NCBI RefSeq assembly: GCF_032118995.1
Contig: NC_092669.1
Coordinates: 10,291,501 to 10,355,500, forward strand
Length of the DNA stretch: 64,000 bases
Direction of reading: 5' to 3'
Source of the DNA: Asterias amurensis
Taxonomy: Eukaryota > Echinodermata > Asteroidea > Forcipulatida > Asteriidae
The notes under the pieces were generated by a model. It saw only the letters and a program-made list of their open reading frames with translations. It was not told where the DNA came from and did not search any database. Numbering within the stretch: the first letter of the stretch is position 1; every line of letters begins with the position of its first letter. Positions 1 to 64,000 of this stretch are shown piece after piece. The position numbers and the translations under genes are program-made.

Positions 1-45
1 CGCCGTTAGGTAGGTGTACATCACCTGATCAAAATGACAAACTCA

Positions 46-190
46 CATTAAAGGCTTTGGGTACTTTTTGTCTGACACAAATCACAAATGTCCACAGATT
101 TATATTAAACTTACATGGTTAAAATATAATGTTGGTAGAAAACCTTTCTTAAAATATCACTTGCCGAGATGGTGCAATTTTTTTTTGAAA
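46..190 (+). mobile_element. Family D MITE, left-end fragment
   Basis: Starts at a TTAA with AGGCTTTGGGTACTTTTTG and matches the left part of the fuller copies at 41246 and 52960. It lies in the MYRF intron. I see no exon between 1 and 902. Confidence 0.55.
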
Positions 191-558
191 TTTTTTATTT
201 AAGCATGTACAACAGATTTACGCTGCTCTCCTGAAAACATTGATCTGTAACTTTCACTGTGTTTTCTCAAGAACTTGACGACCCTTGAAGCTCGAACTTC
301 TACAGGTAAATCATTTTACAAACATCTTCATTCACAGTGAGTTGGGATACATGTCATGGCCAAAAACTTGATCTACAAAAGGTATCAAAACACTTTAATT
401 GAGAGCCAAAATGAGAATTGCAGTTTACTTTTTCAGCGACCAGTGGTGGGATCTCACCCTAACTTAATTTGGCTGCCAGCAGAAAAGTGCTGCTGAACTG
501 GTTAATATAATAACTGGTTTTGTTAGTGCTTTTGACACGCGCTTCCAACATATTCCCC

Positions 559-803
559 TGGCCCAATTTCATAGAGCTGCTTAAGCACAAAATTTTGCTA
601 AAGCAAAAAATTCATTGCTTAGTAAAATCAGATTACCGGCCAAGACTCCACTCAATTGTAATGCTAAGTAAACAACAGCTTAATACTAGTCATAAGCAAT
701 GTATATGGCATAAAATTTTGACCAGTAACATGTGTAAAATAAGCTAGCTATTTTCGTGCTTAAGCAAATTTTTTGCTTAAGCAGCTCTATGAAATTGGCC
801 CCT
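559..803. mobile_element. Family E MITE (GGGCCAATTTCATAGAGCTGCTTAAG ends)
   Basis: Inverted terminal repeats of the type GCCCAATTTCATAGAGCTGC face each other at 560 and 802, around a Leu/Lys-codon-free AT-rich interior. It is the clearest complete copy of a family seen many times in the window. Confidence 0.75.
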
Positions 804-902
804 GGTCACTGGGCCATTTAATTCATTCAGAAGCAAATAAAGTTAAGTGTCTTGTTCAGGTTTACACCGAAAGACTGAAACAAAATACAAGTCAAGACTT
901 AC

Positions 903-14707
<13,805 letters not shown>

Positions 14708-14772
14708 CTGTGGAACAACAAAACAAGAAAAAACAGTGAAATAAAGTTTAATTTGTGGATCAAATGATTTAT

Positions 14773-14890
14773 AGGGAAGGTATAAGTTTGGTAATTACTC
14801 TTAAAATTAATGGGAAAAAAAGACCTTTGGCAGAAGCCTACAACGGCTTTTGATAGTCTAAAGCAATTTGAGAAATAATTTACAACTAGG
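14773..14890 (+). mobile_element. Family A MITE fragment (left end)
   Basis: AGGGAAGGTATAAGTTTGGT and GTAATTACTC place it with the diverged copy at 2020. Confidence 0.45.
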
Positions 14891-15299
14891 CCTACAACCT
14901 GAGGACGAGGCAGCCACGGAGGCAAGTCTATGCCGAATGATGATGATGAGGCCTACATGTTATTCTTCGTCATAGTTATGACCAAAACATTTTTTTTTAA
15001 TTAAGGGGGTCGATTCACGACAGCGCTGGAAAATGATAGGTTACCATTGGCCAAACATACATTTGCAATGTTACCATAGCTGTGAGGATATCAGTGAAAC
15101 CCACAGTAAACATTGTTGACATTTAACACCACAAAAGATGCAGGTTCCGAGACACAGGACGTTGGTTTCTGCACCATGTAAAAGGCCCTGTTAAAGTTTT
15201 GACCAATCTCCTTGGTCAAGAGATTGGCCCCTGAGACCATGGACCCTTTTGACTTTGTCATGTGAAAAGGGCTTAATTACATTGTAAATACTTAGTCTT

Positions 15300-15662
15300 C
15301 CTCTTTTCACCCTTGAAATTGTCCTTTGTGTTTCCATCTTCTTGTGGTCAAGCCAGTCCCTTCCCCCACCCACACCCCCACCCCTTTTGAGGTATCGAAA
15401 TCAAGCATCTGAAAGCACAAAACTTCGTGTGACAAGGTGTTTTTTCTGTCATTATTATCTCGCTACTTTGACGACCAATTGAGCTCAAATTTTCAGGTTT
15501 TTTTTTAATGCATACATTTAGGTACACCAAGTGAGAAGACTAGTCTTCGACAATTACCAATATTGTCCAGTGTATTTATTTACTTTTCCTCCCTCTTACC
15601 ACCCTTGAAATTGTCCTTTGTGTTTCCATCATCTTGTGGTCAAGCCACCCCCTTCCCTCCAC
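15300..15662 (+). repeat. 70-bp direct duplication flanking a half family A element
   Basis: ACCCTTGAAATTGTCCTTTG begins matching segments at about 15310 and 15600. Between them, 15385-15578 is the right half of a family A MITE (AACTTCGTGTGACAAGG ... GACAATTACCAATATTGTCC). Confidence 0.6.
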
Positions 15663-15849
15663 CCCATCCTCTTTCGTCCTCCTATTCACTGTTTACCCCT
15701 TGCTTTGTCCGTGTACTCTCTGCCTCTCTCTCTCTCTCTATTCATATATTTCCACTTAATTGCTCTATGTTAAACTTAGTAAGCCTGCTCATATATAGGA
15801 TTTGAGGCATTGCATGGTGGGGTATCAATATATATTTGGTTTGCGGTAA

Positions 15850-16085
15850 CACCATGTGTGTATCTACTTGCCAGGTAGAGTTGTTCTTAGGGAACTGTCT
15901 TGCTTTATTCTACTGCCACGGAGAAGATAATCGGAGGTTCGGGAGACTTCTCAGTTCTGAAAAGAACTGTCCTGCGTTATAACTATTACCGGGGCGGATG
16001 GTATAGAAATTAGACTGGACTACTACTTTAGCTTATAGGACCGTAATAACTGTACTGCCGCGGAGTCAATCGGAATTGGTCTCAA
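15850..16085 (-). mobile_element. Penelope-like element end, remnant
   Basis: Contains GTTCTGAAAAGAACTGTCC and AACGTTTCGACT. The TTCTGAAAAGAAC and GAAACGT words are characteristic of Penelope-like retroelement termini. No reverse transcriptase or GIY-YIG frame is visible. A related end is at 33000-33160 and another at 50041-50170. Confidence 0.45.
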
Positions 16086-16460
16086 CGTTTCGACTAGCTT
16101 GCTTTATAACACCCCTTGCAAGTATTCTGCCTGCTCATTGGTTTAGAGGGTGTCACATGACATGTCTAAGTTTTGCCAGACGACGGCCGTGTGATAGAGC
16201 GCCGGTTTGCCATGCGCTAGTCCGACAGACTAGCACATGGCGTGCAGTACCCAGACGTCCTGTGCGTGTACGAAGATTATAAATTAATAGTCTGTAACCA
16301 CTTCGAATTGCACGACACTACATGCAACACAGTAAGTAAAAGTGTATGCAATCTGTATTCGCGTCGTCCGTGGATTGTAGCATTCAGGTCTGTAACTTAA
16401 TAATAACAGTACAGCATTTAGAAATGTTTGGGGTGTAATAAAACAAATATTTACTGCTTT
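16085..16460 (+). repeat. Family L repeat, copy 1
   Basis: About 375 bp sharing TATTCTGCCTGCTCATTGGT, GTCACATGACATGTC and GCGTCGTCCGTGGATTGTAG with the copy at 19140-19555. It contains an inverted GCTAGTCCGACAGACTAGC. Confidence 0.65.
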
Positions 16461-16614
16461 TACTCGTGCAATGGTTAAAAACTATGACTCCCTCGGTGAT
16501 CCCCGTAGCGTTCTATTTTCCCTCGGCTTCGCCTCGGGAAAATAGAACGCTCCGGGGATCACCTCGGGAGTCATAGTTTTAACCATAGCACTCGAAGCAG
16601 TCAATATTTGTATA
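16458..16614. mobile_element. Family M foldback MITE, copy 1
   Basis: An almost perfect hairpin of about 155 bp: ATGGTTAAAAACTATGACTC ... GAGTCATAGTTTTAACCAT, with the loop at CTCGGCTTCGCCTCG. An identical-type copy is at 21369-21530. Confidence 0.8.
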
Positions 16615-16619
16615 CTAGT

Positions 16620-16795
16620 CATCGTCAAGAGCCTGCTCATGTTCAGAACCACCCCAACTCATTTAGAGATTATCATTACATGGTGTTACAGCAAAACCAA
16701 CATGTATTGTATTTCCACCATGCAAAGTTTCAAATCCTTCTGTTCATGTGTGTTGTGTTGTCATTTAGCCGTCCAGAAAGACTATGCTAGGGTAA
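16620..16795 (+). mobile_element. Penelope-like terminal fragment
   Basis: CAGAACCACCCCAACTCATT, ATTACATGGTGTTAC and ACCATGCAAAGTTTCAAATC match the same words at 33060-33155. Confidence 0.5.
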
Positions 16796-17006
16796 AACAT
16801 CACGTTATGTAATCATTACACTTTGCGCTCAATTTATTTGAATGAAATAGTTTTAAGGTGGTGATCTCCGCGAAATACTGTCTGCTAACTTCTTGCCAAT
16901 ACTGTCCATTCTGCAACCAGACACTGTTTGGATATGGACACTGTTTGGCTACAGACACTGTTTGGCATGTGATCTTTTTAACATGCTGATGTCCTCCGTC
17001 CACTAC

Positions 17007-17319
17007 CAGGCGTGCGACTGCCCAGTGAAAAATAAAGAGGAAAATTTTCACAGGCACAAGGCAAGTGCGGGGCGAGGCAGCCGAAACGCCACGGGACATG
17101 ATACCCACAATGGTAGCCTAGAAAATGTTGAGGTTTATTATGCTCTTAGGTGCATTTTTAGCATGTACTAGGCTTATTTTACATGATTGTAAATGTACAC
17201 TGTTAATGCCAGGCATATATTAGGCTAAATAAAATAAAAACGAAAAACGTTTTTGTTTTTTTTTCACGTAAAAAAAACAAAAAAAAAACGCGGAAACGCG
17301 GAAAAGTTGCATGCCTGCT
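17007..17319. mobile_element. Family F MITE, copy 2
   Basis: Ends CAGGCGTGCGACTGCC and AGTTGCATGCCTG; interior CGAGGCAGCCGAAACG as in copy 1 at 5212. Confidence 0.7.
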
Positions 17320-17469
17320 CTACCCGATGCACAACACTGGGAAGTAGACACAATATATACTGTACCACTACATACCAGGTTGTAACATTAAAACCTCTTA
17401 TAGAAAAGTTGAATCAGATCATAATTGTCATAGAGGAAAGTTTATTTAACTTTGCCTCACTTCAATTCC

Positions 17470-17635
17470 TAGAAGGAATTTCGGTTAACTTTCCGTACGG
17501 CGCCACCACTTTTTCACTAATTTTTACAAAAAGAGATACCTCACTGACTCTTGAGGTAAATTTAGATACTAGATTATTTCATATCAAATGAAAAAGTTGT
17601 AGCGCCATACGGAAGCTTTTCCGGAATTTCCCCTA
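17470..17635. mobile_element. Family N MITE, copy 1
   Basis: Arms CTTTCCGTACGGCGCC / GGCGCCATACGGAAGC-type complement around CACTTTTTCACT. A second copy is at 27663-27805. Confidence 0.65.
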
Positions 17636-17639
17636 GAAC

Positions 17640-18540
17640 TATGGATCTTTCTGCCATAGATCAACCATCATTACCATGTCAACAGCGGAACGAACCTCTT
17701 CCATGTCTACGTATACATTAACATTACATACCATGCATGCTGTAGTTCTATCAAATTAAATTAAGGAGTACCTCCTCCTCCTCTTTTTAATGATGAAAAT
17801 AGACTTCACGATAAAACCCTTTTAAAACAATGATAAATAAACTCGGAACTCTCCTAACCAAGCAAGTCAGCTTGCTCAGCAACAGGTGGTAAATTCATTT
17901 ATTGACTTTTACAAACTTTTACAAACCAGTGTCCAGGAATGATTAAAACAACACACAGACAGGAAAACAAACAAATAGTGACAGAGAAAGAGTGGATGTC
18001 GGGTACTTAGCCCTGGTATGACGTCAGTCAGTGCCACTGCACTGACGTCCTGGGTATAAAGGTTCTTTACAATGCGAACACAAATTTGACTACAATTTTC
18101 TTTATTTTTTACCTGACTTGAGAAGTTGAAATTTCATTCATATATTCATTACTCATAGTGTCCCTCACTATATTTTCAACGAGTTCGCAGCTTATAAATA
18201 TATCCATGGAAGAAATTATTTCCGAAAATATGTCGAAGTTCTGCACTGGCGATGTGATCATCATGTACCAATTGATAGTGTGCGGCCAAGTGCGCATGGC
18301 CGGCTTTGAGTACAGTGCATTATCTTGCCGCTATTCGCCGTCAACTGGGTTGGTGCTGTCAACTCGCCTTCAACTCCACCAATATGCATTTTTAAAATCC
18401 AGGAGGCATAAAACTGTAAAATATTCCAGCTCAAATAGAATTTTTATAAGTTTCAGGTTGAATTTCGGTTACACAAATTAAGTTTTTTTTCTTGTGAAAA
18501 AACCCCAACATTTCTAAGCAGCAAAGCCGTCTGCCGCCAT
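17640..18540. other. Unassigned DNA upstream of the MYRF exons
   Basis: No exon, repeat end or array is supported. The missing first MYRF exon could lie here or further right, but no open frame resembles a MYRF N-terminus. Confidence 0.4.
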
Positions 18541-18964
18541 CTTGCTTTTTCACAGGGCTTCTTGTACATGATATGTCTGGACAACAGAGGGCGCTTTCCT
18601 GCGCGCGTATATTTTTTCCCCCGGGACGGTTAGCATGCGCTTATTTATGGTAAAAAATGACCTCATTTGTCCTGGGAAAAAAATACGCTTCCAGCACATA
18701 GAGTCTTGGCACAAGACGTCAATGCTCGGTATCGCATAGTTCTGCGCTTTGTGTAAATTGCTCACTGACTATTATCCATCTGCTTAGTGTTTGGTTGACG
18801 CAAGTTGAAGGCGATTTTGGCTGCAAATAGTAGGCCGCCAGTGATCATTGCAACAAAGTGTTTACACAGAAGTTAGTGCGCGACGAGGGAATGGAAAACG
18901 TCAGTTTCAATTTTCTTTTCACAAAATATTAATACCAAAGGAGACAATTCAACAATTTTAAATA

Positions 18965-20122
18965 ATGCGGGCTTGGATTTCCAACTACAAGGAACATGTG
19001 AGTAAAAGTTCAGACTCTCGAGTTAGGGGACTTTAGGTTAGGTAGAAATATTTTTAACAGATTTTTGAAATCTTTTCGCAATAGTACGGGACCTGTATAC
19101 CCTCTACCCTGGACTCCGTTGCTTGCCTGCAACGGAGGAGTCCAACCTCGGCTATCGGGTATTATAACGCCCCATGCAAGTATTCTGCCTGCTCATTGGT
19201 TTAGAGCGCGTCACATGACATGTCTTAGTTTTGCTAGACGACGGCCATGTGATAGTGCGTCGGTTTGCCATGCGCTAGTCCGAAGACTAGCACACGGCGC
19301 CGTGCGCTAGTCCGACAGACTAGCACATGGCGTGCAGTACCCAGACGTCCGTTGCGTGTACGAGGATGATAAATTAATAGTCTGTAACCATTTAGGATTG
19401 CAGGACACTACATGCAACACAGTAAGTAAAAGTGTTTGCAATCTGTATTCGCGTCGTCCGTGGATTGTAGCATTCAGGTCTGTAACTTAATAATAATAGT
19501 ACAGTATTTATAAATGTTTGTGGTGTTATAAAACAAATATTGACTGCTTTTACTAGGTAGAATCACAAAATTTTAGATAACATGGGATGGAGCTGTGACT
19601 AGTCTAGTTGGAAAGGTCTCTTTGAATCATTCATTTTGACACCAAGTTTGTGGGGATAGGTCAATGGGATGACGAGTTACGCCAGGTCAAAGGTCATTGT
19701 TTTAGGCCCATATTTACATACAAAAAAACTGTGACCTTGTGTATTAAAATGCCCTATACAATGTGAACAGGTGTATTTTGAGTACATGTTTAAGGGACAT
19801 CAAATTGGAACTTAAATAGACAATGAGAAAAGTTCCAACCTACACCAAGATTAAGACAAGAGCAAGCACTTGACCTTTCTCAGACTCAAGGTCAATGATA
19901 TGGGGTCAAACACTTGACCTTTTGATGCTGAAAGGTCACATAATCAAAGGTCAAAGGTAATGTTTACCAAAAAGATTGGAAAAATCTGAGAAAATTTGCA
20001 TTTATCATCACTACTGTGTACACATATTAACATTCTGAAGTTCTTTCTTCTTCCAGGTAAAGTGTAGGCTTCAATGTATGAAGATATTATGGCTACGCAC
20101 TGTTAGGTTGTGCGCGTATTAA
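18965..20122 (+). CDS. Candidate small two-exon transcript, unrecognised
   Basis: An ATG at 18965 opens 11 codons reading MRAWISNYKEH, followed directly by a strong GTGAGT donor (from 18998). An acceptor TTCTTCTTCCAG at 20056 continues in frame for 21 codons to TAA (20120-20122). AATAAA lies at 20478-20483. The product would be only 32 residues and I recognise no family. The long pyrimidine acceptor and good donor argue for a spliced transcript, which may be non-coding. The segment 19140-19555 inside the intron is repeat family L. Confidence 0.2.
19140..19555 (+). repeat. Family L repeat, copy 2
   Basis: Matches 16085-16460 over most of its length. It has an extra partial duplication of GCGCTAGTCCGA near 19270-19320. 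Confidence 0.65.
19600..20040. other. Unassigned, CAAGGTCA-rich stretch
   Basis: Many TTGACCT / AGGTCAA words occur irregularly (for example near 19690, 19870-19960). They look like a degraded repeat, although AGGTCA is also a nuclear-receptor half-site. Confidence 0.35.
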
Positions 20123-20544
20123 CCAAATATGTGCGCAGACTACAGTGAAGTCGCAGTTTATTAAGTAGGGTGCCTGCGAGCTAGAGGGTATCTTCCTTCG
20201 TAATGCTGCAATCATGCATTTAGTGTACTTCTGTAAAGGATTTCCATTTATTGCTGGGTACTAGGGATGTGGTCAGTAGATAGTCAAGAAGAAGCGAGAG
20301 CCATGACCTCTGGTGAAGCTTCAGTGAGATTAAGCTCTGGAGAGATTGCTATTTGATTTTACTTTTTTAGTTCAATTTTAGTTTGCACTCTGCTTATTTA
20401 AAAATATGAAACAGTGAACTCCCTCCGCACAAACAACTTTCATGAAGCAGTATGAATGAACCAAGCTTTGATAACAGAATAAATATTAAACAGGTGTGTC
20501 TTTGAATGATGTATTTATTTATTTGTGTAACCCCACCCCCCCCC

Positions 20545-21360
20545 TCCCAAGCCGAATACCATCATCAACCATACCATGTTTGTTTCAGCATATATAAATC
20601 ATGGAGGTAGGTTTCATTTCATCATCATGTCACTGTCAGGTTACTTTAGTTTTTTAAATAATTTATCTCCTTGGGCAATCTGTAAGACCAAACAGTCATA
20701 TCTTTAACAAAACTAGTAATTTATCTCACTAAAAATAATAAATTATTCCCCTTTTCCTTCCTCCATTCAATAATCTATCCAAAGTTTGTTGACATATCAA
20801 CCATACCGAGTACCATCTATGCTTATATATTACCGCGCAAACATAGCGGGGACCAGCGTAAGCCGCGTAGCGTCCAAACCAACAATTTGCCATGGGACCT
20901 AAAATTGCGTGTTTCCCGTGGTCGTATGACCATTTTCAATTGCCGATCGCTAAAATGCGCTACAATGAACAGTTTTCAAACCAAAAGTAACTTATGAAAA
21001 AATACTCAATTTTAACAAATATATAGTTCTGATCAACTCCTCACGTCTGTAAGTACCTTTTATTTGAATAAAAGTGCATCAAACTATCAACATTTTGACG
21101 TTCCGTTGACTTTCCAAACCAAAAATCCACCGAAAGAATAGTTAAAATGCTCACTTTTACACTTCAGAAAATCGCCATCTTTAATGTAGTTCCGGTTAGT
21201 TTTATGAATGAACTGTTTCACATAAGTAGAAGTACCATATAACCCTCCGCAAAACACGATGCAGAATGCGACAGCTGGCGCACTACTTGAGATCGCGGCA
21301 CAGTTTCTCATTAACGGAAATTGGTCCCAGCATGCGCAGCGCCCTCTAGCGGTTGTGAAC
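20545..21360. other. Unassigned DNA
   Basis: No supported gene. The ORFs here are short and show no domain. Confidence 0.4.
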
Positions 21361-21368
21361 GTACCTAC

Positions 21369-21530
21369 TTTTACTCGTGCAATGGTTAAAAACTATGACT
21401 CCCTCGGTGATCCCCGGAGCGTTCTATTTTCCCTCGGCTTCGCCTCGGGGAAAATAGAACGCTCCGGGGATCACCTCGGGAGTCATAGTTTTAACCATAG
21501 CACTCGAAGCAGTCAATATTTGTATACTAT
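21369..21530. mobile_element. Family M foldback MITE, copy 2
   Basis: The same near-perfect hairpin as 16458-16614, with arms from ATGGTTAAAAACTATGACTC inward. Confidence 0.8.
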
Positions 21531-21539
21531 ACAACTACA

Positions 21540-23230
21540 GGAAATTAGCCAGTTCATTTAGTAACTCACACACATGACACATTTGCCTTTTGAACAAACA
21601 GACTCAATAAAAATTCCATGTAATTATTGTGTTAACGACAAACTTCGTGTTTACACACCGTTCACAATCAGTCAGTGATTGTCATGTCCAGAACGTGTCC
21701 TTGGCGTTTATATCCTGACTGAAGGACTATGCCAAGTATCGAAGTAGAACTTAGAAGTAGAAGTAGAAGAACTTTTTCACAACTTACCAAAAAACTGATG
21801 TAAAGCTTCGGCTTCTTCAAACACGTCCATCGGTAAGACATTCAAATGGATGTTCCCCTAACATACAGGAACATTGGTCCTCAAACAGCAACACAAATTT
21901 TAAACTAGCGACCACTACTTAACAGGGTATACAGAAATCATTGTGACCGTTTTTTGGTTCAGATCCAATGACGCATTCTCCAGTCTTGGTCCGCCATATT
22001 GGATTGGGCTTTTTTGGAGGTGTCCTATTTCATCCTAGACCAGACGACTGTTTAATGCGCAGTGAGGACTAATGCGCAGTGTGATTCAATGGGAATCATG
22101 AGACTTTCTGAATATGTTTTTCCAACTATTTCGGCGGCAGTACCCCCTCTGCTCACACGAATGGATCTTGCAATGCAACTGGGGTCTTAGAGAAGGGATG
22201 GTGGGTCTAAAAAAAGTTCAAAAATAGCACAATCCGTGGTCTACCTCCATGCTGCGTCGGGTCTCCCAAGTGACTAGGAATTTTCTTAATTGGACAAAAC
22301 CTGATATTGGACTGCACAGGCCGACAAAAGGAACTATTTTTTTATTCGGCGGATCATTTTCTTATTCCCCAAAATAAACCAAAAGATAGATAATAGTTAT
22401 GATTTTTTTTTCTTCTGTAGATTGTCATGGAATCATACATGAGTTTATTGGAGTATGAAGGTTTATTCCTCCATGATTGGAGTTTAGTCGGCAGAATTGT
22501 GGTTCCGATTGTGTTGGGGTTATAAAACAGTCGTAGATATTTTTAAGCGCCGATGACGTCTTCATCCATAAAACAACCTTGATCCTACCATAGAACGAAG
22601 CCGTGTCGTGATGCGGTGCTCCCGAGAAACTTTACATGTTCTGTCGAAAATTCCCTCATTAGTTTCGAACATATACTTTGCGTTAACAACATCTCATCTA
22701 AAAAAGGTAAAACAAAATTAGAGTTTAATTGCTCCAATAACCATCAAAACAATGTGTTCGTAAACGTCACTCTGCGGTGTGATGTGACACAGGGGCGCGA
22801 AGTAACATTATGATTCAAGAACACGAGGTTGTAAAATTATTTTACGCGCTGTCGCAGACTGCCGCAGACCCCCCCGCCCCCGCAAACTGCGCAGTTCCGC
22901 GAAAAAGCGCGCCCTCTAGTGGAGGGAAAAACCTGAGCGTGTCACTTCAAAAGTAACAACTCAACATTTTAGACATCAACATTTTTAACACTAGATGTTA
23001 TTAAACTCAACACTTAGATAATGTACTTTGAAAATTAAATAGTTTATAGTTTTATAAAAAAGACAAGGTCGACAAAAGATATAAACCTATCAACATTTTT
23101 ATTATTTCAGATCCATACTGTCTTTATAAATAGTCTCTCAAAAATACAAAAGGTATTACCCTTTGTTTTATTGAAAACAATAAACTGTACAATGCATCAT
23201 TTGCCTCATAGAATTATTCTGTAATCATAT
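21540..23230. other. Unassigned DNA
   Basis: Nothing recognisable over 1.7 kb except scattered GCGCCCTCTAG motifs (near 21335 and 22907). A 65-codon frame at 22616 has no detectable domain. Confidence 0.4.
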
Positions 23231-23235
23231 ATTAA

Positions 23236-23390
23236 AGGAACACCTTGCCTTGGATCGGTCATGTTGGTCTTTGAAAAGCGTTTGTAACCGTTATACAAAC
23301 ATATGCCTCGAAATTGCATGGTTTTCCTTTTACCTCATGGGAATCAAAAATTTGACTCCCATAAATGGCCGACCATGTTAGTTTGCACAG
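23236..23390. mobile_element. Family C MITE, left half
   Basis: AGGAACACCTTGCCTTGGAT through CATAAATGGCCGACCATG. Confidence 0.6.
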
Positions 23391-23398
23391 CTGCTTAA

Positions 23399-23784
23399 AG
23401 GCAGTGGACACTATTGGTAATTACTCAAAATAATTTAAGCATAAAACCTTTCTTGGTGACAAGTAATGGCGAGAGGTTGATGGTATAAAACATTGTGAGA
23501 AACGGCTCCCTCTGAAGTCCCATAGTTTTTGAGAAAGAAGTAATTTTCCAAGAATTAGATTTCGAGACCTCAGATTTAGAACTTGAGGTCTCGAAATCAA
23601 CCATCTAAACGCACACAACTTCGTGTGAGAAAGGTATTTTTTTTTTTTTTACTTTCATTATTATCTTGCAACTTAGATAACCGATTGAGCTCAAATTTTC
23701 ACAGGTTAGTTATTTTATGCATATGTTGAGATACACCAACTGTGAAGGCTAGTCTTTGACAGTTACCAATAGTGTCCAGTGTCT
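23399..23784 (+). mobile_element. Family A MITE inserted in a family E element
   Basis: TTAA-flanked (23395-23398, 23785-23788). Family E sequence continues on the right (23789-23957, ending CCAGCTCTATGAAATTTTGCC). Confidence 0.8.
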
Positions 23785-24084
23785 TTAAGCACAAAAATAA
23801 GCTAAGCAAAACAACCCGCTTACCAGAATAAGGTTACCAACCAAATGCCATATCACATGTACAATTTGTGACTGGCATCCTGCTCACTATTGCTAAACAG
23901 TGATTTTTTAAGCAATATTTTCTGCTTTAAAAGCCGCCAGCTCTATGAAATTTTGCCCGGAATATCATCATCAAAGACCTGCCTAAACCACTTCCCCAAC
24001 TCTGCCTCCGCCCCCTCCATCTTCTGCGTCTCATTCTTGTTCTTATTTGCCGAATTGTCAAACTCTGAGGATACCATCACTTCA

Positions 24085-24324
24085 TCAACACTTCCCGCTC
24101 GTAGGCAGCTGGGGTTCATCAACATGTCCCTTAGGGATGTCATCATCTCCTCTGTTAACTCTGTTCCTCTTAAAGTAGAACCCCTCGACCTTCCCGCCTT
24201 CAAGCGACACCCTGACGTTATCAGCGAAGCTGTCCGCATCGACTTTTGTTGGCCATGGGCAGAACAGAACACAAATTGGATCCTCTAGGTTTGGATTGTG
24301 CATCAGAAAGAGAATTCCTTGTAC
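24085..24324 (-). CDS. UBE2M-like copy A exon 3
   Basis: 240 bp starting GTACAAGGAATTC (VQGILF) after ATTAAG. Past the stop at 24085, sequence similar to the copy B tail continues in another frame to about 23943 (VMVSSEFDNSANKNKNE). Confidence 0.8.
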   Translation of the reverse strand, partial: VQGILFLMHNPNLEDPICVLFCPWPTKVDADSFADNVRVSLEGGKVEGFYFKRNRVNRGDDDIPKGHVDEPQLPTSGKC

Positions 24325-25710
24325 CTTAATAGATAGATAGATAAAATAATAATAATAATAATAATATTTATTCGGGCAAACACATTTACAAGCACATGTA
24401 TACATTAAAAATATTTAAGAAAACAAAGTAAAACAACAGTGGGGTGCCCAGGAGAGCATAAAAGTTAAAAAAATAACTATCGCCAAAAGGCGTATGTCTC
24501 CTTAATCCCTTAAAAAATGGTTTAAACTTTCCAGGTACCACGGCAGTGTCTGCTGCCACCAAGAGTTCAAGAATGGTAGTAAGAACTGTCTATTTACCAC
24601 ATCCTCCAAGGACATATTAGATGACCAGTAGTCATCGCTGAGTAAGTTTAGACAAATAGCACCGCCGCCGTCAATAGGGTCGATGTTTGGGTGGTAAACC
24701 ATAGTCCTGCAGTTTACACTTGGCGCCTCATTCGGGTACATGATGTCGCATGAAATCTGAAAATGAACAAAATAAAAAATGGAAAAAGTTTTGTTAAAAA
24801 ACATGAATAAAACGCATTTGAGAGAGAATTTATAACTTGTAAGGATTACTGTTATGAAACATAGGAAAAAACTATCATGTCATAAAAAAATGTTTGGATG
24901 AAATGATGGTGCCATGTCTAAAGAAAACTGACACAGTGCAATAACTCACCCATGTTAGATTTTGTTTTTAAAGAATAATGAAAAGAATAGAAACTTATTG
25001 TAATTTAATTTAAATTTCACAGAGCAGATCAGTCAATAAGTCGGCTTCAAAATGAGTACCCCTAGAACGATGATGTTCGTTCCGCTACCATCTCCACATA
25101 CTGAGCTATAGTAATGTACATAAAGCAAAACATAAAGCAAAACGTTTTAGGATTTTGGAACACAGTTTCTATTTCAAAAACAATGCTAAAAATTCAACAC
25201 TTGCTTGTGAATATTTTTCTATGCACACAAATTTGCTTACTGGAAAACAGCGAATTAAAACAAATTTGGCCTAAGTCGCCAGTGGATAATAATTTTTTTT
25301 TTATTTATATAGCGTAAATCCCAATATAATTTTGTTAAAATGCACTGAACAACCAAACTAATAAAAATACAAGAAAACACTATACAAATTGTACCCATAA
25401 AACGCGATAATAATACTAGTATTAATATTTATACGCACATTTTAAATAATTGGTCTTGGAATCTTACCGCGAATATAAACTCCCCATCTTTGTAGAGCCC
25501 AGTGTCTGGAACTACAGACACGACAATGTCCTTCTTGAGGTCCAACTCATCCCAACTGACGACGCGCGCTTGGCCTCCAGACATGCCGGAGATATTCTTC
25601 AAGAGACGGTGTAAGTCCTTGGCCAGGCTACGGCTGGTCGCCGTGGTGGGTTGGACCATGGAGGGTTGGTCTTTAGTCTTAACAATCGCCATGTTGGAAG
25701 TTTCTGTCAT
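24085..25710 (-). CDS. UBE2M/UBC12-like E2 conjugating enzyme, copy A (3 exons)
   Basis: Ubiquitin-like E2 of the UBC12/UBE2M type, which passes NEDD8 to cullins; the substrate is inferred from family resemblance only. Exons: 25710-25468 (81 codons), 24756-24598 (53), 24324-24085 (79 plus stop); 213 residues. Both introns are phase 0 with GT/AG. The E2 core shows GLYKDGEFIFA, then CRTMVYHPNID and the catalytic Cys116 in GGGAICLNLL, then MHNPNLEDP and the UBC12-style SLEGGKVEG ending. The loop before the catalytic Cys is three residues longer than in vertebrate UBE2M. The start at 25710 (MTETSN) was chosen because it is the first in-frame ATG; MAIV six codons later matches the start of copy B. 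The tail is shifted by one extra base relative to copy B and ends at TSGKC. Confidence 0.85.
24325..24597 (-). other. Copy A-specific intron with LINE-like 3' tail
   Basis: A 273-bp intron absent from copy B. Read on the minus strand it ends with TGCCCGAATAAATATTATT, a run of ATT repeats and TATC repeats before the acceptor. This resembles a non-LTR retrotransposon 3' end with its microsatellite tail (compare 59900-59930). Confidence 0.6.
24598..24756 (-). CDS. UBE2M-like copy A exon 2, catalytic cysteine
   Basis: 159 bp from TTTCAG|ATTTCATGC to GATGTG|GTAAAT. Carries HPN and the active-site Cys. The final junction has no counterpart in copy B. Confidence 0.85.
25468..25710 (-). CDS. UBE2M-like copy A exon 1
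   Basis: 243 bp, ending TTCGCG|GTAAGA in phase 0. Encodes the N-terminal extension and first strands (VVSVVPDTGLYKDGEF). Confidence 0.85.
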
Positions 25711-25789
25711 CTGACGTAGGGTTCAAGTCACACTTTTGATGACATTAACAAACGTTTTAATTAACAACAACTGTGGATCTGGGATGAGT

Positions 25790-26037
25790 GGAGAGCAACT
25801 TAAATTTCAGCGGTGGTGAGTTTACTTCTTGTTTCGTTCTTCGAGCAGCAACTCATTCAATCATTCTCAAATTTATTCAGAAAGTTCCACCCATTTCGGG
25901 CTATTTCTTCCACGAGATATGTCAAACTCTTGCATCAGTTGGGGCGTTTTTTTTGCTCTTCGCTCGTTCGTCTGAGATTGCACCACGTTCCGATGACCAA
26001 CATTTTGTTGTTGTTATTTTAAGCACGTGTGTGACAT
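25790..26037. other. Shared upstream region of the E2 duplication
   Basis: Matches 30655-31015 upstream of copy B (CTCAATCATTCTCAAATTT, CCATTTCGGGCTATTT versus CCATTTTGGGCTATTT). It probably holds the duplicated promoter, but I can name no element. Confidence 0.5.
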
Positions 26038-26229
26038 TAGTCTTGGTGCAAGACGTTTCTCGTTTTCTTATATCACGCACACCGCGGCCAATTCACCGAC
26101 ACCGCGCGCAACGACTCGCCTGACTTATAAGTCCATAGTGGACTATCAGGTGAGTCGTTGCGCGCGCTGTCGGTGAATTGGCCGCGGTGTGTGTGAAAAG
26201 GAAACGAGAAACGTCTTGCACCAAGACTA
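26038..26229. mobile_element. Family O foldback MITE, 9-bp target duplication
   Basis: A 192-bp near-complete palindrome, TAGTCTTGGTGCAAGACG ... CGTCTTGCACCAAGACTA, flanked by GTGTGACAT at 26029-26037 and 26230-26238. The paralogous site near 31010 reads CACGTGTGACATCATCGG without the insert. Long inverted repeats with a 9-bp duplication fit a Mutator-like origin. Confidence 0.85.
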
Positions 26230-26777
26230 GTGTGACATCATCGGTATGACATCATTCAAAGGCTAAAAATAGAACAATTGGCAAGTTATTGTTTTTAAGT
26301 GCTATATAAATGGCGATTTTTACAATAAAATCAAAATTTTCACGTTTCATAATTCCATTTTGTTGTTAAATAATGTTTAATATGATATTTTATTAATAAC
26401 TATTAATTAAAACATTTCATTTATTTATTAAACAAATTATATTTGACGTTTGAGGATGTTGTGAGCGAGTCAATGTTGACGTACGTCATGGTGTGTCGAA
26501 GTCAATTATGTTATTTCCTACGGAAATGGCAAATTTCTTTGATAATTACTGAAACAGATACATTTTATAGTGATGTACTGTGCATGTGAACTGTAGGGTT
26601 GAATTTCAACTTGAAACACTGGCTGGAGTAGACTGGGCCACTGTCTTTGGTACCCAGTTTTCTTTGTTATCCTTCACCAGCTTGGATAAACGTGCAGTGA
26701 CATGACGAGCTTTCAAAACATGCCCAAACAGTACACTCCTTTCACGTACGCCATAGAATTTGACTGTGTATCTCTAT

Positions 26778-27082
26778 GGGTGCGTTCGTTTAACGTCATT
26801 CCAGGGGCTCACCTGGGTCAGCCCCCAGAGTGCCTAGTTGCAATAACGTAACCCTCCTGCCGACGGCGTAGCGTTAGTTGCGATAACGTCGGCAGGGGGG
26901 TTACGTTATCGCAACTACAGAGGGCCCCCCTGCTTGTGAAGTGGGTCACTTGAGGTGACACGAGGTGCATGACGATGACGTCACCACCAGAGGGCGAGTG
27001 TGATCGTTCAATTAGCTTTTGTCAGGGGCTCACCCGAGTGAGCACTGCGGAGTCGACCCAGGGAAGCTAATCGAACGCACCC
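26778..27082. mobile_element. Family P MITE, copy 1, with nested palindrome
   Basis: Ends GGGTGCGTTCG / CGAACGCACCC; the subterminal parts contain GGGTCAGCCC. A second palindrome, GTTGCGATAACGT around CGTCGGCAGGGGGG (26837-26919), is inserted inside. Confidence 0.7.
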
Positions 27083-27236
27083 AATGTGAAATGATGTAGG
27101 TCAAAGGTGAATGTACGCGCCAGCCGGTCTCTGGCATTATTCATGAGCCTCGAAGTATGACGGCAGATGTTCAGGCTAAGGTTGGAGCAAAGAGCTAGGA
27201 CTATTGTTGGATTTTTAAGTATGTCGACTAGCTAAT

Positions 27237-27487
27237 GGTGCGTTCAATTAGCTTCCCAGGGTTGACCCCACGGTGCTCACTCGGGTGAGCCCCTGACGCA
27301 AGAGCTGATGGCACGATCACTCATCCTGTCGTGGTGACGTCTTGCACCTCGGGCCATCCCAAAGTGACCCGTTCCACAAGCAGGGCAACGGGGGCTGACC
27401 CGGGTGAGCCCCTGGAATGATAAAAAGCTATTCGAACTTACTGGGGGCACACCGGGGTCGACCCAGGGAAGCTAATCGAACGCACCC
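27237..27487. mobile_element. Family P MITE, copy 2
   Basis: Ends GGTGCGTTCAATTAGCTTCC / complement; interior AAAGTGACCCGTTCCACAAG as in copy 1, without the nested palindrome. Confidence 0.7.
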
Positions 27488-27662
27488 TAAGAAGGTTGAT
27501 TCAAAAGAGGGCGCTATCACAAGTGTACCACAGATAGAGTTAGCCGTTTTGGGAGGGGTTGGGTTGTTACGACTCCCATTCTAGATCGATGATGCAATTT
27601 CAAAGTGTTAATGACTTTCAGGAATATTTATAACTTGATATTTTATAAATAGTTGAAAAATC

Positions 27663-27805
27663 TTCTAACTTTCCGTATGGCGCCACCACTTTTTCACTCA
27701 TTCTTACAAAAAGGGATATCTCATTAAGGTAAATTAGATACTATATTATTTTATATCGAATGAAAAAGTGATGGCCCCATAAGGAGACTTTTCCGAAAAA
27801 TTTAA
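27663..27805. mobile_element. Family N MITE, copy 2
   Basis: CTTTCCGTATGGCGCCACCA at left and GGCCCCATAAGGAGAC at right; same interior as 17470-17635. Confidence 0.6.
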
Positions 27806-28144
27806 TATCTTATAGTTTTACAAAACAAACAAACAAGGTCGACAATACAAGTAATTTTTCACCCACAGTTTAATATTATCAGATCCTCGCTGTTTCTACA
27901 AATATTCTCTCAAAAATACAAAAGTTATGTCATTTCTCTTTGTATCATGACGCCAATAAACTTTGTACAATGCATCATATGCCTCATAAAATTGTTCTGT
28001 AGTCATAAATTAATAATAAATCCTAAATAAATGCCTTTGAGAAAGTTTAAGTTGTGACCAAAATAAAGATCAGAAAGTCAAATTTAAACTTATGTTTCTT
28101 GGACTGCTGTCATTGTTTATGGATTTTTATTTGAAATAAAAAAA

Positions 28145-28495
28145 AAAGTACTACTGGTAATTACTAAAAATAATTGTTAGCATAAAGTTACTTGATAACA
28201 AGCAAAGAAGAACTGTTGATAGTATAACACATTGTGAGATCATAGTTTTCGCAAAAAAATTAATTTTCCATAAATTTGATTTCGAGATTTCAATTAATAA
28301 GATTTTGAGGTCCCAAAATCAAGCATCCGAAAGCACACAACTTCCTGTGACAAGGGTGATTTTTCTTCCATTATTATCTCGCAACTTTGACGACCAATTG
28401 AGTTCAAATTTTCACAGGTTTGTCATTTTGTGCATATGTTGAGATACACCAAGAGAGAAGACTGGTCTTTGATAATTACCACGGCACTGAACACC
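28145..28495 (+). mobile_element. Family A MITE, diverged
   Basis: CTGGTAATTACTAAAAATAA at left, GATAATTACC at right, interior CAACTTCCTGTGACAAGGG. Confidence 0.6.
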
Positions 28496-28850
28496 TATAT
28501 TTGGTAATTGTCAACCACCAGTATTCTCACTAGTATCCCAACATACACATAAACTAATATTAAATCTGTGAAAATTTTGACTCAATTGGTCATCAAAGTT
28601 GCGAGAGAATAATGAAATGAAAAACAATTAATTTTGTGCTTTCAGATATGCAAAAAAAGGCTTCAGGCCTTAAAGTCTTTTAATATCTATTAGAGTGATA
28701 AATAACCTTTTTATCAAAAGATATGTTACTTAGAGCCGTTTCTCACAAGGTTTATACTATCGGCAGCTCTGCATTAATAATTAATACCGAGTAATTTTTA
28801 GGCTAATTTTTTTTTGGAGTGATCACCAACAGTGTAAAGTGCTTTTAAAG
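28496..28850 (-). mobile_element. Family A MITE, strongly diverged
   Basis: TTTGGTAATTGTCAACCACC at left; reverse orientation, directly adjoining the previous copy. Confidence 0.5.
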
Positions 28851-29034
28851 CTTACAACACTTAGCATTGCACAATAATTTAATACTGGGCATGAACTGAT
28901 CAGGTTTAGCAAATTAAGCCAATAGATCCCACAAGACGCCATTTTCACAGGCGACTTGTTTTTTTGGTGTTTTTAGCTGCGTCATGCACTCTTATTTCAC
29001 TACGGAGCCAAGGAATGTGGCTACCATGTGCCAG

Positions 29035-29340
29035 GGGTCAAATTCACAAAGATAGGACTAATTTAGGACTAATCCTAGGACTCTTTAGGAGTTATTATTA
29101 CATTTTTAAGGCCTGGTCGCACAGGCCTCGATAACAAGAACGACAACAAGGACATTAAAAATGCACGCCCTCGATTGGTTGAATGAGCGTGGGCGTATTC
29201 TGCGTGGAGTATTTCAACCAATAGAATGCGTTCTATTTGCGTCATGATCATTATCGTTTTCGTTATCGCTGCAGTGTGACTTGGTCTTTAGACTGGTCCT
29301 AAACCTCAAGATAAGACTAGTCTTAACTCTTAGTGAAATC
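29035..29340. mobile_element. Family G element with internal insertion
   Basis: AGGACTAATTTAGGACTAATC at left and AAGATAAGACTAGTCTTAAC at right. The inner 29105-29290 has CAAGAACGACAACAAGG and a complementary TTATCGTTTTCGTTATCG, suggesting a second element inside. Confidence 0.5.
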
Positions 29341-29829
29341 CACCCCTGCCCCCACCAAATCCCCGACTCCACCCTCCGACCCTTCCATCTTCCTCCTCTC
29401 ATTTTTATTCTTATTTGCTGAACCGTCCAACTCTGAGGATACCATCACGTCATCGACTCTCCCACCGGTAGGCTGCTGGAGTTCATCAACATGTCCCTTA
29501 AGGATGTCCTTAACTCTGTTCCTCTCGAAATGATACCCCTCGACCATCCCACCATCAAGGGACATCCTGACGTTCTCGGCAAACTCCTCCGCATCCATCT
29601 CTGGGCTGAACAGAACACACAAAGGATCATCCAGGTTGGGGTTGTGCATCAGGAAAAGGATTCCCTGTACGACGTCCTCCAAGGTCATATTAGATGACCA
29701 GTAGCCGTCGTCGAGTAAGTTCAGACAAATATCGCCGTCGCTGTCAATAGCGTCGATGTTTGGGTGGTAAACAAAAGTCCTGCAGTTCACATTTGGTGCT
29801 TGGGTCGGATACTTGTTGTTGCAGGAAAT
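29323..29829 (-). CDS. UBE2M-like copy B exon 2, catalytic cysteine and tail
   Basis: 507 bp; begins ISCNNKYPTQAPNVNC and runs uninterrupted to the stop at 29323. Confidence 0.85.
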   Translation of the reverse strand: MSCNNKYPTQAPNVNCRTFVYHPNIDAIDSDGDICLNLLDDGYWSSNMTLEDVVQGILFLMHNPNLDDPLCVLFSPEMDAEEFAENVRMSLDGGMVEGYHFERNRVKDILKGHVDELQQPTGGRVDDVMVSSELDGSANKNKNERRKMEGSEGGVGDLVGAGVDFTKS

Positions 29830-30567
29830 CTGAAAATAAACAAAGGGAAACAGTTTGTTAAATTATGAATAAAGCGAATTTGCAAGGAACTTATAAAAAC
29901 TTGTAAGGATAATTGTAATGAAACATAAGAAAATGTTCCGACTGAAATGATGGTGACATTTATTTTGTTGAAACAATTCTTTGCAAATAAAATAAACTAG
30001 TGTAAGGGGACACATTTGCACTAAAAACTCAACCTCGTTTTTTTGTTCAAGAATGTTGAAAAGAATAACAAATCATTGTAATTCATGGGGTTGACCAGTC
30101 AGTAAGTATGTACATAATTTCATAACTCATGTCCAACTTATATTACACATATTATATATAAGCAACTCGTTTTATGATTGTGGAGCAATGTTTCTACTTT
30201 AAAAACACTGCACTTTTGCTTATGAATGTTTTTCTACTAAGCACACAAAATTTGCTAACTCAAGTTACTGTAAAACAGATTTTTGAAGAAGAAAAAAATG
30301 GGCCATGGTCGTCATAATTAAATAATAATTGAGGTTCTTTAGCTTTAGGAAACTTACCGCGAATATAAACTCCCCATCTTTGTAGAGCCCAGTGTCTGGG
30401 ACGACTGACACGACAATACCCTTCTTAAGGTCCGACTCATCCCAGCTGACGAGGCGCGCTTGGCCTCCAGACATGCCGGAGATATTCTTCAAGAGACGGT
30501 GGAAGTCCTTGGCCAGGCTACGGCTGGTCGCCGTGGTGGGTCGGTCTTTATTCCCGACAATCGCCAT
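29323..30567 (-). CDS. UBE2M/UBC12-like E2 conjugating enzyme, copy B (2 exons)
   Basis: Tandem paralogue of copy A. Exons: 30567-30358 (70 codons) and 29829-29323 (168 plus stop); 238 residues. The single intron is at the same phase 0 position as intron 1 of copy A (TTCGCG|GTAAGT ... TTTCAG|ATTTCC). The E2 core is intact: HPNIDAIDSDGDICLNLL with catalytic Cys105, MHNPNLDDP, SLDGGMVEGYHFER. The segment NMTLEDVVQGIL is contiguous here, whereas copy A carries an intron inside it. It has an unusually long charged C-terminal tail of about 70 residues (VDDVMVSSELDGSANKNKNE). The start at 30567 is the only in-frame ATG near the conserved MAIV. The NEDD8 role is inferred from family resemblance; it could be a diverged E2 with another modifier. 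Confidence 0.87.
30358..30567 (-). CDS. UBE2M-like copy B exon 1
   Basis: 210 bp, phase 0 at GCG|GTAAGT. About 90 percent alike to copy A exon 1 by eye but lacks the SMVQP insertion. Confidence 0.85.
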
Positions 30568-30654
30568 GATGAAAGTTTTTGTTAAAGAACGTGGAGTTCA
30601 GTTCAAGTCTCACTTGAATGATTTAATCAACGTTTTAAGCACCTAAAACGTTGT

Positions 30655-31420
30655 GGAGAGCAACTTATATTTCGGCAGTGTTGAACTTGTTGTAGTTAAG
30701 CTTTTCGTCACTTCTTGTCAATAATTGTAAAAAGCCAGACTCGATTTCGTCGAGCGACCTCACTCAATCATTCTCAAATTTTCCCAAGAACGTTCAGCCC
30801 ATTTTGGGCTATTTTTCCTCACGTATTCACGGCATATTTTCACAGCTTGTTGTCCCAGGTTCCTGTGTAAGGCATGTTGGTTTCAAAAGGCTTGGTTGAG
30901 AAATGTCAGAGTCTTGCATCAGTCAAACATTTTATGCTCCTTCGTTCGGCTAAGATTGCACCACCGGTGGCCAACATTTTTTGTTTTTTGTTTACTGTTA
31001 TTTTGAGCACGTGTGACATCATCGGTATTACATCATTCAAGGGATAAAAATAGAATAATCAACAAGTCATTATTTTAAAGTATAATATAAATGACTTTAT
31101 TTGTAGTTATATTAAATTTTTATCGTTTAAATAATTAAATATTTTTGCATAATATTTTTTAATTAATAATTGCTAACAGTTTATTAATTAAACATTTCAT
31201 TGATTATCAAACAAACATAGTTGTCGTACGAGGATGTGTGGGTGAGATGCCCAACCTTTGACCTCTTGTCAATATTGATGTGTGTGTGATGTGATGGGGA
31301 TGAAGTTGACGACATTATTTCTTTACGGAAAGGGTAAATTTCTTTTGTAATTACTAAAAATAAATACACTTTAGAGTGATGAATTTGTACATGTGAACTT
31401 AAGGGTTAAATTACGGGTCG
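30655..31420. other. Upstream part of the E2 segmental duplication
   Basis: Matches 25790-26620 with drift. Shared words include GTGTGACATCATCGGTAT, CATTTCATT and AAATTTCTTT near 31340. It contains the empty site of the foldback MITE. Confidence 0.6.
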
Positions 31421-31717
31421 AAGATATATAGATTTTATAAAGATTACTTTACTTTTTGTAATTTACTAATTAAAATTTGTACTTGTTTTTGAAGTTTGTT
31501 TTGTTGTTTACCCCCAAAAATACAATATCAACAACCATTTACAATACAAACCTTTAATTATACAACAACAACAACAACAAACATTGTCTTGACCAGAACC
31601 CATTATTGTTGGTGTTAAAGTCTTCCTTATTGACTTAGAAATTTCATTGGATTTTTTAAAGAAGTTTTCACATGTAATTTTCCGTAAAAAGGTCAATCAG
31701 TGGTGTAGGGTACCGGT

Positions 31718-32478
31718 CAACTCGGTCCCAAGTCAACTCGGTCCCCGTCAACTCGGTCCCAAGTCAACTCGGTCCCAAGTCAACTCGGCCCCAAGTCAAC
31801 TCGGTCCCAAGTCAACTCGGTCCCAAGACAGGGAAGCTTGCACGCGCGGGAGGGAGGGCGGGGAAGGGACCGAAATTAACCCAAGTTATTTGAACAATAA
31901 TATATTTTGTGATTTATTTTCTACCAAACATTAATTTTCTAATAGTTTTTTAATTGTATCTTGTAAAATGCGCTTTATAAGTCTTGTTTATTATTATTAT
32001 TATTAATTTGTAGATTTTGGATATTGATTATTCTTGGTGATCCGTTAACTTGGTGATCCGTTAACTTGAAATTTTTTATAGAACTGTTTTTATATTATTC
32101 AATTTTAAATGTAAGTTACTTGAAAAGAAATCAAAGAGGATTCAATTATTAATGTTTGTCAGTAAATGAATTGTTGAGAGCCATACAGAAAACAATACTC
32201 TGGTTGAAAGCAAAGAGACATTTGAAGACTTTTTTTTTTGGCCAACACAATCGGTAATTTTCAAAATGTTGAATATAGAAACAAATGGGTCGCTATTGGA
32301 GGCATCGAATATTGTACCCCGAAGATGTGCACACTTATCCCGTTTCATGTACAAAGGCAAAAAACATTAGTTGTTTTTTTCCAATTCAAAGAAAACATAC
32401 TTCCCGTCAACCATAGGGACCGAGTTGACTTGGGACCGAGTTGACTTGGGACCGAGTTGACTTGGGACTGAGTTGACT
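31718..32478. mobile_element. Element R with inverted arrays of 15-16 bp subterminal repeats
   Basis: The left end holds eight copies of a GTCAACTCGGTCCCAA unit (31718-31826). The right end holds four inverted copies, TTGGGACCGAGTTGAC (32411-32475). The AT-rich centre has two direct GGTGATCCGTTAACTTG copies near 32040. It looks like a non-autonomous DNA transposon with multiple transposase-binding repeats. Confidence 0.65.
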
Positions 32479-32879
32479 CATAAGCGCGTTGTGTATGACT
32501 ATTGAGTACTATTACTATTAGTATTAGACTATGTCATGATATGAATTATAATGGCATAATGCGTACTATTAGTTGCGATAACGTACGGGAGGAGGTTAAC
32601 GTTACACTTACAGCAGCAACTATCGTACTATCTACGGTCTATAAAATATAGCAAGTACAACCAATAATATGACAATTAAAACCAAAAAAGGAGTACAGCG
32701 CCCCAGTATTCACACGGTTTTATAAAGGAAACTGAAGTTATTGCTGGCTGAAGACCAACATACTTTGAACTATCAATGACCTTTTAAAAAAAACGTATAG
32801 CATTATGGAGGCTGAAATGGGTGTATCCTCCTACCTACCTCCTCGTAGAGTTATAATTAAGAGGTTCATCCTGCTATCG

Positions 32880-33160
32880 GGGTCCACATTGCGATTATAG
32901 CAGAACAAACCTTATACTAGTTCTAGGAGTAAACGAACCCTACAGCAGTATCTAGAAGTATCACAAAACTCATTCAAATTCACTCCTATAAAATATATTC
33001 TCCAGAAGACGATCAGAGCATACTGATCGAAACGTCGAGTTAACTCAACGGTTCTTTTCAGAACCACCCCAACTCATTTAGAGATTGTTATTACATGGTG
33101 TTACCGCAAACTCTTCTATATCTTATCTCCACCATGCAAAGTTTCAAATCCTACTTTCTC
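32880..33160 (-). mobile_element. Penelope-like element end, remnant
   Basis: Contains GATCGAAACGTCGAG and GGTTCTTTTCAGAACCACC, then ATTACATGGTGTTACCGC. These words match 15850-16085 and 16620-16795. It lies directly upstream of TAF11. Confidence 0.5.
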
Positions 33161-33226
33161 ATAATATAATTTTCATGCATGTGTTATTTTGATCGAAAAC
33201 AGATTTGTAGACACTAACTTCAAAGC

Positions 33227-33380
33227 ATGGATGATGCTTCATATGTTAAAACGGAGGACCCGGATTCCGACCATGGAACAAAGAGAATGTTAGACACGAG
33301 TGGTACCAGCGCAAGCGATGATTCCGCTGATGAGTTCAACAGTCCGCCTCCACATAAACGACCAAAGTTTGATAATTTCG
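33227..33380 (+). CDS. TAF11: TAF11 exon 1
   Basis: 154 bp, 51 codons plus one base; donor G|GTGAGA. Encodes the acidic start and [12 protein letters not shown]. Confidence 0.88.
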
Positions 33381-36300
33381 GTGAGAAAATGGAGTGGTTA
33401 CAGGATGGATCACAATGCATGTTGCTAAACTTGTCTTGGTTAAGTCATGGAGGCCTCCATGGTTGAGTCAGTGAAGTGCACTGGGCTCAGCAGTTTCATA
33501 AAGCCTGTAAGCACAAAAGCTTGCTAAGCACAAAAAGAAACCAAGCACAAAATAATTATAATGCAAGAATTAGTTTACCAGGCAACATACCATGTCACAT
33601 GTACCATTATGACTGGTATCCCGTTCTTTTTTGCTTAGCAGAAATATTGTCAAGCAATAATTCTCGCTTAAGCAGCTCTATGTCATTGCGACCAGATTTG
33701 GTAATTCAGTGCACAGGAGTGTCATTTATGACAGGCATGGCGCACTATTAATGCACACTATTAGTATTGCAAATATCATATCTGACACGGTTACAAATGT
33801 ATCTTTTGACTTTTGGGTATACAATAGGTAGTCCCGAACACCACAGTCTCCTGACTCCACTAGGCGACTTTACGAGTACCTCCATGGAGAAAGCCAAATC
33901 TCTACCCCCTCCCGACCAAAGAGGGGCAAGCGAAGCTACCCCGAGCACTAGCAGCTCAGCTGCAGAAGGTGAATCCAAGCAGATCGAGACGTATGAGGCG
34001 AAGGGGCCAGACGGAGACCACAAGCTCAGTGAGGAGAATGTTGATGGAGAAGGGGAGGAAGATAAGCCGAGGATGAGATTGGAACGGTCGCTGAGTGCAG
34101 CGGAAGAGGCAAAGCAGAAACAGCAGATAGAAGAAGAAATGAGGCAGAAAAAACAGTGAGTTTAGAAATAGAAGATGTTTTAAAAATTATCGGGAAGGGA
34201 ACCTTGAAGGGTGCATTCTGAGCGCAGCGGAAGAGGCAAAGCAGAAAGAGCAGATAGAAGAAGAAATGAGGCAGAAGAACAGTGAGTCAAGAAGTAAAAG
34301 ACATTTGAACAATTTCGGGAGGGGAACCATATTTTTTTTAGGGATGCATTCTGAGCGAAGCGGAAGAGGCAAAGCAGAAAGAGCAAATAGAAGAAGAAAT
34401 GAGGTAGAATAAACAGTGAGTTAGGGAACAAAGATGTTTTAGCATTTTGGAGAAGGAACCATCTTTTTGGGGTGCCTTCTCCAGCTTTGTATGCAGTGTG
34501 TTTTGAAAACTATAGGAACTAGAGAAACTAAAGGAACGGTCAGGTAAGGCATGTGTACATTTGTAAATCTCTCTTGAGTAGTGTTTGATCCTAGAAGAAC
34601 GGTTGGTTGACAACTTAACTGGCATGGGAGTTTGACAACTCAGAGCATGAAACTGTGCTTAGCTTTCGTGCAGCACTAGTTTTTGAGAGGGCAAGAGCAC
34701 CAAAGAATTTTCTTGGTAAAGTGCACCCTATGAGGCAATTGTAAATTTCAACTGCAGCATTTCAAGGGCACAGGTCAGTAACCAGGGGGCATGGAGGCAA
34801 TCACCTTTGTTGACTCTAAGCAGGCCTTGTTGATTAAAAGGAAAATAATAATTTAAAAAAATTGTGTTTTATTTCAGAATTTTAGTTGACTCTTTGTCTG
34901 AAGAACAGCTGAACCGTTATGAAGTATACAGAAGAGCCTCGTTCCCCAAGGCCGCTGTCAAAAGGGTAAGCACAAAAAAACCTGCTAAGCACAGAAAAAT
35001 ATTACTTAGCAGAAACTGGTTAACATCCACAAGTCCATAAAGTTGACATTGTTGTGACTGGTGCTCCACTCTTAATATATTGCCTGCATGATGATATCAT
35101 GTGGCGATTGTATCTACAAAGTACACAGTCAACCCTCCTACTGTCCGACCAATCAATATCATCCACTGTGGTCAATATGTTTCAATTGATGTTGTAGTCT
35201 GTATGTAATGCTTAAAATTACATTTGATACATTTGTTTGTTGTTGCCAGTATTGGAATAAAAAAGTCTAAACTAAAAATAAAAATAAATAAAAATGATGT
35301 CATGTGGCGAATGCATCTTCACAGTACACAGTCAACCCTCCTACTGTCTGTCCATTTAATACACAGTCAACTCTCCTATTGTCTGACAAATCAGTATCAT
35401 CCACTGTAGATTTGAATGATAGATGCACTATATCAGCCTGCAATATGATATCATGTGGTGGATGCATTTTACACAGTACACAGTTAACCCTCCTACTGTC
35501 TGTCTATTTAATACACAGTCAACCCTCCTACTGTCTGACCATTCAATATCATCCAATATGACTTGATGTACTTTGTCTCTTTGTTTTTCTTCCAGTACAT
35601 GCAGTCCATAACGGGATGTAGTGCATCTCACAATGTGGTTATAGCAATGTCAGGAATAGCTAAAGTGTATGTTGGAGAAATAGTGGAGGAAGGTAAATAT
35701 ATTTATAAATGTTTTATTTTGTGAGTATTCTGAATAAAAGCCCCTTACCGTGGCTAAATTTATGGAGTTGTTTTACCCAAAAAATAGCTAATCTCAGAAA
35801 CATACTGATTAGCAAAATGGGTTATCATCAGAATAAATATGTAAAAATGTAAGGTGAATCTAAAATAGTTGAAAGTACCGTCTTAATTATCAAACAGTCA
35901 CGTCGAGAAAATTAATGTGGTTTGTTTTTCTCCTTGGCTGTAAGCCATGGCTGATGACCAGTCATGGCTTGCTGGAATCTCGGACTTGCCTCCTAAACTT
36001 AGGCGGCTAGTGAAATTTACTACTCAACTGCGCAATTTTGACACTAGTCAATACTAGTTTTTAATTCCCAAGATGCATTGCAGGACATTGTTTTCCGTAG
36101 AAGCAATATAGTAAAATTCACACTGAAAAGTTTGAAAGATTGTGTTACGTAAGTAAATCATGTTGTCATGAATAGTCATGAATGACACAATTAGTTCACC
36201 AAGCAGGTAGTTGGGACTCTCTTTTAGTAGTCGTGGCAACATGAAAATGGGTAGTCGCGACACGACTAAGCATCAGTAGGCGTGACGTCAACACTAGTAA

Positions 36301-36518
36301 CCCAATCTTATTGCCTCCCCATTAAAATTATTTTTTTCCTGTGTCATGTTATGCTTTTCTTCTTCATTTTCAATCCATTCCATACAGCTCTGGATATTCT
36401 TGAGAGGTGGGGTGACACTGGACCCTTACAACCAAAACATATTCGGGAAGCCGTTCGCAAACTCAAGGCGCAGGACAAAATGACGTCATCCAAACTGCGT
36501 AAACCACTCTTTAGGTAG
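33227..36518 (+). CDS. TAF11: TAF11, TFIID subunit 11 (complete, 5 exons)
   Basis: TAF11 is a histone-fold subunit of the general transcription factor TFIID that pairs with TAF13 in the nucleus. Exons: 33227-33380, 33828-34155, 34878-34965, 35596-35692, 36388-36518; junction phases 1, 2, 0, 1 all agree and give 265 residues. The N-terminal 160 residues are acidic and disordered ([20 protein letters not shown]). The histone fold starts at [20 protein letters not shown], continues [25 protein letters not shown] and ends [14 protein letters not shown], closely matching vertebrate TAF11. Vertebrate TAF11 is about 211 residues; the extra length is in the N-terminus. Start chosen: first ATG, context AAAGCATGG. 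Exons 2 and 5 have tandem partial copies beside them. Confidence 0.96.
33485..33690. mobile_element. Family E MITE in TAF11 intron 1
   Basis: CATAAAGCCTGTAAGCACAA at left and TTAAGCAGCTCTATGTCATT at right. Confidence 0.6.
33828..34155 (+). CDS. TAF11: TAF11 exon 2
   Basis: 328 bp from ATAG|GTAGTCCC to AACA|GTGAGT. Glu/Lys/Gln-rich end [17 protein letters not shown]; this 3' end is triplicated downstream. Confidence 0.88.
34091..34490 (+). repeat. Tandem triplication of TAF11 exon 2 end with its splice donor
   Basis: Copies begin CTGAG(T/C)G at 34091, 34218 and 34351 and each keeps the ACA|GTGAGT donor, at 34156, 34282 and 34416. Copy 1 is the true exon end. Copy 2 has lost one base (frame shifted). 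Copy 3 has GAGGTAGAA (in-frame TAG) but gained a T-rich acceptor-like tract ending TTTAG at 34341. Confidence 0.9.
34878..34965 (+). CDS. TAF11: TAF11 exon 3, histone fold helix 1
   Basis: 88 bp after [27 protein letters not shown]. Confidence 0.95.
35080..35580 (+). repeat. Family S satellite-like repeats in TAF11 intron 3
   Basis: At least five copies of a block with ACACAGTCAACCCTCCTACTG followed by GACCAATCAATATCATCCA. The same block occurs inverted at 48100-48840. Confidence 0.75.
35596..35692 (+). CDS. TAF11: TAF11 exon 4, histone fold helix 2
   Basis: 97 bp after [26 protein letters not shown] and [10 protein letters not shown]. Confidence 0.95.
36388..36518 (+). CDS. TAF11: TAF11 exon 5, histone fold end and stop
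   Basis: 131 bp after [27 protein letters not shown] to KPLFR and TAG at 36516-36518. The last 45 coding bases are repeated twice more downstream. Confidence 0.95.
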
Positions 36519-36695
36519 CAGAGGAGTAAACAGGACTTAAGACCCAGGTTAGCATGATGTCATCCAAACAGCGCAAACCACTCCTTAGGTAGCAGGGGAG
36601 TAAATGTGGACTTAAGACCCAGGACAAAACGACGTCATCCAAACAGCGCAAACCACTCTTAAAGTAGCAGAGGAGTAAACGTTGGACTTTGTCTG
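36474..36695 (+). repeat. Tandem triplication of TAF11 terminal coding segment
   Basis: A roughly 74-bp unit, GACGTCATCCAAACTGCG ... GACTTAAGACCCAG, at 36474, 36548 and 36623. Only the first is coding. A further partial piece (GGAGTAAACAGTTGACTTTG) follows at 36880 beyond a family K insertion. Confidence 0.85.
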
Positions 36696-36704
36696 TGGTC
36701 AGCT

Positions 36705-36882
36705 CCAGGCTTGGAATTACACACAGGCTCGAAAGCCATGGCCTCCGCAGCCCCTGGTCTTGGCCTTGATGCCCCTTCAAAAGTTTCCCATTGACTTTGA
36801 GATTTTCCAATGGAAGTGCCTCTTGCAAAATGAAAATGGCCTTGCCCTCTCAAAGATGAAATTCCAGGTCTCTATAGGGGAG
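36705..36882 (-). mobile_element. Family K repeat
   Basis: CCAGGCTTGGAATTAC ... AGATGAAATTCCAGG, interior CTTTGAGATTTTCCAATGG. It splits the TAF11 3' tandem repeat. Confidence 0.55.
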
Positions 36883-37069
36883 TAAACAGTTGACTTTGCT
36901 GTTGTCAGCTCTCCAAATGTTACTAAACTTGAAACACCTAAAAATAAGTCAAAATTCCCTTCAAGCTGTGGGGCTGGCTACTTTGTTGAAAAGCATATCG
37001 CTAATGAGAGAGACGGGCTTGTGGTATAGTTGGTGGTTTAGTGACACAAACAATCTTAACAGATCCTGT

Positions 37070-37265
37070 GGCATGTCGTGGTTAAGAGCACCGGACTCAG
37101 CCCTGGTGTTTCTGATCAGCAAAACACTTAACAACGATGCTTTGTCCTTCGGATGGGGCGTAAAGCTGTTCTGCTCCCTTGAGCTGTGTAACACACTTAT
37201 AAGAACCCAGTGCACTTATCGTAAAGACAAGGGGTTCGCTCTGGTGTTCCTGGTTTGATTGGCTG
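37070..37265 (+). mobile_element. tRNA-headed SINE
   Basis: Plus-strand head GTGGCATGTCGTGGTTAAGA and body CCTTCGGATGGGGCGTAAAG, CTTATCGTAAAGACAAGGGG. The B-box part of the head is deleted. Confidence 0.7.
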
Positions 37266-37479
37266 GTTTTGATATTGCGCCACAGCACCGTGGTCTAAGT
37301 GGATGGTATATCAAACAAATGATGAATGTTTTGACAGTTCAGAGAATATTTTCACACATTGATAGATGGAATGTTCCTTTTATCTTCCGCTTAGCCCCGA
37401 CGAATAGAACTTTTTATCCCCAAGGCACGCATAAGAGTGAATTTTTGGTATGATACATCAGAGGTCTATAGCAGGCCTG

Positions 37480-37640
37480 ATACTTCACAGAGGTAACAAA
37501 GTCGATTGCCTCAATGCCCCAATTGGTCAACGCCTTCGTGCCCTTGAAATGCCCCAGTAGAAACGTACAATTTTCTCATAGGATGCCCTTTACAAAGGAG
37601 TAAATGCCTTGGTGCCCTTGTTTTTTCAAACAGGCCTGTT
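37480..37640 (-). repeat. Family T repeat
   Basis: GCCTCAATGCCCC and CTTCGTGCCCTTGAAATG, similar to 46030-46145 and 55360-55690. Confidence 0.45.
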
Positions 37641-38021
37641 ATAGACCTAAGGTTTACAGGTGGTAAGTAGTCTTGAAATCAAGTCGGTAATTGTTAAGCG
37701 CGGTGTAGCTCTGGGGACGGTACACTCATCCTCGATCCCAGTATGTGTGTGTGAGTCAGTGGCAGTTAGCTGCCACGTGCTACCTATGACCGTTCCATGT
37801 GTATAATATAATAGCACTGTGACTGTTGCATGAATGGCAGAATGTGTGTTAGTAACAAATAGGCAGCGCCTAGCGACTTGTTATCAAGTCAGTCTAGGTG
37901 GTAAGGAAAACAATTTCAGACATTAATTTATTCCAGTTTCTCAGATCCACATTTGCATTTATTTACTCTTCAGGATTTAACTACAGTGATTGTCAACGCT
38001 TCAGTAACCATTCTCTACCAT

Positions 38022-38312
38022 AGAGTTATATATAAGAACTAGAGGGCGTACTGGTGATGCTGCTTGCACAAACGCGCAAGACCGCAAGGAGACACGCGCG
38101 CCATTCTGTACGCGCCTTGAATATATGAAGTACACGTTGGAGTTTGTGTTTATTGAACGCTACGCGCTATTGCTTTGTCGACTTACAAAATGGCAGCACA
38201 ACACACGCTGTGCGATGCTGTTTTTTTCAACTTAGAAATGGCCGCATGCGCGCATACCGGACTGCGTAAATTGGCCAGTGCGCCCTCTGGTTCTTATATA
38301 TAACTCTATGTT
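38022..38312. mobile_element. Family U palindromic MITE
   Basis: Ends TAGAGTTATATATAAGAACT / complement, then AGAGGGCG(T/C)ACTGG on both sides. The interior is CG-rich. Confidence 0.75.
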
Positions 38313-38709
38313 CTCTACTCACATTTACATCTGACATACATAGTACTCTCTTTTGAGTGGCTCACAAGTCGATACATATTATTAAGTTCATACATATTCA
38401 TTAAAAAAACAAGACTCTGAAAGCTAATTGGCCGACTAGGCAACATGTAGCACAAGTATGATGACTCGTGTTATAGCTAGGTTCACTGTCATAAAACCTA
38501 ATAAGCTCAACCTTAGATGCAACAGGTTACCAACCAAATGCAATGTACAAGTCAATACTGGTTCCCTGCTACTTTTGCTAAGCAAAATAACTTCTGCTTA
38601 AGACAGTTGTGTGAGTAACTGATGCATTTACATGATTTTGCATATATTTGCATTTAAAGTGGAACTCAAAAGGAAGATGGAACATTTAGATTTTGAAACA
38701 TGGACTGTA

Positions 38710-38715
38710 AATAAA
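38710..38715 (+). terminator. Candidate poly(A) signal
   Basis: AATAAA followed by a TTTTGTCTGTTTTTTTTTGG-type T/G-rich tract within 20-40 bases. It is 2.2 kb past the TAF11 stop with no other gene between, so it may end TAF11 transcripts. Confidence 0.3.
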
Positions 38716-39100
38716 GACTTATTTTGTCTGTTTTTTTTTGGTTTTTTTTCATGAATAAAGTATATTATGAAACAGAACATGTGTCTTGTGTTTACAAACT
38801 ATTATGTCTTGATTTTTTATTTAACATAAAACTACTTTTGCTCTCTTAAAAAGTGCAAGATCCAAGACTGCCCAATGTTAGAACAGATATTGTATTCCTG
38901 TTGTAAATTTGTTGCATGAGAAAAGGTAACTTTCACAAGAAACAAGTTTAGAGGGGGGTATCGTACGTGAACTAAACCTGGTCAATTGTTATTCAAACTG
39001 ATCGTTAAAAATCTTCATACTGAATACTTATATGAGTTTGGGCATTTATAAATGTAGGTCAATAACAATGAATTTAAAGTGCAGCATATTTATGCATTAA

Positions 39101-39479
39101 AGGCAGTGGACACTATTGGTAATCACTCAAAACAATTATTAGCATAAAACCTTTCTTGGTGACCAGTAATGGGGAGAGGTTGATGGTATAAAACATTGTG
39201 AGAAACGGCTCCCTCTTAAGTGCCAAAGTTTTCGAGAAAGAAGTAATTTTCCACGAATTTGATTTCGAGACCTCAAGTTAAGAACTTGAGGTCTCGAAAT
39301 CAACCATCTAAATGCACACAACTTCGTGTGACAAGGGTGTTTTTTCTTTCATTCTTATCTCGCAAGTTCGATGACCGATTGAGCTCAAATTTTTACAGGT
39401 TTGTTATTTTTATGCATATGTTGAGAAACACCAATTGTGAAGACTAGTCTTTGACAATTACCAATAGTGTCCACTGCCT
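39101..39479 (+). mobile_element. Family A MITE, reference-quality copy
   Basis: TTAA at 39097-39100 and 39480-39483; ends AGGCAGTGGACACTATTGG / complement. The central hairpin arm is TTTCGAGACCTCAAGTT. Confidence 0.9.
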
Positions 39480-39893
39480 TTAATATAATGGACAGCTTGC
39501 CTTTACTGCACAAATGGCATTCAAATACACATTGCTTTCTAATTGGAATATTAAAAGATTTTCTTCCAACATTGTTTTTTTGGGGGGGACTTCTTTTTGA
39601 AGCAACTTTGACAATATGTGTAGGCATTGGACGTCAAGTTTCTAAACGAAGCAACTTAGCCTTTCTGTGATATGGTACCCACAGTAAGGAGGCACTATTT
39701 GAATTGGTTTTTATCTAAATGTAAAGACGATGTGACCTATGTTTACATTCAAACCTCCCTCTGTTGACAAAACACTGTACACGTCATGTTTCGCCGGGCA
39801 AAAAGACGCGTAGTCATGGTAAGATTGCATGTACTTTCTAGTTGGCTGCCAAAACACAAAGGTTTTGCCCGGCAGTTTGCCCGGCGGCATGTG

Positions 39894-40047
39894 CGCGAAT
39901 CATGTTATGGTTTTCGAGTGGCGTGAGAGGTCACATCGTCTATACGCGAAATTATGTTCTGGTTTTCGAGTGACGTGAGAGGTCACATTGTCTATACGCG
40001 AAATCATGTTAGGGTTTTCGAGTGACGTGAGAGGTCAAGTCTATACC
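39894..40047 (+). repeat. 52-bp tandem repeat, 3 units
   Basis: Units start CGCGAA(A)TCATGTT and contain GGTTTTCGAGTGACGTGAGA and GGTCACATCGTCTATA; the third is slightly shortened. Confidence 0.8.
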
Positions 40048-40511
40048 CAAAACTGAACAGAACACTTGTTTCATCCCACTTTTAGAACAGGACTTAAACA
40101 TGACAGTGCTCTACAAACTAAGCTATCGCTATTTAGTCAGTTCTTCTTTGTTCAACCCAAAACTATTAAATTTATTCCCTAGTCAGTTTCACTTGCGGTT
40201 TATTGGCTTTTTTTTAAGAAAGGGAATAAAATTTGCAGTATTCTTTGTGTATTTGAAGGAGATCTGTCGCCAGTTAAACAAAATCACAAAAGAAAACCCC
40301 AAATACAGTCCTTTGATTTGTTCCTTCTTTAGGAAAGAAATTCAATACATAAAATAACTCAGAAGATTTGGTCATGTTTTCTTCTGGTTAATGCAGCCTA
40401 AGTGACTAAGATTCAATACCATAAAACGACTCCAGCCAAATCCAAACAAAATATACTTTACATTGGTTAGTAAGAGGTAATGATGACATAAAATAAAAGT
40501 ACTTTTTTTAA

Positions 40512-40891
40512 AGGCAGTGGAAACTATTGGTAATTACTCAAAATAATTTTTAGTATAAAACCTTACTCGTTATCGAGTAAAAGAGAGCTGTTGATAGTAC
40601 AAAACATTGTGAGAAACGGCTCCCTCTGAAGTAACATAGTTTTCGAGAAAGAAGTAATTTTCCGCGAATTTGATTTCGAGACCTCAGAATTAGATTTTGA
40701 GGTCTTGAAATCAAGCATCTGAAAGCACACAAATTCGTGTGACATGGGTGTTTTTTTTCTTTCATTATTATCTCGCAACTTCAATGACCAATTGAGCTCA
40801 AATTTTCACAGGTTTGTTATTTTATGCATTTGTTAAGATACACCAAGTTAGAAGACTGGTCTTTGACAATTACCGATAGTTTCCAGTGTCT
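40512..40891 (+). mobile_element. Family A MITE
   Basis: TTAA-flanked (40508-40511, 40892-40895); terminal bases AGGCAGTGGAAACTATTGG / complement. The matching change at both ends is notable. Confidence 0.85.
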
Positions 40892-41152
40892 TTAAATACA
40901 TAACCAATGGAATGTTCTTAATTGATAAGCATATAATCTTAAATCGTCGGCTATAACCTTTTAAAAAAGCCTCCTTAACGAGTTCAAGTAATAAATATCC
41001 AACTGGAAAACTAAAATAAATACTTTTCTTACTTGGTCCCAGTGTTTTCTTATCTTTACTTTAAATAATTAGGATATATTTTGCTAAAACAATAAAACCT
41101 GCATCAATTATGATATTTACAGATAACTTTCAAGAATGGCAGCTATTTTTGT

Positions 41153-41670
41153 TTAAAGGGATACGTTGCCTTGGATCGGGCGAATTGGTCTATGATAAGC
41201 GTTTGAAACAGTTTGAAATGCACATGGTTAGAAAGATGTATTTAAAGGATTTGGGTACTTTTTCAAAATGTCCATAGATTTACATTAAACTTACAGGGTT
41301 TGAAGATAATGATAGTGGAAAGCTTCCCTTCAAATATTACTTACTGAGGTGCTGTAGTTTTTGAGAAATGAGTAAAACAATGTCATGAAAATACGCTTGT
41401 AAAATGATTAAAATAATTTTCGTCTCATGAGACGAAAATTAATTTCATGACATTGTTTTACTCATTTACCCAAATTTACAGCACCTCAGCACGTAGTATT
41501 TTCAGGGAAGCTTTCTAATATCATTATCTTCAAACTGTGTAAGTTTAGTGTAAATCTGTAGAAATTGTGTTTTTGTCCTACAAAAGTTACATAGACCCTT
41601 TAAAGTAGAATATAATGATCCACACAAATATGCCTAAAAATTGCATGGTTTTCCTTATACACGAACTAAA
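41153..41670. mobile_element. Family C MITE interrupted by family D
   Basis: GGGATACGTTGCCTTGGATC at left and GATCCACACAAATATGCC at right surround the family D insertion. Confidence 0.65.
41246..41599. mobile_element. Family D MITE, complete, TTAA-flanked
   Basis: AGGATTTGGGTACTTTTTC at left and the complement-like CCTACAAAAGTTACATAGACCC at right, TTAA each side. The centre is a long hairpin around CGTCTCATGAGACG. Confidence 0.8.
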
Positions 41671-42439
41671 ACGCCACGCCATTTTGTGAAGTCAAGTTTT
41701 TGTGTACCTCGGTGAAAAGGTGATGGGCACCTTCCTTCCTTGATATACTAGACTTGTGGACAAGTAGTTAAAAATTATAGTCACGGTGATAGTGTTCCGA
41801 CTCTATTCCGAATATCCCCGCCATACTCTCGCGAGACAACTCGCCCCGCAAGGCTACTGCTTTCACGACTACGGTCCCATTTAAGTTAATGGGGAGTAGA
41901 AGTCGCCAACCAGCAGTTCATGCGAGAGCATTGATCACACGAGAGCATCGCTACAACTCGACTATCTCACCGTGGCAGATCATTAATAATGACTTGTTCA
42001 CAAGTCTATGAAATACCTGTTGGAGTGCATATTTCAGGAAATTAAAATACGCAAAGATTTACAAAATCTACTCTTTTCCCTGTGGCATTATTTAAATACA
42101 ACATTCAATACCCCATCATCAGAGGAACGCTATCCAAACATAAATATAGAACTCTTAACATTTTAATTTTTTTATATAATATAATAATAATATAATGTTT
42201 ATAATATATTTTGACTGTACATGCACGTTATTTAATTCTTTGTTAATGATTAAACTAAAATACTCTAATGAAATATCTGTTTCGACATGTGGTCAAACAG
42301 TGTCTGTACTTAAATATTTTACACATATTAAAATAAAATCTTTCATTGTCGTCATCGTGAGACTGAGACAATAGAGGGCAGCAAACATATCAGGTAATTT
42401 GTTAATCTTTTTTATCGGACCCCTCAACAACAGCCATGG

Positions 42440-43010
42440 CTTCAGCTCTGCCTCGCCCGGCCTGGAATTTCATTGAACCACAGAGGTCATGACCTCTGTT
42501 TAGCTGGTTTTGGCCTTGGTGCCCCTTTAAAAGTTTCCCATAGACTTTAAAGGCAGTGGACACTATTGGTAATTACTCAAAATAATTATTAGCATAAAAC
42601 CTTACTTTGTAATGAGTAATGGGGAGAGGTTGATAATATAAAACATAGTGAGAAACGGCTCCCTCTGAAGTGCCAGAGTTTTCCAGAAAGAAGTAATTTT
42701 CCACGAACTTGATTTCGAGACCTCAGATGTAGAGTTTGAGGTCTCGAAATCAAGCATCTAAACGCATGCACACAACTTCGTGTGACAAGGGTGTTTTTTC
42801 TTTCATTATTTTCTCGCAACTTCGACGACTAATTGAGCTCAAATTTACACAGGTTTGTTATTTTATGTATATGTTGAGATACACCAAGTGAGAATACTCA
42901 GACTGGTCTTTGACAATTACCAATAGTGTCCACTGTCAAGATTTTCTAATGCAAGTGCCCTTTTAAAAATGAAAATGGCCTTGCCCTTTCACAGATGAAA
43001 TTCCAGGTAT
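42440..43010 (-). mobile_element. Family K repeat interrupted by a family A MITE
   Basis: CCTGGAATTTCATTGAACC at left and AGATGAAATTCCAGG at right. The family A element occupies 42551-42937. Confidence 0.65.
42551..42937 (+). mobile_element. Family A MITE
   Basis: Left TTAA at 42547-42550; right end CACTGTC has lost the last bases. Hairpin present. Confidence 0.8.
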
Positions 43011-43384
43011 GCTACCTTAGGCTATGTCTGACTTTTCGAGGATAGAGAAAGAAAAAATATAGAAAAAAAACTTATCATAATTTTTTCCCAATCAGCTTTG
43101 GTTTCTAAACACATTGGCAACAACCTTTCTCAAAACAACAATTAAACAAATGAATAATATTAATAAAAAACAGTTGTCATTAGTAATAAAATACAATTTA
43201 TAATGCAGCATCATCAACAATAAACTTACTGCAAAATTCAGGTAAATGAATATGTCAATTATCTAAATGCAAAGGAATGCAGAGTACAGTTTTCTAGAGG
43301 GAGTTGTAATCAAACTTTAAAATCGTCCATTGCCCATGTTCATCAACCTGCTCACCCAATAAGCAAATGTTTATATTTGGCACA

Positions 43385-43520
43385 GTTAACATCTATGTTC
43401 CAACAGCCCTTTTCCGACACCCGTATGTTCCAACACCCCTATGTTCTGACGACCCAATGTTCCGACACCCTTATGTTCCGAAACCCCTGTATTTCTGACA
43501 CCTATTTGTTCCGACACTCC
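43385..43520 (+). repeat. TGTTCCGACACCC short tandem repeats
   Basis: About eight imperfect 15-17 bp units of TATGTTCCGACACCCC. They resemble the subterminal arrays of element R in style but not in sequence; no inverted partner was found nearby. Confidence 0.65.
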
Positions 43521-43639
43521 GCCCCATCATCGTGTATTGACCAATCACATCGCAACAAAGGTCCGACAAATAAAGTCTGACATAAGCGCGCAAATGCTTG
43601 GTGCGCGCGGCAGAGTTGTGCAGAAAGGCATTTGAGAGG

Positions 43640-44195
43640 CTCAAGTGTTCTTGCTCACATATGCGTCGTGGCCAGAGCCTAAAGGATCGGTCTATTAAAG
43701 ATACAAAACTAGTTTCTATGATAAGCCAGTTCGTTTCTTATTGGACGAGAGTGTTGTAAAATCTACAATGAATCACTCACGTGTTCTTGCTCACACGTGC
43801 GTCTTGGCCGGAGCCTAAAGGATCGGTCTAGTGAAGATTAGATACAAAACTAGTTTCTATGATAAGCCAGTTCGTTTCTTATTGGATGAGAGTGTTGTAA
43901 ATCTACAATGAATCACTCACGTGTTCTTGCTCACACGTGCGTCTTGGCCGGAGCCTAAAGGATCGGTCTAGTGAAGATTAGATACAAAACTAGTTTCTAT
44001 GATAAGCCAGTTCGTTTCTTATTGGACGAGAGTGTTGTAAATCTACAATGAATCACTCACGTGTTCTTCCTCGCACGTGCGTCGTGGCCGGAGCCTAAAG
44101 GATCGGTCTAGTGAAGATTAGATACAAAACTAGTTTCTATGATAAGCCAGTTCGTTTCTTATTGGATGAGAGTGTTGTAAATCTACAATGAATCA
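43640..44195 (+). repeat. 140-bp tandem repeat, 4 units
   Basis: GAGCCTAAAGGATCGGTCTA recurs at 43675, 43811, 43951 and 44091. Each unit has GATAAGCCAGTTCGTTTCTT and TCACTCACGTGTTCTTGCTC. Confidence 0.85.
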
Positions 44196-44199
44196 ACAT

Positions 44200-44590
44200 A
44201 CATCAACATGAGTGAGCACACTATGCCTATTGGCTAATGGAATCAGAAAGACAGGCCCATTGGCTGAGGCCCTTTTTCATCATATCCCTCATTTACATAA
44301 ATTAGCATAAATTATACATGTAATTCTATGTTATATATTCCATCCAACGTCATCTAAAAACCATCTCGAGTAGTAGCCAAATTCTCAAAAACTTATTACA
44401 ATGCACAAGTGTGTAACTTTTGTTGCCCAAATTATTATATTTGTACATGAAAAATCATACCCGAAGTTTGATAAATTTTGTGTAAGTCCTTTTACAGTAG
44501 ATTGGTCATGATATTTGGTTCTGTATTTTTAAAAGCAATGTAGTTTTTTCTTGTAGTAACGGTACCCAGCTTTAGGGGAAACAATTTGAA
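44200..44590. other. Unassigned AT-rich DNA
   Basis: No gene or repeat end recognised between the 140-bp array and the next MITE fragments. Confidence 0.4.
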
Positions 44591-44829
44591 TGGCACCACG
44601 CTGATGGCTCTGCCTACTGCCAAATTCTGCGCTTACGATCACCATTCTCTGCTTACCGTGCAAGCGCCGAATTTCCAAAAGACTAACCGGTTTGCTTTGA
44701 CATCAGCTACATGTTGGCATCGACAACTTACATGAACTACATGTATACAACAAATATCTAAACCAGTCAGCTGCATAATGATTAAATAACAAGGGGGAAC
44801 AAATAATAATAATAATAACAACAAAGGAA

Positions 44830-45177
44830 CATTACAGAATTGGTAAGAAAAATACTTACACTGTCTAATAATGGTGATAGTAGAAAACATCTCTTGAAAT
44901 ATTTGTCTCAAATGTCGTAAAAGATGAGAAATAAATAAAACTGATTTCCTGTTTAAAGTTTATTTCTCAGTGAGCATTTGCTTAATTTTTGTTTTTAAAT
45001 CGATGTCATGCAAAATGTGTAATCGGTTTTACACTATTTTCTCATGACCCAAATGGCCGATCGATCTCAAACTTCAACAAGTTTGTCAGTTTATGTATAT
45101 GGTGGATTGCATAAAGTACTTACACTTTCAGCAAATGTTTTGTGAGCAAAAACCAATTCTGTAATGTCCCTTTAATA
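44830..45177. mobile_element. Family X repeat, copy 1
   Basis: GTAGAAAACATCTCTTGAAAT, TGGCCGATCGATCTCAAACTT and TATATGGTGGATTGCATAAA; ends CTGTAATGTCCCTTTAA. Copy 2 is at 58035-58362. Confidence 0.6.
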
Positions 45178-45477
45178 ACTAAAATACCTGAAGCAATATG
45201 CAGCTGCTTTTTGTGATGTGCAACACAGTCGACTCTTTCTACACGTTTTTTGTTAACTCACGATAAATCTTGCATTATTTTACAGTTTTGATTTAGAATC
45301 AATCAATTTACAAATATGTACAAAGTTTATTCATTGCACTTAATTAATTTCATAATTATATATATTTCAATGGTGTTATTTTGTTAGTGCACAAAGGGGC
45401 GTCTTTGCGGTCCTAACCAAAAACTGGTTAATCACTGGCCAAAGACCGAAACATTTTTTGGTTACAGCCGCACAGCA

Positions 45478-45900
45478 ACCTACGGCCCAATCTCATGGCT
45501 CTGCTTACTAAATTCTGCGCTTACGATCATCATTCTTCACTTACCGACCCCGCGCGCAAGTGAAAAATTTATTTCTGCGCTAGCTGTGTAAGCAAAGAAT
45601 GCCTATTAACATGGAGTAAGCATGCACACAAGCCAAAGGCCAAAGTTCCCTGCCAACCCGTGAAGTACGCTTGAGGTAAGCATGGAATACTCTGCTTTCG
45701 TAAGCGCCTTTTCTTAGGGTAAGTAGAGCCATATCCTTGGGCCCAATTTCATAAAGCTGTTAAGCAGAAAATTTTCCTTGACAAATGTCTTTGCTAAGCA
45801 GTCGGGTACCAGCCACAACAGTGCAAACTATGGACTGGCAACCTGATTCTGCTAAGCAACACTTTTCTGTGTTTAGCAAGTTTTTGTGCCACTAGACTTG
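45478..45900. mobile_element. Family E-type elements, two adjacent
   Basis: 45478-45735 has GGCTCTGCTTACTAAATTC ... AAGTAGAGCCATA; 45740-45900 has GGGCCCAATTTCATAAAGCTG. Confidence 0.5.
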
Positions 45901-46029
45901 ATGAAATCATGAGCATGATCAGTTGGCACGGCAAAGTGATTTCCATTCGTGCTCAAAGTCTAAGGTGATAAGTTTTGCTACTAAAGGGCATCAGCGTTTT
46001 TGAATGATAAGTAAATGTATTCTGTTGAT

Positions 46030-46145
46030 GTCCAGGGCATTGAAGGCGATTGCCTCCACGCCCCCTGGTCAATGACTTGGTGCCCTTGAACAATAGGGTG
46101 CCCTTTACCAAGTTCAAAATGTCTTGGTGCCCTTGCCGTTTTAAA
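46030..46145 (-). repeat. Family T repeat
   Basis: GCGATTGCCTCCACGCCCCC and CTTGGTGCCCTTGCCG. Confidence 0.45.
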
Positions 46146-46149
46146 AACA

Positions 46150-46980
46150 TATACATACGAGCAACCTCGCGACCATGGGCAGCGCGCCGTATCACGCTAT
46201 CTCTGTGTATGTCTCTAACCCCTGGGAGGGAAACTCCGATCCGTGTCTTTGATTGGCTATCATATACGCGCAAAATTTGAAACGCCGTGCGTCTCAAAAA
46301 AGCTCTGTACGCCGAAACGCGTGCGTATAAAGATGTACTTATTCACTTTTTTTGTCACGTAACGCTGAACACCAAGGCAAGTTTATGACTTTTATTACAC
46401 ACAGCGCATCCAGCATGTGCGCGACTAACGCCTAACACAGAACGGATCAACCACAGGACTAATTGTAAAATCCCTTATATTTGGATATTTTCGAGTTACA
46501 CTTCCAGGGGTTATGATCGAGCAAGGCATGCTGGGGAAAAAATGGCGCGGCGAGATCGATCACCCCTGGGAACGAGGTTGGCATACGGGCCTGCTTATGT
46601 GGGATTAAAACAATCAATCGGTTCCAAAATCCGAGGTTTACCTTCCCTTTAATACCCTATTTCACTACCTCGTTCCACCCCTACATGTATCTGTCTAACT
46701 ACAGGATTTCCCATAGAACACACAAATGCTGTAAAATCTACCTACATGTATAAGAAAACCCGTAGATGAACAAAATTGGGCCGTGTCTGAACTCAGCGGC
46801 TATGGCTTGGACTGGATCACCGCATCATCATGCGTTGTGTCCCTAGCAACAGCCGTAGCTGTAGCTGAAGCCATCAATTTGGACACAGCCTTTAGAGTTT
46901 TTTCTTTATATTCTTGTAATTACTAGAGATATGAGTTGGGAAACGTGGCTGAATACATCACATTCAGGGGAATTATGACC
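46150..46980. other. Unassigned DNA
   Basis: CG-richer patches near 46180-46340 and 46530-46580. No exon is supported. Confidence 0.4.
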
Positions 46981-46984
46981 AGGG

Positions 46985-47245
46985 CCAAATTTCATAGCGC
47001 TGCTTAACGGTAAGCAAATTTTCGTGTTTTAAGGTGCAAGCGTATTTCACAGGTAAGCAGAAAAATTAGGCGGCCATATCGCGCATTTACCATGGATTTG
47101 CATTGTGATGTCATCTATTTTTGTGCGGTAAGCACTGGAAGGTTGCATGCCTTTTCGTGTGCTTAAGGTCAGCAGTGCTATGAAATGGAAATCACACAGT
47201 AAGCACAAAATCAGCCGCTAAGCAGCGTTGTGAAATTGGGCCCTG
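46985..47245. mobile_element. Family E2 MITE, copy 1
   Basis: GGGCCAAATTTCATAGCGCT at left and CGTTGTGAAATTGGGCCC at right; interior AGCAGAAAAATTAGGCGGCC. Copy 2 at 52343-52628. Confidence 0.65.
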
Positions 47246-47342
47246 GTGAAGTGGGGACACACTGCAGGTCCCAACACCTGTGAATGCAGAGAGCCTCAGA
47301 CCATGGATCTCATCTCTGCCCCCACTTCCGTCACCAACTACT

Positions 47343-47592
47343 ACTGGGCCCAATTTCATGGCTCTGCCTACCGTAAGCACAGAATCGGCGCTTACGGAAG
47401 CAGGGAATTCTGTGCTTACAGCAAGCGTATTTCATGGGTTAGCTGGGAATTTTGGCTTGTGCCGAGCGTTCTCCACGTTACAAGGCATTTTACGCTTACA
47501 CAGCTAGCGCAGAAATTTCGGCGCTTGCTATAAGCGGCGAATGGTGATTGTAAGCGCAGAATTCGGCGGTAAGCAGAGCCATGAAATTGGCC
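47343..47592. mobile_element. Family E3 MITE
   Basis: GGGCCCAATTTCATGGCTCT / complement. The interior repeats GCGCTTACGG and GTAAGCGCAGAATTC. Confidence 0.65.
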
Positions 47593-48099
47593 TGGCTAGC
47601 AATAGCAGAGACATAAGAATAAGACGAAGAGGTTAGGGTACAAAAGCACTCTGCTTAACCTTACACCTAAATGTTGTCATTTATCTGCTGATTACTATTG
47701 TATCACTGTGCACAAAATATATTTCATATCTCATGCTACTGTATTACTTGGGTAATTTCAAAAAATTATGCGCATTATTGTAATGAAACGCAGCATTGAA
47801 AGAAATGTTACTGAATGAATGAAGAAGGGGAATTACTGGTATGTGCTTTTTTCAACAGTGCAAAGTTTGTTTGGAATTCGTTAAAGGCAGTAAATAATGA
47901 ATGTTTATTGTATAAGTGCTACGTGGGCATAGGCATGAATAGTGTCTTTGTCTTTCATTTCATAACTTCAGGTTCTGAAGCCAAGGACTCACAGAAAAGT
48001 GGACTTAATCAATGTGGAGCCAATAATCCATTGAGAGAAGACAAGGTTTATGAAGTTGGGCCCTGCTACGTGTGTGTACCTTTATAGAAGTGTGTATCA

Positions 48100-48840
48100 A
48101 CTGACATTCGATAGTTAACCCTCCTAATTTTTGCTAGTATCTTAAAAATATTTAACCCTCCTACTTGTCGTCCATAAGTTGACAAACCATTCAGACGTAT
48201 TCAGCTTTACTATTTTGATTGGGTATAGCAGAAACTGTGCACAAAATCTTCTGTGTATATGTAGTTTGTAGATGCACTCATCACATGATACCAATGTGCG
48301 GGCTGACATAGTGCATTTATCCTTCAAAACCAGTCCCTGATATTGAATGGTCAGACAGTAGGAGGGTTGACCATGTAATGAGTAGGTGCACTCATCACAT
48401 AATTCCAACGTGTGGGCTGGCATACATGTAGTGCATCTATCAGTCAAAACTAATGGCTGATATTGAATGGTCAGACAGTAGGAGGGTTGACTGTGTACTT
48501 TGTAGATGCATCCAACACATGATATCACAATGCAGGCTGGTAAAGTACATATTCAATTAAAAACCATGGATGGTATTGAATGGTCAGATAGTAGGAGGGT
48601 AGACTGTGTACTTTGTAGATACATCCAACACATGATATCACAATGCAGGCTGGTAAAGTACATAATCAACTAAAAACCATGGATGGTATTGAATGGTCAG
48701 ATAGTAGGAGGGTTGACTGTCTACTCTTCATAATACGCATTCACCACACTGTATCACATTGTAGGCTAGCATGTACATGTAGTGCATCTATCCTTCAAAA
48801 CCACTCAACAGCCAGGTACTGTAGTAGGAGGGTGCACTAA
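48100..48840 (-). repeat. Family S satellite-like repeats, inverted relative to TAF11 intron
   Basis: Five copies of CAGACAGTAGGAGGGTTGAC with TGCATCCAACACATGATATC and AATGCAGGCTGGTAAAGTAC; spacing about 115-120 bp. Confidence 0.8.
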
Positions 48841-49121
48841 TGCATTAGTAACAATTACAACTCGCATTTTGTCATATACTGACACATAATGAGTAACGTT
48901 TGACTTGAGAAGTTCAAACATGGAAAACGTTCTATAAATGTTCACCAACAGTTTTCATAAAAAACAACAACATTGGGTGATGACATCACATGCAGTACAC
49001 ATTTGTAAACAATCTTTTAGAAATGTACCGTCATACATCACTGGAGTATCAAATGCACAACAAACAAGTCTAGGTTGCTATGGTGACGGGTGATTGACAG
49101 GTGCGCTGGCGTCGGAGGTCC

Positions 49122-49221
49122 TCAGTCTGTGGTTGATCCGTTTTCGGGAAGTCTTTTCTCGTACATGCAGAGGGCTTGGTGGACAAACTCGTACTGTTCG
49201 TTTGTCTGGATCATTCCTCCC
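49122..49221 (-). CDS. PTPRR: PTPRR-like terminal exon, Q-loop
   Basis: 100 bp after TTTTTAG; GGMIQTNEQYEFVHQALC then stop TGA at 49122-49124. Confidence 0.95.
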
Positions 49222-52200
49222 CTAAAAAGACGAAATTAAACAAGGAGGATGGTAAATAGAATAAACATGTGCTTTGTTCTTGTGTCCAATGATATAGCTT
49301 AAATAATGTCAGAATAATACGCAGTTCTTATATGGGCTTTGTCTCACCCCTAGGCGTGTCTCAAAGCGCTCAGTATTTTATTTTTAACAAACAAGGGAAA
49401 CTGTCTGGGTAATTTTTTAACATAATTTTGGTTGAACAAAGAAAAATTTCCCAGAGCGGGATTTGAAGCATCAACTTCCGCTGGGACTCGAACCCACACT
49501 CTGCTGATCAGAAACACCAGAGTTTGAAACTGGTGCTCTTAACCCCTACGCCATGACACGCCAAGATCCAGAAATGGAGAAGAAGAAAAACGGCTAACCT
49601 GTCTTGTCTCATTTGGCAGACGATTCCTAAGACATCGACCATCTTTTCCTCTTCAAGTTGTCTCATGCCGACACTGATGCCTATGTAACATCCCGTCCTA
49701 CCAAGACCAGCACTAAGATAAAACACAAAATAATACATTTATTATTGTGTGTAAAAATGCCACAATAGTGTGACCTTTTATACTGCAAAGTGCTATAAAC
49801 GTACGCCCTCTTTGACTCCCATAAATGGCCGACCGTCTTAGTCGTTGATGTAAAAGAAAAACCGCGCAATTTCGAGGCATGGTTGTGTGGATCATTGTAT
49901 TCTACTTTTACAACATCTTTTACAACGGTTACACACACTTTTCAAAGACCAACTCGACCGATCCAAGGCAACGTGTTCCTTTAACCCCCTCTCTGTCAGC
50001 GTACAGTTTGTACGCTTGTCAAAATGTTGATCATTGAAAACAGACATTAGTTCTGAAAAGAACTGTCCAGCTTATTAACTACTCCCCTGGCGCAAGGCAT
50101 GAAGTTGTCCAGGACTACTACTCTTGCTTCGTGGATCAAGGAGAATTCTCGTTACTAACTTCAGTACCATGGAGTGGACATCCTAACTACAACCTAACTA
50201 CTACCTGGGCAGAAGGTATGAGATCGGCTGGTCCTACTCACCTACAGTGGACGACTACAGGGCCTTTAGGAAGGCTATTATATCAGCTCTGGATATCTGA
50301 ACCTCTTTGATCATCTCCAGTAATGTCAGTGGATTCTGGGACATCCTAACTACACCCTAACTACTACCTGGCCAGAAGGTATGAGATCGGCCGGTCTTAC
50401 TCACCTACAGTGGACGACTACAGGGCCTTTAGGAAGGCTATTATATCAGCTCTGGATATCTGAACCTCTTTGATCATCTCCAGTAATGTCAGTGGATTCT
50501 GGGACATCCTAACTACACCCTAACTACCACCTGGGCAGAAAGTATGAGATCGGCTGGTCCTACTCACCTACAGTGGATGACTACAGGGCCTTTAGGAAGG
50601 CTATTATCTGCTCTGGATATCTGAACCTCTTCGATCTCTAGTAAAAAATGTCAATGGATTCTGGGACATCCTAACTACACCCTAACTACCACCTGGGCGG
50701 AAGGTATGAGATCGGCCGGTCCTACTCACCTACAGTGGACGACTACAGGGCCTTTAGGAAGGCTATTATCTGCTCTGGATATCTGAACCTCTTTGATCAT
50801 CTCCAGTAATGTCAGTGGATTCTGGGACATCCTAACTACACCCTAACTACTACCTGGCCAGAAGGTATGAGATCGGCTGGTCCTACTCACCTACAGTGGA
50901 CGACTACAGGGCCTTTAGGAAGGCTATTATCTGCTCTGGATATCTGAACCTCTTTGATCATCTCCAGTAATGTCAGTGGATTCTGGGACAACCTAACTAC
51001 ACCCTAACTACTACCTGGCCAGAAGGTATGAGATCGGCCGGTCTTACTCACCTACAGTGGACGACTACAGGGCCTTTAGGAAGGCTATTATATCAGCTCT
51101 GGATATCTGAACCTCTTTGATCATCTCCAGTAGTGTCAGTGGATTCTGGGACATCCTAACTACACCCTAACTACCACCTGGGCAGAAGGTATGAGATCGG
51201 CTGGTCCTACTCACCTACAGTGGACGACTACAGGGCCTTTAGGAAGGCTATTATCTGCTCTGGATATCTGAACCTCTTCGATCTCTAGTAAAAAATGTCA
51301 ATGGATTCTGGGACATCCTAACTACACCCTAACTACCACCTGGGCGGAAGGTATGAGATCGGCCGGTCCTACTCAACTACAGTGGACGACTACAGGGCCT
51401 TTAGGAAGGCTATTATCTGCTCTGGATATCTGAACCTCTTTGATCATCTCCAGTAATGTCAGTGGATTCTGGGACATCCTAACTACACCCTAACTACCAC
51501 CTGGGCAGAAGGTATGAGATCGGCTGGTCCTACTCACCTACAGTGGACGACTACAGGGCCTTTAGGAAGGCTATTATCTGCTCTGGATATCTGAACCTCT
51601 TCGATCTCTAGTAAAAAATGTCAATGGATTCTGGGACATCCTAACTACACCCTAACTACCACCTGGGCGGAAGGTATGAGATCAGCTGGTCCTACTCACC
51701 TACAGTGGACGACTACAGGGCCTTTAGGAAGGCTATTATCTGCTCTGGATATCTGAACCTCTTTGATCATCTCCAGTAATGTCAATGGATTCTCTGGTGC
51801 CTTATTATCTGGCCAGGATGTATACCAGTAATGAAGCATCTGTCGACTCTCCTCTAAGTACTGTGTCAAAAGACAATAATAATAATATTAATAAAAAATA
51901 CAACATTTATTAGGCCCTCATCATGGTTGTTTCCAAGTGCATATTTGTCTGAAAGGTATGTTTGGTTTATGAGACATGTTCCGTTTACATAGCGGTGCTG
52001 TGTTGCAATATGCTGCCAATCAAACCAGAAACACCGGGGCGAACCACTTCTCTTTTCTGGTTCTGGTTCTGGTGAATTACTGCACAATCTCCACATGTCG
52101 GGATGTACACGTGCAGGTGACTGAGCAGCAATGATAAGTGCACTTGGTTCTTTTACTTGCGTAACACAACACACAGGACCAACGGCTTTATGTCCCATCC

Positions 52201-55200
52201 AAAGGACAAAGCAATGGTTAAGGACAAAGGTGCAACGACTGGCACTCGAACCCACACTCTGCTCATCAGAATCACCAGAGTTTGAATCCTGTGCTTTTAA
52301 ACTCTAGGCCATGACATGCCATGTAGACTTTAGGCAAATATATGGGCCCAATTTCATAGCGCTGCTTAACGGTAAGCAAATTTGCGTGCCTACTGTAGCA
52401 GCAAAATTTGCTTAAGCCTTAGCGTATTTCACAGGTTAGCAGAAAAATTGGGCGGCCATATTCCATGTTTACCGTGGATTTGCATTGTGACGCCATTTAT
52501 TTTCGTGCGGTAAGCACCGGAAGGTTAGCATGCCTTTTCGCGTGCTAACTGTTAGCAGCGCTATGAAATGGAAATCGGACAGTAAGTACAAAATCGGCCG
52601 CTAAGCAGCGCTACGAAATTGGGCCCTGGCGTAATTCCCGAGCCTACGTTCAGGTAACCCTGCACTCACCTTTAAGTTTAATATCCTAAGTATGTAATCA
52701 TCATTCCGATTGACCTCTAAAACGTTGACCTCAATGTCTCCATATATGCCTTGCTGCGGCGGCCAATACTTGTCACATTTATTCTAATAAAGAGGGATAC
52801 AAAATAAGTTATCAATAATTTTTCATTATTATTTTAATTTATCATTATTTTGACGTACTTTGACCCTTTCAACTTCTGCTGCTGGTAATTTTGTTCTATA
52901 TATACCAATAAATAAAATAAAAAATAAATAAATAAAAAAGTAATTATGACATTCGAATTTGGGTACCTTTTCAAAATGTCCATAGTTTTACATTAAACTT
53001 ACAGGGTTCGAAGATAACGATAGTGGAAAGCTTCCCTTCAAATATTACTTACTGAGGTGCTGTAGTTTTTGAGAAATGAGTAAAACAATGTCATGAAAAT
53101 CAGTTGTAAATGATTAAAATAATTTTCGTCTCATGAGACAAAAATTATTTTCATGACAGTTTGACTCATTTCCCAAAAACTACAGCACCTCAGCACATAA
53201 TATTTTCAGGGGAGCTTTCTACCGTCATGATCTTCAAACTGTGTAAGTTTAATGTAAATCTGTGGACATTGTGTTTTTTGTCCTACAAAAGTTACATAGA
53301 CCCTTCAAAAGCAATTGAATTGCTTTAAAAAATAAACAACTTTGAGAGAGCGCCTTAACAAATTATAAAAGAAGAAACAAACAAATTGAATGTTGGTCTT
53401 CAATGTTCTTACCTTATTTCTCTCTTTAAGTTTTGTTACCATGACGATAATGGGTGCCTCTGAAAACCATGCCATCCTCCAGAAGTCTGCGAAGGTGTGT
53501 ACCATCGGTCCTTGCGTTGCTATGAAGGCCATTGGCTCTCTGTCGTATCCCTGGAAACAGCATCAATACAATTCAAATTAATATAAACATCATGTTGAAG
53601 GCACTGGACACTAATGGTATTTACTCAGAATAATTGTCAGCATAAAAACAGGTAAGATTTGTCCAAAGCCATCCCCATTTCACGGTAGTTGAAGAAGGGC
53701 TATAAAATTGCTTGCCTACCAACCGATTCAATGGGAGACTTAAAGGCACTGGTAATTAGCAATGAGCTGTTGAAAATATAAACCATTGTCAGCAATGCCT
53801 TCCCTTTTGAGGTAACTAGTTTTTGAGAAAGAAATAATTTCTAATTCAAATATTAAAGGCTTCAGGCCTAAAAACCTTTCAAAAAATAATTTAGTAGATT
53901 GCTTTCAGTTGTGCATCTTAATTATAATAATAATGATGTTTTATAAAGTGAACAAATCCATAAAGTGCTCACGGCGCTAGCTAAAAAAATCAACAAAATA
54001 CTAAAATAATTGAAATAACAATAACCAAAATTTAAATGTAAGCCTAAGCTAAGAAGAAATCCAGAAGACAATACACTGTACATAATGATAAAGAAATACA
54101 AAATACAACATCTACGAAAACATTGAAGGGTAAAAACAAAGAATTTACTCAAATACTTAGTTTAAAAGATAAGTCTATTCTAGTAAAATATATCAGAAGT
54201 TAAAAATATTTGTTTTTTACAACCATCGGAAATAGCAAGTGTGACGACAAACAAATAGATAGAAAAGAGTAAAGGAACAGTTCAAAACCACTGGCATAAC
54301 CAAGGTGGGCCTGGGCTTTGCGCCCCATGAAAGAAATTGAAATGGTGCTCACAAAAAATATTAAGAAAAGGAAGAGAGATAAACAAGGAAAAAATGCATT
54401 TTTCTACAAACAAAATGTAGTGAATGATCGTGATCGTGGTACGCGCTGTCTTCATTATCACGCACTATGCATGAACAGCAGCTGTCAACCGCATAGCGCG
54501 CAGAATAACAAAGATATTCCCATGTCATGGGGTGGTCATGGTTGGTCCCACCATTTGTGTGTCATTTCATTTCATTTCATTTCAAAATGGTTAATAAAAA
54601 AAGAACTTGAATCACAGCCAAAAGCTGAGTCACTCATGGTTTACAATTAAAACAGCAACTTAGAAGAAAGAGCATTAATGTCAATTAAAAACAAACATTT
54701 ACATTGAAATTAGAAAAAGATAAATGTACAATATAAAGCTGATGAAATAGCAAAATTTGTACTGATATTATACAACTGGCAAGGTTAACGCTGCAGGTTA
54801 AGGCTGTGACATTCGCAGCGAAGCGACTGCCACACGGACATTAAAAGAAATTTGGCTCCTCATAATGAAGTATGAGTTTTTTAAATTAGATTATCATGGT
54901 ACTCACCCTAATATAATTAGCATTAATGTAGTCTGATATTGTATCATGGGGTATTGATGGTAGAACTACTCTGGTAGATGGATTTGGCAATATTTTAGGA
55001 TAGCGGTTCTTAGCGGCTGAGCCTGGGACCTCAATGCTATCCGTGTGGTTATCTGGAATGTCCTGTTGGTAAAAAAAAGGTATCAAGAACAGATAATTAG
55101 CACATTTGGGTTCTCGATAAGTTTTGTTGGTTTTGACTAGCCAAGTTTTGTTTGGTTTTCTGCTGACTGTAGTGTATTTCTATGACTATGAGAGATATTT

Positions 55201-58200
55201 GCTGCAAGGTGCACAGTTCCCCAGATGCACTAAAGACATGCCCTATGCGCTATGCTTAGACTGGCTTATTTAATGTCGTATTAACAAACTTGTGGTTTGA
55301 GCGATCTGAAAGGTTTGGCAGTCATTAAAAAATACAGGCCTTAAGTGCTAGATTGCCTCCATGTTCGCTCGGCCTCAGTGGCCAGTCAGTCTATACAGGA
55401 CCGCTTGGATGGGCTAATCGCTTGCACAGATTCTTGTTCAGGAAGTACGTCATCCGTATAGTGCTTAGAAATTATGGTGCAGTGCGAGTATGATGCATGA
55501 TGGGACTGCGCATTATTAAACCAATGACAGTGCCTTACGTTTGCCCAACTCAGTGCCTTTGGTTAGAGCAAGGCGCTGGGGACGAGCGAAGCCTCCATGC
55601 TCCCTGTACAAATTTACACTTTCTTCATAGGGTGCCCTTTACCAAGGAAAAAATGCCTTGGTGCCCTTGCCCTTTCAATGCAAACAAACCTGGACATTGA
55701 AATCTGTTATTGTTTAAAGCCATTGGACCCTTTCGGTAAACAGTATTGTCCAAGGCCCACACTTCGTATATCACAACTTATATATAAAATAACCAACCTG
55801 TGAAAATTTAGGCTCAATCGGTCATCGGAGTCGGGAGAAAATAACGGGAAAACCCACTCTTGTTTACGCACGTTTCGCCGTGTCATGACATGTGTTTAAA
55901 ATAAATCTGTAATTCTCGCTATCGAGACTTGATATTGTTTTAATGTTTTTTCAAAAAGTAAAGCATTTCATGAAATAATATTTCAAGAGAAGTCTTTCAC
56001 CATTACCTTCTGTAAACCCTGTTATTTGTAAATCTGTGAACTTTTATTTTTTTTTTCTGTTCCGAAAGTGTCCAATGGCTTTAACGAGGAAGGGAAATTA
56101 CCAATTCAATTTAGTGATGTTCTCATTTTCCAATAGATGGAAATTACAAGTCTCTAAAATCCATACCTACCAAGTCTCACGCATTAGGCATGAGACTCAC
56201 GCATTTGGTCTCTGTCTCACGCTCACACGCACAGCAACCATTTTCGACGCATTGGGGCCAGACCGGGAAAAAAAACAAAAAAACTAACGACATGCATTGC
56301 CAAATCGAGCTCGTGTGTACAAAAAACGCAATCTACACTGTTTGCACAATCTTCAGATTGCACGTAGTTTATCAGAGTCATAATTTTTTGTACAAACTTT
56401 GTACAAACAGAGCGCAAATTTGCAGATTGCGCACGCTTTAGCCTGATTCGTTTAGCAAATTCGTTAAATGCGCTCCACTAGCGAAGACACAACAGGCAGA
56501 AGAAGTGAGCGGAGGATTTTGGACATTTTTAGTCGATTTTTTTTTAGTTTGGAAGGAAATTAATCTGACACAATCGTACCTCCACATTAACCATCAACAT
56601 CTCCTGTGTACCTCATGTGAGTTTTAATTATTCTGAAGAGGTTTTTGATGCATTTTGGAACACTTTTTTGTCCACAATTAAATTTCTGATTTTTTTTTTA
56701 TTAAAAAAAAAAAAAAAAAAAAGTTGGGCGGCGATTTCGAGGGGGGGGGGGAGCTTTGAAAAAACTCACGCATAGCTCTGGACTTGGCATCTCTGAAAAT
56801 CACGTTAACACTAAATAAGAAAACAAAGTAGGGACTGAAATTGCAAATTTCGCGTGATTTTAGTATTTTACACCAACAAGATTAAATCCATAACCTTACA
56901 ATTTACAACAAAAAAAAAGGTAATAACATTGAACATTGTTGGGAAAAATCAAATCAGAGTCTGGTATTAAAAAAAGATACAAGTTCATCATTAATATTTA
57001 TTTAGTTTATACTCCCCCTATCGAAACAAATGCAAAGCATTTAAAAGGTTGATAAAAAAAGGTGGCATAACCTTTTTAATACCGTTTAGTCTATGTGCAG
57101 TTAGTGGAAACATTAATAGTGGAAACATTAATAGAGTTGCAAAAAGTCCTGCCATTAACTCAATCTATGCACATGACTGATTGATGAATGTCACTCGAGT
57201 GGAACCATGTGGCTAATCAATGCATTTATAACACTCCATAAATAAAAGACGACACGCTAAACAAACAACTTATCCATTGATCATTCCTGTTATACTGGCT
57301 CGCTGCGCTCATTTGTTTCAGTTTCACTTAAAGCCACTGGTCACATGGAACAGAAAAAGAAAAAAAAATTCACAGATTTACAAATAATTTACAGGGTTTA
57401 CAGAAGGTAATGGTAAACTTCTCTTGAAATATTAGTCCATGAAATGCTTTACTTTTTGAGAAAACGGTAAAACAATATAAATTCTCGTTAACGAGAATTA
57501 CGGATTTGTTATAAACACATGTCATGACACGGCGAAACGCGCGAAAACAGGAGTAAGTTTTCCCGTTATTTTCTCCCGACTCCGATGTCTGATTGAGCCT
57601 AGATTTCCACAGGTTTGTTATTTGATATAGAAGTTGTGATACACGAAGTGTGGGCCTTGGACAATACTGTTTACCGAAAGGGTCCAATGGCTTTAAAGCC
57701 ACTGGTCACATGGAACAGAAAAAGAAAAAAAAGTTCACAGATTTACAAATAACTTTCAGGGTTTACAGAAGGTAATGGTGAAAGACTTCTCTTGAAATAT
57801 TATTCCATGAAATGCTTTACTTTTTGAGAAAACATTCTTAAACACATGTCATGACACGGCGAAACGTGCGGAAACAAGGGTGGGTTTTCCCGTTATTTTC
57901 TCCCGACTCCGATGACTGATTGAGCCAAAATTTTCTCTGGTTTGTTATTTTATATATAAGTTGTGATACACGAAGTATGGGCCTTGGACAATACTGTTTA
58001 CCGAAAGTGTCCAATGGCTTTAAATTTTGGAGACATTGTACTTAAATGAACATTACAGAAGAAAAAAACTTGTCTAAGATCACATATTTACATCAAACTA
58101 CGGTCTATTAATGATGATACAGGTAGTGGAAAACATCCCTTGAAATATTTATGTCTGAAATGTCATATTTGATGAGAAATTAATCATTGTTTTTAAATTG

Positions 58201-60880
58201 ATGTCAGGCAAAATGTGTTTCTATTTTCTTGTGACCCAGATGGCTGATCGATCTCAAACTTCTACTGGTTTGTCAGTTGATGTATATGGTGGATTACATA
58301 AAGTGCTTACACTGCCAGCAACTGTTTTCTTAGCCCAAAAAAATTCTGTAATGTTCCTTTAAAGGAAAGGAGCATAGATTGTTATTTTGTCAAAGTAATG
58401 CTGACTTACAGGCAGAATTATAAAAAAAAGTTTCAACTGAATACAGTGTCTACTTGGATTGATGGATATCGTGTGAAATATTTTTCTGTTGAACGCAACT
58501 TTTCACGTTCACAATGACGGACTTGCAAAAGTAACACTCATTTCAAACACCCTACAGAACAAGAGTGCAATGAATTATTGTCATCTACAATTTCCCTTTT
58601 CTGTAAGGCTTTCTTTTCCTTCAGTCGATTCTGACATCGACACGGAGGTGTCCGGAAGATAGACTGCTTGCATATAGTGTGTAACGCTACTTGTTTTTCG
58701 AGAGTTGAAAGAAAACGACTTGACACTTTGGGCACGGTAAAAAGAAGGGCAATTTTGCGTGTGTAACCTTGGGGCGCGCAGTGCAAGGAGGGGTGCTTTG
58801 TTTTTGTTCATCGGAGTTGCTTGCGTTTGCGCATTGTAAATGCATTTGTAGGTATCAGAGGTGACATATTTTCTGTAATAGATTTCAAACTCTCTACAGA
58901 ACAAGAGTGTGGTGAATTATTCTTGCATCAATTAATTAAGGGAAACATCAGAAACTGCGAACTATTAAAGGCAGTGCACACTATTGGTAATTGTCAAAGA
59001 CTAGCCTTTACAGTTGGTGTATCTCAACATATGCATACAATAACAAACCTGTAAAAATTTTAGCTCAACCGGTCATCGAACTTGCGAGATAAGAATGAAA
59101 GAAAAAACACCCTTATCACACGAAGTTGTGTGCATTTAGATGGTTGATTTTGAGACCTCAAGTTCTAAATCTGAGGTCTCGAAATCAAATTTGTGGAAAA
59201 AAACTATGGCACTTCAGAGGGAGCCGTTTCTCACAATGTTTTATACCATCAACCTCTCCCCATTACTCGTCACCAAGAAAGATTTTATGCTAATAATTAT
59301 TTTGAGTAATTACCAATAGTGTCCACTGCCTTTAAACAAACTCTTACCCAGAATTCTTCATGTAAAGCTCTGATATTTTTCACTGAGTTCCGAAGCTGTT
59401 TTCTGGTCATTCTGTTTCCTGCCGATTCTAAATACTCAGCAACAGAGCTGCAAAGACAAAAAGGACAGAAGGCTAAGACAAGAACTTAAGGAGATGTCGG
59501 CCGTAAGTGATTGGCCGAAAACAAATATTTGTGTCAATATAAAAATATCGAGTTAAAAAAAGAGCACGACTGCTAAAAAAGGGGAGAAAATTGTATTTTT
59601 GCGGTGGCGATGCTCAAAACCGTAATTTTTGTTGCAAAACCCGTACACCCAAATTCGTAACAAAAACCCGTACGAAATACGGGAAAAATGTACTAGTTGG
59701 CATGTCTGCCTATGGTCTGCTGGATCTCACTTGCTGGTGGAGCCAAGGTCTAGAACAATTCGTTACGGAGACCGTGCTTTCGCCAAAGCTGCTCCTGCCC
59801 TTTGGAATAAGCTCCTTGACTTACTTCGCAAAACAACATCACTCAACAACTTCAAAAGGGAACTAAAAACACACGGTTTTCTGGAGAAGTGCGCGCTATA
59901 AATCCATATTATTATTATTATTATTATTAGTCAGTTTCCCTCGCAATTCATTGATAAATATTGAGATAAATGTATGTTTACCTTTCTCTTGGAGGTGACG
60001 CCATCCACCGTACTGTTCCTACAGGCTGGTTGAGATCTATGGTTAAAGATGCTCCCGAACTTCTCCTGTATTAACACAAAATAAATATCATTGTAATAGA
60101 GTACAATTTTAATTCATGTCCAACCGTGAGCTACATATGTTGGACTAGGGCGCTGCACTGCCCTGTGTTTTGAAGGCTGGTTGAGATCTATGGTTTAAGA
60201 TGCTCCTGAACTTCTCCTATATTCAATAAAATTAATATCATAGTACAATGTTAATTCATATCCAACCGTAGGGTTATGTTGGATTAGAGTGCTACACAGC
60301 CCTGTGTTTTGAAGGCTGGTTGAGATCAATGGTTAAACATGCTCCTGAGCAGGCAGTTTGAATCCCTAGTAAGCAGTGGGTATCTCAATACTAGTAGATG
60401 ATAAATTTGTAAAAGGCCTGTGATTTTTTCACAGAACTCCTATTGATGCTAACACACAGACCTCGTAATGTTTGGTAATAGATAGATGGTGCTTTCAGGC
60501 CTTGAACGTCGCTCTTGAAGGTGAACAGCAATTTCCCTCTGGCAAGGGGCACTTCTATGAGGAAAATGTAAATTTGTATTGGAGCTTTGCAAAGGACACC
60601 ACTGGAAAAGCACAGGGCACCACGACATTTGCTGTGGGTGTGGGTGGGTTATTTCGATGCCTGCGCTTTACACATTTTTTATATACCTTTCGTGTAGACC
60701 CGTGGACTTGATTTTGATTGGTTGACTTGTTGCGCAGGAAGAGTAGGAATAGCCCGCTTCCGGTTGGACAGTCTGGCCTTCTCGTATCGTCGGTTTAATG
60801 GTGGACTGTACGCATATTCTCGTATTCTCTTCTCGCAGGTGTTTGGCACGTCGCCAAGCCCTACATATACAGAACAAAAC
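49122..60880 (-). CDS. PTPRR: PTPRR-like receptor tyrosine phosphatase with kinase-interaction motif (9 exons, 5' partial)
   Basis: KIM-type phosphatases (PTPRR, PTPN5, PTPN7) dephosphorylate and tether ERK and p38. Exons: 60880-60687, 60065-59982, 59447-59348, 55062-54907, 53550-53413, 52783-52670, 51860-51700, 49712-49599, 49221-49122; all phases agree, 386 residues. Seen in order: end of a likely membrane segment with basic flank (VLFCICRAWRRAKH), the KIM GLHERRSSGASLTIDL built across two exons, the KNRY loop, DYINANYIR, FIATQGPM, WPD (Asp280), HCSAGLGRTG with Cys315 and Arg321, and the QTNEQYEFV Q-loop. Every catalytic residue is kept, so I infer an active enzyme. The RRxS in the KIM is the site by which PKA blocks kinase binding in this family. 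The ectodomain exons lie beyond the right end or are unrecognised. PTPRR is closer than PTPN5/7 by remembered sequence. Confidence 0.93.
49465..49565 (-). mobile_element. tRNA-headed SINE, head only
   Basis: Minus strand GTCATGGCGTAGGGGTTAAG ... GGGTTCGAGTCCC. Its acceptor ends do not pair, so it is not called a tRNA gene. It lies in the last PTPRR intron. Confidence 0.65.
49599..49712 (-). CDS. PTPRR: PTPRR-like exon: P-loop arginine
   Basis: 114 bp after ATCTTAG; completes the Ser of HCS, then AGLGRTGCYIGISVGMRQL. The usual Ile of HCSAGIGRTG is Leu here. Confidence 0.95.
49800..49982. mobile_element. Family C MITE, right half
   Basis: CCATAAATGGCCGACCGTC through GGCAACGTGTTCCTTTAA. Confidence 0.65.
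50041..50175 (-). mobile_element. Penelope-like end at the edge of the exon array
   Basis: TTCTGAAAAGAACTGTCCAGC and CCAGGACTACTACT resemble 15945-16035. The array's intronic half (AACTACTACCTGG ... GGTCCTACTC) also resembles that element. Confidence 0.4.
50180..51860 (-). repeat. Ten-copy tandem array of the WPD exon 3' half plus 5' splice site
   Basis: Unit 161-163 bp. The exon-end boundary TGTAG|GTGAGT falls at 51700, 51538, 51377, 51215, 51052, 50891, 50730, 50568, 50405 and 50242. Each unit holds about 100 bp of coding-like sequence ending PVVVHC plus about 60 bp of intron. Frame intact at 51700, 51377, 50891 and 50730; +1 (CGATCTCTAGTAAAAAATG) at 51538, 51215 and 50568; +2 (ATATCA) at 51052, 50405 and 50242. 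At 51377 the donor GT is mutated to TT. Only the first unit has the exon's WPD half and acceptor. Confidence 0.93.
51700..51860 (-). CDS. PTPRR: PTPRR-like exon: WPD loop to catalytic cysteine
   Basis: 161 bp after TGACACAG; HYWYTSWPDNKAPENPL and PKGPVVVHC, ending TGTAG|GTGAGT. It is the only complete member of the ten-copy array that follows it. Confidence 0.93.
51900..52320 (-). mobile_element. tRNA-headed SINE, complete with insertion
   Basis: Head GGCATGTCATGGCCTAGAGT with TGGGTTCGAGTGCC; body CTTTGGATGGGACATAAAGC and GTTACGCAAGTAAAAGAACC. About 60 extra bases lie in the body near 52060-52130. Confidence 0.65.
52343..52628. mobile_element. Family E2 MITE, copy 2
   Basis: GGGCCCAATTTCATAGCGCT / complement; same interior as 46985-47245. 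Confidence 0.7.
52670..52783 (-). CDS. PTPRR: PTPRR-like exon: KCxxYWP segment
   Basis: 114 bp, phase 0; NKCDKYWPPQQGIYGDIEV and ILRILNLK. Confidence 0.93.
52960..53308. mobile_element. Family D MITE
   Basis: TTTGGGTACCTTTTC at left, ACATAGACCCTTC at right, central hairpin CGTCTCATGAGAC. PTPRR intron. Confidence 0.75.
53413..53550 (-). CDS. PTPRR: PTPRR-like exon: FIATQGP core
   Basis: 138 bp, phase 0; AFIATQGPMVHTFADFWRM and PIIVMVTKLKERNK. Confidence 0.95.
53598..53930 (+). mobile_element. Family A MITE fragments
   Basis: AGGCACTGGACACTAATGG at 53599 and a second start AGGCACTGGTAATTAGC near 53742. Both lack right ends. Confidence 0.5.
53935..54900. other. PTPRR intron, nothing recognised
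   Basis: AT-rich, with a short ATTTC microsatellite near 54565-54590. Open frames here have no domain. Confidence 0.45.
54907..55062 (-). CDS. PTPRR: PTPRR-like exon: phosphatase domain start, KNRY loop
   Basis: 156 bp, phase 0 both ends; KNRYPKILPNPSTRVVL and DYINANYIR. Confidence 0.95.
55360..55690 (-). repeat. Family T repeat
   Basis: GATTGCCTCCATGTTC near the left and GGTGCCCTTTACCAAGG, CCTTGGTGCCCTTGCCC near the right. Confidence 0.45.
55718..56080 (+). mobile_element. Family B MITE
   Basis: TTAA-flanked; AGCCATTGGACCCTTTCGG / complement, interior TTTCGCCGTGTCATGACATG. Confidence 0.85.
56090..57325. other. PTPRR intron with poly(A)/poly(G) tract
   Basis: A-run and G-run at 56701-56752. 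Otherwise no feature recognised. Confidence 0.45.
57332..57692 (-). mobile_element. Family B MITE, first of a head-to-tail pair
   Basis: Begins after TTAA with AGCCACTGGTCACATGG and ends GGGTCCAATGGCT at a TTAA shared with the next copy. Confidence 0.85.
57697..58019 (-). mobile_element. Family B MITE, second of the pair
   Basis: Same left end as its neighbour; about 40 bp shorter because the AATTCTCGTTAACGAGAATT hairpin is deleted. Confidence 0.85.
58035..58362. mobile_element. Family X repeat, copy 2
   Basis: TAGTGGAAAACATCCCTTGA and TGGCTGATCGATCTCAAACTT as in 44830-45177. Confidence 0.6.
58969..59331 (-). mobile_element. Family A MITE beside a PTPRR splice donor
   Basis: TTAA at 58965-58968 and 59332-59335; hairpin present. 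The donor GT of the PTPRR exon ending at 59348 is 12 bases away. Confidence 0.88.
59348..59447 (-). CDS. PTPRR: PTPRR-like exon: helical linker
   Basis: 100 bp; VAEYLESAGNRMTRKQLR matches the AMEYLQSASRILTRSQLR linker of PTPRR. A family A MITE ends 12 bases past its donor. Confidence 0.88.
59600..59935 (+). mobile_element. Non-LTR retrotransposon 3' end (LINE tail)
   Basis: A plus-strand frame reads TIRYGDRAFAKAAPALWNKL and SLNNFKRELKTHGF before a stop and an ATT-repeat tail. R-S-F-(x)-A-A-P-x-L-W-N and LxxFKxxLKTHLF are typical of the C-terminus of CR1/Jockey-type ORF2. It is 5' truncated and inactive, within a PTPRR intron. Confidence 0.75.
59982..60065 (-). CDS. PTPRR: PTPRR-like exon: kinase-interaction motif
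   Basis: 84 bp after AATACAG; RSSGASLTIDLNQPVG and ASPPRER, matching the RRGSNVSLTLD and TPREK region of the family. Its 5' part is tandemly repeated upstream. Confidence 0.88.
60024..60355 (-). repeat. Tandem triplication of the kinase-interaction exon's 5' part with acceptor
   Basis: GGCTGGTTGAGATCTATGGT occurs at 60024, 60175 and 60314 (spacing 151 and 139). The first is the real exon. The second keeps an acceptor-like TATAG and the RSSGAS reading but then has a TAA. The third has lost the acceptor side. Confidence 0.88.
60440..60660 (-). repeat. Family T-like repeat
   Basis: CTTTCAGGCCTTGAACGTCG and GGCAAGGGGCACTTCTATGA, like the other family T copies. Confidence 0.35.
60687..60880 (-). 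CDS. PTPRR: PTPRR-like exon: membrane edge and juxtamembrane, first half of KIM
   Basis: 194 bp from GTTACAG to GAAAG|GTATAT. The frame was chosen because only it gives LHER joining RSSGASLTID. Another frame is also open over this exon but gives no KIM. Confidence 0.75.
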
Positions 60881-60969
60881 CTGTAACGATAGATAAAAAG
60901 AATGTGTTAGAAACTGGTTAATGGATTTATAACTACTAGTTAAAAAGCATTTTTTTTTCCGGAGGAGTA

Positions 60970-61145
60970 AAGCCCACTTCATACTTCCTGCGAATGCAAA
61001 GAGAACTTTGATGTCACATTGAGTGTTTTCGAAGCGAATGTTTTGCACAAGTTGACTTGAGCACTTAAGTCAACCAATGCAATTTCTTTGCTTATCGATC
61101 GCTTCACATGCACATTCACATTCGCAGGAAGTTTTAACCAGGCTA
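60970..61145. mobile_element. Palindromic repeat (CTTCCTGCGAATG ends)
   Basis: CTTCCTGCGAATG at 60983 faces CATTCGCAGGAAG near 61120; the interior contains TTGACTT / AAGTCAA. Possibly a MITE. Confidence 0.5.
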
Positions 61146-61149
61146 AAGG

Positions 61150-61660
61150 CGACTCTGGGCAAAAAGTTTCACGTACACAGCAAACATCTTTAAAATCATT
61201 TTAAAAAGCTACATTGATTTAACAAGCAAAAACTGGGTATTTTTCAGTAACATTCAAATTCCATGTACAATTGCATGTCCATACAAAGTGCATGCACTGG
61301 TACATGTACAGGGGAAACCCATGCACATTACCCTCTCTGGTTGTGGGAAATCAACAGTGTCACACTTGATGGAGTTTTTTCATTTAAATAACAGGTTTGC
61401 AGTTTAAATCCCACTTGGAACTAAACAAAAATGACTTGTGTGTATTTATCAATTGTTCACGCAAACCATAAGATAACAAGTCCAAAACATGTCTTAACAT
61501 GTCTGAACATGTTAGATTGTACATCTGCTAATGTGCTTTCATGCCATACTTGTGTACATGTACATGTTCGAACGTGCTAATTTACATACAACTGTAAGCA
61601 CCATGTGTATGATGAACAAGTGATACATGGACGCCTTCGTGGATTTAAGAACTTTCTGCA
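61150..61660. other. Unassigned DNA
   Basis: Irregular TGTACATG and ACATGT words; no gene recognised. PTPRR ectodomain exons would be expected in this direction. Confidence 0.4.
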
Positions 61661-61668
61661 TTGTTTAA

Positions 61669-62047
61669 AGGCAGTGGACACTATTGGTAATTGTCAAAGA
61701 CTAGCCTTCACAGTTGGTGTATCTCAACAAATGCATAAAATAAAAAACCTGTGAAAATTTGAGCTCAATCGGTCATCGAACTTACGAGATAATAATGAAA
61801 GAAAGAACACCCTTGTCACACGAAGTTTTGTGCATTTAGATGGTTGATTTCGAGACTTCAAGTTCTAAATCTGAGGTCTCGAAATCAAATTCGTGGAAAA
61901 TTACTTCTTTCTCGAAGACTATGGCACTTCAGAGGGAGCCGTTTCTCACAATGTTTTATACCACCAACCTCTCCCCATTACTCGTTACCAAGTAAGGTTT
62001 TGTGCTAATAATTATTTTGAGTATTTACCAATAGTGTCCACTGCCTT
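61669..62047 (-). mobile_element. Family A MITE
   Basis: TTAA-flanked, complete, hairpin present. Confidence 0.88.
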
Positions 62048-62049
62048 TT

Positions 62050-62790
62050 AAATACTGTATAAACTTGTCTGTATTTTAGTAATCTAAAAATTCTCATTAG
62101 AGAAGATTAATCCTATTTGTTGTATTTAGGTAAGTATGTTTTGGTGTAATATGGAAATTTGCATGGGGATAAAGGTCAGCCGGGTTCGAGGCCCACCTGA
62201 GTAACATGCCAGTGGTGACTTTTTTTCACAGAGCTCAAGAAACTACCAAGTATACAGTGCTAACACACATCTGTGTGTATGGGTAAAACCATAACTAAAT
62301 AGCCAATAAAGGATGATCTCAATATTTCAACTATTACCTTTTTATGGTCAAATAGACATCGTAGATACCGGTTAATAACCATTTTACTCTCAAAATTTGC
62401 ATTTAGTAATAAATAACTTGAGTCAAAAATTCACCCGGCTGCGCGGCATTTTCAGCCGAGAGTCAAAAATGGCTTATGTATTATAATGACCCCTTGACGC
62501 CAGTGACGATTTTCCCCTAATTGGGTTTGAACACAGTTCTCCAGCTTTGGCAAATTGAGGGCGCTATTTTCCACATCAAATAGCCGCCACTGACGTCACG
62601 ATTCCTTTGTCAAGTGGGTTTGTTTGACCCCGCGTTTTTCAGAAATTTGGCTTGGAGCGTTCTGGAGAAAAACCCATTTTTACCATGTTTTAACGTAAGG
62701 TAAGAGACTCTTTATATTTTTTAATGTTTCCTATGGACTGCAGCTATTAGAAAACTAATATCTATATATTTGAGATCATCGTTTATTGGC
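62050..62790. other. Unassigned DNA
   Basis: No feature recognised apart from a B-box-like GGGTTCGAGGCCC near 62180 and opposing GACGCCAGTGACG / CACTGACGTCACG near 62500 and 62590. Confidence 0.4.
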
Positions 62791-62797
62791 TGTTTAA

Positions 62798-63153
62798 AGC
62801 CCTTGGACACTTTCGGTAAACAGTATTTTCCAAAGGCCCACAGTTCGTGTATAACAACTTATATATAAAATAACAAACCTGTGAAAATTTATGCCCAATC
62901 GGTCATCTGAGTCGGGAGAAAATAACGGGAAAACCCACCCTTGTTTCCGCACATTTCGCCGTGTCATGACATGTGTTCACTATAAATCCATAATTCTCGA
63001 TGTCCAGAATTGATAATGTTTTCTCAAAAAGTAAAGCATTTCATGGAATAATATTTCAAGAGAAGTATTTTCCCATTACCTTCTGTAAACACTGCAAGTT
63101 ATTTGTAAATCTGTGACCTTTTATTTTTTCTATTCAGAAAGTGTATAATGGCT
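62798..63153 (+). mobile_element. Family B MITE
   Basis: TTAA at 62794-62797 and 63154-63157; interior TTTCGCCGTGTCATGACATG. Confidence 0.85.
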
Positions 63154-63604
63154 TTAATATATTTTGGTACTCACAGAATTGAAAGAAACTTACGTTACTC
63201 AAAAAATGTATTTTTATAAATTTCAGATAATTTATTACACAGTGAGACATTATTCTACAACTGAACAACACCACACCCTAGGACTTGTTCGGACATGAGT
63301 TTACTTTCCCGATACTAAAAATCACTGGCCTTGGGCCAACAATCCAATGTGAAATTTGAAACCTGTTGGTTAAATACTTGATTCCCCGAACATGACAGGT
63401 GGAAAAAAAAAATTATAATAATCAAATCTTTTTAAATTATGGCCTCTGTTGCGCCTGTCGCTGCCTCGGGCAAACATCACTGGATATAATTAATATTACT
63501 GGCTTCTTATACAGGGCTCTTATCTGTCACTCAGTGACACTCAAGGTGCTTCAACATTCGGTATTTTTTTGCAAGATGTATCATAGGACTACCCTTTGAA
63601 ATAG

Positions 63605-63793
63605 GAAACCTATTCCTTTTACATAGCACCATGTGACGGCGCAATATGCTGCCAACCAAACCAGGAACGCAGGGGCAAACCCCTTCTCTTTTCAATAAGT
63701 GCACTTGGTTCTTTTACGTGCGTTACACAACACACAGGACCAAAGGCTTTACGTCCCATCTGAAGGACGAAGCATCATGGTTAAGTGTCTTGC
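63605..63793 (-). mobile_element. tRNA-headed SINE, head removed by insertion
   Basis: Body GATGGGACGTAAAGCC, GTGTAACGCACGTAAAAGAACC and AAGGGGTTTGCCCC on the minus strand. The family C element at 63798 interrupts it before the head. Confidence 0.7.
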
Positions 63794-63797
63794 TTAA

Positions 63798-64000
63798 AGG
63801 GACACTTTGCCTTGGATCGGGCGAGTTGGTCTTTGTGAGCTTACACAGTCAGCTATTTTGTATGGTGCTGTGTTTAAAAGTTCACGATGTAAAAGGAAAA
63901 CCGTACAATTTTGAAGCATAGTTGTGTGGATCATTGTATTTTTTTTATAACATCTTTCTAACCATGCATTTTATATCCGATGTTCCAAATGCTTTTCATA
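63798..64000. mobile_element. Family C MITE, runs off the right edge
   Basis: Starts after TTAA (63794-63797) with AGGGACACTTTGCCTTGGAT and continues to the window end. Confidence 0.75.

Follow-up and report, generated by a model that had tools for sequence, protein, structure and literature searches.

A ten-unit tandem array carrying the end of a phosphatase exon and its splice donor in Asterias amurensis, and similar arrays at unrelated exons

An intron of a PTPRR-like phosphatase gene in Asterias amurensis contains a tandem array in which the end of the preceding exon is repeated together with its splice donor, and comparable arrays are found at the ends of exons in unrelated genes. It is likely that the array is a recurrent, tolerated minisatellite, seeded by a duplication across the exon end and grown by unequal exchange or conversion, with the first donor being the one used. 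This reading is supported by the structure of the array, the block pattern of its units, the lack of acceptor-like AGs as scored with a small matrix, and the recurrence at unrelated exons. Neutral minisatellite growth across the exon end is the most likely mechanism.

The PTPRR-like gene is intact and lies on the minus strand of the window, the whole 64,000-nucleotide stretch of DNA that was analysed (Table 1). Its last five exons (53550 to 49122) give one open frame to the stop codon, and HCSAGLGRTG is encoded across the array-bearing intron. A hand-assembled join of four exons, two residues short at one junction, matched PF00102 at 1e-52. In the PDB, the WPD exon has matches to many PTPs, of which PTPRS 3sr9 (8.7e-11, two domains), PTPRR 2a8b (1.5e-10) and 1jln (2e-10), PTPN1 6xee, and PTPN5 6h8s have the five best E-values. 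The end of this exon within the Ser codon after the catalytic Cys is a PTP family position, common to 26 of the 30 paralogue loci fetched. More than half of the PTP domain matches listed, among the best 150 scored candidates, are located on contig C13, partly as near-identical pairs, which suggests a large local expansion of the PTP family on that contig.

Table 1. Features of the phosphatase and TAF11 loci in the window.
Feature	Coordinates	Strand	Last exon base	Remarks
PTPRR-like exon	55062-54908	-		donor approximate
PTPRR-like exon	53550-53413	-
PTPRR-like exon	52783-52670	-
True WPD exon, 161 nt	51860-51700	-		YLEESRQMLHYWYTSWPD...GPVVVHC + AG; translation, PDB matches, acceptor score 13.8
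Unit u0, exon half	51793-51700	-	51700	part of true WPD exon; class A (intact frame)
True 5' splice site	51694-51699	-		GTGAGT
Dispersed-repeat fragment, 44 bp	51653-51696	-		begins at intron base 4; present in every unit
Copy u1	51471-51632	-	51538	class B (+1); donor GTGAGT at 51537
Copy u2	51310-51470	-	51377	class A (intact frame); donor lost (TTGAGT at 51376)
Copy u3	51148-51309	-	51215	class B, identical to u1; donor 51214
Copy u4	50985-51147	-	51052	class C (+2); donor 51051
Copy u5	50824-50984	-	50891	class A; donor 50890
Copy u6	50663-50823	-	50730	class A; donor 50729
Copy u7	50501-50662	-	50568	class B; donor 50567
Copy u8	50338-50500	-	50405	class C; donor 50404
Copy u9, last unit	50177-50337	-	50242	class C; donor 50241
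Longer copy of the dispersed repeat	50049-50176	-		starts at array end; 81% over 129 bp to L006
Array-bearing intron, 1987 bp	49713-51699	-		splits Ser codon following catalytic Cys
Next PTPRR-like exon	49712-49599	-		(S)AGLGRTGCYIGISVGMRQL..., remainder of P-loop
Last PTPRR-like exon	49221-49122	-		up to stop codon
TAF11 array, three units	34091-34441	+		second array of exon end and donor
TAF11 true exon end	34091-34155	+		donor GTGAGT at 34156
TAF11 intronic copies, two		+		donors 34282 and 34416; spaced 127 and 133 bp

Tandem Repeats Finder (TRF) identified 10.0 copies with a period of 161 at 50176-51793 (93% matches, score 2792). The first unit begins inside the WPD exon and the nine extra copies are in the intron, 73% of which is filled by the array. 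With all ten exon ends located, the ten-copy array at 161-163 bp spacing from the WPD exon that had been described in a sequence-only reading is confirmed. That reading had the last 100 bp of the exon repeated; the nine further exon-end copies are present, and the repeated exon part is 94 bp, starting at 51793. The GTGAGT donor at the unit ends also stands, being kept in nine of the ten units and thus in eight of the nine copies. The exon itself does not end at the codon for the catalytic cysteine, as had been stated, and instead stops two bases into the Ser codon that follows (TGT AG, then GTGAGT). Each unit consists of 94 exon bases and about 67 intron bases in which the donor is included. 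The head-to-tail units with variants (10 units, 161-163 bp, three classes) are as expected of a minisatellite. The array was found at a single place in a DNA search of the whole genome (491.5 Mb, 23 contigs) that passes over very common words, and the other six matches of the query were of 37-44 bp and to the intron half only. The 16.4-kb contig of this genome, over its first 9 kb, carries long mitochondrial frames whose residues agree with code 9, together with two long frames on the other strand, as suits a sea star.

The frame is intact in four of the ten units, the true exon counted. As read from the aligned units, class B differs from class A by a T insertion, the loss of TGA and two substitutions (net +1), and in class C the difference amounts to an inserted AT plus a single substitution (net +2). 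The class order given earlier, from the true exon outward (intact, +1, intact with the donor lost, +1, +2, intact, intact, +1, +2, +2), proved exact. Units u2-u3-u4 are repeated as u6-u7-u8 at a shift of four units, with 1, 2 and 2 substitutions respectively, and the mean identity between units peaks at that shift (0.964). Duplication of blocks several units long would account for this pattern and for the identity of u1 and u3, and the earlier suggestion that multi-unit blocks were exchanged unequally and repeatedly is supported.

The intron half of the unit contains a fragment of a dispersed repeat. The fragments of u0 and u9 are 82-95% identical to six other dispersed loci, and 10 places were matched in the array. 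The longer copy that abuts the array (50176-50049) is decayed. A 221-bp query with the dispersed repeat matched 40 of 40 scored candidates, its own place included, these being the best 40 of 2581 first-look candidates, and the matches were mostly over 150-200 bp. The repeat is common in the genome. Since a fragment is in the unit and a longer copy is at the array end, the duplicated segment would have run from the exon to the edge of the element copy. The minisatellite would have been seeded by a tandem duplication with its left breakpoint inside the WPD exon, near 51793, and its right breakpoint at the dispersed repeat element in the intron. Breakpoints in the exon and in the intronic repeat would be the reason that the unit is composed of 94 bases of exon and, with the donor included, about 67 of intron. 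The array would then have grown to ten units as blocks, the largest of about four units, underwent unequal exchange or conversion.

The second array in the window is in TAF11. This gene was identified by its PDB matches to TFIID subunit 11 (2.5e-10) and to 1bh8. Pfam TAFII28 fell just below the cut-off on the last exon, and two genome hits were over the cut-off, both on the contig of the window. The reading frame is continuous across the true intron, and the acceptor preceding AATTTTAGTTGAC fits as the TAF11 acceptor. A 28-bp exon considered at 34516 breaks the frame and was discarded for that reason. Between the two intronic copies, the half with the exon and donor has events in 5 of 71 columns versus 24 of 68 in the intron half (P=4.6e-5), and this better preservation of the exon half is a point against the tolerated-minisatellite reading. 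Conversion from the true exon, or selection, would produce such a contrast, and plain neutral drift does not explain it. In the phosphatase copies, by a hand count from aligned columns, no difference was found between the exon and intron halves (9/97 versus 9/64 events, P=0.44). In a third array (36471-36689), the codons for the TAF11 C-terminus, the stop and the sequence after it are repeated about three times. A shared satellite-like sequence (TTGAATGGTCAGA.AGTAGGAGGGTTGAC, on either strand) recurs as arrays at 48268-48725 and 35477-35548 of the window and at 62-787 of L069.

Exon-end arrays with donors were also found at 3 of 60 sampled kinase exons, two among 40 loci that had about 1 kb on both sides and one among 20 more with the downstream side only, with up to 20 donors. 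These exons were hand-chosen among short exon-like hits of PF00069 (60 of 134 matches), and only copies of at least 22 bp of the profile-matched part were counted, a threshold that short exon pieces could escape. Because TAF11 and these kinase exons have such arrays, an exon-end array is not special to the PTPRR-like gene. An RSK-like exon end (L061, 144-967; best PDB match RSK alpha-3, 1e-30) has 20 donors at 41-bp spacing. Its 41-bp unit is made of 34 exon bases and GTAAGTG, and 17 of the 19 extra donors share the U1 energy of the first. The array at a presumably CDK-like exon (L075, 148-734 on the reverse strand of the fetched locus) has five units; the first extra donor is predicted to be stronger than the true one (-9.5 versus -5.6) and the later three units are without a donor. 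A kinase exon that we take to be BRSK-like (L144, 134-540) has about 20 exon bases per unit and five donors of equal U1 energy, each CGG followed by GTGAGA, spaced 86-125 bp. L091 was rejected as an exon-end array, the repeat being wholly inside the intron.

On the acceptor side, exon-start arrays were present in 0 of 40 kinase exons, and an isolated 33-bp match (88%) was seen upstream of the exon at L058. A run of 13 units, each 47 bp long, at L080/L120 (joined locus, 388-998) ends immediately upstream of a likely acceptor's CAG. Each unit carries TTCTAAC or TTCTTAC, which are presumably branch-site-like, and the exon there is presumably PAK-like. At the same intron position in the PTP paralogues, arrays were found in none of the 26 readable introns of the 30 loci fetched; L024, L046, L051 and L052 were dropped for want of a pattern-found exon end. 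L040 and L042 gave isolated 11-27 bp matches only, with no array.

Of the 11 arrays with a period of at least 30 (two L075 rows merged) at the 40 kinase loci with both flanks, 2 partly overlap an exon versus 1.97 expected at random (P=0.61). In the window, a post hoc and window-selected test on the exons of two genes only gave 3 of 9 long-period arrays partly overlapping a known coding exon versus 0.37 expected (P=0.0045), 2 of 8 versus 0.33 (P=0.041) with the phosphatase array removed, and 0.32 expected (P=0.0034) with rougher exon coordinates. The overlap of arrays and exons in the window is above random placement, and this counts against purely random placement. We read the exon-end arrays as the tail of a genome very rich in minisatellites, possibly biased to the donor side. 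A copy on the donor side would do no harm as long as the first donor wins; one on the acceptor side would bring partial exons into the message.

The true donor and the eight copy donors have an equal predicted U1 duplex energy (-12.2), and they are the 9 best of the 173 intronic GTs by predicted U1 pairing. A donor matrix built from the paralogues gives a score of 4.6 to the true donor and to the copies exactly like it, and higher scores, up to 8.0, to other GTs of the unit, but this matrix is biased at -3 by codons, each of the 19 distinct paralogue donors having CAG there. U1 pairing was used for ranking because of this bias. The first donor would normally be used and the copies removed with the intron, leaving the array near neutral, since only the first donor closes a normal-length 161-nt exon on the upstream acceptor and it is also transcribed first. 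Extension into any copy donor reads TGT AGG TGA, and if a copy were used now and then, the product would end in Cys-Arg-stop and be exposed to nonsense-mediated decay. The stop after AGG had been read correctly for any downstream donor. It loses its value as a special sign and is no mark of design, because GTGAGT after any phase-2 exon brings TGA into frame immediately.

It had also been proposed that the array acts as a decoy or produces a truncated phosphatase. Eight donors of equal strength would then compete with the true one, and less productive splicing, with decay-prone Cys-Arg-stop transcripts or intron retention, would be tuned by copy number. The equal U1 energies fit this idea. In VWF exon 44 minigenes, a cryptic or decoy donor near the annotated one can promote intron retention in a context-dependent way, and extra strong donors close to the true donor could interfere likewise; unlike the phosphatase array, the VWF site sits inside the exon (PMC8706089). 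However, no sign of selection keeping the copy donors was seen in the variable columns among the array units, with 1 of 6 donor columns variable versus 26 of about 162 columns overall, the latter figure being raised by the class B block. Exons of unrelated genes have similar arrays, the number at the two-sided kinase loci fits random placement, though that in the window exceeds it, and 0 of 26 readable PTP paralogue introns carry one. The proposed function is thus unsupported, and we consider it improbable.

It is very unlikely that the array is an assembly artefact, with the repeat collapsed or expanded and a different real copy number. The identity of u1 and u3 could point that way, but linked variants distinguish the units in a consistent block order and similar arrays with their own variants are present elsewhere in the assembly.

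On a small matrix built from 22 distinct paralogue acceptors, all of which score at least 9.3, the best of the 220 intronic AGs scores 8.0, so that none comes up to the weakest of these acceptors. The two true acceptors of the PTPRR-like gene, outside the training set, score 13.8 and 12.0. Without an acceptor-like AG in the intron, the copies are probably limited to acting as alternative donors that extend the true exon, each predicted to give Cys-Arg-stop. Decoy exons have both splice sites; unlike these, the phosphatase copies are without an acceptor-like AG, and no unit with both acceptor and donor was found by the small matrix. By the same matrix, no acceptor-like AG for a new GT-AG intron between copies was seen in the units. 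The copies are not duplicated alternative exons, as they hold 94 of 161 exon bp and six of the nine are frame-shifted. That class B copies (TTTTTTACTAG) serve as acceptors and make extra small cassette or poison exons is hardly credible. The three copies do have a short T run before AG that is absent from other units, but their AGs score 5.8 versus at least 9.3 for the 22 distinct paralogue acceptors on their own matrix.

The tolerated minisatellite can be compared with other systems. In IFI6, tandem units of about 12 bp are present, two downstream units of which are reportedly used. The phosphatase array is like it in having tandem units that adjoin an exon end within the transcript, each with a splice donor, and an intact donor of this splice-donor minisatellite kind is present in eight of the nine copies. 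Unlike the IFI6 unit, the phosphatase unit is 161 bp and includes 94 bp of exon, and its downstream donors are candidates for use. In potato RdRp, a single tandem genomic duplication across an intron-exon boundary, at the acceptor, made a new intron (PMC4974935). The phosphatase array is likewise a boundary-spanning duplication with splice signals inherited from the parent, whereas it has many copies at the donor and no new intron is predicted (PMC4974935). An earthworm metallothionein gene has intronic minisatellites and duplications of its fourth exon that are missing from the transcript, and is similar in its intronic tandem repeats and extra exon copies; the accessible portion of that account describes no units bearing an exon end with a donor (PMC12783039). 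A genome-wide class of exon-end donor arrays was not recognised in the literature searched, which is not proof of absence.

The broader claim is that exon-end donor arrays occur genome-wide at several per cent of exons, with a donor-side bias and up to 20 near-identical donors in the same exon context, that their length sets mis-splicing or retention so that they are copy-number dials, and that selection or conversion preserves the exon half. This is doubtful as a whole; if true, repeats would tune gene output through array length. The finding is of interest because such arrays recur and because they let donor choice be tested in a natural setting. Donor choice among equal neighbours is usually studied with built duplications. 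The array of ten 161-bp units and that of 20 donors spaced 41 bp are natural tests. In them the same exon end recurs with the same donor, which leaves position or order as the only possible basis of the choice, since neither the strength of the donor nor the exon context around it can account for it. A further question on which the arrays bear is whether exon ends tolerate repeats better than exon starts do. Should a few per cent of exons have similar arrays, the RNA of one animal would supply many replicates of the test of donor choice.
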